Part shown: piece by piece, positions 1 through 64,000 of the stretch | How positions within the stretch are numbered: the stretch's first letter is position 1 | Layout of the letters: the number at the start of each line of letters is the position of its first letter | NCBI GenBank assembly: GCA_018829465.1 | Contig: JAHJTN010000018.1 | Location: 1 to 64,000 of the forward strand | From: Bacteroidota bacterium | GTDB taxonomy: Bacteria; Bacteroidota; Bacteroidia; Flavobacteriales; Flavobacteriaceae | DNA: 64,000 bases | Direction: 5' to 3' | Notes under the pieces: model-generated | The model's input: the letters and a program-made list of their open reading frames with translations, nothing else | Told to the model about the DNA's origin: nothing | Databases searched by the model: none | Translations under genes and position numbers: made by a program

Positions 1-375
1 AGCTATACACGGTGTTGGCGTACGTATTTTTTTCGGTTTCGATTTCGGTCAATTTATTCAGTTATGCAATCAATTTCATTCAGGCAAATCGCGCAATTTA
101 TGTCAGATTTTTCAGCAAGTTTTTGTTCACACTGCTACTAAATTCAATTTTCCGATTGGTTTTTTAAGTTCCGAAAATCCGATTTTCCGATTCGTCCGGA
201 ATTTTCAATTCGGTCATTCATTCCGCACGTAAATTCGGCTCATTTTTTATTCGATTTGATGTCTTTTTTTCTAGTCAAATCTTCCTTTAAAATCCAATCA
301 TTTTTCTTGACCGAAAATCAATTTATATGTACGCCAACTATCAAATATACGTAACTTATCCCGTTATTTCACCCC
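1..375. other. Gene-free A+T-rich segment bounded by imperfect inverted repeats
   Basis: I see no plausible gene in this stretch downstream of hemL. GTTGGCGTAC (14-23) is mirrored by GTACGCCAAC (329-338). Further inside, TTTCGGTCAA (43-52) is mirrored by TTGACCGAAA (307-316), so the two ends form an imperfect terminal inverted repeat around about 325 bp. The interior is rich in CCGATT-type words and holds the perfect arm pair GAAAATC-C-GATTTTC at 173-187. This could be a small non-autonomous mobile element (MITE-like) or a degenerate remnant. I could not identify a convincing target-site duplication, so the call is tentative. Confidence 0.4.
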
Positions 376-1656
376 TCAAAACCCCTTCCCCACCGCCTCT
401 ACCGTCCGGTCTAAATCTTCGTAGGTTAGCGCATCGGTTAAAAACCAGGTTTCAAATGCGCTCGGCGCCAAATAGATGCCCTCAGCCAACATGCTGTGGA
501 AGAATTTTTTAAAGGTGTCGTTGTTGCCCAAAGCGGCGGTTTCAAAATCGATCACGGGTGTTTCCGAAAAATGCACCGAAATCATGCTGCCCACCCGGTT
601 GATGGTGTGGGCAACGCCTTTGCGGTTAAGGGTTTCGGCTATGCCTTTTGCCAGGTATGCACCTTTTTCTTCTAGGCGTGTGTAAAGTGCGGCATCAGCA
701 TCCAAGGCTTGCAACATGGCGAGTCCGGCAGCCATGGCTATGGGGTTTCCGGAGAGCGTCCCGGCCTGGTAAATCGGCCCGAGGGGCGATAAATGTTCCA
801 TAATCTCTTTGCGCGCGGCAAAAGCGCCCACCGGCAAGCCACCGCCAATCACCTTTCCGTAGGTCACGATATCGGCCTGCACTCTCAGCCGTTCTTGCGC
901 GCCGCCTTTGGCCAACCGGAAGCCGGTCATCACTTCGTCAAAAATCAGCAGGATTTGGTGTGCGTCACACAACTTTCTGAGGCCTTCCAAAAACCCGGCT
1001 TGGGGCGGCACGCAGCCCATATTGCCCGCCACCGGTTCAATGATAATCGCAGCAATTTCACCTTTGTTGGCGTCCACCAACTGTTGCACGCTGTCCAAAT
1101 CGTTGTATTTGGCCAGCAAAGTATCTTTGGCTGTGCCCTGCGTCACGCCCGGGCTGTTGGGTGCACCAAAAGTCACCGCGCCACTGCCTGCTTGTATCAA
1201 AAACGAATCGGAGTGGCCGTGGTAGCAGCCGGCAAATTTGATGATTTTGTCTTTGTGGGTAAATCCGCGTGCAAGGCGAACGGCACTCATACAAGCTTCT
1301 GTACCGGAATTGACAAATCGAATCAGGTCGATGTTGCCAACCATTTTGACCGCCAATGCGGCTATCTCTGTTTCCAAGGCCGTCGGTGCACCGAAAGACG
1401 TACCGAGTTCTGCCTGTTTTTTGATGGCTTCAATTACCTTGGGGTGCGCATGGCCTAAAATCATAGGTCCCCAGGAATTGATATAATCTATATACGTTTT
1501 ATCGTCTTCGTCTGTGAGGTATGCGCCTTTGGCTTTTTTAAAGAAAATAGGCGTTCCGCCCACAGATTTAAAGGCCCGAACGGGTGAGTTGACACCGCCT
1601 GGAATGTATTTTTGTGCTTCAGTAAAAAGTGTAGAGCTGCGTGTGTAGGTAATCAT
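376..1656 (-). CDS. hemL: Glutamate-1-semialdehyde 2,1-aminomutase
   Basis: This PLP enzyme moves the amino group of glutamate-1-semialdehyde to give 5-aminolevulinate, the committed precursor of heme in the C5 pathway; it is cytosolic. The 426 residues match the usual length. The PLP-anchoring lysine is K268 in the [10 protein letters not shown] motif, and the aminotransferase class III landmarks NSGTEA (116-121), YHGH (145-148) and the FDEVMTGFR block (239-247) are intact. The ATG lies one base after the stop of the upstream glucosaminidase gene, so it is the last gene of a three-gene minus-strand operon. Nothing suggests that the operon partners share its pathway. Confidence 0.97.
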
Positions 1657-1657
1657 A

Positions 1658-2680
1658 TTATTTTTTTATGATAAGTTCTTGACCAACGGAAATTTCATTG
1701 GAAGATAGGTTGTTTAAATTTTTAATTTCATCGACTCCAAGTCCGGTTAGGCGTGATATGGCATAGAGCGTATCGCCGGGTTTTACGACATAGCGCACTA
1801 CAGTGGTGACACTTTGACTGTCAGGCGCTTGCACATACAGCGATTGGCCTATGTGCAATGTGTTGTCTGTGAGTTGGTTCCAAACTTTGAGGGCGGCAAC
1901 ATCAGTGTTGTAGGCTTTTGAAATGCTGTACAGCGTTTCGCCCGATTGCACCACGTGCACATTTGTATTCGAAACCTGAACAATTGGCGTATCGTTGGGC
2001 TGCGTTGTTGCACTTTTTTCAGCCACTGTAGTTTTGTATTTTTCTCCCAAAGCTTCTTTGTCGTATTGATACAAACGATAGTCTTCTATAATTTTGGTGA
2101 GTTTCTGTGGATATCTCGGATCTGTGGCATAGCCGGCTTTTTTGAGACCCCGCGCCCAAGCATGGTAATCTGAAGGATTTAAAGAAAACAAGTCCGCATA
2201 GCGTTTGCGTGTGGTCAAAAACAGCGAGTGATCTTCGTAAGATTGTCTAGGATCGGGGTATTTTCGAAAACATTCTCCTTTTTCATCGTCATCGTGGTAA
2301 ACGCGTTCGCCTGTCCACTCATGGCACTTAATTCCAAAATGGTTGTTTGATTTAAAGGCGAGTTCACTCCTACCCGACCCCGATTCCAACACGCCTTGCG
2401 CCAAGGTGATACTTGCCGGAATACCGTATTGACGCATCTTTTGGATGGCAAAATCTTTAAAGAAAAAAATGTATTCTTCTGTATTGTTAAACTTGATTTG
2501 CGTGAGTTCGGGGGGTTGTCCTTTGGTTACAGAAGGAATTTCGGGCTGGTAGATTTTTACTTCCTGCATGGGGCGTTTGGGTGTTGGTGGTGTACGAACC
2601 GCCTTTTTACTACCACCGCAAGCTTGGAGCAAAAACACTATTGAAATACAAAAAAATATTCTTATATGTTTCACAATCAA
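1658..2680 (-). CDS. Lipoprotein glucosaminidase with two LysM domains
   Basis: Predicted cell-wall hydrolase that would cut the glycan strands of peptidoglycan. A lipoprotein signal ends at Cys21 (LLQAC), so the protein should be anchored in a membrane facing the periplasm. Residues about 68-205 form a FlgJ/Mannosyl-glycoprotein glucosaminidase domain; E99 in the AQGVLESG motif is the likely catalytic acid, and the NNHFGIK motif follows. Two LysM peptidoglycan-binding domains occupy about 241-284 and 296-339. It overlaps the stop of the upstream ACC-deaminase-like gene by four bases (ATGA), which implies translational coupling. The domain assignment is firm; the physiological role (division, turnover) is not visible. 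Confidence 0.9.
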
Positions 2681-3609
2681 TTAATTAGTAATTGTTTTCT
2701 CTTTTTTAATTTTTGATTCATCCCTTCTATACCTTGTAAACCTCCTGTGTGGACTACCAAAATTTTACTTCCTTCCGGTATGCGTCTATTCTTTATCATA
2801 TCTACCAAACCAAACATCATTTTTCCGGTGTAAATGGGGTCTAGAGGAATCTCGGTTTCTGCCTTGAAACGGTTGATAAAACGAATTAAAGAAACATCTG
2901 TCTTGGCATATCCACCAAAATGATAATCTGCCACCAACTCCCATTTTTTTGGTTTACACCCTACAAATTTACGAATATCTTTAGATAAAAAATCACCTTT
3001 TAGTGCCGGAAATCCCATCACTTTCTGATGTGCATTGCAACTGTTAATTATACCCGAAATGGTACCACCTGTTCCCACAGCAACGGCAATAATATCAAAG
3101 TTGCGGCAAGCATCGCTAAGTATTTCCTGGCAACCCAACACAGCCAAATCGTTGGTACCACCTTCGGGCAAGATGTATGCATTTTCAAATTTTCCAATGA
3201 TTTCATTTTGAAAATCAGTTGCATGTTTGTTCCTATACGTTTCTCTATCGACAAAAAGGAGAGACATTCCCGCTTTTTCTGCAAATGCCAGTGTAGGATT
3301 GTCGGCAATCTTTGCGTACAACTCTTCCCCTCTGATGACGCCGACAGTCTTAAACCCACACAATTGTCCTGCCGCGGCGGTTGCTGCGATGTGATTTGAA
3401 AACGCGCCACCAAAAGTAAGTAAGGTATCGCAGTGTTGTTTTTTGGCCTTCAAAAGGTTGTATTTCAATTTTCTGAATTTATTCCCGGATACTTGAGGAT
3501 GGATTAGATCTTCGCGTAGTATATGGATTTCAACGCCGAAATGGGCAATTTCCGAAAGTGTAACAGCTTGTATTTCTGCCTCAAAATGTGGTTCGAAAAA
3601 AGGATGCAT
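2677..3609 (-). CDS. 1-aminocyclopropane-1-carboxylate deaminase / D-cysteine desulfhydrase family
   Basis: PLP-dependent fold-type II enzyme of 310 residues. K44 in the SGNKFRKL motif is the expected Schiff-base lysine, followed by the FGGAFSNH phosphate/substrate loop (about 86-93) and a glycine-rich GTGGT loop that binds the cofactor phosphate. The family contains ACC deaminases and D-cysteine desulfhydrases, which cannot be told apart here; in Bacteroidota the generic family name is safest. It is the first gene of the operon with the LysM glucosaminidase and hemL. The ATG at 3609 starts the conserved protein without an extra leader, consistent with a cytosolic enzyme. Confidence 0.85.
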   Translation of the reverse strand: MHPFFEPHFEAEIQAVTLSEIAHFGVEIHILREDLIHPQVSGNKFRKLKYNLLKAKKQHCDTLLTFGGAFSNHIAATAAAGQLCGFKTVGVIRGEELYAKIADNPTLAFAEKAGMSLLFVDRETYRNKHATDFQNEIIGKFENAYILPEGGTNDLAVLGCQEILSDACRNFDIIAVAVGTGGTISGIINSCNAHQKVMGFPALKGDFLSKDIRKFVGCKPKKWELVADYHFGGYAKTDVSLIRFINRFKAETEIPLDPIYTGKMMFGLVDMIKNRRIPEGSKILVVHTGGLQGIEGMNQKLKKRKQLLIN

Positions 3610-3752
3610 CAGTTGGGCCTGTCTCAGGTGAATGAAGCCTCAAAGTTACAAAACACTTTATGCAGTTTGCATGAAAAAATGACATTTCGGATAATGCTGA
3701 GGCAAAATGCCAATATTTTACAAAGCCAAAAAACAGTATAGATAATATTGAT

Positions 3753-3760
3753 TAAATTTG
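3753..3760 (+). promoter_or_regulatory. Candidate -7 promoter element of fabD
   Basis: TAAATTTG matches the Bacteroidota -7 consensus TAnnTTTG and lies 18 bases before the chosen fabD ATG. No good -33 TTTG was found at the right distance. The last three bases of the box are the TTG that would otherwise be read as an upstream start codon, which argues against that start. Confidence 0.45.
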
Positions 3761-3778
3761 CCACGTAATAATGAAACT

Positions 3779-4663
3779 ATGAACGCACATATCTTCCCTG
3801 GACAGGGCTCTCAATTTTCGGGCATGGGTGCCGATTTGTACAAGAATTCGGAAATTGCCAAAAACATGTTTGAAGAAGCCAATGATCTGCTCGGCTTCCG
3901 CATCACAGACATTATGTTTGAAGGCACCCCCGAACAACTCAAAGAAACCAAGGTTACCCAACCGGCTATTTTTCTTCATGCTATAGTTCTGAATCAGATT
4001 TATACACTCGAAAAAAACACCCCGGATATGGTAGCCGGCCATTCGCTAGGCGAATTTTCAGCTCTGGTAGCCAACGCTACTTTGTCTTTTAAAGATGCCT
4101 TACTGCTGGTTGCCAAGCGCGCGGAAGCCATGCAAAAAGCTTGTGAAATCATTCCCGGCACTATGGCTGCCGTGCTAGGTATGGCAGACGAAGAAGTAGA
4201 AAAAGTGTGTAGTGAAGTGCAAGGAATTGTTGTAGCTGCCAATTTCAACTGCCCGGGCCAGTTGGTCATTTCCGGTGAAGTGGATGCCATAAACCGCGCC
4301 TGTGAATTGCTCAAGAAAGCGGGAGCCAAACGCGCACTGGTACTGCCCGTAGGTGGTGCTTTTCACTCACCTTTGATGGCACCAGCAAGAGATGAATTGG
4401 CTAAAGCCATAGAAAACACAAATTTTCACGAACCCTTCTGTCCAGTCTATCAAAATGTGAGTGGCAAGGCTGTGAGCCAACCCGAACAGATAAAACTGAA
4501 CCTTATAGAGCAGTTGACGGCACCTGTGCGATGGACACAATCTGTTCAAAACATGATAAAGGACGGGGGTAACTGCTTCACGGAAATCGGTCCGGGCAAC
4601 GTATTGCAAGGACTCGTCAAAAAAATAGATAGAGAAGTGGAAACGTTTTCGGCAAGTGTGTAA
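3779..4663 (+). CDS. fabD: Malonyl-CoA:ACP transacylase
   Basis: Transfers malonyl groups from CoA to acyl carrier protein, supplying the extender unit for fatty acid synthesis in the cytosol. With the ATG at 3779 the protein has 294 residues, normal for FabD. S89 in GHSLG is the acyl-carrying nucleophile and H196 in GGAFHSPLM is its catalytic partner; the N-terminal FPGQGSQ motif (6-12) forms the oxyanion region. An in-frame TTG at 3758 would add seven residues, but it lies inside a promoter-like TAAATTTG box and the family homology begins at the ATG. It is a single gene rather than part of a fab cluster. Confidence 0.95.
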   Translation: MNAHIFPGQGSQFSGMGADLYKNSEIAKNMFEEANDLLGFRITDIMFEGTPEQLKETKVTQPAIFLHAIVLNQIYTLEKNTPDMVAGHSLGEFSALVANATLSFKDALLLVAKRAEAMQKACEIIPGTMAAVLGMADEEVEKVCSEVQGIVVAANFNCPGQLVISGEVDAINRACELLKKAGAKRALVLPVGGAFHSPLMAPARDELAKAIENTNFHEPFCPVYQNVSGKAVSQPEQIKLNLIEQLTAPVRWTQSVQNMIKDGGNCFTEIGPGNVLQGLVKKIDREVETFSASV

Positions 4664-4703
4664 GTAATTAACACCATCCCGACTGACTAGAAAAATACTT
4701 ATT

Positions 4704-5141
4704 ATGAAAAAAATTTTGATCTTTTTGATATTGGCAGTAGGCTACACGAGTTATGCGCAATCTTCACATTTTTACGTTAAAGACGGCTATGCCGTGAAGG
4801 GATACGACGTGGTTGCCTATTTTGACAACCAGGCAGTAGAAGGCAACAAAGCCAAATATTCTTATAAATATGAAAACGTTTTGTTTGCGTTTTCAAGTTT
4901 GGAAAACCTCAATAAATTTAAGGCCAATCCGGAACAATTTTTACCGCAATACGGCGGACATTGTTCCTATGCTATGGCTACAAAAGGTTCTAAAGTGAGT
5001 CCAGATCCGGAAGTATTTGAAATCCGAGATGGCAAGTTACACTTATTTCACCGCAAAAAAGGTTTGGAAAACTGGCTGGAAGAAGGACCGGAAAAACTAA
5101 GAGACCAAGCTGATGCCAATTGGGCAAAAATCATTCAATAG
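4704..5141 (+). CDS. Exported YHS-domain protein
   Basis: Small exported protein of 145 residues. Residues 1-18 form a signal peptide (hydrophobic stretch, cut after SYA). The rest is a YHS-type domain: a VKGYDVVAYF motif, then the FSSLENLNKFKANPEQFLPQYGGHC stretch in which the YGGHC cysteine is typical of the family. YHS domains are small folds found alone or with metal-handling enzymes, and no reaction can be assigned. The gene follows fabD by 40 bp on the same strand with no obvious terminator between them, so it may be co-transcribed, but a functional link is not evident. Confidence 0.85.
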   Translation: MKKILIFLILAVGYTSYAQSSHFYVKDGYAVKGYDVVAYFDNQAVEGNKAKYSYKYENVLFAFSSLENLNKFKANPEQFLPQYGGHCSYAMATKGSKVSPDPEVFEIRDGKLHLFHRKKGLENWLEEGPEKLRDQADANWAKIIQ

Positions 5142-5204
5142 TTTGTTGCAAAAGCTTAGGAATTAATATCTGATAAGATCATTCCAAAACAAATTTTGGG
5201 GTTT

Positions 5205-5236
5205 CAAAAAGCTAGCCGAACAAAGAGCGAGGCTAG
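5205..5236 (-). terminator. Rho-independent terminator of yqgE
   Basis: Read on the minus strand, a CTAGCC...GGCTAG stem with a 13-base loop is followed by C and T5. It overlaps the yqgE stop codon (5233-5235), so the stem begins within the last codons of the gene. Confidence 0.5.
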
Positions 5237-5793
5237 TTGAGATTCGGATTTTCGGGGGCATTGGCCCAAAGCGGGTAGGTTCCACCCAATTCCAACATTT
5301 TTGTGCGCCAAAATTCTTCGTTTACCTTGGTCAGCAATTCCGATTGAAAATTATTCTCGGAAACAATCCATGAATTTCGCTTGAGTTCTTCATCCAACTG
5401 ATTCATATCCCAACCGGAATAACCCAGAAAAAAACGAATATCGTCCGAAGCAATGGCACCGTTGTTGACGTGTTCTACCAGCGCATTAAAATCGCCACCC
5501 CAATATAAATCATGAGAAATCAATAAAGTATCCGGAATCAAATCGGGTCTTCTGTGAACAAAATACAATTGATCGGTTTCCACCGGCCCGCCGTTGTACA
5601 CAGGCCAGTCTTGTTTAAATTCTGCAACCAAATCACGAATGGAAAATCCGGCTGTTTTGTTGAGCACAAAGCCCACCGTTCCGTCTTCACTGTGTTCGGC
5701 AATCAAAATGACCGAGCGACTGAAACTGGAATCTCCAAAAATAGAAGGCTCTGCAACCAACAGATGTCCTTTTTCGGGTTTGATTGAAATCAT
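5233..5793 (-). CDS. YqgE/AlgH family protein
   Basis: Cytosolic protein of 186 residues, the normal size for the YqgE/AlgH (DUF179) family. The N-terminal pattern GHLLVAEPSIFGDSSFSRSV and the central VYNGGPVETDQLYFVH block are the hallmarks of the family, followed by an FFLGYSGW motif. AlgH was first linked to alginate regulation in Pseudomonas, but the biochemical function is still unclear, so none is given here. The gene stands alone, convergent with the YHS gene and divergent from the cysteine desulfurase. Its stop codon is embedded in a terminator hairpin. Confidence 0.92.
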   Translation of the reverse strand: MISIKPEKGHLLVAEPSIFGDSSFSRSVILIAEHSEDGTVGFVLNKTAGFSIRDLVAEFKQDWPVYNGGPVETDQLYFVHRRPDLIPDTLLISHDLYWGGDFNALVEHVNNGAIASDDIRFFLGYSGWDMNQLDEELKRNSWIVSENNFQSELLTKVNEEFWRTKMLELGGTYPLWANAPENPNLN

Positions 5794-6110
5794 GTGGATA
5801 GATTTAAGTGGTTTAAAATTAGAGGTTTTCTTGATTAAAAAAAATATTTTTGAGCGAAACTCGGTTTTTAACAGTTTAAGATGGTCAAAACGTATGAAAA
5901 TATGTTAAATACTTGGAAAACATCGTACCCAATTCTTGAAATATAAAATCGATATTTTATCAGCTGTTACAAAATTATCAAAACGTTTATGCGGCGAATT
6001 GTTATCTTAGCCGAGTAAAAAATGATATTGAAATACGCATTTTATAAACCAACAAAACACATGTATTTCGATAAAATGGCACATAGGGACTGATACCGAA
6101 AAAATATAAA
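5794..6110. other. Intergenic leader region upstream of the cysteine desulfurase
   Basis: No gene is visible between yqgE and the repeat element. The region is A+T-rich and contains TATCTTAG at 6003-6010, which resembles the TAnnTTTG -7 element in variant form. A transcript starting there would carry roughly 190 bases of leader, including the whole inverted-repeat element, before the desulfurase ATG. Confidence 0.35.
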
Positions 6111-6209
6111 CAGATGAAACGCCCATGTAAAAATTTTGCACACAGGAGTATGATTATCATATGGCGTTCCATCTGACCTTTGAAAAACAATAAATATAAA
6201 CAGATGAAA
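6111..6209 (+). repeat. 90-bp inverted-repeat element ending at a start codon, copy A
   Basis: CAGATGAAACGCCCAT (6111-6126) is nearly mirrored by ATGGCGTTCCATCTG (6161-6175), giving a long stem around a loop containing ACACAGGAGT and ATGATTATC. An A-rich linker (6176-6200) then leads to a second CAGATGAAA (6201-6209) whose ATG is the start codon of the cysteine desulfurase. The distance between the two CAGATGAAA words is 90 bp. Two further copies on the opposite strand end in the same way at the DUF1080 gene (38721-38902). It could be a REP/MITE-like mobile repeat or a cis-acting leader structure; no matching transposase is present in the window. Confidence 0.8.
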
Positions 6210-7349
6210 GTTTACTTGGATAATGCTGCCACCACGGCACTCTACCCTGAGGTCATTGACAAAATCACTGAGACGCTCACCCAATGTTACGGAAATCCAT
6301 CTTCTACGCATGGTTTTGGAAGAACTGCCAAAACCTTGGTTGAAACTGCCCGTAAACAAATTGCACAATATTTTGGCGTGACTGCCCCCGAAATTATTTT
6401 CACATCTGGCGGCACAGAAACCGATAATTTGGTGTTGCAAAGTGCCGTCAGGTGCATGGGAATAAAACACATAATTACATCAAAAATTGAACACCACGCC
6501 GTGCTCCATACGGTAGAGGCTTTAGAAAAAGAGTTTCATGTCAACGTTTCGTATGTTCCTGTTGACAAATACGGAGAAATACACTATGAAATACTCGAAA
6601 GCCTTTTAAAGAATTCTACAGAGAAAACGCTTGTCAGTTTGATGCATATTAACAACGAGGTTGGCACTGTCTTAGACGTACATCGGGTTGGGCAGTTGTG
6701 TAAGGCACATCATGCTTTATTTCACTCAGATACCGTTCAATCTGTGGCACATTTTCCACTCAATTTTTCTGAAATTCCGGTAGATTTTGCTGTAGCAAGT
6801 GCGCATAAATTTCACGGGCCCAAAGGAGTGGGTTTTGCCTACATACGAAAGCATTCGGGTTTGAAACCGCTACTGTTGGGCGGTGAGCAAGAGCGCGGTT
6901 TGCGCGCCGGCACCGAAAGCGTACACAACATCGTAGGTATGGCAGAGGCCTTGCGTCTGTCTATTCAAAATATGGAAGAAGAATCGGCCTATATTGCTTC
7001 ATTAAAAAACTATTTTATACATCGTCTTAAAGAGTCAATCCCGCAGGTGATTATAAATGCGTGCTGTGAAAATCCTGAAAAAAGCACTTATACATTGGTA
7101 AATGTTCGTATTCCGCTCGAACCCAAAAAAGCATCTATATTGCTGTTTCATTTAGATTTAAACGGGATTGCTTGTTCCAAAGGCAGTGCATGCCAATCGG
7201 GGAGTGACAAGGGCTCGCACGTGTTGGCAGAAATTTTAGACGAAGAAACACAACTACATCCGTCGCTGCGTTTTTCATTTTCCAAATTCAACATGAAGGA
7301 AGAATTAGATTATGTCGTAGATGTTCTTAAAAAGTTTGTTGAAAGCTAG
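6204..7349 (+). CDS. Cysteine desulfurase (NifS/IscS family)
   Basis: Removes sulfur from L-cysteine as a persulfide for Fe-S clusters, thiolated tRNA or thiamine; PLP-dependent and cytosolic. With the ATG at 6204 the protein has 381 residues. YLDNAATT opens the protein, K202 in the SAHKFHGPKG motif binds PLP, and C330 in GSACQSG is the persulfide cysteine. An in-frame ATG 24 bases upstream exists but lies in the repeat linker, and family homology begins at MKVYLDNAATT. The gene stands alone without iscU or scaffold genes, so its acceptor is unknown. Its ATG AAA is the last part of a repeated element. Confidence 0.93.
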   Translation: MKVYLDNAATTALYPEVIDKITETLTQCYGNPSSTHGFGRTAKTLVETARKQIAQYFGVTAPEIIFTSGGTETDNLVLQSAVRCMGIKHIITSKIEHHAVLHTVEALEKEFHVNVSYVPVDKYGEIHYEILESLLKNSTEKTLVSLMHINNEVGTVLDVHRVGQLCKAHHALFHSDTVQSVAHFPLNFSEIPVDFAVASAHKFHGPKGVGFAYIRKHSGLKPLLLGGEQERGLRAGTESVHNIVGMAEALRLSIQNMEEESAYIASLKNYFIHRLKESIPQVIINACCENPEKSTYTLVNVRIPLEPKKASILLFHLDLNGIACSKGSACQSGSDKGSHVLAEILDEETQLHPSLRFSFSKFNMKEELDYVVDVLKKFVES

Positions 7350-9811
7350 AAACGCGCCACAAGCCTGAGACTTAAAACCCTTTCTGTCTGGAAATTAGGG
7401 ATGCCAATAAAACGATCGCTAGAAGTGTCTCGCACAAATGTGGATGTAATTGCATTTTTCACATCGAACATATTAAAGAGTTCTGCACCCAAACTCAACT
7501 CTTCAAAAGGATGCAACCAATGTCCTTTTGGAAACGCCTTGGTAGGATCGGTCAGCACATAAGATACGCCTATATCGGCTCTTTTATAATCTCGCAAACG
7601 GTTTTGAAAATTTCGCGGATCTGCACCCGGAGGAGAACCTGTTGGCAATCCGGTGCTGTAAACCATGTTTAGATACATTTTAAAATCGGGCAAATTGGGC
7701 ACATAATCTTGGAAAAGCGCGGCAACTTTGAAACGCTGGTCTGTGGGTCTGGCGATATCACCTTGGTTGTTTGTATCCTCTTCTGTTTTCATCAAGCCCA
7801 TAGAAAACCACGATTCTGTACCGGGCACAAATTCGCCATTGAGTCTCATATCCAAACCCACTGCATAAGCCTCAGTATTGTTATCGGCGCGAAAACGGGT
7901 TCGCACATTTTCAACAGTAAAGGCGTTAACATCTGTCATGTCCTTGTAATAGGCTTCGGTGGTAAGTTTAAAAGGTCTGTCCCACATGACAAAACTGTAG
8001 TCGTGACCCAAAACCAATGTAAGCGACTGTTGGGCTTCCACTTCGGGTTGCACTTCTCCTTGCAAATTGCGCAACTCTCTGTAGAAAGGCGGTTGGTGAT
8101 ATAAACCTCCTGAAAGCCTAAAAACCATGTCGGCAATCCAATTGGGTTTTACGGAAAATTGACCTCGCGGGCTAAAGACCATGTCGCTGTTACTTTCCAA
8201 ACCACGACCACTCACGTTCCAATAGTGAAAACGCACGCCCGCATTGTAAAAAACTTCCGAATCGCCCCAAAAACCGCGTTTGCTCCATTGGGCAAATCCG
8301 GAAATACGATCAATCTGCGTATCGTTGTCGGCTTTGACGCGTTGGAAAGCTTCAAGTGGCGCTGTAAAAGGCGTTTCGGGCTGGTTGTTTGAAAATTCGG
8401 GGCGAAATGGCCGCACCAAAAAACCGGCTGAATCGATGACTTCAAACTCATCCAATCGGTCTCGGATGTCTTCTACCGTATATTTGAGACCCCATTCAAA
8501 TTGATGCGCATCTTTCAGGTAAGTTCCTTTGTGTTCTAGGTTCACGATAAGAGCATCTAGCTCGTTGCGCGCATGCGTGAGTTGCGAACCCACCCCAGTA
8601 GCGAGTTCTACCTCACCCAAGTTTGGCGAACCGATATCTGTGTTTACTTCCCCTATCAAAAATGATGCTTCAATGTCAAAAAATTCTTCTTCTATGGCGT
8701 GGTAAGCAGAGGCAATGAATTTCAAGCTCAGGTTATCGTTTACCCGATAAGTGGTTTTAAAAGCGCCGAACTGCGTTTCGTAGCGGTCTTCCTCTTTCCC
8801 TTCAAACAGTACCACCAAGGCACGCGGGTCGCTTACCGTCCCGAAATTGGTTTGGCGTCGCGTAGGTGCAAAATCGTAGTCATTTATAGAAACCATTCCT
8901 AAAAACTCAAACTGGATTTTGCGATTGAGCAAATAGGTAAACTGCGATTGTACGTCAAAAAAACGAGGCGTAAAATTGGACTCGGTATCTTGACTGTCCA
9001 CGAGCAAACTGTTGTCGCGAAAGCGAAAACCACCCATTGCCGTAAATTTTTGATCTTTGGTGACACCCTCGGCAAACAAGCTGGCTCCCAAAAAGCTCAA
9101 ATCGGCACCGGCTCTGAATTTTGTGGGAGTTCTGTAAGTGACATCCAGCACAGAAGACATTTTATCGCCGTATTTGGATTGAAAACCACCGGCAGAAAAA
9201 TAGACGTTATCCGCAAGATCGGAATTGACAAAACTCAAACCCTCTTGTTGACCTGATCGAATCAGAAAAGGCCGATAGATTTCAACTTCATTTACATAGA
9301 TGAGGTTTTCATCAAAACTCCCGCCTCGCACAGAAAACTGCGTGCTGAGTTCATTGTTCGAATTGACACCCGGTAAGGTTTTCAATATGTTTTCCACGCC
9401 GGCGTTGGCACCCGGAATGCGACGAATGATATTGGGTGCAATACTCACAACACCCGGAATTTGCTCTCTATTTTGTCCGGTGACCACCACTTCGGACATC
9501 TGTTCTACATTGATGCGCATCACAGGATTGTATTCGAAACTCTCGTTGTTTTTGAGGCGAAATGTGAGTGTAATGGGTTTGTATGCAATGTGGGTAAATT
9601 GAACCGTAATATTGGTTTCTGCCGGAATTTGTATCAGGTAAAATCCGGTTTTGTCCGATTCGGCACCTCCACCGGGAAAACTAATGTTGACACCTTCAAT
9701 GGGCTGGTTGCTTTCGTTTAAAATAATTCCTTTGACGGTGGCTTGTTGTGCCCAAATGCCTACTGAAAAAAGCAGGAAAAGAATAAAGCAGCAGGTTGAT
9801 TTGATAGTCAC
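7346..9811 (-). CDS. TonB-dependent receptor with CarboxypepD_reg domain
   Basis: Outer-membrane active transporter of 821 residues. A signal peptide (1-21, cut after IWA) is followed by a carboxypeptidase-like regulatory domain (about 24-105) typical of Bacteroidota receptors. Next come the plug domain (about 115-225, with IPGANAGVENILKTLPGV and the SVRGG motif) and a beta-barrel ending in the aromatic RLVARF, as expected for barrel assembly. The apparent start is a GTG; no ATG lies before the signal peptide. There is no SusD partner next to it, so this is not a standard SusCD pair and the substrate cannot be inferred. Its last bases overlap the end of the convergent desulfurase gene. Confidence 0.92.
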   Translation of the reverse strand: MTIKSTCCFILFLLFSVGIWAQQATVKGIILNESNQPIEGVNISFPGGGAESDKTGFYLIQIPAETNITVQFTHIAYKPITLTFRLKNNESFEYNPVMRINVEQMSEVVVTGQNREQIPGVVSIAPNIIRRIPGANAGVENILKTLPGVNSNNELSTQFSVRGGSFDENLIYVNEVEIYRPFLIRSGQQEGLSFVNSDLADNVYFSAGGFQSKYGDKMSSVLDVTYRTPTKFRAGADLSFLGASLFAEGVTKDQKFTAMGGFRFRDNSLLVDSQDTESNFTPRFFDVQSQFTYLLNRKIQFEFLGMVSINDYDFAPTRRQTNFGTVSDPRALVVLFEGKEEDRYETQFGAFKTTYRVNDNLSLKFIASAYHAIEEEFFDIEASFLIGEVNTDIGSPNLGEVELATGVGSQLTHARNELDALIVNLEHKGTYLKDAHQFEWGLKYTVEDIRDRLDEFEVIDSAGFLVRPFRPEFSNNQPETPFTAPLEAFQRVKADNDTQIDRISGFAQWSKRGFWGDSEVFYNAGVRFHYWNVSGRGLESNSDMVFSPRGQFSVKPNWIADMVFRLSGGLYHQPPFYRELRNLQGEVQPEVEAQQSLTLVLGHDYSFVMWDRPFKLTTEAYYKDMTDVNAFTVENVRTRFRADNNTEAYAVGLDMRLNGEFVPGTESWFSMGLMKTEEDTNNQGDIARPTDQRFKVAALFQDYVPNLPDFKMYLNMVYSTGLPTGSPPGADPRNFQNRLRDYKRADIGVSYVLTDPTKAFPKGHWLHPFEELSLGAELFNMFDVKNAITSTFVRDTSSDRFIGIPNFQTERVLSLRLVARF

Positions 9812-9846
9812 TGAGTTTGAAATGTTTTGAGCCGAGTGTGAAAAAA

Positions 9847-11562
9847 TTATTTTCTAAAAAACTCGGATTCAAAAATAGTAGTATTTCCGATATTATCCTT
9901 GACTTCTATGTTTAAAATATGTTTGCCGTGTTCGGTTTGTGGCAATTCTATATCGGTAAAGTCAAAAGTTAAAGTATTGTTTTTATACTCATATTCAAAC
10001 AAAACCCATTGGTTATCAATGGTAGCACGAAAACTATCTATGCCCGAATCTTCGTCAGAAATATGTACTTTCAGGTATCTGAAATTTGAAAGCCACTGCC
10101 CTTCTTTAAAATTGATGGGATATACTTTAGGCGGTTTGTTATCTGCCATCACCTTATAGGTACCGAGATAGCGCACTCGGGTTGACAATTTTCCGTCGGA
10201 AACCGTCGTGCGGTTAAAAAATGGTTTTCCGTCGTCTATCTCTGCTATGTACATTTTTTGCAGAATTTCTGAAGTATAGCCAGACATGTCAAAACTCAGG
10301 TCGTAATTTTTGTGAACCGGGACTGATTCGTTGTGGATATGCACAGTCAAACTATCTATGCGTTCGAAATGGAATTGAAATGGCTCGTAAAAACTCCACT
10401 TATCAAAATGGACAGACACACCGTCTTGTGAAAAATCGAAAGTTTTATTGGGTTGAACTAAAAATTCAGGATTAGGAGCTTCTTGAAGGGTATCATTTGC
10501 CTTTTCTTTTCCTCTTATCGGAATTTCGACAATGGTTTCGTTTTGTTTGGAATCTGAAATGACGAGCCGCACCAAATAATCGAGACTGTCTCTTAACTCA
10601 ATGATGCCGTTTTGGTTTTCATCTTCATAAATTGTCAAAAAATTAAATGGCGATTTGTATAATTTTTGAATGCGTTTGTAAGAATTTCTGTATTCGGCGT
10701 AATCAATCAATGCATTTAGATATCTGGTTTCACCAAAAGAAAATGTTTCTAACCGATAACCAAAATTTTTCAATCCATTCACATAGGAATGTACTTGATA
10801 TATCCCATTTTTGTTATAAGACAAATCGAAACGGTCATAAGCAGAAAAACCTACATATATAGAACCGGAGGCACTAATCGGTTCTGTGCGAACAAATCCC
10901 TGTCGTTGGGTTTGAAATACAAGTTGACGTTTTTGGCGGCTTCCGCCAACACGGCTGTCTTCAGTTGCAGGATAAAGATAAACGCCATCTACGATAGGGG
11001 GTTTGGCATCTGCAATATCCAAGCCAAAAAACACAGGGTTAATGGGCTTTTCAGAGCCCGTAGATCGAATTTCAAAGTGGAGATGCGGACCGCCCGAACC
11101 GCCAGTATTGCCGCTATATGCAATGACATCTCCTTTTTTAACCGGCAAAAAATCAGCATCGGGAAAGAGTTCAACCCCGTAGGATTGCTTGTCGTACTGG
11201 TTCTTTTTTACATAGGCTTCTATGGCAGGCGCATAGCTGTTGAGATGCGCATACACAGAAGTGTATCCGTTGGGATGACTTATGTATAAAGCCTTCCCGT
11301 AGCCAAAAACTTCTACTTTGATGCGCGCCACAAAACCATCTGCCACAGCATATACCGGAAGTCCGGTTTGCCCTTGGGTTTTAATGTCTAAACCGGAGTG
11401 AAAATGATTGGATCGCAACTCGCCAAAACTCCCCGAAATGGAAAGCGGAATATTGAGCGGTGATTGAAAATAATCTGTCGGATAGATTTTTTGACTCCAT
11501 GCAGATTGTTGGCAAAAAATGTGAATCGCGCAGATGGCGAATGAAATTTTTAGGAAACTCAT
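9847..11562 (-). CDS. Exported M23 family metallopeptidase
   Basis: Predicted periplasmic peptidoglycan endopeptidase of the LytM/M23 type, or a non-catalytic relative acting as a regulator. The ATG at 11562 gives 571 residues and begins a signal peptide (MSFLKISFAICAIHIF..., cut near WSQ); the frame is open 37 codons further upstream, but that part has no signal-like features. The M23 zinc motifs are present: HFHSGLD (HxxxD), and HLHFE near the end of the domain (about residues 45-185). The remaining 400 residues look beta-rich and include a motif-poor Ig-like part. Long C-terminal extensions are common in Bacteroidota M23 proteins. It lies 35 bp upstream of the TonB receptor on the same strand. 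Confidence 0.88.
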   Translation of the reverse strand: MSFLKISFAICAIHIFCQQSAWSQKIYPTDYFQSPLNIPLSISGSFGELRSNHFHSGLDIKTQGQTGLPVYAVADGFVARIKVEVFGYGKALYISHPNGYTSVYAHLNSYAPAIEAYVKKNQYDKQSYGVELFPDADFLPVKKGDVIAYSGNTGGSGGPHLHFEIRSTGSEKPINPVFFGLDIADAKPPIVDGVYLYPATEDSRVGGSRQKRQLVFQTQRQGFVRTEPISASGSIYVGFSAYDRFDLSYNKNGIYQVHSYVNGLKNFGYRLETFSFGETRYLNALIDYAEYRNSYKRIQKLYKSPFNFLTIYEDENQNGIIELRDSLDYLVRLVISDSKQNETIVEIPIRGKEKANDTLQEAPNPEFLVQPNKTFDFSQDGVSVHFDKWSFYEPFQFHFERIDSLTVHIHNESVPVHKNYDLSFDMSGYTSEILQKMYIAEIDDGKPFFNRTTVSDGKLSTRVRYLGTYKVMADNKPPKVYPINFKEGQWLSNFRYLKVHISDEDSGIDSFRATIDNQWVLFEYEYKNNTLTFDFTDIELPQTEHGKHILNIEVKDNIGNTTIFESEFFRK

Positions 11563-11750
11563 ACAACGTCTTATTTTATCATTCAGTCTCAATAAAAAGA
11601 GATTCCTTAAAAGTTTGAAGTTAGTGGAGTCCCATTTATATCGTCCCGAAAATACAGTATTTACCATAAACAACGAAATCTACTGTCGAAAATTTCTTAT
11701 TCTAAGATGTTTTATATATTTACAAAAACAAACCCTGAAACCTATCTATT

Positions 11751-13169
11751 ATGAAATCCATTAGCACGATTTTTTTATTATTTGCCACTTGCTTTAGCTT
11801 TGCGCAACCCAACCAAATAACGCAAGAAATTGACCAAAATGCTGCACTTTACAAAAGCATAGCGCAACAGATTTGGGCCAATCCTGAACTGGGCTATCAA
11901 GAAACTGCAAGCAGCGCTTTATTGCAAAAGACCCTTAAAGACGCCGGATTTTCGATTGAGACAGGCGTGGCCGGTATTCCGACCGCCTTTATAGCAGAGT
12001 TCGGCACAGGCACTCCGGTTATCGCCGTTTTAGCCGAGTTTGACGCCTTGCCTGGCATATCGCAACAAGCTGTGGCCTACAAAGCCCCTGTGACAGAAGG
12101 CGGTGCCGGCCATGCCTGTGGGCATCATTTGTTTGGTACAGCTTCTGTAGCAGCTGGCATAAGTATTAAAAATTGGTTACAAAAATCAAAGACGCCAGGC
12201 ACCATCCGCGTGTATGGAACCCCTGCCGAAGAAGGTGGTGCGGGTAAAGTTTATATGGTTCGAGCAGGGCTATTTGAAGATGTAGATACGGTATTACACT
12301 GGCATCCCAACGATCAAAACGAAGCAAATGCTTCTTCTTCACTAGCCAACAAATCGGCCAAATTTAGGTTTTATGGTGTGGCATCACATGCAGCAGGAGC
12401 TCCAGAAAGAGGCCGTTCGGCTCTAGACGCCGTAGAAGCGATGAACTATATGACCAACTTGCTTCGCGAACACGTACCGCAAGAAACCCGTATTCACTAT
12501 GTCATTACCAGTGGCGGCGAAGCACCCAATGTGGTACCCGCTTTTGCAGAAGTGTTTTACTACGTCCGAAATCCGGATGTGGCGAATGTGAAAAGTATAT
12601 TCGAGCGCATTGTGAAAGCCGCCGAAGCTGCCGCGCTAGGTACCGAAACAGAGATGAAATACGAAGTGATTCACGGCTTGTATAACTTGTTGCCAAACGA
12701 AACCTTATCGCGTGTGATGTTTGATAATTTACAGAAAGTAGGTGGCATTCAATATACAGATGAAGAAAGGGAGTTTGCCCGTAAAATTGCCGCCAGTTTC
12801 AACATAGAAACCCATATTGATGACGCGGCCAAAATCAGTGCGTTTGTTGTGCAGGAAAAAGGAACAGGAGGATCTACAGATGTAGGCGATGTAAGTTGGC
12901 AAGTGCCAACTGCCGGCTTGGGAACTGCCACTTGGGTGCCGGGCACTTCTGCACACACTTGGCAAGCCGTGGCAGCCGGCGGAACTTCTATCGGACAAAA
13001 AGGGATGATCAATGCGGCTAAAGTAATTGCCTTAACTGCTGCCGAGCTCTATAAAAATCCAAATATCATCAAAAAAGCCAAGGAAGAGTTGGCCACCCGA
13101 AGAGGCAACAATACCGCTTATGAAGCACTGATTGGCGACCGTGAACCGCCTTTAGATTACAGAAACTAA
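11751..13169 (+). CDS. Exported M20 family amidohydrolase
   Basis: Metal-dependent amidohydrolase of 472 residues related to AbgB and aminoacylase-type M20D peptidases; it would hydrolyse an N-acyl or peptide amide bond. A signal peptide (1-18, cut after FSFA) makes it exported. The metal-binding HACGHH motif is at 121-126, the EEGG motif about 165-168, and the dimerisation domain lies roughly at 200-320. The substrate is not visible; AbgB relatives act on p-aminobenzoyl-glutamate and other M20D members on indole conjugates or N-acyl amino acids. Monocistronic, with a TATATTTA box (11715-11722) 36 bases before the ATG that resembles the -7 element. Confidence 0.88.
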   Translation: MKSISTIFLLFATCFSFAQPNQITQEIDQNAALYKSIAQQIWANPELGYQETASSALLQKTLKDAGFSIETGVAGIPTAFIAEFGTGTPVIAVLAEFDALPGISQQAVAYKAPVTEGGAGHACGHHLFGTASVAAGISIKNWLQKSKTPGTIRVYGTPAEEGGAGKVYMVRAGLFEDVDTVLHWHPNDQNEANASSSLANKSAKFRFYGVASHAAGAPERGRSALDAVEAMNYMTNLLREHVPQETRIHYVITSGGEAPNVVPAFAEVFYYVRNPDVANVKSIFERIVKAAEAAALGTETEMKYEVIHGLYNLLPNETLSRVMFDNLQKVGGIQYTDEEREFARKIAASFNIETHIDDAAKISAFVVQEKGTGGSTDVGDVSWQVPTAGLGTATWVPGTSAHTWQAVAAGGTSIGQKGMINAAKVIALTAAELYKNPNIIKKAKEELATRRGNNTAYEALIGDREPPLDYRN

Positions 13170-13193
13170 CTGTTTTTTAAGTTTTTTTCCCTG

Positions 13194-15125
13194 CTAAAAA
13201 TGGTAGCGCTTAAAGGCTTCCATAGCGGCATATTCGGCCAATCCTAAATCGTTGTATTTTTTGGCGGTGTCTTGTGTGCGGTCTTCTACACGTACCCAAA
13301 ACTCACGTTCATCATCGCCCTGAAACATCACCCCATCTTTCTGCGATTGGTGGTAGAAAATAGCCCTTCGTTTTTTCAACACTTGATCCGGGCTCATCGG
13401 AACGGCCATTTCTATTTCATAAGTATCCCACTCGTGCCATGCGCCTCTGTAGAGCCAGAGCCAACAGTCCTTCATAAACGACTCCCCTTTTAAGGATTTT
13501 ATTGTTTCCAGAACCGCGTCCAAACATATCTTGTGTGTGCCATGCGGATCGGCCAAGTCGCCGGCGGCAAAAATTTGATGGGGTTTAACTTCTGAAACAA
13601 AGGTCTTCATAATCGTCAAATCTTTGTCTGACAGTTTGTTCTTTTTGATGGTACCCGTCTCGTAAAAAGGCAAGTCCAAAAAATGAACCTGATTGTCCGG
13701 CAGCCCAATATAGCGCGTTGCACCCAACGATTCTTTCCTTCGGATAAGGCCTTTTATTCTTCGAATCTCAAAATCCAAATCTTTGCTGGTATATTTGTGC
13801 GTCAATGCTTCAATAATGGATTTGAGTCTGGCGTCTTTTTGGCCGGTCATCTCGAAGGAAAATTCTGCGTACTTTAAGGCTTCCTCATCCGAAACTGCAA
13901 TGTTCCCTGAGGTTTGGTAGGCCACGTGTACTTCGTGTCCCTGTTCTACCAGCCGATCAAAGGTACCACCCATAGAAATGACATCGTCATCCGGATGTGG
14001 ACTAAAAATAATAACGCGTTTGCGAACAGGTAGGGCGCGTTCGGGCCTGTTGAAATCGTCTGCATTGGGTTTCCCGCCCGGCCAACCTGTGATGGTGTGT
14101 TGTAGCGTATTAAACATAGAAATATTCAAGTCGTATGCGGGGCCTTGTTCTGCCAACAAACCCGACATGCCGTGGTTGTTGTAGTCCTTGTCGGTGAGTT
14201 TAAGTACGGGTTTATTTACTTTTTCACATAGCCACACTATGGCCTTGCGTTTCAGGTTTTCTGTCCACACGCAGGAGGTCACCAACCAAGGTGTTTTGAT
14301 ACGTGTCAATTCTGCAGCGGCACCTGCGTCCAACACAAAAGTGGTATTGTCGTGTTGCTGCAAATAAGTGGCCGGAACTTCGGAAGTAATATTGCCTTCT
14401 ATGGTGTTTTTGATGACGTGTGCTTTGTTAGATCCCCAGGCCAACAAAACAATTCGCTTGGCTTTTTTGATAGAACCAATACCCATGGTGATGGCTTTTC
14501 GAGGCACATTATTGATTCCTAAAAAGGAAGGAGAAGCATCAATTCTTGTGATGTGGTCCAGCGTGATGGAACGCGTGCTGGAATTGTAATGCGAACCCGG
14601 TTCATTAAAGCCAATATGCCCCGTACGGCCGATTCCTAAGAGTTGGAAATCCAAACCACCGACTTCTTTGATGCGCATTTCGTAGTCGATACAATATTGA
14701 TACAATTCTTCTTGCGGAATGGTGCCATCCGGAATATGAACGTTTTGGGGATTGATATCTATGTGATTGAAAAGATGATAATGCATAAAAAAGTGATAGC
14801 TCTGCTGGTCATCTTTTTTCATAGGATAATACTCATCTAAATTGAAGGTAATCACATTATGAAAACTCAAACCTTGCTCTTTGTGCATGCGAACCAGTTC
14901 TTCATAAACGCGAATGGGCGACGAACCTGTGGCCAATCCCAATACGCAAACTTTGTTTTTGGCCTGTTTGCTTCTGATGAGGTCTGCAATTTCTTGGGCT
15001 ACAATAACGGATGCCTCTTCGGACGATTCAAAAATTACATTGTGAATTTTTTCGAAACGGTATTCTTCGAATTTTCCGGCTTCCCGATAAGCGATAGATG
15101 GATAGTTGAGCGATTGAACTGACAT
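13194..15125 (-). CDS. nagB: Glucosamine-6-phosphate deaminase fused to a PIG-L deacetylase domain
   Basis: Two-domain enzyme of 643 residues. The first (about 1-300) is a NagB isomerase/deaminase converting glucosamine-6-phosphate to fructose-6-phosphate and ammonia: GLATGSSP (63-70), NLDEYYP (95-101) and GIGRTGHIGFNEPG (164-177) are intact. The second (about 368-600) is a PIG-L/LmbE deacetylase with the zinc motif PHPDDD (376-381) and an ADPHGTH motif. The pairing suggests coupled deacetylation and deamination of an N-acetylglucosamine derivative, which is inference; the fusion itself is known in Bacteroidota. It would be transcribed from its own promoter, with a hairpin at the very start of the leader. 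Confidence 0.93.
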   Translation of the reverse strand: MSVQSLNYPSIAYREAGKFEEYRFEKIHNVIFESSEEASVIVAQEIADLIRSKQAKNKVCVLGLATGSSPIRVYEELVRMHKEQGLSFHNVITFNLDEYYPMKKDDQQSYHFFMHYHLFNHIDINPQNVHIPDGTIPQEELYQYCIDYEMRIKEVGGLDFQLLGIGRTGHIGFNEPGSHYNSSTRSITLDHITRIDASPSFLGINNVPRKAITMGIGSIKKAKRIVLLAWGSNKAHVIKNTIEGNITSEVPATYLQQHDNTTFVLDAGAAAELTRIKTPWLVTSCVWTENLKRKAIVWLCEKVNKPVLKLTDKDYNNHGMSGLLAEQGPAYDLNISMFNTLQHTITGWPGGKPNADDFNRPERALPVRKRVIIFSPHPDDDVISMGGTFDRLVEQGHEVHVAYQTSGNIAVSDEEALKYAEFSFEMTGQKDARLKSIIEALTHKYTSKDLDFEIRRIKGLIRRKESLGATRYIGLPDNQVHFLDLPFYETGTIKKNKLSDKDLTIMKTFVSEVKPHQIFAAGDLADPHGTHKICLDAVLETIKSLKGESFMKDCWLWLYRGAWHEWDTYEIEMAVPMSPDQVLKKRRAIFYHQSQKDGVMFQGDDEREFWVRVEDRTQDTAKKYNDLGLAEYAAMEAFKRYHF

Positions 15126-15144
15126 AGGACAGTATTTTTGAATT

Positions 15145-15172
15145 AAAAAAACGGGGTAATCAAACCCCGTTT
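15145..15172 (-). terminator. Terminator-like hairpin in the nagB leader
   Basis: On the minus strand, AAACGGGGT...ACCCCGTTT forms a nine-base stem followed by a run of T, about 20 bases before the nagB ATG. It may end transcription coming from the LytTR operon (which stops at 15339), or act as a 5' structure in nagB mRNA, because a promoter-like sequence lies directly upstream of it. Confidence 0.6.
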
Positions 15173-15173
15173 A

Positions 15174-15204
15174 CAAATTTAACTAAACTATATATGAAAC
15201 AAAA
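15174..15204 (-). promoter_or_regulatory. Candidate nagB promoter
   Basis: On the minus strand TTTTG (15204-15200) is followed after 18 bases by TAAATTTG (15181-15174), an excellent fit to the Bacteroidota -33 TTTG / -7 TAnnTTTG pattern. The expected start would be near 15167, at the base of the leader hairpin. Confidence 0.55.
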
Positions 15205-15338
15205 TCAAAAGGTTTACCAAGGGTCATTAATTAATAAATATATAACACTATCAAAAGTAATTTGTGAAATATATCAAAAAAATAAAAATCTACAAACGAC
15301 AGAAATTATCCGACAGACAACTTCAAAAACGCAGTTGT

Positions 15339-16097
15339 CTATCCAATCCAAGTTCTGAAATCTTTGATTCTATTTCGACTGACTACAATTTCAAAATCAG
15401 ATGCATGCAGCAACCAAACCTTTAGGCGTGTATTGTTGTAGGTAACAATTTTATCGACAAACGCCGCAGCTATAATAAATTGACGGTTGACTCGAAAAAA
15501 GGATTGCGGTTTCAACCTGTTTTCCCAAACATCCATCGTATCATCGAGCAGGTAATCTCTACCTTGCTTTGTTCTGACAAAGGTTGCCTTTTCGCTACTG
15601 TAGATGCACACAACATCTTCCATACCAATGAGTTTTAGTTGCTGGCCAACTTTTACAGTGAGTCTGTCTTTAAAAGTTTGCTCGCTTTGTTTTAGAACTA
15701 AAGATTTAATCCACTCAAAATCTATATGTGGATGTAATTCGGGTCTGAAGTTTTTTTGAAACTTTTCGAGTGCGGCGTCCAAGTCCGGTTCGCTGATAGG
15801 CTTGAGTAAATAGTGAATACTGTTGAGCTTAAAAGCACGCAAGGCATATTCGTCATAGGCTGTGGTAAAGATAATGGCACAACCAAGCTTCACTTTGTCA
15901 AAAATATCAAATGAAAGCCCGTCGGACAGCTGAATATCAACAAGTAAAAGATCGGGAGCCGCATGATGGGCAAACCAATCTACGCCTTCTGCAACACTGT
16001 GGATGAGCGTCTCTACCTCCCAGCCCCTTTTTTCAACCAAACGTTGTAAACGGCGGGCTGCCGGTTTTTCGTCTTCTATAATGACTACGCGTGTCAA
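15339..16097 (-). CDS. LytTR-family response regulator
   Basis: Two-component response regulator of 252 residues: a receiver domain (about 1-120) with phospho-acceptor D54 (LLLVDIQL), the acidic pair E8/D9, and K at the conserved LLKP motif. A LytTR DNA-binding domain follows at about 145-250. It should take phosphate from the LytS-type kinase encoded at the head of the same operon. The start is a TTG that overlaps the stop of the DUF2306 gene (TTGA), and no ATG is available nearby. Last gene of the operon, ending about 170 bp before a terminator hairpin. Target genes cannot be deduced. Confidence 0.92.
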   Translation of the reverse strand: MTRVVIIEDEKPAARRLQRLVEKRGWEVETLIHSVAEGVDWFAHHAAPDLLLVDIQLSDGLSFDIFDKVKLGCAIIFTTAYDEYALRAFKLNSIHYLLKPISEPDLDAALEKFQKNFRPELHPHIDFEWIKSLVLKQSEQTFKDRLTVKVGQQLKLIGMEDVVCIYSSEKATFVRTKQGRDYLLDDTMDVWENRLKPQSFFRVNRQFIIAAAFVDKIVTYNNTRLKVWLLHASDFEIVVSRNRIKDFRTWIG

Positions 16098-16579
16098 AAG
16101 TTGTTTGTGGTTTTCTGGTGTTTATACTTACGCTTTTGGTTGCGAATATAATAATAACCAAGCGTACTTATTATCCCGCCCGATAATCCTACTACCCAAA
16201 AAAAATAGGTTGACGAGAAAAACCTTACGCTTATCTCTGCTGCAAAAGCGGCGTAAAGCCCCACCACACTCCAAAGCATGACTTCTAAATGTTGCAGGTG
16301 CCAACCACTGCGACGTCTGTAGGCAGGATACATCCCACCGATAAGACTAAACATACTGAGCAAAGCTGCATAATGGAAAATTCCAAACCCGCCAAACAAA
16401 CGATAGATTCCAAAGGCCGTTGCGTTCATGACCAACATAGCGATCAAATAGAGATAACCGGCTTTTTTATGTACCGAGGTTCCTTTTTTCATAAACAAAA
16501 CAGCGGTACCAAACACCAAAGCAAGTAAGGCAGAAATGAGGTGTACAAGCCCCGTGGTGCTACTGATGAGGTTTTGCAT
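16094..16579 (-). CDS. DUF2306-like multi-pass membrane protein
   Basis: Inner-membrane protein of 161 residues with about four hydrophobic segments (roughly 10-30, 41-62, 69-88, 100-150). The spacing of histidines (SVHKKAGYLYLIAM near residue 35 and the HLQHLEV motif near 93) recalls DUF2306/YesL-like proteins, where such histidines could hold a metal or heme, but this is only a resemblance. It lies between the DUF2141 gene (2 bp gap) and the response regulator (4-base overlap), so it is tightly coupled to the signalling operon. Role unknown; it may be part of the sensed envelope process. Confidence 0.6.
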   Translation of the reverse strand: MQNLISSTTGLVHLISALLALVFGTAVLFMKKGTSVHKKAGYLYLIAMLVMNATAFGIYRLFGGFGIFHYAALLSMFSLIGGMYPAYRRRSGWHLQHLEVMLWSVVGLYAAFAAEISVRFFSSTYFFWVVGLSGGIISTLGYYYIRNQKRKYKHQKTTNNF

Positions 16580-16581
16580 GA

Positions 16582-17010
16582 TTAAAAAACTTTTTCCATT
16601 TTCAGGCTAAGCGTTATGTTTTTTTCTACGCGCACAGCGCAACCTTTAAATTTGGGCGGCCCAAAAGGTTTGTAATCATTGCTAAAAGCTATGGGTTCTT
16701 TGGGAATTCCTATAAAATTTCGATCCAATTTTTGGTTTTGATTGGTGTCCTGATATACTGAGAAACAATAATTTCCTGGTGGAAGGTCTAATTTTACTTC
16801 CAAAGTGTGGTTTTCAGGGTCTAATATTTTTTGAACGGTCATCTTTTTCAAAAAATTTTTTTCATCATAGACAGCAACTACTACTTTACCCGGATTGCCC
16901 ATATCCACATTTTTCAGGGTCAGTTTCACTTCATAAGTCGCATTGATATTCCTTTTAGAAATACCGGGCAATATGACAAATACCAATAAGAAAAGAATGA
17001 TTTTATTCAT
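16582..17010 (-). CDS. Exported DUF2141 domain protein
   Basis: Small protein of 142 residues with an N-terminal signal sequence (about 1-18, ILFLLVFVILPGIS). The remainder is a DUF2141 domain: LTLKNVDMGNPGKVVVAVYDE, the central PPGNYCFSVYQDTNQNQKLDRN pattern and the PKEPIAFSND motif are typical. The family is exported, beta-rich and without a known function. The DxNxNxKLD loop looks like a calcium-binding motif. It lies 7 bp after the 2TM gene and 2 bp before the DUF2306-like gene, within the LytS/LytTR operon, so it may be under the same control. Confidence 0.82.
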   Translation of the reverse strand: MNKIILFLLVFVILPGISKRNINATYEVKLTLKNVDMGNPGKVVVAVYDEKNFLKKMTVQKILDPENHTLEVKLDLPPGNYCFSVYQDTNQNQKLDRNFIGIPKEPIAFSNDYKPFGPPKFKGCAVRVEKNITLSLKMEKVF

Positions 17011-17017
17011 GGGTTTT

Positions 17018-17341
17018 TTATTTGTAAAACTGTGATCTTTTACGTTCTTCTTCCTCCATAAATTGTTTGAGCTTGCGCGCTTCCCATTGGCTGTTTAAAA
17101 ACCAGTGTTTGCCAAATACGCCAAGGGCATGTGCCGCCAAACCGATGCCCCAAAAAAACAGGGTAGAAAACCGCCACCATTCAAATGTAAGTTGGCCACT
17201 TCGGAGATCGCTCCAGTGATACATGAGCAAGAGTGCAGCGTTGATAACTATGTACACCGTCAAATGGCTGTAAAAACCTTTGAGGTCTTTCAGTCGCTTT
17301 CGCGCCCTAAAATAAGCTTCGTCTTTTTCAAAATTTTCCAT
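17018..17341 (-). CDS. 2TM domain-containing protein
   Basis: Protein of 107 residues with the 2TM architecture: an N-terminal charged segment (ARKRLKDLKGFYSHL), two membrane segments (about 28-46 and 62-82) and a basic C-terminal helix with WEARKLKQFMEEE. It is clearly related to the C-terminal part of the histidine kinase in the same operon, so the two arose by duplication. 2TM domains occur in Bacteroidota beside or fused to LytS-type kinases. No activity is known; a membrane adaptor for the kinase is a reasonable guess. Confidence 0.8.
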   Translation of the reverse strand: MENFEKDEAYFRARKRLKDLKGFYSHLTVYIVINAALLLMYHWSDLRSGQLTFEWWRFSTLFFWGIGLAAHALGVFGKHWFLNSQWEARKLKQFMEEEERKRSQFYK

Positions 17342-17460
17342 AATTGAGCGTATTTATTAGTTAGATAATAGATGTTAGATACTTGTTAATTGTTTTAATG
17401 CTAAAACTATATCGATATTGCCTAATTCCTTGTTAACGAATAACATATAACGTTTAACAT

Positions 17461-17544
17461 AAATGCCTACTGGCTATTGGCTATTGGCTTTTGGCTAATG
17501 CCTATTGGCTATTGGCTATTGGCTTTTGGCTAATGCCTTTTGCC
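17461..17544. repeat. Heptamer tandem repeat (TATTGGC family)
   Basis: Twelve consecutive heptamers of the form TWWTGGC or TWWTGCC, such as TATTGGC, TTTTGGC and TAATGCC, fill the gap between the kinase and 2TM genes. A higher-order period of five heptamers is visible. The upstream flank holds TTAACGAATAAC and CGTTTAACA. The same combination occurs in opposite orientation at 40025-40200. It lies inside an operon, so it would be transcribed. It does not have the repeat-spacer form of CRISPR. Confidence 0.85.
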
Positions 17545-17552
17545 TTAATTGT

Positions 17553-18902
17553 TCACATCATCTTCCTGCGCTCTTCATCCATAAACTGTTTGAGCTTGCG
17601 TTCTTCCCAATTTGAATTGGGAAAATAGACTTTAGCCGCCTGAAACGCCAAGCCAATCCCCCAACCGAGCATGGGAAACCAAAACCATTGGAAGCCCCAA
17701 AAGGTGCGGTAGTTTATAAAAATAAGAATAGGGATGACGATGATGTAGCTCGTCAGGCTGCCGTAGAACTCTTTCAGGTCGTCTAGTCTTTTACGGGCAT
17801 TCAGGTAAGATTGATTCATTTCTGTTGTTTTCATGTTTGATTTTTTTTGGATTAATAAAGGAATTGATACCTTAAACTTTTGATTGTTTTGGCTCACTTC
17901 AATGGGTTGATCGGTCAATAAACCGTAGCGTTGCCGTATATTTTGCAAACCTTTTCCGGTGCTTACGCCAAGGTTTTCTCGGGGTTGAAAATTATTTTCT
18001 ACAACCAATTTCCCTTCCGACTCGTACACCCTAATGTAGAGCGGTTTTCTGTTTCCAGCTTCGTTGTGCTTTACGGCGTTCTCCAGCAGCAATTGCAGGG
18101 TCAGTGGCGCCATTCTCCAATGAGTATCGGACAGGGAATCGGGCAAATCCACTACGAGGCTGTTTTCAAAACGCATCTGCATCAATTGAAGATAGCTTTT
18201 GGCAAAATTCAATTCTTCCTGAGCCGACACCCATTCTTTGTCTTTTTGCTCCAGCACATATCTGTACACTTTAGATAGGCCAACCGTAAAATCCTGCGCT
18301 TTTTCAGGATTCTCTTCAATGAGTCCGGCTAATACGTTCAGGCTGTTAAAGAGAAAATGAGGGTCGAGTTGGCTCTTCAAGGCGTTTAACTCGGCCGAAG
18401 CCGTTCCAGCCAAAAATGTCTGCTCGGCTACCAAGCGTTTTTCCCTTTGCCGAACATGGCTAATGATATGAAAACTCACCGAAAAAATGGAGGCTACTAC
18501 AAAGCCTATTTTATACCATTCCAACTTTTCATCGGCCATGAATAAATCAAAATCAACTCCGGCCATGATTACAATCAACAAAAATCGCAACAACCACATC
18601 ATCAACACCAACAAAAAAGTAGTTACTAAGCTACTCAAAGCAATTTTGACGGCCGGATGAAGACCTTTTACTTTGTCGTTAACATAATGGTTCCAAATCC
18701 CGAAAATGAAAACAAACAAAATACCTGTTAAAAGAAAAATCAGTAAATCCTTGAAGATTTCCGGCCCTGGAATCATTTCTTCTCCCTTGCCCAACATCCT
18801 GAAGAAGCGGTAAGAAAAAAAGACAATCAATCCTATGAAAAATCCTTTTAGAATTTGTTTTTTGCTCAAATGCATTTCGCTAAATGTTTTCAGTCCAGAC
18901 AT
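17553..18902 (-). CDS. LytS-type sensor histidine kinase fused to a 2TM domain
   Basis: Membrane histidine kinase of 449 residues. Four transmembrane segments (about 20-37, 52-70, 86-113, 132-149) are followed by a His_kinase domain in which H182 of LDPHFLFNSL is the phosphorylated residue. An N box (LLENAVKHN) and a GKGLQNIRQR G box follow. After VSIPLL the frame runs through QKKSN into a complete 2TM domain (357-449) that has its own ATG at 17834. The junction is a run of eight A; with seven A the kinase would stop at a TGA overlapping that ATG. The partner is the LytTR regulator at the end of this operon. Confidence 0.88.
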   Translation of the reverse strand: MSGLKTFSEMHLSKKQILKGFFIGLIVFFSYRFFRMLGKGEEMIPGPEIFKDLLIFLLTGILFVFIFGIWNHYVNDKVKGLHPAVKIALSSLVTTFLLVLMMWLLRFLLIVIMAGVDFDLFMADEKLEWYKIGFVVASIFSVSFHIISHVRQREKRLVAEQTFLAGTASAELNALKSQLDPHFLFNSLNVLAGLIEENPEKAQDFTVGLSKVYRYVLEQKDKEWVSAQEELNFAKSYLQLMQMRFENSLVVDLPDSLSDTHWRMAPLTLQLLLENAVKHNEAGNRKPLYIRVYESEGKLVVENNFQPRENLGVSTGKGLQNIRQRYGLLTDQPIEVSQNNQKFKVSIPLLIQKKSNMKTTEMNQSYLNARKRLDDLKEFYGSLTSYIIVIPILIFINYRTFWGFQWFWFPMLGWGIGLAFQAAKVYFPNSNWEERKLKQFMDEERRKMM

Positions 18903-19137
18903 GATATAAAAGGTAAATCCATTCTAAAGATAATTCAATAAATCGGCAAACAAAATTTATCATCATTTCTAATTTTATAGGGCAAAGGTGAAACAGACAA
19001 CATTAAATAACAAGGAATTGAAGCCCAAGTGTCAAATATGCATGATGAACTGTAAATTCGTGCATCCGAACGGTAAAAATCAATGGGTATTTTCTATTTT
19101 TGAGGTTTTAATTATTGTGCCCTTAAGCTCTTCCTAT

Positions 19138-21114
19138 ATGCAATTTCAACAAAACAAATTAGATTCAAAAACCCTCAAATCGCTCTATTTCGGCATGCTG
19201 AAACCACGCATGATTGAAGAAAAAATGCTGATTTTACTCAGGCAGGGCAAAGTCTCTAAGTGGTTTTCGGGCATCGGCCAAGAAGCCATCGCTGTAGGCG
19301 TCACAGCTGCGCTTCACACAGACGAATACATTTTGCCCATGCACCGCAACTTGGGTGTATTTACCCAAAGAAATGTGCCGCTCAATCGGCTTTTTGCCCA
19401 ATGGCAAGGCAAGGCATCGGGCTTCACCAAAGGCCGCGATCGGTCTTTTCACTTCGGCTCTCAGGAACACAAAATTGTAGGTATGATTTCACATTTGGGC
19501 CCTCAGCTCGGCGTAGCCGACGGCATCGCTTTGGCAGATATAATCCAAAAACAAAGCAAAGTAACAGCAGTTTTTACCGGCGAAGGCGCCACCAGCCAAG
19601 GCGATTTCCACGAAGCGCTCAATATAGCCGCCGTTTGGCAACTGCCGGTCATCTTTATTATAGAAAACAACGGCTACGGATTATCCACACCCACAAACGA
19701 GCAATACAGTTGCAAAAACCTGGTGGACAAAGCCATTGGCTACGGCATAAAAGGTGAACTCATAGACGGAAACAATGTGGTGGAAGTGTATGAAACCATC
19801 CAAAAACACGCCGAAGAAATGAGAAGCAAGCCCGCGCCTGTTTTGATAGAATGTAAAACCTTCAGAAGACGTGGCCATGAAGAGGCCAGCGGTACCAAAT
19901 ACGTTCCCGACGACTTGATGAAATACTGGGAAGCCAATGATCCCATTGAAAACTTTCGAACTTATTTAATTGCAGAAAACATTATTGAGCTTGAGGAAGA
20001 AAACGAAATAAAAAAAGCCATTTCTAAAGAAATTGAATTTAATTGGCAAACCGCCGTTAACGAACCCGAGATTGAAGCAGACATGTCCGTCGAGCTGAAC
20101 GATGTATTTGCTCCTTACGATTATTTACCCATCACAAACACTGAAAAAAATCGGTCCATTCGGTTTATTGACGCCATTACAGAATCCATGAAACAAAGCA
20201 TGGAAAAGCACCAAAACTTAGTCCTGATGGGGCAAGATATTGCCGAATATGGAGGTGCTTTCAAAGCCACAGAGGGCTTTGTTGAGCTGTTTGGAAAAAC
20301 AAGGGTTAGAAATACGCCACTCTGTGAGTCTGCCGTGTTAGCTGCCGCCATGGGACTCTCTATTAACGGATGCAAAAGCATGGTGGAAATGCAATTTGCA
20401 GATTTTGTATCTACCGGTTTTAACCCAATTGTCAATTATCTGGCAAAAGTGCACTATCGTTGGGGACAAAATGCCGATGTGGTCATCCGAATGCCCTGCG
20501 GTGGCGGTGTACAGGCCGGGCCCTTTCATTCGCAAACCAACGAAGCTTGGTTCACCAAAACACCGGGTCTCAAAGTCATTTATCCCGCTTTTCCATACGA
20601 CGCCAAAGGACTGCTCAACACTGCTTTCGATAACCCAAATCCGGTAGTGTTTTTTGAACACAAAGGTCTCTACAGGAGTATCGTCCAAGACGTGCCCGAG
20701 GGCTACTTCACACTGCCTTTTGGCGAAGCAAACTTGTTGCGATCGGGCAAACAAATCACGATTATTGCTTACGGATGGGCAGTACACTGGGTTATTGAAG
20801 TGTTAAATGTACATACGGAAATTGAAGCAGACTTGCTCGATCTCCGGTCTTTGGTACCTTTGGATACTACTGCTATTCTTAATTCGGTGAAAAAGACAGG
20901 GAAAGTGCTAATCGTTCATGAAGATTCGATGCTTTCCGGATTTGGGGGTGAACTGGCGGCATGGATTGGCTCAGAATGTTTTGAGTATTTAGACGGCCCG
21001 GTAACACGGGTAGGGTCTTTGGATTCGCCCATACCCTTTACCAAAAATCTCGAAAACCAATACTTGGGAAAAAACCGTTTGGAAGAAACTCTGTTGGAAT
21101 TATTGAAATACTAA
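19138..21114 (+). CDS. Fused E1 alpha/beta subunits of a 2-oxo acid dehydrogenase
   Basis: Thiamine-diphosphate enzyme of 658 residues joining the two E1 subunits of a branched-chain 2-oxo acid (or related) dehydrogenase. The alpha half (about 1-325) has the TPP motif GEGATSQGD...NN; the beta half starts near residue 338 (SIRFIDAITESM) and ends with the transketolase C-terminal domain. The ATG at 19138 starts the homology; an in-frame GTG at 18988 would add 50 unsupported residues, and a TATTTTTG box (19095-19102) lies between the two starts. No E2 or E3 genes are adjacent. The substrate could be branched-chain 2-oxo acids; pyruvate is less likely. Confidence 0.9.
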   Translation: MQFQQNKLDSKTLKSLYFGMLKPRMIEEKMLILLRQGKVSKWFSGIGQEAIAVGVTAALHTDEYILPMHRNLGVFTQRNVPLNRLFAQWQGKASGFTKGRDRSFHFGSQEHKIVGMISHLGPQLGVADGIALADIIQKQSKVTAVFTGEGATSQGDFHEALNIAAVWQLPVIFIIENNGYGLSTPTNEQYSCKNLVDKAIGYGIKGELIDGNNVVEVYETIQKHAEEMRSKPAPVLIECKTFRRRGHEEASGTKYVPDDLMKYWEANDPIENFRTYLIAENIIELEEENEIKKAISKEIEFNWQTAVNEPEIEADMSVELNDVFAPYDYLPITNTEKNRSIRFIDAITESMKQSMEKHQNLVLMGQDIAEYGGAFKATEGFVELFGKTRVRNTPLCESAVLAAAMGLSINGCKSMVEMQFADFVSTGFNPIVNYLAKVHYRWGQNADVVIRMPCGGGVQAGPFHSQTNEAWFTKTPGLKVIYPAFPYDAKGLLNTAFDNPNPVVFFEHKGLYRSIVQDVPEGYFTLPFGEANLLRSGKQITIIAYGWAVHWVIEVLNVHTEIEADLLDLRSLVPLDTTAILNSVKKTGKVLIVHEDSMLSGFGGELAAWIGSECFEYLDGPVTRVGSLDSPIPFTKNLENQYLGKNRLEETLLELLKY

Positions 21115-21140
21115 AAAAACTTGATATTTAAACGCTGACT

Positions 21141-22397
21141 ATGAACGATTTGACTGTAATCATCACCCTTGTAATCATTGTAAATTTCGTATTTAATTAT
21201 ATACTTGACGCTCTAAATGCAAAAAAGTTCAAAACCCCTTTGCCCGGATTGATTCAGGATGTTTATGACGGTGAAAGATATGAGCAATCCGTTGCCTACA
21301 AAGTCGTAAACCATCGTTTTGATAAAATAGAGGCTTTGGTTGGCTTACTCATCATATTGGTTTTTTTGTGGTTGGGTGGCTTTGGATGGGCAGATCAGAT
21401 GGCGCGGATGGTTTCTGAAAATGAACTCGTTGTTGCCTTAGTCTTTTTCGGAATCTTAGGTTTGGGAAGTGATTTGTTGGGTATTCCTTTTTCTTATTAC
21501 CATACGTTTGTGATTGAAGAGCGGTTTGGTTTCAACAAACAAACCAAGAAACTCTTTTGGACAGACAAGCTGAAAAGCTGGCTTTTGGCGGGCATTTTGG
21601 GAAGCGTCTTACTCTTTGTAGTCATCAAACTTTACGGAATTGCCGGCGAAAGTTTTTGGTGGTATGCTTGGCTGGTCATCACTGCATTTACCGTGTTTAT
21701 GAACCTGTTTTATGCGCAAATCTTTGTACCACTGTTTAATAAACAAACACCCCTAAGCAAAGGTGCGCTCAGAGATAAAATAGAAGCCTATGCTGCCAAG
21801 GTCAATTTTTCGCTTCAAAACATCTATGTGATAGACGGTTCCAAGAGAAGTACAAAAGCCAATGCCTATTTTTCGGGCTTTGGCAAGCAAAAACGCATCA
21901 CCTTATACGATACGCTGATTGAAAGTTTGAGTCCGGATGAAATTGTAGCTGTGTTGGCACACGAGGTGGGGCACTATAAAAAGAAACACATTCTTTGGCA
22001 GATGTTGGTCAGTATTTTGACGATGGGCGTCACCTTGTACATCTTGTCACTCAGTCTTAGATTTTCCCTATTCTCTGAAGCCTTAGGCATTCCCGTTCAT
22101 TCTTTTCATGCAGGTTTGGTAAGTTTCTCGTTACTTTACAGTCCAATTTCAATGGTTTTGGGTGTGTTTGGTAACCTGCTTTCCCGAAAATTTGAATATC
22201 AGGCCGATGCCTTTGCAGCAGAAACATACCGGGGTGAACATCTGATCGGTGCTTTAAAGAAATTATCTTCGGATGCTTTAAACAATGTAACGCCGCATAC
22301 AGCCTATGTTTTTGTTCATTACTCGCACCCGCCTTTGTTGGCAAGAATTTTGCATTTACATAAGGTGCATCAAACCGATAACCATTTGGTAGATTAA
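21141..22397 (+). CDS. M48 family (Ste24/CAAX protease-like) metallopeptidase
   Basis: Integral-membrane zinc protease of 418 residues. Several hydrophobic segments (about 5-22, 66-82, 98-120, 147-166, 174-195, 285-305, 325-345) surround the HEVGH zinc motif at 274-278; the third ligand is the glutamate in FEYQADAFA. The N-terminal half matches the CAAX-prenyl-protease-1 N-terminal domain. In bacteria, which lack prenylated CAAX proteins, these enzymes are thought to act in membrane protein quality control, which is inference here. It lies 27 bp after the E1 gene and 44 bp before the Rel/SpoT gene, on the same strand. Confidence 0.93.
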   Translation: MNDLTVIITLVIIVNFVFNYILDALNAKKFKTPLPGLIQDVYDGERYEQSVAYKVVNHRFDKIEALVGLLIILVFLWLGGFGWADQMARMVSENELVVALVFFGILGLGSDLLGIPFSYYHTFVIEERFGFNKQTKKLFWTDKLKSWLLAGILGSVLLFVVIKLYGIAGESFWWYAWLVITAFTVFMNLFYAQIFVPLFNKQTPLSKGALRDKIEAYAAKVNFSLQNIYVIDGSKRSTKANAYFSGFGKQKRITLYDTLIESLSPDEIVAVLAHEVGHYKKKHILWQMLVSILTMGVTLYILSLSLRFSLFSEALGIPVHSFHAGLVSFSLLYSPISMVLGVFGNLLSRKFEYQADAFAAETYRGEHLIGALKKLSSDALNNVTPHTAYVFVHYSHPPLLARILHLHKVHQTDNHLVD

Positions 22398-22440
22398 AAA
22401 AATAATTGAGAAATTTGAATAATTGTCGTAATTTTAATTC

Positions 22441-24648
22441 ATGGCAACGCTGACAACAGAAGAACTGGAAAACAAAGAGCTAACCCGGCAATACAAAGAG
22501 TTGCTGCGGATTAGTTATCAATCTTTGTCGCCCAAGGACAAAAAAATGATTCGGGAAGCGTTTAACGTGGCTGTAGATGCACACAAGGAGCAACGTAGAA
22601 AGTCGGGTGAGCCTTATGTATTTCATCCGATAGCAGTAGCGCGCATAGTGGCATCTGAAATTGGCATGGATGCCGTTTCCATAGCAGCTGCCTTGCTTCA
22701 TGATGTAGTGGAAGACACGCCCTACACCCTTTCAGACATAGAAAGATTGTTTGGCAAAACAGTAGCCGTTATCGTTGATGGATTGACCAAAATATCACAC
22801 CTCAACAAAGACAAGGACGTATCTAACCAAGCGGAGAATTTCCGTAAAATGTTATTGACCCTCAATGAAGACATCCGTGTAATTATCATTAAAATTGCTG
22901 ATCGCCTGCACAATATGCAGACGATGGACAGTATGCCGGCAGACAAGCAAGTCAAAATTGCATCAGAAACGCTCTATATTTATGCACCGCTGGCGCATCG
23001 CATCGGTTTGTATAACATCAAAAACGAATTGGAAGATCTTGGTTTAAAATATACAGAACCAGAAGTTTACAACGATATTTATGAAAAAATAGAAGAAAGT
23101 AAAGAGCAAAGAGAAGAATACATCAAAGACTTCACCAACATTATCAAGGCTTCGCTGGACAAAGAAAAATTGGAATACAAAATTAAAGGACGGCACAAAT
23201 CTGTTTATTCTATCCGCAGAAAAATGCTCAATTCCAATGTGTCCTTCGATGAAATTTACGATAAGTTTGCCATCCGAATTATATACAACTCAGATCGAGA
23301 CTCGGAAAAATTTTTCGCATGGAAAATATATTCCATTGTGACCGACCACTTCAGGCCCAACCCTATTCGCTTACGCGACTGGATGTCTTCGCCAAAATCT
23401 ACCGGTTATGAGGCTTTGCACATCACGGTTGTAGGCCCAAAGGGCAAGTGGGTTGAGGTGCAAATTCGTTCGGAGCGCATGGACGAAATCGCCGAGAAAG
23501 GATATGCGGCGCATTACAAATATAAACAAGGTGATGAATCGGAAATAGGCATAGAAACCTGGCTGAATCGTTTGCAGGAAACCCTCGAAAATCCAAACGG
23601 AAATGCGGTTGACTTTGTGGAAGAATTCAAATTGAATCTGTACGCCAAAGAAATATTTGTGTTTACACCAAAAGGCGAACTCAAATCCTTACCCAAAGGA
23701 GCCACCCCTCTAGATTTTGCTTTTCACATACACACAGGCATCGGACTCACCACACGCGGCGCAAGGGTTAACGGCAAATTGGTTCCGCTCAATCACGAGC
23801 TCAAAAGTGGCGATCAGGTAGAAATCATCACATCTTCAACTCAAAAACCCAACGCCAATTGGCTGGAATATGTAATTACGGCGCGTGCACGATCAAAAAT
23901 CAAAAATGCCCTTCGAGAAGACCACAAACGCATAGCCGAACTCGGCAAAGAAATTTTGACCCGAAAACTCAAACACCTGAAGATAAAAGCAGATGAAAAA
24001 ATATTCCATGAACTCGCCGCGTATCTCAAACTAAAAACGAGTTTTGATCTGTTTTACAGAGCCGGTTCGGGCAGCCTTGAAAATTATCAAATCAAAGATT
24101 TTGTCTCGCAAAGAAGCAACAAGTTTATCAGTTTCTTTAAAAGTAAAATGCGAAGGGAATCTGGTGAAATTGACGATGTTAAGCAAGAAGTAACTGCCAA
24201 CTACGACATGTTGGTCTTCGGGAAAAACGAAGAAAAACTCGATTACAAGATTGCCAATTGTTGCAATCCGATACCCGGAGACGATGTTTTTGGATTTGTC
24301 ACCGTTTCGGAAGGCATCAAAGTACACAAAAAAGACTGCCCAAATGCCATTGCGATGCAGTCCAATTACGCCTACCGAATTCTGAAAGCAAAATGGGAAG
24401 ATTCTACCCAACGAGAATTTAAAGCCACACTCAAAATAAACGGCATAGACAACATCGGTTTGGTAAACGAAGTCACCAAAGTTATATCAAACAACATGCA
24501 TGTCAATATGCAGAGCGTCAGCTTTGAAAGTGACAGCGGATTATTTAACGGAAAAGTAGTGGTCGTAGTTCGAAACAATACCATTTTAAAAAAATTGATA
24601 GATAACCTCAAAAAAATAAATGGGATAGACAAGGTGCAGCGGGTGTAA
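22441..24648 (+). CDS. Bifunctional (p)ppGpp synthetase/hydrolase (Rel/SpoT)
   Basis: Stringent-response enzyme of 735 residues that makes and destroys (p)ppGpp. The HD hydrolase domain is intact (FHPIAVAR near 61-68, H87-D88 in LLHDVVEDT, and a KIADRLHNM motif). The synthetase domain (about 230-345) has RHKSVYSIRRKM and the STGYEALH motif. TGS (about 400-460), a helical/conserved-cysteine region (IANCCNPIPGDDV) and a C-terminal ACT domain (about 660-735) follow. Both catalytic halves look complete, so it is a long bifunctional RSH. The Fur-family gene follows after 115 bp. Confidence 0.95.
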   Translation: MATLTTEELENKELTRQYKELLRISYQSLSPKDKKMIREAFNVAVDAHKEQRRKSGEPYVFHPIAVARIVASEIGMDAVSIAAALLHDVVEDTPYTLSDIERLFGKTVAVIVDGLTKISHLNKDKDVSNQAENFRKMLLTLNEDIRVIIIKIADRLHNMQTMDSMPADKQVKIASETLYIYAPLAHRIGLYNIKNELEDLGLKYTEPEVYNDIYEKIEESKEQREEYIKDFTNIIKASLDKEKLEYKIKGRHKSVYSIRRKMLNSNVSFDEIYDKFAIRIIYNSDRDSEKFFAWKIYSIVTDHFRPNPIRLRDWMSSPKSTGYEALHITVVGPKGKWVEVQIRSERMDEIAEKGYAAHYKYKQGDESEIGIETWLNRLQETLENPNGNAVDFVEEFKLNLYAKEIFVFTPKGELKSLPKGATPLDFAFHIHTGIGLTTRGARVNGKLVPLNHELKSGDQVEIITSSTQKPNANWLEYVITARARSKIKNALREDHKRIAELGKEILTRKLKHLKIKADEKIFHELAAYLKLKTSFDLFYRAGSGSLENYQIKDFVSQRSNKFISFFKSKMRRESGEIDDVKQEVTANYDMLVFGKNEEKLDYKIANCCNPIPGDDVFGFVTVSEGIKVHKKDCPNAIAMQSNYAYRILKAKWEDSTQREFKATLKINGIDNIGLVNEVTKVISNNMHVNMQSVSFESDSGLFNGKVVVVVRNNTILKKLIDNLKKINGIDKVQRV

Positions 24649-24763
24649 TTTTTTCTTTCAGTATATTTTTTTTTATTAAATTAGCCATAATTTATGAATT
24701 AAGTGAGATGCTTAATGAAAAGGCTTTGCATGCATAATAGTTTTTGCACTCAAATTTTTACTT

Positions 24764-25231
24764 ATGGTAGACAAGAAAGACAAAGAAGTTATTGAAAACG
24801 ATCAAGAAATTGTAAAACGCGTTTTTACAGAATATCTCGATCAAAACGGACACAGAAAGACGCCCGAACGCTATGCTATACTTCAGGAAATCTACAATGC
24901 TGACGAACATTTTGACGTAGAAACGCTTTACATCAAAATGAAAAATAAAAACTATCGGGTCAGCCGGGCTACGCTTTACAATTCTATAGATCTACTTATT
25001 TCTGCCGGATTGGTGCGAAAACATCAATTTGGACACAACCAATCACACTACGAAAAATGCTACTTTGACAAACAGCACGACCACATTATCCTGAAAGGAA
25101 CTAACGAAGTTATTGAATTTTGTGATCCCAGATTAGAATCCATAAAAAAATCTATTGAAGATATTTTTGATATCGATATTTACAGACATTCCTTGTACTT
25201 TTACGCCACCAAAAGAAACAAAAAGTTTTAA
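24764..25231 (+). CDS. Fur-family transcriptional regulator
   Basis: Winged-helix metal- or peroxide-sensing repressor of 155 residues. The N-terminal DNA-binding domain contains [25 protein letters not shown] and the recognition-helix region [15 protein letters not shown]; the C-terminal dimerisation domain contains the HDHII motif. The usual CxxC pairs that hold structural zinc in Fur and Zur are missing: the position after HDHI reads ILKGTNEV. Iron, zinc, manganese or peroxide sensing cannot be told apart. It lies 9 bp before purA on the same strand, so the two are probably co-transcribed, which is unlikely to reflect a shared pathway. Confidence 0.88.
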
Positions 25232-25240
25232 TTATTTGAT

Positions 25241-26512
25241 ATGGCAGTAGATTTATTACTCGGCCTGCAATGGGGCGATGAAGGAAAGGGCAAAATTGTA
25301 GATGTCATTACCCAAAAATACGATATAGTCGCGCGGTTTCAAGGTGGTCCAAACGCCGGACATACGTTAGAATTTGACGGTATCAAACATGTGTTGCATA
25401 CCATTCCCTCGGGCATATTTCACAAAGGCATTGTAAACTTGGTTGGCAATGGCGTAGTCATAGACCCCGTAATTTTTAAAAAAGAGCTCGAAAAATTAGC
25501 GCCTTTCCAAATAGAGATGAAGGATCACTTGCTCATCTCCAGAAAGGCACACCTCATTCTCCCTACCCACCGTTTGCTAGACGCAGCCTCCGAAGCCTCC
25601 AAAGGCAAAGCTAAAATTGGCTCAACACTGAAAGGTATCGGCCCCACATATATGGATAAAACAGGGCGAAACGGTCTTAGAGTAGGCGATTTGGAATTTA
25701 AGGATTGGAAACAAAAATACCGTGCTTTAGCCCTAAAACACCAAGAGATGTTGGCCTTTTTTAATGTTGAAATCCAATACGACCTCAAAGAACTTGAAGA
25801 AGAATTCTTTGAAGCCGTAGAAGTTCTGAGAAACATACAAACCGTCGATAGCGAACAATACCTGATAAATGCAATGGAGCGCGACAAAAAAATATTGGCC
25901 GAAGGCGCGCAAGGCTCTTTGCTTGATATCGATTTTGGCACCTATCCGTTTGTCACTTCCTCCAACACCACTGCAGCAGGCGCTTGTACTGGTCTGGGCG
26001 TAGCACCCAACAAAATAGGCGAAGTTTTCGGCATTTTTAAAGCTTATGCAACCCGCGTTGGCAGTGGCCCTTTCCCAACCGAATTGTTTGATGATGATGG
26101 CGTCAAGATGGGGAAAATCGGCAACGAATTTGGCGCAACTACCGGACGTCCAAGGCGTTGCGGTTGGTTGGATTTGGTCGCTTTAAAATACGCTGTTCAA
26201 ATCAACGGCGTCACCCAACTTATCATGATGAAAGGTGATGTGCTCAGCGGTTTCGCAAAATTGAAGGTGTGCACCGCCTACAACTATAAAGGCGAAAAAA
26301 TCACACACCTGCCCTACTCTATTGAAAAAGAATACGTAACGCCCGAATATATAAGCTTTGACGGTTGGAAAGAAGATATATCTAAGGCTAAAAATTACCA
26401 CGACTTTCCGGATACTTTCAAACAATATGTTGACTTTATAGAAGACTACTTAAAAACGCCTATTTCTATTGTCTCAGTAGGTCCGGACAGAACGCAAACT
26501 GTAATCAGATAA
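25241..26512 (+). CDS. purA: Adenylosuccinate synthase
   Basis: Joins IMP and aspartate using GTP, the first step from IMP to AMP. The 423 residues match the family. The N-terminal P-loop QWGDEGKGK (about 9-17) contains the catalytic aspartate, NAGHT (about 38-42) contains the catalytic histidine, and the GSTLKGIGPTY, EGAQG and TGRPRRCGW motifs are intact. Its stop codon is followed immediately by the ATG of a small membrane protein gene, and it starts 9 bp after the Fur-family gene. Confidence 0.97.
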   Translation: MAVDLLLGLQWGDEGKGKIVDVITQKYDIVARFQGGPNAGHTLEFDGIKHVLHTIPSGIFHKGIVNLVGNGVVIDPVIFKKELEKLAPFQIEMKDHLLISRKAHLILPTHRLLDAASEASKGKAKIGSTLKGIGPTYMDKTGRNGLRVGDLEFKDWKQKYRALALKHQEMLAFFNVEIQYDLKELEEEFFEAVEVLRNIQTVDSEQYLINAMERDKKILAEGAQGSLLDIDFGTYPFVTSSNTTAAGACTGLGVAPNKIGEVFGIFKAYATRVGSGPFPTELFDDDGVKMGKIGNEFGATTGRPRRCGWLDLVALKYAVQINGVTQLIMMKGDVLSGFAKLKVCTAYNYKGEKITHLPYSIEKEYVTPEYISFDGWKEDISKAKNYHDFPDTFKQYVDFIEDYLKTPISIVSVGPDRTQTVIR

Positions 26513-26905
26513 ATGCAACAGATATATCAAAAGAAAAAGATAGCGCGTACACACCTGCTTTTTGGTATCTTTTGGAGTGTGTTATTGCTTTTGAAATACA
26601 TTTTTGACTCCGAAAATTTATCCTATTTTGATGGGTTTTATCTCTTGGTGGCCATATTATATCTTGCTTTGGCTATTTTCCAAATCAAAATTCCCTACCT
26701 GATTTTGGATAAAGATTTCATCCAAGTAAACGACGTTCTTTCAAAAAAATTACAGGTTTCAGACATCGTCCAAGCTTCCTATTTTGCCGGAACATATACC
26801 TTTAAAACGGCTAATCAAAAATTGAATATCAACAAAGATGTGTTAGAACCAAAAGACTTAGACACACTCAAAGAAACCTATCAAAAAATAAGGAACAGCT
26901 TGTAA
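26513..26905 (+). CDS. Small membrane protein, possibly PH-like
   Basis: Protein of 130 residues not assigned to a family with certainty. Two hydrophobic segments lie at about 14-30 and 40-62, followed by a soluble C-terminal part with alternating short strands (FIQVNDVLSKKLQVSDIVQ, TYTFKTANQKLNI) that resembles a small bacterial PH-like domain. Its ATG directly abuts the purA stop, so it must be translated from the same transcript. It ends 13 bp before the end of the convergent metal permease gene. No function is proposed. Confidence 0.6.
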   Translation: MQQIYQKKKIARTHLLFGIFWSVLLLLKYIFDSENLSYFDGFYLLVAILYLALAIFQIKIPYLILDKDFIQVNDVLSKKLQVSDIVQASYFAGTYTFKTANQKLNINKDVLEPKDLDTLKETYQKIRNSL

Positions 26906-26918
26906 ATGAAACTTTTAA

Positions 26919-28079
26919 TTAACCTCTGAACAAAAAGAATTTTTGTTTCATACTTTCGATACCTTCTGTGTGGTTGTCCATTATATAAGTAATGGCCTGT
27001 TTGGTAAACGCCAATCCTTTATCCGTAAGTGATACCAAACCATTTTCGATACTGATAAAATTGTTTTTCTGAGCCAGTTTTAGCACGGCATTGGCCGTTA
27101 CATCGTGCCAATTGATGTGTTCCCGCAAATGCCTTATGTGTCTTTCTGATGCCAAGTCGTGGTTGTGAATGTGCAGCAAGAAAGTAATGAGCGAAACTTC
27201 CAATTTTTGTTGTTTTTGCTGATACCAAACGGCAATCCAACCCTTTTTGTGTGAAAATAAATATACGCCCAAGAACAACATTCCCAAAATTGTCGTAATC
27301 GAACCGGCAATAGAAGCATCGAGAAAATGTGCCAACCAATAGCCGGCAATTGCGCTGAGTACACCAAAGAACGCTGAGAGAAACAACATTTTCCGAAGGT
27401 CCTTAGTGAGCAAGTATGCTGTAGCAGCGGGTGCAATCATCATAGCGACGACCAAAATGGCGCCAACGGCTTCAAAAGAAACCACAGTCGTCACAGAGGT
27501 AAGCGTCATCAATCCATAGTGAAGCAAAACAGGTGAAAAACCTAATGAAGCAGACAGGCCGGAATCAAAAGTTGATAATTTTAGTTCCTTAAAAAAGAAA
27601 TTTAAAAGTAAAACACTAATAAACAATACAGTACCCACAACCCACATCGATTTGGGACCGACATCTACACCCAACCAAACCAACCTGTCAAACGGTGCAA
27701 AAGCAATTTCACCCAGCAAGACCGCATCTACATCTAAATGTACATCATTGGCACGCAAGGCAATCATAATCACACCGATGCTAAACAAAGCCGGAAATAT
27801 AAGACCTATAGCCGTATCTTCTTTAACCAGACCAGTTTTCTGAGTGTAGGATACCAAAAAAACAGTCAGCACACCGGTGAGCGTGGCCATCACTATGAGT
27901 AGTGGAGCATTCAAATCGTGGGTGATAAAAAATCCCAAAACGATACCCGGCAATATGGCATGGCTGATGGCGTCAGTAATCAAAGCCATTTTTCGCAAAA
28001 CCAAAAATGTACCCGGCAGTGCGCAAGCGGCAGCAACCAATGCTGCAATCAATTGAATTTCTATCTGGGCATTATTCAT
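26919..28079 (-). CDS. Metal ABC transporter permease with C-terminal winged-helix domain (second permease)
   Basis: Integral-membrane subunit of an ABC-3 type manganese/zinc/iron uptake system. With the ATG at 28079 it has 386 residues; an in-frame upstream start at 28118 would extend it into the preceding gene without homology. Residues 1-275 hold about eight to nine membrane segments with the ABC-3 motif ISHAILPGIVLG. Residues about 285-375 are soluble and read as a winged helix (ALKLAQKNNFISIENGLVSLTDKG), similar to the DtxR/MntR DNA-binding part. The start overlaps the end of the first permease by eight bases. It is the last gene of the metal operon. Confidence 0.87.
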   Translation of the reverse strand: MNNAQIEIQLIAALVAAACALPGTFLVLRKMALITDAISHAILPGIVLGFFITHDLNAPLLIVMATLTGVLTVFLVSYTQKTGLVKEDTAIGLIFPALFSIGVIMIALRANDVHLDVDAVLLGEIAFAPFDRLVWLGVDVGPKSMWVVGTVLFISVLLLNFFFKELKLSTFDSGLSASLGFSPVLLHYGLMTLTSVTTVVSFEAVGAILVVAMMIAPAATAYLLTKDLRKMLFLSAFFGVLSAIAGYWLAHFLDASIAGSITTILGMLFLGVYLFSHKKGWIAVWYQQKQQKLEVSLITFLLHIHNHDLASERHIRHLREHINWHDVTANAVLKLAQKNNFISIENGLVSLTDKGLAFTKQAITYIMDNHTEGIESMKQKFFLFRG

Positions 28080-29196
28080 CTTTTCCGAGTTGGTTGTACA
28101 AATTTGACGCTTTCTCAAATCCTTTCTCCGTCAACGACCAAGAATTCTGTCGATAGTTGATGAGTCCCTGTCGCTCCAATTTTTTGAAAATCACGTTTGA
28201 ATAGCCTTTAAAATCGTTGAGCATTCTTTTACCGTGCGGCACCAACACGTTTTCGTGCTTAGACGCAATGCGATACATTAGAGACAAGGCTTTGTTGAGT
28301 TTAATGGCACGACGGCTCTTTCTAAACCTGATTTCACGCATCAATATGCCTCTTTTTGGAGAAAAAATAAAGGAAAAAAGCACGATCACCGATGCCGACA
28401 GCACAATTACCGGACCGGTGGGCATTTGGCTAAATGAAGCACTAAGGGCTGTACCCGAAATACCTGAAAGCGCCCCAAAAAGGGTAGCCAACAACACCAT
28501 TATCCAGAGTTTATTGGTCCATTGCCTAGCGGCAGCAGCCGGTGCCAAAATCAGCGCACTCATCAAAACGACCCCCACGGTTTGCAAACCCATTACGATC
28601 ACAAGAACAATGAGGCTTGTCAAAAAAATATCGATATATTTTGTAGGCAGACCTATGGTTTTGGCATACTCTATATCAAAAAGTAAAATTTTAAATTCTT
28701 TCCAAAACAACAACACAGCAAACAGGCTGATTAAACTCACCCAAAGCATGATTTGTACATCCTGGGCCATCAGCGTAGCAGCCTGGCCAAACAGGTATTT
28801 GTCCAATCCGGCTTGGTTGGCATTGTCCATTTTTTGAATAAAGGTCAGTAGCAAAAGGCCAAAACCAAAAAACAAAGAGAGAATCAAACCCAAGGCAGTA
28901 TCTTGCTTGAGATATGTTCTGGATACGATGCCTTGAATCCAAACAGTGCCTATTATACCACTCACCAAAGCGCCCAACAAAAGCCAGTGGGTGTCTTTTA
29001 CGCCGGCTATCAGAAAGGCAAGGCAAATGCCGGGCAGTGCCGCATGAGAAATGGCATCACCGAGCAAACTTTGTTTTTTTAACACCGCAAAACTACCCAA
29101 AAATCCACACAAACCCCCGAGGATACCTGTTCCTAAGGTGATGATAAGCAAGGTATAATCTGTACTGAGCTGTTGAAAATAATGCTGCAAATTCAT
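28072..29196 (-). CDS. Metal ABC transporter permease with C-terminal winged-helix domain (first permease)
   Basis: ABC-3 family permease of 374 residues, paralogous to the next gene. The N-terminal 275 residues carry eight or nine membrane segments and the typical [13 protein letters not shown] loop. A soluble tail (about 290-374) has a winged-helix look ([25 protein letters not shown]). The two permeases probably pair as a heterodimer with the ATPase encoded just upstream. The ATG overlaps the ATPase stop by four bases (ATGA), showing tight coupling. Whether the tail binds DNA, a metal or a partner is not known. Confidence 0.87.
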
Positions 29197-29939
29197 TTGG
29201 TTTGTAAACTGACTTTATAATTGATTCCGTAAGTTTTAGTCAAATTGTCGTCATTAAAAATATGTTTGACCGGTCCGGTTGCAATCTTTTTGACATTTAA
29301 AAATGTAACCCAATCAAAATATTCGGGAACGGTTTGCAAGTCGTGGTGCACTACCACAACCGTTTTACCTTTGCTGCTGAGTAATTTCAGAATTTTGATG
29401 ATGGCTTTTTCCGTAGTGGCATCAACGCCTTGGAGGGGCTCATCCATAAAGTAGATTTCTGCTTGTTGGACCAAAGCGCGCGCCAAAAAAATGCGCTGTT
29501 GCTGACCGCCGGACAATTCACTAATCTGTCTGTCCCTAAAATCCAACATGCCCATTTGCTCTAAAGCTTCGAGTGCCGCTTTTTTTTCATTCAGTCCGGG
29601 TCTTTTAAACCAACCCAGACTGCCGTAAGTACCCATCAAAACCACATCGAGCGCAGTGGTAGGAAAATCCCAATCCACACTGCCCTTTTGCGGTACGTAA
29701 GCCACTTTTTTTCGCTGCTTAGAAAAGGGTTGGTCGTAGATAAGCACACTTCCCGCCAGTGGTTTTTGAATTCCCAAGATAGATTTAATCAGGGTAGATT
29801 TTCCAGCACCGTTTGGTCCGACAATTGCCATCAAGACACCTTCTGGAATTTCCAAATCAATATCCCACAAAACCGGTTTGTGGTTGTAGGCGACAGTCAA
29901 ATCGTGAATGGCAACCGCTATAGGTGTTTCTAAATTCAT
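29193..29939 (-). CDS. Metal ABC transporter ATP-binding protein
   Basis: Cytosolic ATPase of 248 residues that powers metal uptake through the two permeases. The Walker A motif GPNGAGKST (about 40-48), the Q loop (VPQKGSVDW), the ABC signature LSGGQQQR, Walker B YFMDEP and the switch histidine VHHD are all present. The sequence is close to MntB/TroB/SitB-type ATPases of the ABC-3 manganese/zinc group. It lies about 90 bp after the binding-protein gene and is coupled to the first permease. Confidence 0.93.
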
Positions 29940-30031
29940 CTATTTATTTTTTAAGCGTTCAAACAATTTTTTACGACTTGACCAAACGCTGAGCGATACA
30001 ATCTGTAGTTTACAAATCTTATGAAAGCCTA

Positions 30032-30946
30032 TCATTTAAGTGCGTTTACGATGGTTTCTACATTGTACAAAAACATGCCCGTATAAGTGCCTTCAGGTGT
30101 ATTAGGACTTCCCAAAGCGTCCGAATACAAGGATCCGCCGATACGCACTTGATGGCCTTTGGCACTGACAGACTCTTGCAGGGCTTCAATAGTGCGTCTG
30201 GGAACCGAACTTTCTACAAAGATAGCTTTGATTTTGTTTGCTATGATAAAATCTGTAAGTTGCTGCACATCTTGCACACTGGCTTCTGTGGCGGTAGAAA
30301 GTCCCTGCAAACCAACCACTTGAAAATCGTAGGCTTTGCCAAAGTAATTGAAAGCGTCGTGGGCGGTTACCAAAATCCGTTTCTCAGGCGCAAGTGTTTC
30401 TATTTTTTTTCGGATTTCAGACTCTAGTGAATCTAAAGCATTGAGATAATTCGTCAAATTTTGCCGGTAAAAAGCTGCGTTTTTGGCATCTGCTTCTATC
30501 AATTTTGCAGCTGTAAAACGGGCAATTTTTTGCCAGTTAGACACATCGAACCAAATATGTGGATCGTAACTGGAAGCAAAATACTCAGAGCCTATCAATG
30601 TCTGCGCTTCTAAGGCATCACTCACAGCAAAAGTGGCTTTGCCTTGGTGGTTCATCTTTTCAAAAACATCCACCAATTTGCCTTCAAGATGCAGACCCCC
30701 ATAAAAAACTAAATCGGCCGAAAAAAGTTTGGTGACATCGCCTTCGCTAGCTTTGTAGAGATGCGGATCTACGCCTACACCCATCAACCCTTGCAAAATG
30801 ACACTGTCTTTTGCTATTTGGTAAATTAAATCTGTTAGTAAGGTTGTTGTGGTGACAACACGAAGTTTTGACTTTGTATCGTCATTTCTTTGATTGCATG
30901 CAATCAGTATCATTAAAATGACTGCAAGCATATATTTTCTGCTCAT
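30032..30946 (-). CDS. Metal-binding lipoprotein of the ABC transporter (TroA/ZnuA family)
   Basis: Substrate-binding protein of 304 residues. A lipoprotein signal ends at C17 (LILIAC). The cluster A-I metal site appears complete: H62 (DPHLY), H130 (DPHIW), H196 (TAHDAF) and D276 (YSDALG). A third-position histidine rather than glutamate is the TroA/ZnuA pattern, so manganese or zinc are both possible. The long histidine-rich loop typical of ZnuA is absent, and the repressor heading the operon is of the DtxR/MntR type, so manganese (or iron) is my preferred reading. Confidence 0.9.
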   Translation of the reverse strand: MSRKYMLAVILMILIACNQRNDDTKSKLRVVTTTTLLTDLIYQIAKDSVILQGLMGVGVDPHLYKASEGDVTKLFSADLVFYGGLHLEGKLVDVFEKMNHQGKATFAVSDALEAQTLIGSEYFASSYDPHIWFDVSNWQKIARFTAAKLIEADAKNAAFYRQNLTNYLNALDSLESEIRKKIETLAPEKRILVTAHDAFNYFGKAYDFQVVGLQGLSTATEASVQDVQQLTDFIIANKIKAIFVESSVPRRTIEALQESVSAKGHQVRIGGSLYSDALGSPNTPEGTYTGMFLYNVETIVNALK

Positions 30947-30998
30947 TGGAATTATTTTTTTATGTTTTTAAATCTTTGAATAAATATTATAACGAAAA

Positions 30999-31781
30999 TT
31001 AGTTAGGCAATCTAAAACTGATGCCTGTGCTTATAAAATAATCCTGTTCAGCCGAAAAACTTGAGCCCGCTGAGAGGTCTAACTGAAAGCTTTTTGACAC
31101 CAGGTAGGTAATTCCCGCGTCCCAAAGATGGTTAGATTCTAAGTTTTCCGGAAAATCTCCATAAATTTCCGCAAAAACACTCCAATTTTTATCCAAACTG
31201 ATGCCCGCCGCAAGTGTATAAAAATAGGCACTCCCTAGGTTGTTGCCATCCCATAAAACACCTAAATTGTATCCTATAGATATGCGCTGCGACAAGGTGT
31301 GGGCAAGCGAAAATCTGATTTCGCCACCCGTATCTTCAGTTTCTAAAGTGCTGCTTGCCGGACCGGGAATAAAGAGTGCGCCCAAAAGTCCGATTTGTGG
31401 CAGCCAACCCGATTCTTGAGCAATTTCTGTTTTAAACCCTAACAGTACTGGTGCCAATCCATTTGACACCTCTGTAGATATATTTTGATTAAATGTTTTG
31501 TTCTGTTGCCAATCCAAACCCAAACGCAATTCCAAATTATATAAAAGGCCGTATCTGTATAAGGTGGTATTATAGGTGAGGCTTTCGGTTTTTGTATTTC
31601 CGGTACTAGATTCTTCAAACATAAAACCGGTTTCTACTTGTAGATAATTTTTGGGCACTACAAAGGGCGCTTCTGTTTGGTCCGGCCGATCGGTGATAAG
31701 AGCATCTAAACTTTTGGTTTGTTGCGCATGCAAGCTAACACTGCAAAACCCAACAAAAGAAATAAAGATATTTTTTCCCAT
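30999..31781 (-). CDS. Outer-membrane beta-barrel protein of the metal operon
   Basis: Exported protein of 260 residues with a signal peptide (1-19, cut after LHA). The motif ITDRPDQTEAPF near the mature N-terminus and the alternating aromatic-rich strands ending in SFRLPN match the transporter family annotated as MetA-pathway-of-phenol-degradation (PF13557-like) barrels. The pathway name is historical and says little about the substrate. Its place between the repressor and the binding-protein gene suggests that it lets metal or metal complexes cross the outer membrane; that is inference. Confidence 0.75.
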   Translation of the reverse strand: MGKNIFISFVGFCSVSLHAQQTKSLDALITDRPDQTEAPFVVPKNYLQVETGFMFEESSTGNTKTESLTYNTTLYRYGLLYNLELRLGLDWQQNKTFNQNISTEVSNGLAPVLLGFKTEIAQESGWLPQIGLLGALFIPGPASSTLETEDTGGEIRFSLAHTLSQRISIGYNLGVLWDGNNLGSAYFYTLAAGISLDKNWSVFAEIYGDFPENLESNHLWDAGITYLVSKSFQLDLSAGSSFSAEQDYFISTGISFRLPN

Positions 31782-31792
31782 TTTTAAAAGAA

Positions 31793-32443
31793 TCAGATAA
31801 CATATATAACATTGGTAAAATCTTGATGCAAGAGCAGCTTGCTTTCATTTGCCAAAATCTGCGTCATTCTAGGGTTTTCGTATTGTTTTTGTACAAAAAT
31901 TTCGGCTCCGCTGAGCAAGCCGTTTTCTGTACAGAAATCGAAGAAGGCTTTGTCGGCACTGACGAGCTTCGAAATGGTGTACGACTGCATTTCGGGAGCT
32001 TCCGACAATACCAACGGTACCTGATGCTTCGGATATTCGCCACCGGCATCAGGAATGGGCTCGCCGTGTGGGTCAAATTTGGGCTGACCCAAATATTGGT
32101 AAATTTTATCTGCTAAAAAATCGGAAGTAGCGTGTTCAAGCAATTCGGCTTCGTGGTGAATTTCGTGGAGCGACATATCAAACAACTTGAAGAGTAAGGC
32201 CTCCCACAAACGGTGTTTCCTAATGACGTTAACCGCCATTTTATTGCCTTTGTCTGTGAGCTCCAATTGCTGGTATTTTTGGTAGTGCAGCAATTCGCGC
32301 TCAGACAGTTTTTTGGCCATGTCGGTAGCCGCAGCGTTAGTAATTCCTAACTTTTTAGCAATATTACCGGGCTTAGTGTCTTGGTCGTAATGCTTCTGAG
32401 ACTGGTAAATGGTTTTGATAAAGTTTTCTATTGCAACTGACAT
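31793..32443 (-). CDS. DtxR/MntR-family metal-dependent repressor
   Basis: Cytosolic repressor of 216 residues. An N-terminal winged helix (about 1-72) contains PGNIAKKLGITNAAATDMAKKL. A dimerisation/metal domain (73-140) contains H77, E81, the HHEAELLEH motif (96-104) and FDPHGEPIP. An FeoA/SH3-like tail (about 145-216) completes the protein. It would bind DNA when loaded with Mn(II) or Fe(II) and repress the uptake operon it heads. A palindrome (32453-32468) lies just upstream of its start, over the predicted transcription start, consistent with autoregulation. Confidence 0.9.
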   Translation of the reverse strand: MSVAIENFIKTIYQSQKHYDQDTKPGNIAKKLGITNAAATDMAKKLSERELLHYQKYQQLELTDKGNKMAVNVIRKHRLWEALLFKLFDMSLHEIHHEAELLEHATSDFLADKIYQYLGQPKFDPHGEPIPDAGGEYPKHQVPLVLSEAPEMQSYTISKLVSADKAFFDFCTENGLLSGAEIFVQKQYENPRMTQILANESKLLLHQDFTNVIYVI

Positions 32444-32452
32444 AAATTAATT

Positions 32453-32468
32453 TTTAAGCATACTTAAA
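32453..32468. promoter_or_regulatory. Candidate operator of the metal operon
   Basis: TTTAAG-CATA-CTTAAA is a perfect inverted repeat ten bases upstream of the repressor ATG. It overlaps the transcription start predicted from the neighbouring -7 element, as expected for a site at which the DtxR/MntR-type repressor would block its own operon. The assignment rests on position and symmetry only. Confidence 0.45.
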
Positions 32469-32474
32469 TTTATG

Positions 32475-32482
32475 CAAATGTA
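32475..32482 (-). promoter_or_regulatory. Candidate -7 promoter element of the metal operon
   Basis: TACATTTG on the minus strand matches TAnnTTTG and would place the transcript start near 32467, inside the palindrome. I found no clear -33 element, so this is moderate support only. Confidence 0.4.
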
Positions 32483-32560
32483 AACTTAATATTTAATTTT
32501 ACATAACCATAATTAAATTTTTTAATAATTTAATCTGCCTTTGCTTATAGGTTATTTTAG

Positions 32561-32671
32561 GTTCAGCGTTCGCGTGAGGGATGGCAGCGGCAGCGCCCCG
32601 TCTTTTGACGGGGACTATAGCGGACAGCCCGACCGCTGTGAAATGGTTTTTAGATTTCACAGCGGTCACGC
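32561..32671 (+). ncRNA. G+C-rich double-hairpin intergenic element
   Basis: Within an A+T-rich gap, GCGTGAGGGATGGCAGCGG is followed by a perfect hairpin CCCCGTC-TTTT-GACGGGG (32596-32613). Then comes TATAGCGGACAGCCCG and a second hairpin with a perfect 14-base stem starting GACCGCTGTG (32631-32667). GCGTG (32572-32576) could close the whole unit by pairing with CACGC (32667-32671). From memory, elements of this layout (GTGAGGGAT-GCAGCGG, hairpin, AGCGGA-AGCCCG, hairpin, ACGCCC) recur between genes in flavobacterial genomes; I cannot confirm a family name. It may be a small RNA, a leader structure or a mobile repeat. The orientation is the one that reads toward the hydrolase-OsmC gene. Confidence 0.5.
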
Positions 32672-32750
32672 CCAAATATTTATAATTGATTTGGATGTTT
32701 TGTGTGTTTTTTTGTTATCTTACGACTGAATACGTTTAGAAAAAAATTTT

Positions 32751-33977
32751 ATGAACACGATTTCTTTTACATTTAAAAACGAGCAGGGTTTAGCGCTGTC
32801 AGCGAAATTGGATTTACCGATTACCAAAAAACCTTTGCAATACGCTATTTTTTCGCATTTTTTTACGGGAAACAAAAATTTTACGGCTGTTAGAAACATT
32901 TCGCGTGCATTGACGCAAAATGGAATTGCGGTAATGCGTTTCGATTTTGCCGGTTTGGGCGATAGCGAAGGCAATTTTGAAGACACCAATTTTTCGACCA
33001 ATGTGGACGACTTGATCAGTGCGGCGCGCTACCTGACTGCGCATTACAAATGTCCGAAGATTATTATAGGGCATTCGTTGGGGGGTGCGGCGGCTGTTTT
33101 TGCGGCTTCTCAAATTGATGCCATAGAGGCTGTGGTGACGATTGGCGCACCGGCAGATCCTGTGCATGTTGGACATTTGTTTGAAAGTTGTATGGAAACC
33201 ATCAATACCAAAGGGCAGGCAAAAGTGGATATAGCCGGACGAAAATTCATCATCAAAAAGCAGTTTTTAGATGATTTGGAAAGCAAAGACATGCCGGCGG
33301 TTTTGAAAGAATTGCGCAAGCCGATTTTGGTTTTTCACTCGCCCCAAGACAAGGTAGTAGAAGTAGCCAATGCAGCTAAAATATACGGACACGCACACCA
33401 CCCGAAGAGTTTTGTTTCGCTTGATGGTGCCGATCATTTGCTCACGCGCAAAGAAGATTCGATGTATGTGGGCGAGGTAGTTTCGAGTTGGGTAAAACGC
33501 TATGTAGATTTCGGCGGAAGTCAGGATTTGGAAACAGACAAACAAGTGGTGGCCCGTATAGGGACTTCGCATTATACTACCGAAGTTGTCGCCCGACAGC
33601 ACAATTGGCTAGCAGACGAACCAAAGGCAGTAAGCGGAGCTGATTTGGGACCTTCGCCATACGAACTTTTGTTATCATCCTTGGGTGCTTGCACGGCTAT
33701 GACGCTGCGTATGTATGCCGATAGAAAAAATTGGGCTTTAGAAGACGTGACCGTACATTTGGAACACGCCAAAGTGCATGCCGAGGATTGCGATGACTGC
33801 CAAAACGAGGCCAAAATAGACAGGTTGACACGCGAAATTGAACTGAAGGGAGATTTGACTGAAGAACAAAAAAACAGGTTGATAGAAATTGCCAATAAAT
33901 GTCCGGTACACAGAACGCTGACCAATAAAATTGACATTGTTACTCAATACAGAGCGCCACGAGAATTGGCGGTGTAG
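32751..33977 (+). CDS. Alpha/beta hydrolase-OsmC fusion protein
   Basis: Cytosolic protein of 408 residues. The first part (about 1-255) is an alpha/beta hydrolase with the nucleophile in GHSLGG (about 107-112) and a late histidine in DGADHLL. The second part (about 265-400) is an OsmC/Ohr peroxiredoxin-like domain with its two reactive cysteines, C314 (LGACTAMT) and C384 (CPVHRTL). OsmC proteins reduce organic hydroperoxides. The fusion, known in several bacteria, suggests handling of an oxidised ester or acyl hydroperoxide, which is inference. Monocistronic, preceded by the double-hairpin element. Confidence 0.93.
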   Translation: MNTISFTFKNEQGLALSAKLDLPITKKPLQYAIFSHFFTGNKNFTAVRNISRALTQNGIAVMRFDFAGLGDSEGNFEDTNFSTNVDDLISAARYLTAHYKCPKIIIGHSLGGAAAVFAASQIDAIEAVVTIGAPADPVHVGHLFESCMETINTKGQAKVDIAGRKFIIKKQFLDDLESKDMPAVLKELRKPILVFHSPQDKVVEVANAAKIYGHAHHPKSFVSLDGADHLLTRKEDSMYVGEVVSSWVKRYVDFGGSQDLETDKQVVARIGTSHYTTEVVARQHNWLADEPKAVSGADLGPSPYELLLSSLGACTAMTLRMYADRKNWALEDVTVHLEHAKVHAEDCDDCQNEAKIDRLTREIELKGDLTEEQKNRLIEIANKCPVHRTLTNKIDIVTQYRAPRELAV

Positions 33978-34010
33978 CATCTGTGATTGCGCTGTTTTTA
34001 TCTTGACAAA

Positions 34011-34043
34011 TTGAGCTTTTCACAGGGCGATTTTGTATCTTTA
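34011..34043 (+). promoter_or_regulatory. Candidate promoter of the nucleoside phosphorylase gene
   Basis: TTG at 34011-34013 is followed by TATCTTTA at 34036-34043, a one-mismatch fit to the -7 consensus with a spacing of 22 bases. The ATG follows about 20 bases later. Confidence 0.35.
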
Positions 34044-34063
34044 CGGTTATTAATTTTTGCATC

Positions 34064-34945
34064 ATGGCCATAGCTCCATCTGAGTTGGTACTCAATCCTG
34101 ACGGTAGTGTGTATCACCTCAACCTGAAACCGGAAAACATAGGCGATTTTATCATTTTTGTTGGCGATCAAAATCGCGTTGCGCGAATTTCAGATTTGTT
34201 TGATTCGATTGAATTTGAAACCCAAAAAAGAGAGTTTAAAACACATACCGGTTACTACAAAGGCAAACGCATTTCGGTGATATCAACCGGAATTGGTCCG
34301 GACAATATAGACATCGTCATGAACGAATTAGACGCTTTGGTCAATATCGATTTAAAGACCCGCCTTCCTAAAGACTCCCACACAAAACTAAAAATCATCA
34401 GAATAGGCACCTCCGGATCTTTGCAGAATGATGTGCCTGTTGACAGTTTTTTGATGAGCACCCACGGCATTGATATGAATGGGCTTATGCATTTCTATCA
34501 AGTGCATCCGAATGATCATCTGGAAGCGATGGAAAATGAATTTGTTGCGCACACCCATTGGCATCCGCAAAAGGCTTATCCTTACATATTTATGGCCGGG
34601 AAAGCTTTGATGGAATTATTTTCGGATACCGAAAACTTACATCGCGGCATTACAGCAACTGCCGGTGGATTTTATGGCCCTCAAGGCAGGGTTCTTAGGC
34701 TCCCCCTATCCGATCCGGATTTAAATGACAAATTGGAAACATTCGCCTATGAAAACCATAAAATAACAAATTACGAAATGGAAACGGCTGCTATTTATGC
34801 GTTTGCCCGTTTGCTCGGTCATGAAGCTTTGTCTATGAATGCCATTATAGCCAATCGTCCTGCAGGAACTTTTAGTGCAGACCCTTACGCTGTAGTTGAC
34901 AATCTCATCTTTTTTACCTTAGAAAACTTGGCCAAAAGCAGGTGA
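34064..34945 (+). CDS. Nucleoside phosphorylase (uridine phosphorylase-like)
   Basis: Cleaves a nucleoside with phosphate to free base and ribose-1-phosphate; a salvage enzyme of the PNP/UDP phosphorylase fold (293 residues). Recognisable landmarks are the GDQNRVARI phosphate loop near residue 31, ISTGIGPDNIDIVMNEL (about 73-89), RIGTSGSLQ (about 109-117) and the NYEMETAAIYAFARLLGH block (about 236-253), where the glutamate contacts the ribose. Substrate preference (uridine against purine) is not certain. It stands alone between the hydrolase-OsmC gene and ppk1. Confidence 0.9.
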   Translation: MAIAPSELVLNPDGSVYHLNLKPENIGDFIIFVGDQNRVARISDLFDSIEFETQKREFKTHTGYYKGKRISVISTGIGPDNIDIVMNELDALVNIDLKTRLPKDSHTKLKIIRIGTSGSLQNDVPVDSFLMSTHGIDMNGLMHFYQVHPNDHLEAMENEFVAHTHWHPQKAYPYIFMAGKALMELFSDTENLHRGITATAGGFYGPQGRVLRLPLSDPDLNDKLETFAYENHKITNYEMETAAIYAFARLLGHEALSMNAIIANRPAGTFSADPYAVVDNLIFFTLENLAKSR

Positions 34946-35134
34946 ATCTAAGTGTCTTTTATCAATTTGGTTACATTCCTCTAAAATAAAAGTGGGAAAC
35001 CTTTGTTATGTTTGCTTCTTTTGTACGAATAAAATACCATAAAAGATTTTATCAATCCGCCGAATAGAATTTACAGGGCATTTATGTGCTAAAAGCAGAC
35101 TAAGCATCAACGCAGAAATAAAAAACAGAACCCG

Positions 35135-37159
35135 ATGAATGATTCTCCCTATATAAACCGCGATGTCAGTTGGTTGGATTTTAATGCCCGTGTACTTCAA
35201 GAAGCCGCCCGCACAGACACGCCGCTATTTGAAAAACTTAAATTTTTAGCCATTTTTTCTTCCAATTTGGATGAGTTTTTTCGCGTGCGTATTCCGCAAT
35301 GGCAAACACTGAAGCGATTGGCAAAAACAGCGCCCGAAAAGCCGCAAAATACCAAAGAAATTTTAAAAACCTTGTTGGAAACCATCAAAAAACAACAAGA
35401 AGACTTTGGACAGATTTACAGAAACCTTGTTTTGCCTTCGTTGCAAAAAGAAGGTATTTATATATGTGACTCCAAGTCATTTACAACCGAGCAAATAAGC
35501 TTTGTAAAGAAGTATTTTAGAGATCATTTGCTCGAAAAAATCCAAGAAAAAAAATTGCCGTACGATTATGACAAAGAAATTTTTTTGGAGAACAATGCCT
35601 TGTATTATCTGGTCACTTTTGAAAATCAGAAACACTTCGGGCTGGTGTCAATTCCTACTAAAAAAGAGCGTTTTATAAAATTGCCTTCGGACAACGGCCT
35701 TGCTTACTGCCTCGTTGACGAAATTGTAAAACTACACCTACCGGGGGTTTTTATTGACGAAAAAGTGCAACAAGCCTATCAGATTAAATTGACACGCGAT
35801 GCCGAGCTTTATTTAGACGATGACCTAAGCGAAGAACAAGCCGATTTGGCTGCTTTGATTCTTCAATCCTTGTCCAAGCGCGACATAGGTTCGCCTACCC
35901 GCTTGCTGATAGACGGAGCCATGCCCAAAGAACTTCGCAAAAAAGTGCGCCTTTTGTTTGATCTTCGAAAAGCGGATGTCATTTCGGGTGGTGCTTTTCA
36001 CAACTTTAGCGACTTTTTCAGATTTCCCGCTCCGCTAGACGGCAGTCGGTTTTACGACAGGTCTCAAACCCCTTTGAAGCATCCGCTTGAGCAAAGTGAT
36101 GGAAATATTTTTGAAAAAATCCGACAACAAGACTACCTGTTGCACCTTCCTTTTCATTCGTATCAAGCTGTTATCCAACTCTTGCAAACGGCAGCCAGAG
36201 ATGCACACGTCAAGCAAATCAACATCACCCTTTACCGTGTAGCCACAGAATCGATAATTTGTGAAAACCTGATTTTGGCAGCTCAAAACGGAAAAAGGGT
36301 AATTGCAGTTGTAGAGCCGCAGGCGCGTTTTGACGAAGCCAACAACCTAAAGTGGGGAAAAATCATGCAAGAAAAAGGCATCGAGGTCATCTATGGATTT
36401 CCGGGCAAAAAAGTACACGCCAAAACGCTACTTATTTACAGGCAAAAAAAGGAGATGCTAGAAAAATTTGCTTACATAGGTACGGGAAATTTCAACGAAA
36501 ACACAGCCAAATTTTACGTAGATCACGGACTCTTCACCTACCAAAAACACATTACCGAAGGGCTGCACCAGCTTTTTGAACTTTTTCAGAACCCGACCCT
36601 AAAATGGACACCCGAAACACTTTTGGTATCTCCCTTTACAAGCAGGGATAAACTAGAAGCATTGATTGCCTTTGAGATTGCAGAAGCTAAAGCCGGACGC
36701 AAGGCATGTATTGAAGCCAAAATGAACAGTTTGGAAGATGACAAATCCATTGATTTGTTTGTAAAAGCAGCAAAAGCAGGTGTAAGCGTACGCTTGTTAG
36801 TTAGAGGCATTTGCCGACTCCTACCCGATCTTTTAGGTGTAGGCAAAAACATTGAAATCACCAGCATAGTCGATCGTTATTTGGAACACGGCAGACTCTA
36901 TCATTTTTATCACGCCGGAAATTGCAAGCTCTATATGGGATCTGCCGACTTGATGAAAAGAAATTTGGACCATCGCATAGAAGTGCTCACACCAATTGAA
37001 GATCCAGTTTGCTACGATGAGTTAATGAGCATCTTTAAGATGCAACTTGAGGATAATGTAAAATCGAGAATCATCAATAGTGATAATATGAATGTATTTG
37101 TCGCCAATACACATACGGTTTGTAGGTCGCAAGAGGCTATTTATGATTTTTTAAAATAG
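35135..37159 (+). CDS. ppk1: Polyphosphate kinase 1
   Basis: Makes inorganic polyphosphate from ATP, normally attached to the inner membrane surface. The 674 residues and domain order match PPK1: N-terminal helical domain with NRDVSWLDFNARVL and FLAIFSSNLDEFFRVR, head domain, then two phospholipase-D-like C-terminal domains. H428 in the HAKT motif is the autophosphorylated histidine, and the second catalytic histidine is in the LYHFYHAG stretch. Neighbouring genes are functionally unrelated; no exopolyphosphatase gene is adjacent. Confidence 0.96.
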   Translation: MNDSPYINRDVSWLDFNARVLQEAARTDTPLFEKLKFLAIFSSNLDEFFRVRIPQWQTLKRLAKTAPEKPQNTKEILKTLLETIKKQQEDFGQIYRNLVLPSLQKEGIYICDSKSFTTEQISFVKKYFRDHLLEKIQEKKLPYDYDKEIFLENNALYYLVTFENQKHFGLVSIPTKKERFIKLPSDNGLAYCLVDEIVKLHLPGVFIDEKVQQAYQIKLTRDAELYLDDDLSEEQADLAALILQSLSKRDIGSPTRLLIDGAMPKELRKKVRLLFDLRKADVISGGAFHNFSDFFRFPAPLDGSRFYDRSQTPLKHPLEQSDGNIFEKIRQQDYLLHLPFHSYQAVIQLLQTAARDAHVKQINITLYRVATESIICENLILAAQNGKRVIAVVEPQARFDEANNLKWGKIMQEKGIEVIYGFPGKKVHAKTLLIYRQKKEMLEKFAYIGTGNFNENTAKFYVDHGLFTYQKHITEGLHQLFELFQNPTLKWTPETLLVSPFTSRDKLEALIAFEIAEAKAGRKACIEAKMNSLEDDKSIDLFVKAAKAGVSVRLLVRGICRLLPDLLGVGKNIEITSIVDRYLEHGRLYHFYHAGNCKLYMGSADLMKRNLDHRIEVLTPIEDPVCYDELMSIFKMQLEDNVKSRIINSDNMNVFVANTHTVCRSQEAIYDFLK

Positions 37160-37269
37160 ACTCAATCCTCTATTGTTTTCAACTTCTCTCTATAAGTTTT
37201 GACGAACAATCATCTGTTAAATTGTACCCAAAAAACACAACGGCTCGGTAAAATTTCAAATCATATACC

Positions 37270-37277
37270 TACTTTTG
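37270..37277 (+). promoter_or_regulatory. Candidate -7 promoter element of the fasciclin gene
   Basis: TACTTTTG matches TAnnTTTG 35 bases before the ATG, in the right place for a short leader. No clear -33 element was found. Confidence 0.4.
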
Positions 37278-37312
37278 TTTAAAGTTTTATATAATTAATT
37301 AAACAAAAAGCT

Positions 37313-37822
37313 ATGAAAAAAAGAATTGCACTTTCAGCATTGATTCTAATGTTTGCTATCGCAAACAAAACAACTGCCCAAACGATTGTTGATGCTGCTG
37401 CATCAAACAAAGATTTTACCACTTTGGTGACTGCGCTCAAAGCTGCCGATTTGGTAGGTGCTTTGCAAGCTGAGGGGCCATTTACAGTTTTTGCGCCAAC
37501 GAATGATGCTTTTGCCAAAATTGACGCCGCTACTTTGGAATCGTTACTAAAGCCCGAAAACAAAGCAACATTGTCCGGTATTCTGACCTACCACGTGGTC
37601 GCAGGAAAATTGGCTGCCGCTGATGTAGTCAAAGCATTGGCTAATGGAAATGGAACGGTATCGCTCAAAACCTTAAACGGACAAATGATTACTGTAACAC
37701 AAAAAGACGGTAAAATTTGGTTACTAGATCAAAACAACAATTACAGTGAAATTGTCAAGACCGATGTGATGGGAAGTAACGGTGTTATTCACGTAATCAA
37801 CACGGTAGTGATGCCAAACTAA
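37313..37822 (+). CDS. Exported fasciclin-domain protein
   Basis: Protein of 169 residues with a signal peptide (1-22, cut after TTA) and a single fasciclin (FAS1) domain covering the remainder. The hallmark motifs are GPFTVFAPTNDAF near residues 55-67, the central YHVV segment and the final DVMGSNGVIHVINTVVMP block. FAS1 domains mediate weak cell-surface adhesion. The protein is probably periplasmic or surface-attached after export; no anchor is visible. Monocistronic, with its own promoter-like element and a strong terminator. Confidence 0.93.
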   Translation: MKKRIALSALILMFAIANKTTAQTIVDAAASNKDFTTLVTALKAADLVGALQAEGPFTVFAPTNDAFAKIDAATLESLLKPENKATLSGILTYHVVAGKLAAADVVKALANGNGTVSLKTLNGQMITVTQKDGKIWLLDQNNNYSEIVKTDVMGSNGVIHVINTVVMPN

Positions 37823-37843
37823 CATCTAAGACTTGTGCAAATT

Positions 37844-37879
37844 AAAAAAGACTGTCCGAAATGACAGTCTTTTTTTTTA
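37844..37879 (+). terminator. Rho-independent terminator of the fasciclin gene
   Basis: AAAAAAGACTGTC pairs with GACAGTCTTTTTT around a CGAAAT loop and runs into a T tract. The A-rich arm means that it could also work on the minus strand, for the convergent DUF1080 gene. Confidence 0.85.
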
Positions 37880-37976
37880 TTTCTTTGGTCACTGTTCTTT
37901 TTAGGGAAAGGGCAATGTCGCAGTTCTCCTGACATCAACAACAGCATAGATTACTTCGACCCATAATTATAAGGTT

Positions 37977-38723
37977 CTACGGAAGTTCCTTGATTTTTAT
38001 ATTTCTAAACCAGACTTTATCGCCGTGGTCTTGAAGCCCAATTTTGCCGGTAGCAGTTTTGGCAAATGCACGCCAGGTTGCAAATTTTGATGCCGCAACC
38101 ATTTTTTCCCAAGCTTCGCCGTGAAGCGGAAATGAAATAGCGTGTTTGCCGTTAATGTTCAATTTACCCAAGTTTTTGTTGTGATCTATTTCCAATTCGT
38201 ACAAATTCCATTCGCCTGCCGGTTTTACCAAACCACTCGGAGCTGCTATCATATCATACAAAGAGCCGGCTTTGTGTGTGGTTCCATTTTTAGCATCCGG
38301 ATGTCTCTCGTCATCTAAAATTTGAATTTCGGCACCGGTTTCATAGGCTTCGGGAAATTCGGGAGATTCCTGCACGCCCCAAAACAATCCGCTATTGCCG
38401 CCTTCGGAAATTTTCCATTCGAGTGAAAGCACAAAATTTGTATAGGTCTTGTCTGTGACGAGATTGTTGCCTCGCTTGGATTCGGGTGTGGGGTTAAAAA
38501 CCATCGCGCCGTCTTCTATCTGCCATTCGGGCGAAACGCCTTCTTTGAGATACAAATGCCAACCGTCGAATGATTTTCCGTTAAAAAGTGGTGTCCAAGA
38601 TTGCTCGTTATCAGTTGTTTGCATAGTCTTAATTTCTGAAATTTCAGTTTTATTTGATTTTTTATTGTCTTGACAAGCGGTACAAGCCATCAAGAATACG
38701 AGGATTAAAGTCAAGTTTTTCAT
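37977..38723 (-). CDS. DUF1080 (3-keto-disaccharide hydrolase) lipoprotein
   Basis: Predicted periplasmic hydrolase of 248 residues. A lipoprotein signal ends at C14 or C17 (LMACTAC). The rest is one DUF1080 domain with WTPLFNGKSFDGW at the start of the fold, and the SGLFWGVQE, YETGAEIQILDDE and AGSLYD motifs. DUF1080 proteins are known to split 3-keto-glycosides in the glycoside 3-oxidation pathway, which fits the GMC oxidoreductase, isomerases and dehydrogenase nearby. The ATG AAA is the end of a repeated 90-bp inverted-repeat element that occurs here as a tandem pair upstream. Confidence 0.88.
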   Translation of the reverse strand: MKNLTLILVFLMACTACQDNKKSNKTEISEIKTMQTTDNEQSWTPLFNGKSFDGWHLYLKEGVSPEWQIEDGAMVFNPTPESKRGNNLVTDKTYTNFVLSLEWKISEGGNSGLFWGVQESPEFPEAYETGAEIQILDDERHPDAKNGTTHKAGSLYDMIAAPSGLVKPAGEWNLYELEIDHNKNLGKLNINGKHAISFPLHGEAWEKMVAASKFATWRAFAKTATGKIGLQDHGDKVWFRNIKIKELP

Positions 38724-38902
38724 CTGTTTATATTATTTGTTTTTGTCGGTCAGATGGAACACCCTAGGATAATCATACTCCTGTGTGTCAATAATTTTGC
38801 ATGGGCGTTTCATCTGTTTATATTTATTGTTTTTAAGTGGTCAGATGGAACACCCTAACTCATCATGCCCCTGTGTGCAAAATTTTTACATGGGTGTTTC
38901 AT
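38721..38902 (-). repeat. Tandem pair of the 90-bp inverted-repeat element, copies B and C
   Basis: Read on the minus strand, copy C (stem within 38902-38842) and copy B (38816-38751) follow each other with the same linker as copy A. The CAGATG words bounding copy B lie 90 bases apart (38811 and 38721), and the final CAGATGAAA provides the DUF1080 start codon. The stem pair varies consistently: G-C in copy A, G-U in copy B, A-U in copy C. Copy C has lost the CTG of its outer CATCTG. The conserved loop contains ACACAGGRGY and ATGAT. Either a mobile REP-like repeat or a transferable leader structure. Confidence 0.8.
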
Positions 38903-38971
38903 TTTATATATTTTAAATTTTTATTTTTTATAATTGAAAATTCATCATTCGAAAATCATCAACCCTCAATC

Positions 38972-40024
38972 TTAAATTCCCAAAATCTTTTTCAACTTTT
39001 CTTTGTCGATCTCCGCTCCGGCAAAATCGTCAAAGGCCCTTTGGGTGGCTTCGATGATGTGGCTTTTGATAAAGGGTGCGCCTTCGCGGGCGCCTTGTTC
39101 CGGACTTTTGATGCAGCACTCCCACTCCATCACCGCCCACACATCGCAACCGTATTGCGTGAGTTTAGAGAAGATGGTTTTGAAATCTATTTGGCCGTCT
39201 CCCGGCGAACGGTAGCGCCCGGCGCGGTCGCCCCAATTGTTGTATCCGCCAAACGCACCTTTTTTTCCGGTCGGGTTGAACTCGGAATCTTTTACGTGGA
39301 AGGCCTTGATAAATTGATGATAATGGTCGATGTACTCGATGTAATCCAATTGTTGCAGCACAAAATGGCTCGGATCGTACAAAATATTTACCCGTTTGTG
39401 ATTGCCTGTTGCTTCCAAAAACCGTTCGAAGGTGTCGCCATCGTGTATGTCTTCGCCAGGGTGTACTTCATAGCACACGTCCACGCCGTTTTCGTCATAC
39501 ACATCGAGAATGGGTTTCCAGCGTTTGGCCAATTCTTCAAAACCCAATTCCACCAATCCCGGCGGGCGTTGCGGCCAGGGGTGCCAGGTGTGCCAAAGCA
39601 ATGCGCCCGAAAATGTAGCATGTACGTTGAGGCCCAATCGCCTGCTGGCAATAGCGGCTTTTTTGACGGTTTCGACGGCCCATTCGGTGCGCGCTTTCGG
39701 GTTTCCTTTTAGTGCATCGGGGGCAAAATTATCGAACATGGTGTCGTAAGCCGGATTGACAGCTACCAATTGGCCTTGCAAATGTGTGGAAAGTTCGGTA
39801 ATCTCCAATCCATACGAATTGATTTTCCCTTTGAGTTCGTCGCAGTAGGTTTGGCTATCGGCAGCCTTGTCCAAATCGATGAGAAATTTTTCCCAGGTCG
39901 GGATTTGTATGCCTTTGTATCCTAAATCTGCGGCCCATTTGCACATGCCGTCCAAGGAATTGAAAGGTGCTTTGTTTTCTACAAATTGCGCCAAAAACAC
40001 GGCGGGTCCTTTGATGGTTTTCAT
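38972..40024 (-). CDS. Sugar phosphate isomerase/epimerase (TIM barrel)
   Basis: Cytosolic TIM-barrel protein of 350 residues in the xylose-isomerase-like AP endonuclease 2 superfamily. Typical pieces are the WAADLGYKGIQIPTW opening, the CYEVHPGEDIHDG motif (metal-binding Glu/His), NILYDPSH and the FHVKDSE strand that supplies further metal ligands. Such proteins act as isomerases or epimerases on sugars, inositols or keto-sugars. In this island it may interconvert 3-keto-sugar intermediates. It lies on the same strand as the rest of the catabolic genes but is separated from them by repeat-rich gaps on both sides. Confidence 0.87.
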   Translation of the reverse strand: MKTIKGPAVFLAQFVENKAPFNSLDGMCKWAADLGYKGIQIPTWEKFLIDLDKAADSQTYCDELKGKINSYGLEITELSTHLQGQLVAVNPAYDTMFDNFAPDALKGNPKARTEWAVETVKKAAIASRRLGLNVHATFSGALLWHTWHPWPQRPPGLVELGFEELAKRWKPILDVYDENGVDVCYEVHPGEDIHDGDTFERFLEATGNHKRVNILYDPSHFVLQQLDYIEYIDHYHQFIKAFHVKDSEFNPTGKKGAFGGYNNWGDRAGRYRSPGDGQIDFKTIFSKLTQYGCDVWAVMEWECCIKSPEQGAREGAPFIKSHIIEATQRAFDDFAGAEIDKEKLKKILGI

Positions 40025-40200
40025 TTTTGTCTATTCGTTATTTGTTAATAAGGCATTTGCCAATAGCCAATAGCCAATAGTGTTAAACGTTATTCGTTAA
40101 TAAGGCATTAGGCATTTGACAATAGGCATTAGGGTTTTTGTTATAAGTTATTCGTTACTCGTTATTTGTATCAAGCCAAAAGCCAAGAGGCATTAGGCAT
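40025..40200. repeat. Heptamer/GTTATTCGTTA repeat region
   Basis: Contains GCCAATAGCCAATAGCCAATA, GGCATTAGGCATT and AAAAGCCAAGAGGCATT, which read on the other strand are the same TATTGGC, TAATGCC and TTTTGGC heptamers found at 17461-17544. It also holds repeated GTTATTCGTTA words. The two regions share the order TTAACGAATAAC, CGTTTAACA, then the heptamers, in opposite orientation. Confidence 0.75.
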
Positions 40201-40246
40201 TAGAATTATTTTTATCTCATCATTGAATGATCATATCATCGAATCA

Positions 40247-41383
40247 TCACTCCAATTCCACCCAAACATTGCCCTTTCGGTGCGACTCGACAGCCTTTTC
40301 GATAAAGTCCATGCCGCGCGCGCCATCGATAATCGTTGGGAATTCTCCGGAGTTATAAGATTCGCCTCGGATGGCTTTTGCCACGCCTTTGTAAATGTTG
40401 CCCATCGAATCGAAAATACCTTCCGGATGTCCGGGGGGAAGCTTAGTACCGTCTAAAGACAAATCTGAATTATAGGCATGTCCGGGTTTAAGCACACGAA
40501 GTGGTTGGCCGTCTTCCATGAGGTATAAATAATTCGGGTTTTCTTGTTCCCATTTCAAACCTGCTTTTTTGCCATAGACTTGCACGGTGAAATTATTTTC
40601 TTCTCCGGTGGCAATTTGACTGGTGCGAATTACCCCTTTCACGTTGTCTGAAAAACGAATCAAAATGGTGCCGTCTATGTCCATGCGGTTGTCTTCATAT
40701 AGGTAGTTCAAATCTGCTAAAAGCGATTTAACATGCTGGCCGGTTACAAACTCTATCATGTCAAAAACATGTGTGCCGATGTCGCCCACACAACAACTGA
40801 TGCCTGATTTTTCGGGGTTTAACCGCCAGGTGTTTGCGCGTTTTTCTTTGTCGTGTATGATGGGGTTTATCCAACCTTGATAGTATTGGGCATCCACTTT
40901 TTGAATTTCGCCCAACTCGCCACCGAGGATCATCTCGCGCATTTGCCGCACCATCGGGTAACCTGTATAGGTATAAGTAACCGCAAAAACGGCTTTGGTC
41001 TTGGCAAGTGTTTGTTTGAGGATTTTGGCTTCCTCATAGGTCGTGGTCATCGGTTTTTCGCAAATGACGTTAAAACCGTTTTCCAACAATTTTTTTGCCA
41101 TCGGGAAATGCAAAAAATTCGGAGTAAGGATGGATATGACTTGCATACGCTCACTTTCGGGCAAGGCAGTTTCTTTTTCGATAAGCGTGTCGAAATCTTT
41201 ATAGACACGATGGGTTGGAATACCAATTTGCTTGGCAAAACCCACATTGCTGTCAAAATCGGGGTTAAAAACGCCGCCTACCAACTCGAAACTGTCATAC
41301 ATGGATGATGCCACCCGGTGCAAAACGCCAATTAGTGAGTCGCCGCCGCCGCCCAATATCCCTAACTTTATTTTAGAACTCAT
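40247..41383 (-). CDS. Gfo/Idh/MocA family oxidoreductase
   Basis: NAD(P)-dependent sugar oxidoreductase of 378 residues. The N-terminal Rossmann fold has the dinucleotide loop GGGGDSLIG (about 11-19); the EKPMTTTYEEAK motif carries the conserved EKP, and the C-terminal alpha/beta domain starts around residue 135. Members oxidise or reduce inositols, glucoses or keto-sugars; in 3-oxidation pathways they convert between sugar and 3-keto-sugar. Such a role is likely here because of the DUF1080, GMC and TIM-barrel neighbours. The gene begins 66 bp downstream of the MFS permease gene, on the same strand. Confidence 0.9.
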   Translation of the reverse strand: MSSKIKLGILGGGGDSLIGVLHRVASSMYDSFELVGGVFNPDFDSNVGFAKQIGIPTHRVYKDFDTLIEKETALPESERMQVISILTPNFLHFPMAKKLLENGFNVICEKPMTTTYEEAKILKQTLAKTKAVFAVTYTYTGYPMVRQMREMILGGELGEIQKVDAQYYQGWINPIIHDKEKRANTWRLNPEKSGISCCVGDIGTHVFDMIEFVTGQHVKSLLADLNYLYEDNRMDIDGTILIRFSDNVKGVIRTSQIATGEENNFTVQVYGKKAGLKWEQENPNYLYLMEDGQPLRVLKPGHAYNSDLSLDGTKLPPGHPEGIFDSMGNIYKGVAKAIRGESYNSGEFPTIIDGARGMDFIEKAVESHRKGNVWVELE

Positions 41384-41449
41384 ATAAAAAATTTAATAAT
41401 TTAACAATTTTAAAATGTATCGATTAGATGGTTTGTTGAATATAAAAAA

Positions 41450-42676
41450 CTATGCTTTGTATTCAATTTTTTCGTTTTTGAAAAACAATGCGAATAAAAC
41501 AAACACGCCGATGGCAAAGTAAGCCGGGAATGTCCAGATGGCTTTCCAGAGGTGGGTGTCATCCGGGCGAAGGAATTGGTCTGTGATTTTTCCGGCCACC
41601 CAAAACCCAATCAACATACCCACGCCGTAAGTTGCCAGTGTAATTAAACCTTGTGCGGCACTTTTATATTTGGCGCCGGCTTTGGTATCGGTATAAATTT
41701 GTCCTGAAACAAAAAAGAAGTCATAGCAAATCCCATGCAATGCGATACCTATAAGCAACATATAGGTAAGTTCGCCGGCGTCGCCATAGGCAAATAGAAA
41801 ATAGCGAACAGCCCAAGCAGCCATTCCTACCAAAATGGTTTTTTTGAAGCCGAATTTGGTAAAAAAGAAAGGCAACAGCAACATAAACAGTATTTCAGAA
41901 ACTTGTCCGATGGCCATTTTTGCCGTAGGGTTTGTCATGCCAATTTCCGACAAAAACGGATTGGTATTTTGATAATAAAAGGCCAAAGGAATACAAATGA
42001 GTATGGAAGCCATAAAAAAGATTAAGAAATTTCTGTCTTTTAGAAGTTTGAGCGCATCCAAACCTAAAATTTCGGAGATGCTTACCTTTTCTTCCTTATT
42101 GGCTTGAGGTGGGGTTTTGGGTAGCGTAAAGCTAAAAATACCCAACAGTGCCGAAGCAGCACCCACCATCATAAAAGTATTGCTCAAAAGACCTTCTGCC
42201 CTTCCGGCTTCGCTGTCCCAACCGGTGAAACTGATGACAATACCGGCAATTACCCAACCGGCAGTACCAAAAACCCGAACAAAAGAAAATTCTTTGGAAG
42301 GGTCTTTCATTTGCCTAAAAGAGATAGAATTGACGAGTGCCAAAGTGGGCATATACAATATCATATAACCGAGTACATAGGGATAAAATACTGCAAAGTC
42401 AGTTGTTTGCGACATCATGTACATCAAAACAGCACCCAAAAGATGCAGGATGCCCAATATTTTTTCGGCATTGAAATAGCGGTCGGCGATCAGACCTATG
42501 ATAAAAGGCGCTATGATGGCTCCCCAAGATTGTGTTGAAAAAGCCATGGCAGATTCGCCCCCGCTGGCATTGAGATTAGCACTTAAAAAAGTGCCGAGAG
42601 TAACAAACCAACCGCCCCAGATAAAAAATTCGAGAAACATCATCAGGGAAAGTTGAATGCGCGTTTTTGAGTTCAT
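41450..42676 (-). CDS. MFS permease (nucleoside:H+ symporter-like)
   Basis: Inner-membrane transporter of 408 residues with about twelve transmembrane segments. The opening RIQLSLMMFLEFFIWGGWFV and GAIIAPFIIGLIADRYF segments match the nucleoside-H+ symporter (NupG-type) branch of the major facilitator superfamily. In Bacteroidota, copies of this branch often sit in sugar catabolic clusters and probably move sugars rather than nucleosides. Its place between the isomerase and the dehydrogenase genes suggests that it imports the product of periplasmic glycoside oxidation. It starts 29 bp after the upstream TIM-barrel gene. Confidence 0.88.
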   Translation of the reverse strand: MNSKTRIQLSLMMFLEFFIWGGWFVTLGTFLSANLNASGGESAMAFSTQSWGAIIAPFIIGLIADRYFNAEKILGILHLLGAVLMYMMSQTTDFAVFYPYVLGYMILYMPTLALVNSISFRQMKDPSKEFSFVRVFGTAGWVIAGIVISFTGWDSEAGRAEGLLSNTFMMVGAASALLGIFSFTLPKTPPQANKEEKVSISEILGLDALKLLKDRNFLIFFMASILICIPLAFYYQNTNPFLSEIGMTNPTAKMAIGQVSEILFMLLLPFFFTKFGFKKTILVGMAAWAVRYFLFAYGDAGELTYMLLIGIALHGICYDFFFVSGQIYTDTKAGAKYKSAAQGLITLATYGVGMLIGFWVAGKITDQFLRPDDTHLWKAIWTFPAYFAIGVFVLFALFFKNEKIEYKA

Positions 42677-42705
42677 GTGGAAGTGTTATTTGAGTGGTTA
42701 TTGAT

Positions 42706-43698
42706 TTAGGTTAGTTGTTTAAATGTTTTCTCGAGCAATGCTTTGGTCAGCAATATGCCTTCTTCTGCGGTGTGGTTTTCACCTTCGTATTCGATACCTA
42801 CCCACCCCTTAAAGTCAGCTTTTTTCACAATTTGAAACATTTTCAGAAAATCGATAGTTGTTTCATCGCCATTTGCATCAAAATCAAAAGCTTTGGCACT
42901 GACGCCTTTGGCAAACGGCATCAAATCAGCTACACCTTGGTATTTGTCGTACTCATCCACACAAGCACCTTCAAAAACAGCACCGCTGTCGCGTTTCATA
43001 CAGAAGTTACCAAAATCGGGAAGCGTTCCACAATTGGGTTTGTCAACGCTGCGCATCACCTCGGCCAACAAAGCACCATTGGAAGAAAAACCACCGTGAT
43101 TTTCGACAATGACATTTATTTTCTGTGCGGCAGCATAGTCAGAAAGTATTGACAACGATTCCACAGAATGTGCTTTCCAAGCCTCCACATCTTCACTGCC
43201 AAAAAGATTTAGGCGGATGGCGTGGCAACCGAGACCTTGCGCGGCATCTATCCACCTCAGATGGTTTTCAATAGCTTTTGTACGCACCTCGGTATCTGCT
43301 GCTGAAACTTCTCCTTCGTGATCTATCATAATAAGGACGTGCTGCATATCGGCATCCTTACTTCTTTTGAGCGTTTCAGAAACAAAATGATTGATTCCTG
43401 AAAGCCGATTCGGATGCTTATCAATTTCATCGAAATACAACTGATTGACAAACTCAATTCCCTCAAAACCAAGTGCGCGTGCCTTATCCGAAAAATCAAA
43501 CGGACTCATTTCGCCATTTCTGATGGCTTTGTTTAAAGACCACTGCGCGAGTGAAATTTTAAAATCAGTCGATGCGCCAACAGCCTCTGTAATACTTTCG
43601 GCTTGCTGTGAACTTCCCTTTCTACAAGCCGCCAGGCCCATAAGACCGAAAGCCAAACCGGCTTGGGTAGAATTCTTTACAAATGTTCTGCGTTTCAT
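42706..43698 (-). CDS. Exported TIM-barrel sugar isomerase-like protein
   Basis: Protein of 330 residues of the xylose-isomerase/hydroxypyruvate-isomerase-like TIM-barrel fold. The N-terminus MKRRTFVKN resembles a twin-arginine signal, followed by a hydrophobic stretch and a lipobox-like LAAC (cysteine about 25), so it is likely exported, possibly as a lipoprotein. Metal-ligand strands are visible: NVIVENHGGFSSN, LPDFGNFC and VGIEYEGE. Exported isomerases of this type accompany GMC oxidoreductases and DUF1080 hydrolases in glycoside 3-oxidation clusters. First gene of the minus-strand operon. A 12-bp palindrome lies 63 bp upstream of its start. Confidence 0.87.
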   Translation of the reverse strand: MKRRTFVKNSTQAGLAFGLMGLAACRKGSSQQAESITEAVGASTDFKISLAQWSLNKAIRNGEMSPFDFSDKARALGFEGIEFVNQLYFDEIDKHPNRLSGINHFVSETLKRSKDADMQHVLIMIDHEGEVSAADTEVRTKAIENHLRWIDAAQGLGCHAIRLNLFGSEDVEAWKAHSVESLSILSDYAAAQKINVIVENHGGFSSNGALLAEVMRSVDKPNCGTLPDFGNFCMKRDSGAVFEGACVDEYDKYQGVADLMPFAKGVSAKAFDFDANGDETTIDFLKMFQIVKKADFKGWVGIEYEGENHTAEEGILLTKALLEKTFKQLT

Positions 43699-44086
43699 GG
43701 TTTGGTTTTAAGTTTGCTTTTTGGATTGATAAAAGTAATAATAAAGTACAAACTGCCTACGCAATCGATTGCACAAAGTCTTAAAAATATGTTATTTTTA
43801 CCATGTTTTGTCATTTATTGCTTTTAATTCATAATTTTAGGGTCTTATAATAAAGGTAAAATTACAGTACAAACCCAGAATGTTTAAGTGTCTTCATAAT
43901 GCCGTTTCCTATAATAAAATTGCAATATGGCAAAGTGACTATACACGGATTGGCAATCAAAACAACTTCAACAAACCTCGTTCTATGTTGCTTGCTCTAA
44001 ACCTTGTTCAACATAGTTTAGGCAAACTTAAAAAAATGAATCATTAAAACCCTAACCTATTTTTTAACTCAAATAAACAGAAGTAC
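43699..44086. promoter_or_regulatory. Divergent promoter region of the glycoside 3-oxidation genes
   Basis: This gene-free stretch separates the minus-strand operon from the plus-strand GMC gene. It is A+T-rich. GCAATCGATTGC at 43761-43772 is a perfect 12-bp palindrome with a central CG step, the geometry of LacI-family operators. TAGTTTAG at 44014-44021 weakly resembles the -7 element on the plus strand. I see no small gene. Confidence 0.4.
43761..43772. promoter_or_regulatory. LacI-type operator candidate
   Basis: Perfect 12-bp palindrome with central CG, 63 bp upstream of the TIM-barrel gene start. Palindromes of this length occur by chance once per about 4,000 positions, so the site is suggestive, not proven. 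No LacI-family regulator is encoded in the window. Confidence 0.35.
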
Positions 44087-45802
44087 ATGCTTAATTACAT
44101 TCAAGATCAACCAGAATATGATGCCATTGTTGTCGGAACCGGCATCAGTGGTGGTTGGGCGGCCAAAGAACTCTGCGAAAAAGGACTCAAAACACTGGTT
44201 CTGGAACGCGGCCGCATGGTAAAACACATTGAAGATTATCCTACGATGCACAAAGATCCGTGGGACTTTAAGTACAAAGGAGAGCTTAGCCAGGAGCAGC
44301 TCAAGGAATACGAAAAGCAGAACCGAACGGGCTATACCACTAAAGAAGAGTCTCGGCATTTCTTTGTAAATGACAAGGAACATCCATACAATGAAATCAA
44401 GCGTTTTGATTGGATGCGTGGTTACCATGTTGGTGGACGCTCATTGATGTGGGGCAGACAAAGTTACAGGCTCAGCGATATTGACTTTGAGGCCAATGCC
44501 AAAGAAGGTATTGCCGTGGATTGGCCGGTTCGATACAAAGAAATTGAACCTTGGTATGACTATGTAGAACAATTCATCGGCGTTAGTGGAGAAAATCTGG
44601 GCTTACCCCAACTCCCCGACGGAAAATTTTTACCTCCAATGGATTTGAACTGTGTAGAAGACCATTTAAAGAAATCTATTTCATCGAATTACACAGACCG
44701 TGTTTTGACTATTGGACGAACAGCACACTACACCGGTGGTGAAATCACCGACACTTCGGGCATTCGTCAAAACTGTCAGTACAGAAACCGATGCATCCGT
44801 GGTTGCCCTTTTGGGGGTTATTTTAGTAGCAATTCTTCTACGCTTCCTGCTGCTGAACGCACGGGTAATATGACACTCAGACCTTTTTCTATTGTCTCGG
44901 AAGTGCTATACGATGAAAAAACAAAACGTGCCGTAGGTGTTAGAATTGTGGATGCAGAAACCAAAGAAGTTATAGAATTTAAGGCTAAAATTATATTTTT
45001 ATGCGCTTCTGCAATTGCTTCCACAGCGATTTTATTAAATTCCAAATCCGATCGTTTTCCAAATGGTATGGGCAACGACAGTGGTGAGCTCGGTCACAAT
45101 GTAATGGACCATCATTTTAAGGCCGGTGCTTTTGGAGTTCACGACGGTTTTAAAGACAAGTATTACAAAGGTCGCAGACCCAACGGTATTTATATTCCGC
45201 GTTTTCGCAATGTGGATGCTGCCACCAAACATCCGGATTTTCTCAGAGGATATGGCTACCAAGGTGGTGGTGGTCGTAATGGTTTTGACGACTCTGCCGA
45301 AGAATACACTTACGGAAAAGACCTCGCCGAAAGCGTGTTGAAACCCGGAGAATGGTCTATGTCGTTGATGGGTTTTGGCGAATCCTTGCCACATCATGAA
45401 AACCGTATGTTTTTAGATTATGAAAAGCTAGACCAATGGGGATTACCTACGGTAACTTTTGATGCAGAGTTTAAAGAAAACGAACTCAACATGCGCAAAG
45501 ACATGGTAAACCAAGCCATAGAAATGTTGGAAGGTGCCGGTTTTAGAGACATCCGGGCTATGGATGACATTGGCGCCCCGGGCTTAGGCATCCACGAAAT
45601 GGGTACGGCTCGTATGGGCAAAGACCCCAAAACTTCTGTACTCAACAAATACAACCAAATACATGCGGTGCCCAACGTATTTGTCACAGATGGCGCTTTT
45701 ATGACATCCGCTGCTTGTCATAATCCATCATTAGGTTATATGGCTTTTACTGCAAGAGCTGTAGATCATGCCGTTAAAGAACTCAATAAGAAAAACATTT
45801 AA
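44087..45802 (+). CDS. GMC family oxidoreductase
   Basis: FAD-dependent dehydrogenase of 571 residues. The FAD-binding VVGTGISGGWAAKELCEKG motif opens the protein, GGRSLMWGRQSYR contacts the flavin, and the C-terminal active site contains HEMGTARMG and ACHNPSLGYMAF with its catalytic histidine. The fold matches the large subunit of gluconate-2-dehydrogenase-type and glucoside-3-dehydrogenase complexes, which oxidise the C3 hydroxyl of sugars. It has no signal peptide of its own; export probably depends on the twin-arginine small subunit encoded 12 bp downstream. The electron acceptor, likely a cytochrome, is not in the window. Confidence 0.92.
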   Translation: MLNYIQDQPEYDAIVVGTGISGGWAAKELCEKGLKTLVLERGRMVKHIEDYPTMHKDPWDFKYKGELSQEQLKEYEKQNRTGYTTKEESRHFFVNDKEHPYNEIKRFDWMRGYHVGGRSLMWGRQSYRLSDIDFEANAKEGIAVDWPVRYKEIEPWYDYVEQFIGVSGENLGLPQLPDGKFLPPMDLNCVEDHLKKSISSNYTDRVLTIGRTAHYTGGEITDTSGIRQNCQYRNRCIRGCPFGGYFSSNSSTLPAAERTGNMTLRPFSIVSEVLYDEKTKRAVGVRIVDAETKEVIEFKAKIIFLCASAIASTAILLNSKSDRFPNGMGNDSGELGHNVMDHHFKAGAFGVHDGFKDKYYKGRRPNGIYIPRFRNVDAATKHPDFLRGYGYQGGGGRNGFDDSAEEYTYGKDLAESVLKPGEWSMSLMGFGESLPHHENRMFLDYEKLDQWGLPTVTFDAEFKENELNMRKDMVNQAIEMLEGAGFRDIRAMDDIGAPGLGIHEMGTARMGKDPKTSVLNKYNQIHAVPNVFVTDGAFMTSAACHNPSLGYMAFTARAVDHAVKELNKKNI

Positions 45803-45814
45803 AAAAAACCTATT

Positions 45815-46447
45815 ATGGACAGAAGAAGTGCTATAAAAAATATATCGATGGGCGTTGGCTACACCTTAGCTGCTCCCACACTGATGAGCATCTTTCAAAG
45901 TTGCAACAAAGAACCTCAATGGGTTCCCATATATCTCACTGCTGAACAGGCGGCTGTCATCACCAAATTGGTTGACATCATTCTACCAGCAAATGGCGAC
46001 ATACCGGGGGCTGTTGCCGTAGGCGTTCCGCAATTTATAGATTTATTCTACGGCGAAGTATATGCACCCAAAGCAAAAGGCGAATTCGATTTGGGCTTTC
46101 AAGCTTTTAAGACTAAATTTTTGGCCGGAGGCGAACCCGCCGATATTTCGGATGCTAAACCCGAAGCCTTGGAAGGCATCATAAAACCGTATTTTAACAT
46201 CACCAAAGAAGACAGAATTGCTTTGCAACAAAAGTTGGCTGAAGGTTACTCTGATTCTGAAGAACCCTACGTTTACGACACTGATACCGCTGCTGCCAAT
46301 TTTCTAATTGGACTTAGAGGTGCTACAATATGGGGATGGCGCACTAGCGAACAAGTGGGTGAAAATGTACTTACCTACGAACCGATTCCTGGCGTATGGC
46401 AAGCCTGTATTCCGGTTGAAGAAGTGGGAAGACCTTATTCCTTGTAA
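45815..46447 (+). CDS. Gluconate 2-dehydrogenase subunit 3 family protein
   Basis: Small partner subunit of 210 residues for the GMC oxidoreductase encoded just upstream. The N-terminus MDRRSAIKN is a twin-arginine-like signal followed by a hydrophobic stretch (to about residue 30, ending in SIFQSC), which may carry the folded large subunit across the membrane. The body matches the gluconate_2-dh3 domain: LTAEQAAVITKLVDIILPANGDIPGA and the FLIGLRGATIWGW block. In characterised relatives this subunit is needed for activity and export of the complex. Followed by a strong terminator. Confidence 0.9.
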   Translation: MDRRSAIKNISMGVGYTLAAPTLMSIFQSCNKEPQWVPIYLTAEQAAVITKLVDIILPANGDIPGAVAVGVPQFIDLFYGEVYAPKAKGEFDLGFQAFKTKFLAGGEPADISDAKPEALEGIIKPYFNITKEDRIALQQKLAEGYSDSEEPYVYDTDTAAANFLIGLRGATIWGWRTSEQVGENVLTYEPIPGVWQACIPVEEVGRPYSL

Positions 46448-46469
46448 ATTACCCTTTCGTTTATACACC

Positions 46470-46503
46470 AAAACTCCCTTGATTGTCAGGGGAGTTTTTT
46501 TTT
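46470..46503 (+). terminator. Rho-independent terminator of the GMC operon
   Basis: AAACTCCC pairs with GGGAGTTT around an 11-base loop and is followed by a run of nine T. It separates the island from coaD. Confidence 0.85.
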
Positions 46504-46555
46504 GAAGCTATTTGGCTAGGCGATAGCGTAAAAACCCAAAACCCAATTTATTTTT

Positions 46556-46563
46556 TATATTTG
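46556..46563 (+). promoter_or_regulatory. Candidate -7 promoter element of coaD
   Basis: TATATTTG matches TAnnTTTG 17 bases before the coaD ATG. No good -33 match was found. Confidence 0.4.
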
Positions 46564-46580
46564 ATGAGAAAAACCAAAAA

Positions 46581-47033
46581 ATGAGAAAAGCTATTTTTCC
46601 TGGCTCGTTTGATCCTATTACCCTGGGGCATTTTGACATTGTTGAACGCGCAGTCTTGTTGTTTGACGAAATTATTATCGCCATTGGGACTAATGCGAAC
46701 AAAAAATATATGTTCAGCCTTGAAGTACGGAAAGCTTTTGCCGTAGAAGCTTTTAAAGATTTTAAAAATGTGCGGGTGATTACTTATGACGGGCTCACGG
46801 TAGATTTATGTAAGAGACAGCAAGCCAAATACATACTGAGAGGCTTGAGAAATCCGGCAGATTTTGAATTTGAGAAAGCCATTGCGCACACCAATAGAAA
46901 ACTCATGGAAATAGAAACCGTGTTTTTGCTCACTTCTTCGGGTAAGTCTTATATCAGCTCCAGCATCGTTCGAGATGTTATTCGCAATGGTGGCGATTAT
47001 ACTTTGTTTGTGCCTACTTCCGTTAGAATTTGA
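46581..47033 (+). CDS. coaD: Phosphopantetheine adenylyltransferase
   Basis: Couples ATP to 4'-phosphopantetheine to give dephospho-CoA in CoA synthesis. The 150 residues match CoaD. FPGSFDPITLGHFDI (5-19) contains the nucleotidyltransferase signature with its TxGH histidine. RGLRNPADFEFE is the substrate-binding region, and SSSIVRDV near residue 129 closes the ATP site. The last 37 bases overlap the 3' end of the convergent NUDIX gene in another frame. A single-gene unit with its own -7 element. Confidence 0.96.
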   Translation: MRKAIFPGSFDPITLGHFDIVERAVLLFDEIIIAIGTNANKKYMFSLEVRKAFAVEAFKDFKNVRVITYDGLTVDLCKRQQAKYILRGLRNPADFEFEKAIAHTNRKLMEIETVFLLTSSGKSYISSSIVRDVIRNGGDYTLFVPTSVRI

Positions 47034-47620
47034 GCATTTTCCAATAGGTGCCGGATGTTTGCATAGGCCAATGGTAAAATTTCTTTAGCCTGATCAAGAC
47101 TAAACCATACGGCTTTTTCAATGCCTTCTGTTAGTTCGGGTCTGGTTTTTCCTTCAAAATTTGTCTGCATCTCAAACCAATGTGTTACTTTCAATCTATA
47201 CACACCGTTGCGTTTAAAGACATGATAGGTTTTGTCGAGCGGACGGACAATCTTTAGGTTGTTAACGCCGGTTTCTTCGGTTGTTTCTCGTATGGCAGCA
47301 GCTTCTTTCGTTTCGCTCCTTTCTTTGCGACCTTTGGGTAAATCCCATTTTCCGTTTCTGTAAATAAACAAGATTTCTCCTTTAGAATTTCTCACAACAC
47401 CTCCCGCAGCTACAACTGTTTTAATTTTTTTCTTAAAATTCTTTATCAGCTTTTTTTCATCCTTGTGAAATAGGTAAGCCATCTTCAGGTTTCCTTTATT
47501 GACGCGCTCTATGAGATATTGTGGATCTACTTCATCGAGTAAAAAAAGTTCAAAATTATCATCTTTTATGACTTTATCTGTCAAGATAATCGGCATGTCA
47601 TTGATAAAAACTTTATACAT
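46997..47620 (-). CDS. NUDIX hydrolase
   Basis: Protein of 207 residues with the ATG at 47620; an in-frame TTG six bases upstream is less likely. The N-terminal part (about 1-65) is a lineage-specific extension. The NUDIX fold follows, with the Nudix box beginning at GRKERSETKEAAAIRETTEETG: the REXXEE core is R-E-T-T-E-E. These enzymes cleave nucleoside-diphosphate-linked compounds; the substrate is unknown. The KWDLPKGR segment is typical of ADP-ribose or MutT-like members. It is convergent with coaD and divergent from pyrE, with only eight bases between the two start codons. Confidence 0.9.
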   Translation of the reverse strand: MYKVFINDMPIILTDKVIKDDNFELFLLDEVDPQYLIERVNKGNLKMAYLFHKDEKKLIKNFKKKIKTVVAAGGVVRNSKGEILFIYRNGKWDLPKGRKERSETKEAAAIRETTEETGVNNLKIVRPLDKTYHVFKRNGVYRLKVTHWFEMQTNFEGKTRPELTEGIEKAVWFSLDQAKEILPLAYANIRHLLENAQILTEVGTNKV

Positions 47621-47623
47621 TTG
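47616..47623 (+). promoter_or_regulatory. Candidate -7 promoter element of pyrE
   Basis: TACATTTG matches TAnnTTTG and lies across the start of the NUDIX gene. The usual spacing would place the transcript start at or near the pyrE ATG (47629), so the message would be almost leaderless. No clear -33 element. Confidence 0.35.
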
Positions 47624-47628
47624 CAAGT

Positions 47629-48273
47629 ATGGTTATAGACGAAAACGTAGCAGCCGAAGCGGCAGATCATCTTTTGCAAATTAATGCAATAAAGTTGAAT
47701 TCCAAAAATCCATTTGTTTGGGCATCCGGTTGGCATTCCCCTATCTATTGCGACAACCGTTTGGTGCTGTCCTATCCGCCTGTTCGCAACTATTTTAGAA
47801 CACAAATTGCCAAGTTTATAGAACAGACTTACGGCAAGCCGGACGCAATTGCCGGTGTAGCAACCGGTGCCATTGGCATAGGCATTTTGGTAGCCGAATA
47901 CTTAGGTTTGCCCTTTGTGTATGTTCGGCCCGAACCCAAAGCGCATGGTCGAAAAAATCAGATTGAAGGATACATTGAAAAGGGTCAAAGTGCTATCGTT
48001 ATTGAAGACCTCATAAGCACAGGAAATAGCAGTATGCTCGCAGTGGAGGCTTTGCGAAATTCGGGTGTAGTCGTCAAAGGAATGGTTGCTTTGTTTACCT
48101 ATAATTTTGAAGCCTCCAAAAAATTATTCGAAAAAGAGCGTGTAGATTTACACACCGTATCTTCTTATGATTTTCTCTTAGAGAAAGCTTTACAAAGAAA
48201 ATACATCAACGAAGAAGAACTCCTTCTTCTCAAACAATGGCGTTTGTCGCCGGAAACTTGGAAATCAGTTTAA
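47629..48273 (+). CDS. pyrE: Orotate phosphoribosyltransferase
   Basis: Joins orotate to PRPP to give orotidine 5'-phosphate in pyrimidine synthesis. The 214 residues match PyrE. The PRPP-binding signature VIVIEDLISTG (about 123-133) and the KAHGRKNQIEG flexible loop (about 104-114) are intact; KNPFVWASGWHSPIYCDNR near the N-terminus binds the substrate. The start codons of pyrE and NUDIX are only eight bases apart, so each gene's promoter must lie inside the other. The SRPBCC gene follows after 9 bp on the same strand. Confidence 0.95.
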   Translation: MVIDENVAAEAADHLLQINAIKLNSKNPFVWASGWHSPIYCDNRLVLSYPPVRNYFRTQIAKFIEQTYGKPDAIAGVATGAIGIGILVAEYLGLPFVYVRPEPKAHGRKNQIEGYIEKGQSAIVIEDLISTGNSSMLAVEALRNSGVVVKGMVALFTYNFEASKKLFEKERVDLHTVSSYDFLLEKALQRKYINEEELLLLKQWRLSPETWKSV

Positions 48274-48282
48274 AATTTATAT

Positions 48283-48675
48283 ATGAATCTGGAATCTCCC
48301 AAAGTTAGTGTACAGAAATCGGCAGCAGATACTTTTGCTTTTTTAACGGATGTCAAGAATTTTGAAAAATTGATGCCGGCCAATACGGCTAAATTCGAAA
48401 TCATTTCTGATGACAGTTTTGTTTTTGCCTTGAGTGGCATGCCTGAAATTAAATTAAAATTGGTAGAAAAAACCCCCAACAGCAAAGTGGTTTTGAATTC
48501 ACCGTCGGAAAAGCTAAACTTCAGCCTTAGCGCACAAATAGATGAGATTGGGCAAAACCAATCGGCGGTTCAACTCTTTTTTGAAGGCGAATTTAATCCT
48601 ATGATTGGTATGATGATCAAGTCACCTATTTCAAAATTCATCGAAAGTTTGGTAACCAATTTAAGCAATCAATAA
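48283..48675 (+). CDS. SRPBCC family protein
   Basis: Small cytosolic protein of 130 residues. The sequence opens SPKVSVQKSAADTFAFLTDVKNFEKLMP, typical of the START/Bet v1-like SRPBCC fold with a hydrophobic ligand cavity, and ends with a long C-terminal helix (FIESLVTNL). These folds bind lipids or hydrophobic small molecules; no ligand can be named. The gene is probably co-transcribed with pyrE and ends one base before the stop of convergent murB. Confidence 0.78.
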   Translation: MNLESPKVSVQKSAADTFAFLTDVKNFEKLMPANTAKFEIISDDSFVFALSGMPEIKLKLVEKTPNSKVVLNSPSEKLNFSLSAQIDEIGQNQSAVQLFFEGEFNPMIGMMIKSPISKFIESLVTNLSNQ

Positions 48676-48676
48676 C

Positions 48677-49702
48677 TCAAGCATACACATTTACTTCGGG
48701 TGTTATTTGTATATTAAAGGTTTTAGATACCTTCTCTTGAATTTGCATGGCCAAAGAAAGTATTTCTTCACCCGTGGCATTTCCGTAATTTACCAAAACC
48801 AACGCCTGTTTATCGTGTACGCCGGCACCGCCTTGGCGAATGCCTTTAAACCCACATTTTTCTATCAGCCAACCAGCCGGCACTTTTACCAAATTTGAAC
48901 CATTAGGATAACCCGGTATGTCCGGGAAAGCGGTTTTTAAACTGTCAAAATGGGTTTGTGATATCACCGGATTTTTAAAAAAACTCCCCGAATTGCCAAT
49001 TTCTTTGGGGTTTGGGAGTTTGCTACTCCTTATGGCAATGACCGCTTTTGAAATGTCTTGGATACTTGGTTTTGCTATGTGCATTTTGTCCAGTTCAGCC
49101 TGTATATTGCCGTAGCTTGTGTGCAACAAATGGTTTTTATTTTTCAAACGAAATTGCACTGAAACGATGATATATTTTTGTTTTAAATCGAGTTTAAAAA
49201 CTGAACTCCTATAACCAAATTGACAATCGGCAGCCGTAAACGTTCTTGTATGGCTACCATCAATCGATATGGCTGTACAAGATTCAAAAACGTCTTTTAA
49301 TTCCACACCATAGGCACCAATATTTTGAATAGGCGCCGCGCCTACACTACCCGGAATCAGCGATAAGTTTTCTATCCCACCCAAATTGCGCGCCAGAGTC
49401 CACAGTACAAAGTCGTGCCAGACTTCTCCGGCGGCCACTTCCACCATGGTATACTCATCGCTCGTTTGCAACAACTGAATACCCTTTAAATTCAAAAAAA
49501 TGACCAATCCGGTAACATGCTTTGTCAACAAAAGATTGCTACCGCCACCCAAAACAAAAATGTCACCATCATTATTTTCGGTTAATACAGTTTGTAAATC
49601 TTCTAAAGTGCGCACTTCCACAAAACGATCTGCCGTAACATCAATTCCGAAAGTGTTGTAGGCTTTCAGTGAATAGTTACGGTGAATGACGGGCTTCTTC
49701 AT
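48677..49702 (-). CDS. murB: UDP-N-acetylenolpyruvoylglucosamine reductase
   Basis: FAD enzyme of 341 residues that reduces enolpyruvyl-UDP-GlcNAc to UDP-MurNAc, an early cytosolic step of peptidoglycan synthesis. YNTFGIDVTADRFVEV opens the FAD-binding domain; GGGSNLLLTK binds the flavin. IPGSVGAAPIQNIGAYGVE is the central motif, and the catalytic serine is in the GNSGSFFKNPV motif. The length and the C-terminal layout fit the type I (E. coli-like) enzyme. It lies 8 bp before the aminotransferase stop on the same strand. Confidence 0.96.
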   Translation of the reverse strand: MKKPVIHRNYSLKAYNTFGIDVTADRFVEVRTLEDLQTVLTENNDGDIFVLGGGSNLLLTKHVTGLVIFLNLKGIQLLQTSDEYTMVEVAAGEVWHDFVLWTLARNLGGIENLSLIPGSVGAAPIQNIGAYGVELKDVFESCTAISIDGSHTRTFTAADCQFGYRSSVFKLDLKQKYIIVSVQFRLKNKNHLLHTSYGNIQAELDKMHIAKPSIQDISKAVIAIRSSKLPNPKEIGNSGSFFKNPVISQTHFDSLKTAFPDIPGYPNGSNLVKVPAGWLIEKCGFKGIRQGGAGVHDKQALVLVNYGNATGEEILSLAMQIQEKVSKTFNIQITPEVNVYA

Positions 49703-49710
49703 AGGTAAGT

Positions 49711-50916
49711 TTAAGAAAGCACCATTTGTTTTTGATAGATCGGTATGGCTTTTTCAAGTATTTCTACGGCTCTTTTCAAAGCCGTCTTTTCTAGTACATA
49801 AGCAATTCGAACCTCGTTTTTTCCGGAACCCGGCGTCGCATAAAAACCGCCCGCAGGCGCAACCATCACGGTTTCTCCTTGGTCGTCAAAAGACTCCAAC
49901 AACCATTGTGCAAACACCTCGGCATCGTCTATAGGCAAAGCTGCCATGCAATAAAAAGCACCGTTGGGCTTGGCCACTTTAACGCCTTCAATTTTTTGGA
50001 GCCCGTTCACCAACAAATTTCGCCGCATGGTGTATTCTTCATTGACTGCTTTAAAATAACTATCGGGTGTGCCTATGGCGGCTTCGGCGGCAACTTGCTC
50101 TAGTGTAGGCGGGCTCAACCGCGCTTGGGCAAACTTCATAGCGGTTTGCATAAACGCTTTGTTTTTTGAGATGAGACAACCGATACGGGCACCGCACATG
50201 CTGTAGCGTTTGGAAACCGAATCGATGACAACGGCGTGTTCTTGCAATCGTTCTATAGTTAAAATGGAATGGTGCTGGTGTCCGTCGTAAGCAAACTCCC
50301 TATAAACCTCGTCTGCCAATAAAAAAAGGTCGTGTCTGATACAAATATCGGCGAGAATTTCCAGTTCATCTAAGGAATACAAATACCCGGTTGGATTACC
50401 CGGATTGCAAATGAGAATGGCCTTAGTTTTAGTGGTGATTAATTTTTCAAATTCTGAAATGGGTGGCAAGGCGAAATTGTTTTCAATGCTTGATGGCACC
50501 GGAACCACTGTAGCACCTGATGCGATTGAAAAAGCATTGTAATTGGCATAAAAAGGTTCGGGTATAATGATTTCATCACCCGGATCTGCTATGCTGCCCA
50601 TGGCAAACATCAGCGCTTCTGAACCACCGGTAGTTACTATAATTTGGTTTGCATCAAGGGTTATTTGATGCTTTTGATAGTAGCCGGCGAGTTTTTCTCG
50701 ATAGGATTGAAAACCGGCAGAATGGCTGTATTCTAAAACATTCAAATCAAAATTACGAACTGCATCTAGAGCTATTGAAGGCGTTTCTATATCGGGTTGG
50801 CCTATATTGAGGTGATATACTTTTTTGCCTTCTGCAATGGCTTTCTCAGCAAAAGGAACTAGTTTTCTTATAGGGGAGGAAGGCATCTGCTCGCCTTTTA
50901 GAGATATTTTTGGCAT
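49711..50916 (-). CDS. Pyridoxal-phosphate-dependent aminotransferase (class I/II)
   Basis: Cytosolic aminotransferase of 401 residues with the ATG at 50916; the frame is open nine codons further but homology begins at PKISLKG. The class I fold has NIGQPD, the TTGGSEAL phosphate region, NPGNPTGYLYS and the PLP lysine in the SVSKRYSMCGARIG motif. It belongs to the aspartate/aromatic aminotransferase subgroup; the exact amino donor is not clear. The gene lies 8 bp before murB and is separated from the carbonic anhydrase gene by a terminator. Confidence 0.92.
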   Translation of the reverse strand: MPKISLKGEQMPSSPIRKLVPFAEKAIAEGKKVYHLNIGQPDIETPSIALDAVRNFDLNVLEYSHSAGFQSYREKLAGYYQKHQITLDANQIIVTTGGSEALMFAMGSIADPGDEIIIPEPFYANYNAFSIASGATVVPVPSSIENNFALPPISEFEKLITTKTKAILICNPGNPTGYLYSLDELEILADICIRHDLFLLADEVYREFAYDGHQHHSILTIERLQEHAVVIDSVSKRYSMCGARIGCLISKNKAFMQTAMKFAQARLSPPTLEQVAAEAAIGTPDSYFKAVNEEYTMRRNLLVNGLQKIEGVKVAKPNGAFYCMAALPIDDAEVFAQWLLESFDDQGETVMVAPAGGFYATPGSGKNEVRIAYVLEKTALKRAVEILEKAIPIYQKQMVLS

Positions 50917-50986
50917 GTGTGACAATTTATCACAAAGATGCAAAAAAATTGATAGATTATCAATGATAAATTAGGCTACAAGCCTT

Positions 50987-51017
50987 AAAAAAAGCCCTGC
51001 TTTTGAAGGCAGGGCTT
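50987..51017 (-). terminator. Terminator downstream of the carbonic anhydrase gene
   Basis: On the minus strand AAGCCCTGC pairs with GCAGGGCTT around an eight-base loop, followed by a run of seven T. It would end the SulP/carbonic anhydrase transcript before the aminotransferase gene. Confidence 0.8.
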
Positions 51018-51108
51018 GATTTTTAGTATCGCCAAAAACTGTCTTTTGGGTGAGTTTTGAGCGATGGAATGCTAGGTGTGTCAAACGTTGCTAGGCAATA
51101 TGTGTTGA

Positions 51109-51744
51109 CTAGAAATTGAGTTTGTAAACCGCTTCAAGTTCGGAGTTGTCTTTACAGTTGACTCCCAAATCTTTGATAAGCCCGCTGCCAACGCCATAGA
51201 CCCATCCGTGTATCCAAAGGTCTTGTTTGCTATTCCATGCGTTTTGAACAATAGACGTTTTGGCCAAATCATAGACTTGCTCTATGACATTGATTTCCAC
51301 GAAACGATCAAATTTTTTCTGGTTATCTTCAATGGCGTCGAGTTCATCGGCGTGAAGTCTGTACACATCTTTGATATGTCTTATCCAGTTGTCAATCAAA
51401 CCGATACTTACGTTTGACATTGCTGCTTGAACGCCTCCACAACCATAATGGCCGCATACGATAATATGCCTTACTTTGAGCGCGTTTACGGCGTAATCGA
51501 GTACGCTGAGCATATTCATATCGGTGTGTACAACCATGTTGGCGATATTGCGATGTACAAAAACCTCGCCGGGTTTGGTACCGGTAATTTCATTGGCAGG
51601 AACGCGGCTGTCTGCACAACCGATCCAAAGCAAAGGTGGTTTTTGTCCGTTTGCAAGTGAAGAGAAGTATTCGGGATCTTGGTCGATTTTTTCAGCGACC
51701 CACTTTTTATTATTTTCGAGAATTTGTTGATAAAACGTTGGCAT
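51109..51744 (-). CDS. can: Beta-class carbonic anhydrase
   Basis: Zinc enzyme of 211 residues that interconverts CO2 and bicarbonate in the cytosol. The zinc ligands are C43, H99 and C102, and the D45-R47 pair is the catalytic dyad (IGCADSRVPANEITG and CGHYGCGGVQA). The gene follows the SulP transporter by 29 bp on the same strand, a pairing known for bicarbonate uptake. A terminator follows. Nothing unusual in length or motifs. Confidence 0.94.
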   Translation of the reverse strand: MPTFYQQILENNKKWVAEKIDQDPEYFSSLANGQKPPLLWIGCADSRVPANEITGTKPGEVFVHRNIANMVVHTDMNMLSVLDYAVNALKVRHIIVCGHYGCGGVQAAMSNVSIGLIDNWIRHIKDVYRLHADELDAIEDNQKKFDRFVEINVIEQVYDLAKTSIVQNAWNSKQDLWIHGWVYGVGSGLIKDLGVNCKDNSELEAVYKLNF

Positions 51745-51773
51745 TGTTTAAAATTTTAAGTTGTTTAAATATA

Positions 51774-53354
51774 CTAAATAAATCCAAAGAATTCACTGAA
51801 ACTCTCAGGGTTTTGTACTGTTCCTTTTTCAGAAACAAGTACCAAATTTATGTTTTTAGATTTGGCTACTGTTGAGGCAAAGTCGTCGAGCAATTCTACG
51901 ATGTCATAATTCATACGTGTGGTGTTAGTCACATCAATTTCGAGGTTGGTGTTTTCAGGAATACTGTTGAGCTCTCTAATAATGGCTCCTTTATTGAGAA
52001 ATGAAACCTCTTCGGATAATACCATAGAAATATTTTTAACGTTATTTTGTTGTTCTTTGATGTGAAGAAAGTGGGAATTTTTGTAGTTGCTTATCAAAAT
52101 AGTAGTGATGCCCACACCAAGTCCCAAACCAATTCCCAGGAGTAAATCGAAAAATACAATACCTAACACCGTCACTATAAAAGGTAAAAATTGGTCTATT
52201 CCTCTACGGTATATCGTTTTAAATAAAGCGGGTTTTGCCAATTTATATCCAATAACCAAAAGGACGGCAGCTAAAACCGGCAACGGTATCATATTTAGCA
52301 GTTTTGGTATTAAAATTACCGAAATAAGCAGAAGCAAACCGTGAATGATAGCTGAAAGTTTGGTTTTACCACCGGCCTGAATATTTGCAGAGCTTCTTAC
52401 AATGACTTGTGTAATGGGAAGTCCTCCGATAAGTCCTGAAATCGTATTTCCTAAGCCTTGTGCATAGAGTTCTCTGTTTGTAGGTGTCGTTCTTTTCTCC
52501 GGATCCAACTTATCTGTAGCTTCAACACAGAGCAGTGTTTCTAAACTCGCAACAATGGCAATGGTGATGGCAACTACCCATACTTTGTAGTTGAAGATTG
52601 ATGCAAAACTGGGCGAAGTAAACTGCCCAACAAACGAACTGAAATCATCGGGAACCGGAACACTTACCAAATTTTCTTGTGAGATAGCCAAAAATGAATT
52701 TGGGTCTATAAAACTGAAGTAAAGTATTCCAAAAAATACAGCGGCAAGAGGTCCCGGCACTAATTGAAAAAACTTCATACTTTTAAATAACTTGGTCTCC
52801 CAAAGCAATATAATAACTAAAGAAATCAAAGAAACGAGAATTGACCCCGCTGAAAGATGACTAAACATATCGAAAATTTCGGTGAAAGTGTTCTCGCCTT
52901 CCTTTATAAAAAACTCAGTGCCGTCATCAGATGTCACGTTGTATCCAAACGCAATTGGTAATTGTTTTAGAAAAATAATCACACCAATACCGGCCAACAT
53001 ACCTCTGATAACCGAATTTGGAAAGTAGTATGCAATGACACCTGCTCTTAAAGCGCCTAACAAAATTTGCAACAAACCTCCTATGACAACAGCAGTCAAG
53101 AAAATTTCATAACTCCCGAGGTCTGAAATTGCTTGTAAAACAATTACGGCAAGCCCGGCTGCCGGACCGCTGACACCGAGCGAAGATCCACTGATAGAAC
53201 CCACTATCACCCCCCCAATAATACCGGCAATGATACCGGAAAAAAGAGGTGCACCACTGGCCAAAGCTATTCCTAAACACAAAGGAAGTGCCACAAAAAA
53301 AACAACAATACTAGACGACAAATCCTTGTCTATATGTGAAAATAGATTTTTCAT
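51774..53354 (-). CDS. SulP family anion transporter with STAS domain
   Basis: Inner-membrane transporter of 526 residues: about 12-14 transmembrane segments (about 14-410) and a short STAS domain (about 430-525). The GSSLGVSGPAAGLAVIV and TNRELYAQGLGNTISGLIGGLPIT motifs are typical of SulP. Since it is followed directly by a beta carbonic anhydrase, bicarbonate (BicA-like) is the most likely substrate, though sulfate is possible. It begins about 80 bp downstream of a small unknown membrane protein gene. Confidence 0.92.
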   Translation of the reverse strand: MKNLFSHIDKDLSSSIVVFFVALPLCLGIALASGAPLFSGIIAGIIGGVIVGSISGSSLGVSGPAAGLAVIVLQAISDLGSYEIFLTAVVIGGLLQILLGALRAGVIAYYFPNSVIRGMLAGIGVIIFLKQLPIAFGYNVTSDDGTEFFIKEGENTFTEIFDMFSHLSAGSILVSLISLVIILLWETKLFKSMKFFQLVPGPLAAVFFGILYFSFIDPNSFLAISQENLVSVPVPDDFSSFVGQFTSPSFASIFNYKVWVVAITIAIVASLETLLCVEATDKLDPEKRTTPTNRELYAQGLGNTISGLIGGLPITQVIVRSSANIQAGGKTKLSAIIHGLLLLISVILIPKLLNMIPLPVLAAVLLVIGYKLAKPALFKTIYRRGIDQFLPFIVTVLGIVFFDLLLGIGLGLGVGITTILISNYKNSHFLHIKEQQNNVKNISMVLSEEVSFLNKGAIIRELNSIPENTNLEIDVTNTTRMNYDIVELLDDFASTVAKSKNINLVLVSEKGTVQNPESFSEFFGFI

Positions 53355-53436
53355 TTAAGTAAAAAAGGTTAAAGGGTTATTCTTAAAAATAGCCCTTGCT
53401 GGTTAAAAAAGAATCGAAAAAAAAGGAAGAAAAAAA

Positions 53437-53736
53437 CTATTTATACTCAGGCGGAGGAGAAATAAGCCCCAAAGAAACTAAATTGTTATAGTTATCCAAA
53501 TAAATATAATGCTTAGAATCTTTGATTTCCAAAAAAGAAAGTTCAATGGGTTGAGCGTGTATATATTCTGAAAAAAAACTAACGGTTTTAGACGAGGAAT
53601 GACTTTCCTCTTCAGTCATGCTGAAGAATATAAATACTCGCTCTGAGCCCCCCGAAGAAGTAACAGCCAAAGGAGTCAACAAGAATAAAATAAATAACCC
53701 CAAAAAAAAGTGAGATGCCCAAAAGCGTTTCTTCAT
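53437..53736 (-). CDS. Small protein with membrane or signal segment, unknown
   Basis: Unrecognised protein of 99 residues with the ATG at 53736; the frame is open 30 codons upstream but that part is hydrophobic and unsupported. An N-terminal hydrophobic helix (about 6-25, FFLGLFILFLLTPLAV) would be a signal anchor or signal peptide. Then follow a serine/acid-rich stretch (TEEESHSSS) and a short strand region ending in SPPPEYK. It is transcribed in the same direction as the SulP and carbonic anhydrase genes, about 80 bp upstream, so it may belong with them. Confidence 0.55.
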   Translation of the reverse strand: MKKRFWASHFFLGLFILFLLTPLAVTSSGGSERVFIFFSMTEEESHSSSKTVSFFSEYIHAQPIELSFLEIKDSKHYIYLDNYNNLVSLGLISPPPEYK

Positions 53737-53925
53737 AGTGAATCCTAAAAAGGCAAATATAACATTAGAACACTTAATATATGTTATAAAAAATATAAAT
53801 ATATTTGGCAAAATGCATAAATACAATTCAGAAAACCAACTATTTAAAAGTTTTCACTAGGGATTGGTTAAATAAAATTGAGTAATTCTAAGCAGCTGTT
53901 GAAGAAATGAATCACAAAATATATC

Positions 53926-54708
53926 TCACAAAACTTTAATATCATCTGCTTTTATCCAACCTACTTTGCCGTCAGCCAAGCGAATTTTTTGCCAACCGTT
54001 TAAAGACTCCAAAACTTCAATTTTGGTACCTTCATGCAGCAAAAATGAAGTTTCACTGTTTTCTAAAGGCTCATTCTTCACTTGTACTTCCAATGAAAAA
54101 ACAATGGCTTCTTGGTGGTTTTTGTGGTAGGTGTTTTCGATAAAAGCAAAACTTAAAGCAAAAGCCCCTGTAAAAATACTGAACAAAAATGCAGTAAAGT
54201 AAAATCTTTTGATGAAGCTCTTGTAGGCATAGGCATACAACAAATAGCACAAGGCAACTAAAAAAGCTGAAACTATAGCCAATATGGCCCAACTATTGAC
54301 AGTGAGCAACGCCCCTACTTTTCTCACTAATGCATTGAAACCCACTTTGGGCAAAGGCGTGATGACATCTATAGTTTGGTTTTTAGCGAAGGCTAAATTG
54401 TTCTGTATATCCTCGTCATCAGGTGCCAAACGCAAGGCTTTTTCAAAATAATAAATGGCCTGTCCAAGTTGGTCTGTTTTGTAGTAGGCATTGCCCATAT
54501 TGTAGTACAATTCTGCCGAATGTTTTTTGGCATGGAGTATGGCCTCGTATTTCTCTATAGCCTGCGCATATTGTTCTTGATTGTACAACTCGTTGGCTTC
54601 ACTGAAAACTTCCTCTTGGGCCACAGTGACCAATTGCAATGAGAAAAACAAGAAAAACAACCCGCTTCTCAGCGCAGTAAAGTTCAATATGTTATTCGTT
54701 TGAAACAT
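53926..54708 (-). CDS. batE: BatE-like protein (TPR plus SH3)
   Basis: Last gene of the Bat operon, 260 residues. A signal or N-terminal hydrophobic stretch (about 10-30), tetratricopeptide repeats (about 33-115, with YYNMGNAYYKTDQLGQAIYYFEKAL), two membrane segments (about 135-160 and 165-190) and a C-terminal SH3-like domain (NGWQKIRLADGKVGWI) follow in order. TPR and SH3 domains mediate protein contacts. It follows BatD directly, with 10 bp between, on the same strand. Confidence 0.85.
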   Translation of the reverse strand: MFQTNNILNFTALRSGLFFLFFSLQLVTVAQEEVFSEANELYNQEQYAQAIEKYEAILHAKKHSAELYYNMGNAYYKTDQLGQAIYYFEKALRLAPDDEDIQNNLAFAKNQTIDVITPLPKVGFNALVRKVGALLTVNSWAILAIVSAFLVALCYLLYAYAYKSFIKRFYFTAFLFSIFTGAFALSFAFIENTYHKNHQEAIVFSLEVQVKNEPLENSETSFLLHEGTKIEVLESLNGWQKIRLADGKVGWIKADDIKVL

Positions 54709-54718
54709 ACATCTTGTT

Positions 54719-56509
54719 TTATAACTGTTTGTCTAAAAGAGAAATAACAGCAGCCGACTTCTCGTAATCGTGTTTGGTTGCACCTTCAGATATGGGTGTA
54801 TAACGCGCCAATTCGCAGCTTTGCAGCAGATTGACAAAATCTGAGGTAGTGGTTGCATCTACTTTTCGCTCAAGTAGCAATTGTTGTATTTTATCTTTGG
54901 AGAAATCAGCCGTTTCTATGTGCAATTTTGCCTTTAAATAATTGTGCAAAGCCCTTTCCAATACCTCGTAAAATACTTCACTTTTATCAATTTCCTTCTT
55001 GGCAACCGACAAGTATTTTTTTGCAAGTTTGTTGGCCGAACGCTGTTTATTGCCCACTTCATCAGCTACTCTTTCCCTGTGTTTGCGACTTACAAAGACA
55101 ATAATCGGAATTAGGAGTAGCGGACTCATTAAAAGTGTATAAAACGTGGGTGACTGAAAAAATGCCTTGTTGTATATGTTTACAAAATTGCTGTTGCTTT
55201 TTAAGTATCGCAGCTGATTTCCCAACATACTGACGGCTTGTTTGGGCACATTGGTCGCATTTGGAGGTATCGATGCCACTGCACCACCGGGTGCTTCAGT
55301 TGCTTCAATAAGTAAATCTTCCGAGGTCAGGGTTTTGTAGGTCTTGCGTTGCGGGTCAAAATACGAAAATCGCACGCCGCTGACAGGGTATTTGCCTTGG
55401 CGAGATGGCACCAAGGTGTAGGTGTCCGATATACTGCCTTGCATACCTCTGGAAGTCGTATTTATATTTTCCGAATGTTCCGGTTCATAAACTTCTATAC
55501 CATTTGGAAATTCTAGAGATGGTAAATTGAAAAGTTTCAAATTGCCCGATCCGGCTATGGTCACTTTGGCCTGGGTTGATTCTGTGGCTTTCAACTTGTC
55601 CTTTGTCAATAACACCTCCAACGAAAAATCGCCTACAGCTCCAGCAAAATCTGCAGGTTTTCCCGCATCCGGAAGAGGTCTGACACTGATTACCTGGGTA
55701 GAAGAATTAAAAACTTTTTTGATGTTTCTATATACAAAGTTGCCAAAAAAATCTTTTTTGTTGGTTCTTACGCCAGTTAAAACTTCAATACTCATAGGGT
55801 CAATTTCTATATTGCCAGTCTTTTGCGGATACAAAATGACTTCGTGTATGACTGCGTAGCGGTAGTCTTGACCTTTGTAAGTGGTGTTCTGTATGCCTTG
55901 TTTTCTTTCCAGTTTTTGATTCCAAAAATCCTTGTAGTCCGGCACATCTATGACACTGTAGTCTGATACATTGGTATAGTTGCTCACATAGAGTTTATAG
56001 GTAATCAGAATGGGTTCGTTTAAGTAGGGATTCGCATTGGAAACTTCGGCCACCAAATGTATGTTTTGAGAGGCAATATAATCGGGGTCGTTCGGATCTT
56101 TAGGAATTTCTACGGCTGCAGTAACTTCAATTTCCACAGGTGTGGTTTTATAGATCTGTCCATCGTACTGTATGGATGCTTGTTTGATGGTAAATCGACC
56201 TCTTTTGGTAGGCTGCAGGAAATAGGAATAGATCTTAGAAAAAGACTTTTTCCCGTTGAGCCACTGTTGGCTTACCTGCTGCGAAGGACCGCCCACAATT
56301 TGAAAGGTCTCAAAATCGGGTGGCGTAAAGTTGTCGCCGTCCTGATTCATCACAAAATCTATACGCAACCTTTCGTTGATGCCAAGTTGCGACTTGCTGA
56401 CTTTTGCTTCAAACTCCATTTGCGCCTGAACGGACCAAGCAGACATACAAATCAGCAACAGACATAGGCTGTAGGGTAATTTCGCAATGATTTGTTGTTT
56501 AGTTCGCAT
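54719..56509 (-). CDS. batD: BatD family protein
   Basis: Protein of 596 residues with the ATG at 56509 (an upstream TTG adds seven codons). Signal peptide about 1-30 (cut after VQA). Most of the protein is a large periplasmic part made of immunoglobulin-like beta domains (about 30-430, with FEAKVSKSQLGINERLRIDFVM). A transmembrane helix follows (about 450-470) and a cytoplasmic tail of about 120 residues. Such BatD proteins are part of the Bat complex, whose exact role is unsettled; aerotolerance was the original observation in Bacteroides. About 70 bp separate it from the BatC-like gene. Confidence 0.88.
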   Translation of the reverse strand: MRTKQQIIAKLPYSLCLLLICMSAWSVQAQMEFEAKVSKSQLGINERLRIDFVMNQDGDNFTPPDFETFQIVGGPSQQVSQQWLNGKKSFSKIYSYFLQPTKRGRFTIKQASIQYDGQIYKTTPVEIEVTAAVEIPKDPNDPDYIASQNIHLVAEVSNANPYLNEPILITYKLYVSNYTNVSDYSVIDVPDYKDFWNQKLERKQGIQNTTYKGQDYRYAVIHEVILYPQKTGNIEIDPMSIEVLTGVRTNKKDFFGNFVYRNIKKVFNSSTQVISVRPLPDAGKPADFAGAVGDFSLEVLLTKDKLKATESTQAKVTIAGSGNLKLFNLPSLEFPNGIEVYEPEHSENINTTSRGMQGSISDTYTLVPSRQGKYPVSGVRFSYFDPQRKTYKTLTSEDLLIEATEAPGGAVASIPPNATNVPKQAVSMLGNQLRYLKSNSNFVNIYNKAFFQSPTFYTLLMSPLLLIPIIVFVSRKHRERVADEVGNKQRSANKLAKKYLSVAKKEIDKSEVFYEVLERALHNYLKAKLHIETADFSKDKIQQLLLERKVDATTTSDFVNLLQSCELARYTPISEGATKHDYEKSAAVISLLDKQL

Positions 56510-56580
56510 CTTTTGACAAATTGCTGGCAAATTTAGTTATATACTTATAAGAATTCTCTTAATAAAATTCTAAACCTTTA

Positions 56581-57348
56581 TTACCAGTCTTTTTCGGTTT
56601 TTTTGGGCTGGCCTTCCATTTTTTCCAATTGAAGTTTTTCCTGTGATTTTTTCTCTTCGTTTTCCGCAGCTTTTAATAGGTTTTTTATTTGCTGAGGCGA
56701 CATTTGTCCCTGTTGCGGTTTGGGTTGGGCGGGTTGCTCTTTTTGTTCACCTGGATCTTTGGGCTGGTCACCTTGTTTGTCCTCGGGTTTGTTGGGATCT
56801 TTTTTGTCCTGATCGCCTTTGTTTTGGTTGTCTTTGTTTTGGTCGCCTTCCTTTTTGTCTTGTTGATTCTGTTCTTTGTTTTGATCCTTATCATCACCTT
56901 CTCCACCGCCACCACCGCCGCCTTCTTGTTCTTGTTTTTGCTTTGCCAGAGCTAAATTGTAACGCGTTTCATCGTCTGTGGGGTTGTTGCGCAAGGCATT
57001 TTTATAAGCTTCCACCGCCTCTTGGTATCTCTTTTGAAGCATATAACTGTTTCCCAAATTGTGGTAGGCTTTGTGCTTGTCGGCTTTAGTAACCGCTTGC
57101 GCTGCGGCTTCTTTATATCGTTGTTCGGCAGCAGTTACCTGCTCGTCTCGGTAAAGTGTGTTGCCCAAATTAAACTGCGGTACGTAATTGGTGCCATTGT
57201 AGGAAATGGCTTCCCGGTAATCTGCTTCGGCATCAATCAGCTTTTTATCTGAAAAATTAGCATTGCCTTCCGCTGTTTCCTTGAGGTCTTTTTGAGCGAA
57301 CACGATAGAAACAAACAATAAAAAAATACTTGTCAATAGCTTTTGCAT
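56581..57348 (-). CDS. batC: BatC-like TPR protein with low-complexity tail
   Basis: Exported protein of 255 residues from the ATG at 57348, which starts a signal peptide (MQKLLTSIFLLFVSIVFA). TPR-like repeats (about 20-135) include YNLALAKQKQE. The C-terminal 120 residues are low complexity: a glycine run, then repeated D/N/Q/K and P/Q blocks. A longer frame exists from 57477, whose ATG overlaps the BatB stop by four bases, but that leader shows no signal features. TPR proteins with acidic, disordered tails are typical at this position of Bat operons. The second start needs checking. Confidence 0.82.
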   Translation of the reverse strand: MQKLLTSIFLLFVSIVFAQKDLKETAEGNANFSDKKLIDAEADYREAISYNGTNYVPQFNLGNTLYRDEQVTAAEQRYKEAAAQAVTKADKHKAYHNLGNSYMLQKRYQEAVEAYKNALRNNPTDDETRYNLALAKQKQEQEGGGGGGGEGDDKDQNKEQNQQDKKEGDQNKDNQNKGDQDKKDPNKPEDKQGDQPKDPGEQKEQPAQPKPQQGQMSPQQIKNLLKAAENEEKKSQEKLQLEKMEGQPKKTEKDW

Positions 57349-57473
57349 CTGTCTATGTTGATACGTCTTGTGGCTTATGTTTCTACTACGCTCATTATTA
57401 GAATGTAATGCAGGACTAAGCATATCGGATTGTTTGTAAATTGCAGCTGTGCATTTCATTTCTTTAAAATTTA

Positions 57474-58511
57474 TCATGCGTTTTCATTAAATAAGTTTAA
57501 CTTTTGTAACCATTTGGTCTTTCTTTCCAAGAAGAAAACATCGATAAATAAAAAACCTATGGCTAAGCCCACAAACCACTGAAATTGAGATTTGAAATCT
57601 GAGAATTGCTGGGCGTCAAATTCAGTTTTGTCAAACTGATTGATTTTGTCTTTTACAAAATCTACCACCTGTGCGGTGTTGCTGCCATTTTGGTAGAAAC
57701 CATCTGCCTGAGATGCCAAATCCATCAATAGTGTTTCGTTGAGCTTGGTGATGACGGTTTCTCCTTGGTTGTCTTTGATATAGCTTGTAACTACGCCACC
57801 TTGTTTGAGCGGTATGGGTCCGCCGTTTACTTTTCCTATCCCGATGCTAAACACCTTAATCCCCGCTTCTTTTAAAGCAGCTGTTGAAGCTTCTAAATTT
57901 CCTTCGTGATCTTCACCATCCGACACTACTATAATGACTTTGTTGGTTTGCTCTTCCATATTGAACAAACCTTGACTCAGCTGTAAAGCCTCAGAAAAAG
58001 CCGTTCCTTGAGACGAAAGCATATCGGTGTTGGCGCTTTGTAAAAACATTTTTGCCGCGCTGTAATCAGAAGTCATGGGGAGCAAAGGATACGCGCTGGC
58101 CGCATAAACAACCAAACCTATCCTGTCTCCTGCAAGTTCGTTGATTATCTGCGTGATAATTTGCTTAGATTTCTCAATCCGACTGGGCGCAATGTCTTCT
58201 GCCAACATGCTTCTGGAAACGTCTAAAGCAAATACAATATCGATGCCTTCTCTTTTGATTTTCTCCACCTTGGTGCCCATTTTAGGATTAACCAAAGCAA
58301 GTACCATACTAAGAAGTGTTATACATATCATAATAAGTTTTAAAATGGGCTTAAAAATAGATGTATCCGGACTCAACACATTCATAAAAACGGAAGAAGC
58401 AAATCGCTTCTGTGCGCGTTTGCGCCACCACATCAACCACAAAAACATCCCGATGACCACAGGAATCACTGCCAACCAGATAAAATATTTTTGTGCTTCA
58501 AAAAGATACAT
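57474..58511 (-). CDS. batB: BatB, VWA-domain membrane protein
   Basis: Protein of 345 residues. Two N-terminal membrane segments (about 10-27 and 52-73) precede a von Willebrand factor A domain (about 90-290) with the MIDAS motif DVSRSM and the companion TSD (MTSDYS) and SDGEDH motifs. A final membrane segment lies near 310-330. VWA domains bind metal and partner proteins, so BatA and BatB may form a pair. The stop overlaps an ATG of the next gene frame by four bases. It starts 14 bp after the BatA stop. Confidence 0.92.
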   Translation of the reverse strand: MYLFEAQKYFIWLAVIPVVIGMFLWLMWWRKRAQKRFASSVFMNVLSPDTSIFKPILKLIMICITLLSMVLALVNPKMGTKVEKIKREGIDIVFALDVSRSMLAEDIAPSRIEKSKQIITQIINELAGDRIGLVVYAASAYPLLPMTSDYSAAKMFLQSANTDMLSSQGTAFSEALQLSQGLFNMEEQTNKVIIVVSDGEDHEGNLEASTAALKEAGIKVFSIGIGKVNGGPIPLKQGGVVTSYIKDNQGETVITKLNETLLMDLASQADGFYQNGSNTAQVVDFVKDKINQFDKTEFDAQQFSDFKSQFQWFVGLAIGFLFIDVFFLERKTKWLQKLNLFNENA

Positions 58512-58525
58512 AATTCTTTCTTTTT

Positions 58526-59530
58526 TTAAATAAAACTTCTAAAAAGTGTCCACCGCATCAACACCTCTGTCAACAGAAAAATGCCGGCAAGCCACACCCA
58601 CAATCGATACTTTTCTTCGCGATTGGTATATTTAAACTCTTCTATTTCGGTTTTCTCAAGCTTGTTAATTTCCTCGTATATTTCTTGTAATTTTTTGTTG
58701 TCGGTTGCCCTAAAATACTTTCCGCCGGTTTCCTCGGCAATTTCGTTTAACAACTTTTCATCTATTTCTACGGGTACGTTTTGATAAATAAAATTCCCGG
58801 CATTGTCTATGGCAACGGGCGAAGGGGCGGTACCGTTTGTCCCTACGCCAATGGTGTAGGTTTTAATGTTGAATTCTTTCGCGAGTTCAGCAGCAATTCT
58901 AGGGTCTATAGAACCGGCATTGTTGACGCCATCTGTTAAAAGAATAATGACCTTGCTTAGGGCTTGGCTTTCTTTGAGTCGATTAACTGCAGTGGCCAAT
59001 CCCATACCTATGGCGGTTCCCTGATTCATTCTGTTGTCAAAAGTTATTTCCGACAAAGCCCTCAAAACCATTTCTTTGTCTGATGTAACAGGGGTTTTAG
59101 TAAAACTTTCGCCTGCAAAAACTACGATACCAATTCTGTCATTGGACCTTTCGCGAACAAAGTTTGCTGCCACATTTTTAAGTGCTTCCAACCTGTTGGG
59201 TCTAAAATCACGCGCCAACATACTTCCGGAAATATCGATAGACATCACAATATCTATTCCTTCTGTTTTTTTGATTTTAGAAAATTCATCTACCGTTTGG
59301 GGCCGAGCCATAGCCACAATTAAAGCGGCAAGTGCCAAAAGCCTGAGCACAAATAAAATTGGTTTTGTTTTTGACAAAAAAGAAATTTGCCCTGCAAATG
59401 CATGGGTGTTGGAGAGCCGAAGTGCCGCTGTTTGGTTTCTGCGTTGCCAAACATACCAAGCCACAGCTATCGGCAAGAGCAGAAATAGCCAAAAAAACTC
59501 GGGATTTTCATATGTGATATTTTCAAACAT
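58526..59530 (-). CDS. batA: BatA, VWA-domain membrane protein
   Basis: Protein of 334 residues, parallel to BatB. An N-terminal membrane segment (about 11-26), another near 56-76, and a VWA domain (about 88-285) with the MIDAS motif DISGSMLARDF and LTDGVNNAG. A membrane segment at the C-terminus (about 310-330). It lies three bases after the stop of the BatD-like gene upstream and 14 bp before BatB. BatA and BatB are about the same length and come from duplication. The molecular role is not established. Confidence 0.92.
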   Translation of the reverse strand: MFENITYENPEFFWLFLLLPIAVAWYVWQRRNQTAALRLSNTHAFAGQISFLSKTKPILFVLRLLALAALIVAMARPQTVDEFSKIKKTEGIDIVMSIDISGSMLARDFRPNRLEALKNVAANFVRERSNDRIGIVVFAGESFTKTPVTSDKEMVLRALSEITFDNRMNQGTAIGMGLATAVNRLKESQALSKVIILLTDGVNNAGSIDPRIAAELAKEFNIKTYTIGVGTNGTAPSPVAIDNAGNFIYQNVPVEIDEKLLNEIAEETGGKYFRATDNKKLQEIYEEINKLEKTEIEEFKYTNREEKYRLWVWLAGIFLLTEVLMRWTLFRSFI

Positions 59531-59533
59531 CTG

Positions 59534-61174
59534 CTATGGCTTAGTTTCTTTGTTAAGTATGAGTGATTCAACGATGCGCTTTGATATTTCATCGTAATAA
59601 CGCTTATCCACATCGTACACAATCACAATTTGACGCATGCTCGGTTTCACAAAAAAGGTAAAAGCATCATAGTGATACTGTTTAGAGCCTTGCAAGAAAG
59701 TACCGGTTTTTCGAACACCGTTAATCCCATCTATGGTAATGTCCTGGCTCTCCAACTGAAAATCTTCCAAATTTAACCGTTGTTTCAACTCCTCTTCTGT
59801 CAATTCTTTTACCTGGTCGTTTGTGATGTCTATCTGCGGATTAAAATTGATGTGATTCACCACCACATAGAAATTTTCACCCAACTTCCCGTATGCATAG
59901 TTAGACATACTACTGATTACTTGCTCACTGCCGGGCGGAATGGCTACTTTTACCTGTTTTAACACACGAGGGGTTTCTATGCCAACCATGGGCACGCCGT
60001 ATTCGCTGTACACCCAATCGCCGTCGAGCATAACTTTACCCGGATTGCGCAAAACGGTATCCAAAGCCGGACGAAACCCGTACTTGGCTACCATGGTGAT
60101 GGCCGTGCCAACCAATACCAAGGCAAGTGCCACCATCACTGCGGTGATTCTTTGTTTTTTGCGTTTTTGCGCCAACAAAGCTTTATATCTTTCCTGTGCT
60201 AAAATTTCTTCTTCGGTGGGTTCAGGAATGGCTTCGTGCGTACTGCTAATGAAGGTTTTAATGGATTCCCGGTCTGTTGAGGCTCCGTAATTGTCGTTTT
60301 GATATTTGGCAAACTTTACCAAGTCGGCCGTCTTCAAAGTGTTTCTGAGCTGTGTCAAATGTGATTTATCTAGCTGTAGCTTGCCGCTATCAACCAGTAA
60401 ATTAATTTTCTCCAACAACTCATCAGAAGTACATTCCATCACATCTACCTGAACCTCAGATTCGTAATATTTTTTAAGCACGTCTGTGAGTTTAGAGTAA
60501 TATTGTTTGTAATCGGCTTGTTCGTTCAAGGAGATTTGATCGAGCATTTCCAATTCTTTAACTGCTTTTTCGTAAGGCGGAAGCTCCTCCTCTGCTTCTT
60601 TTTTCTTTTTGCGCAAATACCAAAAATAGTAACCCAACGACGCCAATAAAATCAACACAAACAAGGTCCACTTAAAAAATTTCCAAAAAGCTGACGGGAT
60701 GGTAACGCTCAAGATATCTTTTATATCGTACATTTTTTGTTTGAGCGTGTCCACAGGAACGTCTAAAACTTGTACTTGTAAAGAATCCGTCATGTAGGTT
60801 TGACTGCTGACGATGATAGGGAAAGAAGGAATGGTATAGTGGCCCGAATCGAACTGCGTAAGGCCGTATTTTTTGATGAGTCGGTAACGGTCTTGCACCC
60901 GAAAGGTATCAATAGGCATCTGTTCTACAATTTCCAAAGCACCAAAGTTTTTCAATTCTTCAGGAAAAGTTACCTGCCTCGTAGAATCTGCTTCCACACT
61001 TACCTCCAACAATATTCTTTCGCCTATTCTGATTAGCGAAGTATCTGTCTTTACAAGCAGTTTTGGCTTTTCTTGTGCTACGTTAGGTACGGCTACAAAA
61101 AAAACGAAAACACCCAAAAACATCATGGGAATCCATCTTTTGGTAAAAAATTGTGGTATGTAGAATGGCGTCAT
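59534..61174 (-). CDS. BatD-like membrane protein of the Bat operon, uncharacterised
   Basis: Protein of 546 residues between the DUF58 gene and batA. Signal sequence about 1-33. The N-terminal part (about 35-140) resembles the beta-domain of BatD proteins (GERILLEVSVEADSTRQVTF). A membrane segment (about 163-185) precedes a charged helical region (about 190-335) with EVQVDVMECTSDELLEKI. A second membrane segment follows (about 345-365), then a C-terminal domain of about 180 residues whose function I do not recognise. It sits one base after the DUF58 stop and three bases before BatA, in the core of the operon. Confidence 0.75.
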   Translation of the reverse strand: MTPFYIPQFFTKRWIPMMFLGVFVFFVAVPNVAQEKPKLLVKTDTSLIRIGERILLEVSVEADSTRQVTFPEELKNFGALEIVEQMPIDTFRVQDRYRLIKKYGLTQFDSGHYTIPSFPIIVSSQTYMTDSLQVQVLDVPVDTLKQKMYDIKDILSVTIPSAFWKFFKWTLFVLILLASLGYYFWYLRKKKKEAEEELPPYEKAVKELEMLDQISLNEQADYKQYYSKLTDVLKKYYESEVQVDVMECTSDELLEKINLLVDSGKLQLDKSHLTQLRNTLKTADLVKFAKYQNDNYGASTDRESIKTFISSTHEAIPEPTEEEILAQERYKALLAQKRKKQRITAVMVALALVLVGTAITMVAKYGFRPALDTVLRNPGKVMLDGDWVYSEYGVPMVGIETPRVLKQVKVAIPPGSEQVISSMSNYAYGKLGENFYVVVNHINFNPQIDITNDQVKELTEEELKQRLNLEDFQLESQDITIDGINGVRKTGTFLQGSKQYHYDAFTFFVKPSMRQIVIVYDVDKRYYDEISKRIVESLILNKETKP

Positions 61175-61175
61175 A

Positions 61176-62039
61176 TTATCTTGCTTTGAAATAACCCAAC
61201 AGTTTTTTTACGTAAGATTCTTTAACGTTCATTTGAATAACGCCCGCACCACTCCTACTGAAAGTGTCTTCAAAATATTTGACACGCGTTCTAAATGATT
61301 CCGCATACCGATATCTCACGCTTTTAGATGCCGTGTTTACCAGAAAATGTTGCCCGGTTTCCTGATCGACCACATTGACCAAACCAATATTAGGCATTTC
61401 TGCTTCTCTTGTGTCAAAGATTCTAATGCCTGTTACATCGTGCTTTTTTCCCAATACTTTCATCGGCTTTTCGTAATCCGGCGAAATAAAATCTGAAAGT
61501 ATAAAAACGATGGCTTTCTTTTTCATAACGCCTGTGAGGTATTGCAAGGCCACAGACAAATCTGTTTTTTGACTCTTGGGCTGAAACTCTATCAGTTCTC
61601 TGATAATGCGAAGTGCGTGCGATTTCCCCTTTTTGGGTGGGATAAACAACTCTACCCGGTCTGTGAACAACAACAACCCTACCTTGTCGTTGTTTTGCAA
61701 GGCAGCAAAGGTAAGCGTGGCCGAAATTTCAGTAATCACCTCTCTTTTGAATTGGGTTTCCGTGCCAAAAGATTCCGAACCGCTCACATCCACGAGTAGC
61801 ATCAATGTGAGTTCGCGTTCTTCTTCAAACACTTTGATGTAGGGCTCGTTGTAGCGCGCCGTAACGTTCCAATCAATGGCTCGTACATCATCACCAAACT
61901 GATATTGACGTACTTCGCTAAATGTCATCCCGCGACCTTTAAAATGGCTGTGGTACTCACCCGAAAATATATGATCGGACAAGCGACGGGTTTTAATTTC
62001 TATTTTTCGGACTTTTTTGAGAAGTTCCTTCGTATCCAT
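61176..62039 (-). CDS. DUF58 domain protein
   Basis: Protein of 287 residues. The DUF58 core contains the signature RQYQFGDDVRAIDWNVTARYNEPYIKVFEEER (about 44-75), followed by a VWA-like fold with LLVDVSGSESFG (MIDAS-like DxSxS). DUF58 proteins are always found next to MoxR ATPases and VWA proteins. They are thought to be part of a chaperone or assembly system acting at the membrane. No transmembrane segment is evident. It lies 57 bp after the MoxR gene. Confidence 0.92.
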   Translation of the reverse strand: MDTKELLKKVRKIEIKTRRLSDHIFSGEYHSHFKGRGMTFSEVRQYQFGDDVRAIDWNVTARYNEPYIKVFEEERELTLMLLVDVSGSESFGTETQFKREVITEISATLTFAALQNNDKVGLLLFTDRVELFIPPKKGKSHALRIIRELIEFQPKSQKTDLSVALQYLTGVMKKKAIVFILSDFISPDYEKPMKVLGKKHDVTGIRIFDTREAEMPNIGLVNVVDQETGQHFLVNTASKSVRYRYAESFRTRVKYFEDTFSRSGAGVIQMNVKESYVKKLLGYFKAR

Positions 62040-62096
62040 GGTTGTTGCAATTTAACTTTGTTAACAAGATGTTTTTAAAACATCCAAGGGCAAAAC

Positions 62097-63101
62097 CTAT
62101 GGAACATCTACAGCATTCACGATTTTATTAATGATGTCCACCGACGTCACATTTTCGGCTTCCGCTTCGTAGGTGATGCCAATTCTGTGGCGCAAGACAT
62201 CGTGAATTACCGCCCGGACATCTTCCGGAATCACATAGCCACGGCGTTTGATGAAGGCATAACACTTGGAAGCCATCGCCAAGTTGATGCTTCCTCTGGG
62301 TGATGCACCAAAACTGATGAGTGGTTTTAGTTCTTCCAATTTGTATTTTTCCGGATAACGCGTAGCGAAAATAATATCCAAGATATATTTTTCAATTTTT
62401 TCGTCCATGTAAACTTCCCTGACAGCTTCTTGCGCTCTCAGAATTTGTGCTACAGAAATCACGGCGTTCACTTTTTCAAAAGCCCCTTTCAAGTTTTGCC
62501 TCATAATGAGTTGCTCATCCTGAATTTTAGGATAATCAATAACTGTTTTAAGCATAAAACGGTCCACCTGTGCTTCGGGTAAAGGATAGGTTCCCTCCTG
62601 CTCTACCGGGTTTTGGGTGGCCAATACCAAAAAGGGTTTGTCTAATACAAATGTTTCATCGCCTATGGTAACTTGTTTCTCCTGCATGGCTTCAAGCAGC
62701 GCAGATTGCACTTTAGCAGGCGCGCGGTTAATCTCATCTGCCAGTACAAAATTGGCGAAAATAGGTCCTTTTTTAATGGAAAAATCGCTTTGTTTGACAT
62801 TAAAAATCATTGTACCAACTACATCGGCGGGCAACAAATCGGGGGTAAACTGAATACGGCTAAAAGTGCCTTGTACGGCTTTAGAAAGTGTGTTGATTGC
62901 TAAGGTTTTGGCCAGTCCCGGAACACCTTCCAGCAAAATATGTCCCTGTCCCAACAAGCCAATCAGCAATCTTTCCATCATGTGTTTTTGCCCTACAATC
63001 ACTTTGTTGACTTCCATCATCAACAGGTCGATAAAAGCACTCTCTTTCTCAATCTTTTCATTAATGGATTTAATATCCGTAGCTTGTTTAGTTTCTTCCA
63101 T
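62097..63101 (-). CDS. MoxR family AAA+ ATPase
   Basis: First gene of the Bat operon; 334 residues. AAA+ ATPase with the Walker A variant GVPGLAKT (about 59-66), Walker B LADEINRAP, sensor TQNPVEQEGTYPLPEAQVDRF and a C-terminal lid (MASKCYAFIKRRGY). MoxR ATPases work as chaperone-like remodelers with VWA proteins such as BatA and BatB, which are encoded in the same operon. The gap upstream contains no gene and is the shared promoter region with divergent hutI. Confidence 0.94.
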   Translation of the reverse strand: MEETKQATDIKSINEKIEKESAFIDLLMMEVNKVIVGQKHMMERLLIGLLGQGHILLEGVPGLAKTLAINTLSKAVQGTFSRIQFTPDLLPADVVGTMIFNVKQSDFSIKKGPIFANFVLADEINRAPAKVQSALLEAMQEKQVTIGDETFVLDKPFLVLATQNPVEQEGTYPLPEAQVDRFMLKTVIDYPKIQDEQLIMRQNLKGAFEKVNAVISVAQILRAQEAVREVYMDEKIEKYILDIIFATRYPEKYKLEELKPLISFGASPRGSINLAMASKCYAFIKRRGYVIPEDVRAVIHDVLRHRIGITYEAEAENVTSVDIINKIVNAVDVP

Positions 63102-63258
63102 AAATACTTTTTTTTAAGTCGCCTAAATTAAAAATAATTTTCAGCATGCAAATTGAAAATTTATTCTCAGCTATGATGTTAATGGTAGGTTAAAAGTTTG
63201 AATCCTTTTTTGGGGGACAATGGCTTGTAAAATTGCTAAATTTTATGTGAAATTAACG

Positions 63259-63266
63259 TATCTTTG
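63259..63266 (+). promoter_or_regulatory. Candidate -7 promoter element of hutI
   Basis: TATCTTTG is an exact match to TAnnTTTG, 44 bases upstream of the hutI ATG. The nearest TTG is 23 bases further upstream (63233-63235), slightly too distant for a standard -33. Confidence 0.5.
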
Positions 63267-63310
63267 GCTTAATGCCTTTAAGCTAATTGTATTCTCAACG
63301 CAGTTTTTTC

Positions 63311-64000
63311 ATGCTAAAAACCTCTTATCGCTTTTTCGGTCCGTTTTCACAATTAATAAGCCTGTCAAACTTACCGCTTAAAGGTAAGCTTGAAGAAGAT
63401 AATTTAGAGATTATCAGCCATGCCGGTATCTTGGTTTGCGATGGGAAAATTAAAAAAACAGGACCTTTTGATTCGCTGCAAGTTGAGGCAAAAAAGCTGG
63501 GGGCGCAAACGGTTGTGATACCCTCAGAAATGGTTGTGTTGCCCGGCTTTGTAGATGCACATACACATATTTGCTATGCCGGCACTCGGGCAAACGACTA
63601 TGCCTTGCGAATTTCGGGAAAATCTTATCTCGATATTGCCAAAGCCGGCGGCGGTATCTGGCAAACCGTAACGGACACTCGAAATGCTTCTACAGAAGAC
63701 CTCGTTTCTTTGCTGACGCAGCGTTCGGCATTGATGCTTCAGCGCGGTGTCACTACCACAGAGGTAAAAAGTGGTTACGGACTGAATCTGAATGACGAAC
63801 TCAAAATGTTACGCGCCATTAGGGACGTAAACCAAAACACGACTTGTGAACTCATCTCTACATGTTTGGCTGCGCATATCAAACCCAAAGATTTTGAAGG
63901 CACACCACGAGAATATTTGGATTATTTGCTGGAGAATGTTTTGCCGGTGGTTCGTTCTGAAAAACTATCAAACCGGGTTGATATTTTCACTGAAGCATCT
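63311..64000 (+). CDS. hutI: Imidazolonepropionase, N-terminal part (runs off the window)
   Basis: First 230 codons of an enzyme of the histidine degradation pathway that opens the imidazolone ring to give N-formimidoyl-glutamate. Read directly from the sequence: the amidohydrolase metal motif is DAHTH (in GFVDAHTHICYAGTRANDYALR), followed by GGGIWQTV and the TTTEVKSGYGL motif. These are diagnostic for HutI. The gene is not interrupted up to the window end, where it is cut. Start: the ATG at 63311 with the family's N-terminal beta-domain. Adjacent hut genes would be expected beyond the window. Confidence 0.93.
   Translation, partial: MLKTSYRFFGPFSQLISLSNLPLKGKLEEDNLEIISHAGILVCDGKIKKTGPFDSLQVEAKKLGAQTVVIPSEMVVLPGFVDAHTHICYAGTRANDYALRISGKSYLDIAKAGGGIWQTVTDTRNASTEDLVSLLTQRSALMLQRGVTTTEVKSGYGLNLNDELKMLRAIRDVNQNTTCELISTCLAAHIKPKDFEGTPREYLDYLLENVLPVVRSEKLSNRVDIFTEAS

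Follow-up and report, generated by a model that had tools for sequence, protein, structure and literature searches.

A hairpin element of approximately 90 bp in Flavobacteriaceae that probably inserts after ATGAAA and regenerates the start codon

INTRODUCTION

Mobile DNA usually harms or avoids genes. The byp elements of yeast mitochondria are small mobile hairpins that lie inside coding regions and are skipped by the ribosome. Thermometers and translational riboswitches, in which an anti-start sequence sequesters the start region, are not mobile and are found at functionally related genes.

According to the sections of PMC6006769 drawn upon here, REPs lie largely between genes, bear a 5' GT[AG]G tag and often have a cognate tnpA beside the copies, whereas the Bacteroidetes REP subclass 2.6 shows atypical flanking structures instead of the tag. 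In IS200/IS605 elements, as presented in the same sections, the target flanks one end, the ends are hairpins, and recognition takes place by guide pairing (PMC6006769).

Here we describe a repeated unit found before a cysteine desulfurase gene in a 64,000-nucleotide stretch of a Flavobacteriaceae genome (contig JAHJTN010000018.1, positions 1 to 64,000), hereafter called the window. Like the REP/REPIN sequences associated with RAYT (TnpA-REP), the unit is a short palindromic repeat with many copies and tandem clusters. Unlike them, it sits on start codons (37/41 arrays in its own genome and 27/29 in a second one) instead of being extragenic and away from starts, it lacks the GT[AG]G tag, its 5' foot being ATGAAA in 78/82 copies, and no scanned tnpA was flanked by it (32 Y1 loci; the one neighbor, at L080, lies at ∼0.8 kb and has palindromes of its own). 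With an IS200/IS605 derivative it would share the fixed target at the left end (ATGAAA in 78/82), the folded hairpin and the pairing between end and guide. However, no transposase was found with it, its foot is on the 3' side, the target is regenerated at the right end, it is located on start codons, and the Y1 loci read or scanned contained no autonomous copy with its ends. In contrast to a MITE of a DDE transposon, it has neither TIRs nor a variable target duplication, both ends consisting of the same fixed hexamer in direct orientation. As do byp elements, it lands in genes without destroying them, but, unlike byp, it supplies a new start codon. Finally, it resembles the start-sequestering RNAs of 5' untranslated regions in having an anti-start sequence that pairs with the start region, and differs from them in being mobile and in preceding unrelated genes. 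A search of 14 loci against Rfam 15 (E values up to 5) gave four matches, none overlapping the unit, and no description of such an element was found in open-licence full texts. We place the unit among the short mobile palindromic repeats.

RESULTS AND DISCUSSION

Anatomy of the unit in the window

A preliminary description, made from the letters of the window, had claimed a 65-base stem-loop before the desulfurase gene. It was present at positions 6111 to 6175, with both arms exactly where they had been placed. The 5' arm of this basal hairpin, CAGATGAAACGCCCAT (6111..6126, plus strand), includes the left ATGAAA followed by CGCCC, and the 3' arm, ATGGCGTTCCATCTG (6161..6175, plus strand), is supported by the letters, the fold and the count of arm pairs given below. 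The limits of the unit were refined to run from ATGAAA to ATGAAA, ∼90 bp in all; the CAG that precedes the left ATGAAA shows no conservation and belongs either to the host or to a previous unit. The left hexamer (6114..6119, plus strand) would be the insertion target and of host origin, judging from the 78/82 left hexamers that read ATGAAA and from empty sites in congeners. It possibly derives from an earlier unit at 6080..6113 (plus strand; CTGATACCGAAAAAATATAAACAG), a stretch that by eye could be the decayed right end of an older unit.

The foot motif CATCTG-ACC occupies 6170..6178 (plus strand); its CAT can pair with the left ATG, and its CATCTG with the CAGATG at the new start. The A-rich linker or leader of 25 nt (6179..6203, plus strand) was likewise where the preliminary description had put it; it ends in CAG and has a mean A content of 0.63 in 72 copies. 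The junction CAGATGAAA was also found as claimed, at 6201-6209, and includes the right ATGAAA (6204..6209, plus strand), which is carried by the element, being still ATGAAA where the left hexamer differs (L053 and L049), and now forms codons 1 and 2 of the gene. The ATG at 6204, correctly taken as the start of the cysteine desulfurase, opens a 381-aa NifS/IscS-like protein (gene at 6204..7349, plus strand; Pfam Aminotran_5, E value of 1.5e-77), the host gene at this insertion, whose top NCBIfam match is NifS (E value of 1.3e-111, under the curated cut-off). The folded 105 nt had a z score of -3.1, and the foot word, with up to three mismatches, occurred three times in the window versus 0.04 expected by chance.

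The same junction had been reported at an unrelated DUF1080 gene, and there the minus-strand ATGAAA at 38723 indeed opens a 3-keto-disaccharide hydrolase (DUF1080; 37977..38723, minus strand; Pfam PF06439, E value of 1.3e-47). This start is the last ATGAAA of a tandem array of two units with a period of ∼90 (38718..38905, minus strand), in which the left hexamer lies at 38902-38897, the shared one at 38813-38808 and the right one at 38723-38718. The arms at this site, CGCCC/GGGTG and CACCC/GGGTG, differ from those at the desulfurase gene.

Copies in the genome of the window

The genome to which the window belongs (3.07 Mb, 55 contigs) was searched by BLAST with the unit, 40 of 134 candidates being scored in a first pass. 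At least 69 matches were obtained; the best copy other than the query itself was 97% identical, and 54 of the 69 ended exactly at window position 6209, the last A of ATGAAA. Thirty-seven stretches were fetched around the listed clusters and 41 arrays were inspected, a count that omits at least three arrays of this genome (C12:25, C16:79169 and one in L053 at 2687).

Thirty-seven of the 41 arrays ended on the start codon of a gene. In 36 of them the last hexamer (ATGAAA, once ATGAAT) opened an ORF of at least 98 codons, and in the remaining one, L035, a decayed extra unit was followed by such a start. As for the exceptions, in L038 the hexamer lay 4 nt ahead of the real start of a sufC-like gene, in L059 the unit was within a lipoprotein frame and in frame on both sides, and in L053 it followed AAGAAA near the 3' end of the coding sequence of a transporter-like gene (these three genes being named by eye). 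In L049 the unit came after GTGAAA, and 64 nt separated it from the next ORF. No Pfam family matched the interrupted lipoprotein frame, and its two NCBIfam matches, one of them over 1-81, were sub-threshold. When flank sequence was shuffled, none of 134 ATGAAA hexamers opened 60 codons.

The genome-wide survey of what follows the final ATGAAA, proposed in the preliminary description, placed 37/41 arrays of this genome and 27/29 of another genus at starts. This is the opposite of a distribution mainly away from start codons, which that description had named as the outcome that would speak against it, and its suggestion that the unit may carry its own translation start context was borne out for the start codon and the leader, with the junction recurring throughout the genome. 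Its reasoning that two landings on a start codon would be rare for a mobile repeat was not supported: the unit is evidently mobile, and it lands on start codons because its target hexamer, ATGAAA, is a common gene start. The genes behind the copies include 3-isopropylmalate dehydrogenase-, PRA isomerase-, TatC-, threonine synthase-, exonuclease- and RpiB-like genes.

A different palindromic repeat, for instance CCTGTGCTGAGCGCAGTCGAAG, was observed inside the foot of the unit in L035, L036, L039, L046, L047, L053, L056, L064 and L065. In 10 units from these nine own-genome loci, the foreign palindrome sits between the CAT and the CATGACC of the foot. Other palindromes lie at or beside the same position of the foot in other genera (L336 of genome G127, L228, L232, L252, L231 and L254). 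REP insertions thus seem to be concentrated at the foot.

Insertion and empty sites

Among copies with a recognized body, 78 of 82 left hexamers were ATGAAA, positions -9 to -7 were not conserved, and the left flank of first units was unique up to the hexamer. The right end stayed ATGAAA in L053, with AAGAAA at the left, and in L049, with GTGAAA, and the right hexamer is accordingly the element's own. Thirty-one right-end matches (versus 115 kept; distinct bodies) lacked an exact ATGAAA 44 to 66 nt before the foot, and some of these showed variants or inserts.

Of the 36 downstream genes, 33 had a homologue in the two other genomes of the genus. No foot-like word was present within 150 nt upstream of 53 of the 55 congener starts, and 33 of the 55 began with ATGAAA; the other two starts had a loose foot-like word with no full unit and were judged by eye to be chance. 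The upstream flank of the L045 gene is similar in a congener, and by eye the unit is placed exactly after the ATGAAA. Some congener homologues begin differently, such as xth (ATGACAAAGAAA) and the L058 gene, and therefore a gene can obtain a first codon from the element that it did not have before. Both congener genomes bear related units, mostly with another body, at different gene starts (by eye). On the evidence of near-identical copies, tandem arrays and empty sites in the two congeners, the unit is mobile.

In three species of Winogradskyella (L204, L219 and L233), the same element was seen by eye before what seems to be the same gene, with differing loop bases, the searched motif being fixed. 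Because the site seems to be the same in the three species, some insertions seem to be old and inherited.

Background of ATGAAA at gene starts

The frequency of ATGAAA at starts was estimated in 36 own-genome sequences (the window plus 35 of the 37 fetched stretches) with crude ORF calls. Of the non-coding ATGAAA hexamers, 57% were starts or near-starts, a proportion that rose to 78% when only those in the sense of the next gene were counted; the corresponding values for the loci of G127, also with crude ORF calls, were 72% and 77%. Non-coding insertions were at or next to starts in 38/39 cases in the own genome and in 27/29 in G127, an excess over sense-strand non-coding ATGAAA with binomial p values of 9e-4 and 0.02, respectively. 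This finer background gave a smaller start-codon excess than a first, cruder count. The start bias mostly fits the target hexamer, the sense orientation and the loss of gene-breaking insertions, and a modest excess remains.

Distribution in other genomes

A pattern for the right half of the unit (CATSTGRCC, 14 to 26 bases, ACASATGAAA) was searched in a sample of the family with one genome per genus, the own genome included. It was present in 58 of 199 genera, while the reversed control gave 0. In a sample of the phylum it was found in 19 of 395 genomes, against one match for the reversed control; no fewer than two of these genomes probably matched by chance (e.g., L296 and L297), and one genome from another family of the same class, G393, held 30 copies. 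Among 30 copies from the family sample, 25 opened an ORF of at least 60 aa; a recount gave 23, two copies having been classed as tandem under a loose criterion.

The complete genome G127, from another genus, gave 33 BLAST matches, of which 30 were fetched, forming 29 arrays; 27 of these were at a gene start, the exceptions being L310 and L332, with L336 counted by the start after its REP-carrying unit. The flanks left of the hexamer differed among these copies, the query having held just five flank bases. In G112 and in G143, 15 of 17 copies opened an ORF of at least 60 aa.

In named genomes a stricter pattern gave 61 stretches, from a scan that may omit records near the window's species. The genera with the unit include Winogradskyella, Arenibacter, Lutibacter, Psychroflexus, Xanthomarina, Galbibacter, Aquimarina, Seonamhaeicola and Paucihalobacter. 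Of 63 copies, 53 opened an ORF of at least 60 aa, five were followed by another unit, one was cut by the end of the locus and four were short. A Sulfurovum MAG contig (L225, NORP62) and a Lutibacter MAG contig (L261, NORP71) carry a nearly identical locus, which suggests that the NORP62 contig is mis-binned.

Viral contigs gave five matches, two of which were judged chance (L265 and L266). The other three (L267, L268 and L269, from IMG/VR) showed the anatomy of the unit at the starts of phage genes, the left hexamer being ATGAAC in one case, and phages could be carriers of the unit. Some of the hairpins in these three are very short, and by eye the genes are tail-like, decoration-like and amidase-like.

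Paired structure and covariation

The 115 right-end matches kept, after the 31 without ATGAAA had been set aside, were reduced to 72 non-redundant copies, of which one was dropped, leaving 71. In these, the five bases after the left ATGAAA were compared with a second block of five, whose last base lies three before the foot. There were 34 distinct pairs of arms, 132 of 170 cells were standard pairs, and 15 pairs were fully complementary, among them CGCCC/GGGCG, CATCC/GGATG, CTTCC/GGAAG, TAGTC/GACTA and CACCT/AGGTG; when the arms were slid by one or two bases, none was fully paired. Several other pairs of arms contained tandem G-A pairs (TGAGC/GCGAA and CGAGC/GCGAA). These comparisons show that compensatory change in the arms maintains the basal hairpin.

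The RNAalifold analysis called for in the preliminary description recovered one part of the structure: in a sequence alignment of 65 copies, the pairing between foot and right end was the only one found, and the basal hairpin was absent because the arms do not align by sequence, so the case for that hairpin is made by the arm-pair count. In the pattern CATNTG/CANATG both N positions are free and the other five pairs are fixed. This free pair was Watson-Crick in 136 of 150 cases among the matches listed (from 13/25 genomes), with 53 C-G, 74 G-C, 5 A-T and 4 T-A, plus two wobble and 12 neither; A-T was found in two genera and T-A in four. Shuffled pairs gave a mean of 62 Watson-Crick and a maximum of 84, a significance that is overstated because copies within one genome are related. 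Among the matches listed, the feature of a translational switch, pairing over the start codon, was thus present by the free pair in these 136 of 150 cases and with all four pair types, and the sequences show the free foot/right-end pair, which would cover the new start codon, to covary.

Genomes differed in how diverged their copies were. Median body identities of 0.84 in G000 and 0.88 in G127 make these copies look recent, while the copies of G143 (0.66; shuffled, 0.58) and G112 (0.61; shuffled, 0.57) are diverged. When each copy's own arms were compared with arms from other copies, permutations as good as the real pairing numbered 0/2,000 in G143, 0/2,000 in G112, 0 in G000 and 158/2,000 in G127, in which own arms are not clearly better because the copies are near-identical. 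In G143 and G112, either many unlike families arrived or the structure was maintained in place.

Folding prediction for the 72 copies gave the new start codon a mean unpaired value of 0.26, versus 0.45 with a shuffled body, a pairing that is largely by construction because the motif is fixed in the pattern used to select these copies. Concealment of the old start with exposure of the new one was also considered and rejected, the prediction being the opposite (unpaired, 0.36 for the old and 0.26 for the new; shuffled, 0.48 and 0.45), again partly by construction.

Candidates for the mobilizing enzyme

A Y1 transposase was considered as the mobilizer and searched for in the own genome and 25 others; it was set aside, given that no common ends were found in the loci read or scanned and several genomes rich in the unit had no Y1. 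Eleven of 17 rich genomes and 7 of 8 other element-bearing genomes had matches to Y1. There was none in the remaining 6 rich genomes (including G143 and G112) nor in Lutibacter NORP71, although the strict pattern matched 15 times in the latter. The own genome has two RAYT-like genes, one of them over the cut-off, with other palindromes beside them. The right end of the unit was absent from all 16 Y1 loci read. When 32 Y1 loci were scanned (2 from the own genome and 30 from others), the unit was in the fetched flank of L080 only. This locus (C36:288075-291410, own genome) is a trp-like cluster with the element before a trpF-like gene and a RAYT-like gene after it; the latter is unrelated, with its own ACCTGTGAGGT-type palindromes, ∼0.8 kb from the trpF insertion.

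Two further enzymes were discarded among 10 genomes tested: a reverse transcriptase, missing in 3 (G008, G143 and NORP71), and IS110, missing in 4 (G000, G143, G112 and G397). G143 lacks all three. No long, protein-coding version of the element was seen. The logic of the ends resembles the guide pairing of IS200/IS605, and membership of that family is not supported by our analysis.

Proposed mechanism and alternative explanations

We consider it probable that the unit is a non-autonomous mobile element of ∼90 bp whose insertion behind ATGAAA restores the start codon. The comparison of sequences shows it directly 3' of a host ATGAAA, usually the start and second codons, with the host gene starting again on the ATGAAA in which the element ends. 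The bases after the old ATGAAA form a hairpin with the 3' arm of the element, as the compensatory changes in the arms show, and the old ATG may close its base by pairing with the CAT of the foot, both sides being invariant or fixed by the search. The CATNTG of the foot is also complementary to the CANATG of the right end, the site of the new start codon, where the free pair covaries. Shared hexamers suggest that tandem arrays form because the right end regenerates the target for further copies. Copies would pile up at starts because coding insertions break genes and are lost while those at starts are tolerated, which fits the ATGAAA background. The pairing between foot and right end most likely serves the single-strand recognition of end and target by a helper enzyme during transposition, and once transcribed it could also modulate how accessible the new start codon is. 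With a covarying pair over the new start and arms kept in diverged copies, a role of the unit as a leader structure is plausible.

What the pairing is for is the point on which the main alternatives diverge. One of them, which we hold as tentative, is a cis-acting RNA switch, mobile and kept for the regulation of translation, in which CATNTG pairs either with the old start, leaving the new one free, or with the new start, which is sequestered, under the control of, for example, uORF translation, temperature or a protein. The covariation of the free pair favors it, and so do G112 and G143, whose bodies are nearly unrelated and whose own arms nevertheless beat those of other copies in every permutation; paired arms in these diverged copies are not predicted by a purely selfish, decaying element. 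An A at -3 and low structure favor initiation in Flavobacterium johnsoniae, according to the part of PMC6847099 drawn upon here. The 29 BLAST-found G127 copies with the right end in view have, by eye, C at -3, and because this departs from the favored A (PMC6847099, same part), the right-end triplet may be kept for pairing, the leader perhaps not being simply optimized for translation. Against this, the C at -3 in 72/72 pattern-picked copies is, like the predicted pairing of the new start, largely by construction, the named downstream genes have no common function, the copies of G000 and G127 look recent, and the own arms of G127 do no clearly better than those of other copies (158/2,000), as expected for near-identical copies. 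An in-frame stop within six codons of the old ATG, present in 41/71 copies, would suit a switch, but selection for early stops was rejected as weak: they occur in 18/71 copies in the +2 frame and in 71/71 in the +1 frame, where ATGA forces them, and per arm type the in-frame count is 11/23.

Equally tentative is the reading of the unit as a passenger, with no RNA function, of a single-strand system of the HUH/Y1 type (IS200/IS605- or REP-like), with the foot as the guide for cleavage after ATGAAA. The fixed orientation, the target hexamer at one end, the hairpin and the pairing of foot and end are as it would predict, guide pairing recognizes the ends of IS200/IS605 (PMC6006769, in the sections cited), and Y1 genes are abundant in several rich genomes. 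However, Y1 was matched neither in six of the 17 rich genomes nor in Lutibacter NORP71, the Y1 genes read have other repeats at their flanks, and the guide of IS200/REP is 5' of the hairpin foot (PMC6006769, same sections), whereas here it is at the 3' foot. Translational bypassing, with initiation at the old ATGAAA and a hop of the ribosome to the second one, as in the byp elements of yeast, is very improbable. It would account for the matching end hexamers, the hairpin right after the first, the early stops in many arm types and the insertion inside a lipoprotein frame open on both sides, but no hop is required at start codons, and 12/12 copies of the CGCCC type have no in-frame stop within six codons. 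That a common repeat met common gene starts by coincidence has practically no probability left; ATGAAA is indeed frequent as a gene start, but the start counts and the 0/134 shuffled flanks refute it.

The element would enter the most sensitive spot of a gene and repair the start in one step, and for this reason its accumulation before biosynthetic and housekeeping-type genes is possible. In Bacteroidota, translation starts without Shine-Dalgarno pairing, and A-rich, weakly structured leaders are favored (PMC6847099, in the part drawn upon here); this mode of initiation may make such a start cassette possible. One leader on dozens of genes per genome, with empty sites in sister species, amounts to a natural replicated experiment that could be used to measure how leader structure sets translation in Bacteroidota, and the element may point to a new transposition enzyme. 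It seems to us rather unlikely that these units are translational switches that form a mobile class of their own, targeting gene starts, substituting their start codon for that of the gene and bringing dozens of unrelated genes of one cell under the control of competing hairpins, and that in some genera they have become old, diverged, structurally maintained and domesticated regulators derived from a mobile element.

Elsewhere in the window, positions 17462-17545 hold a short tandem repeat of TTGGCTA-type heptamers.
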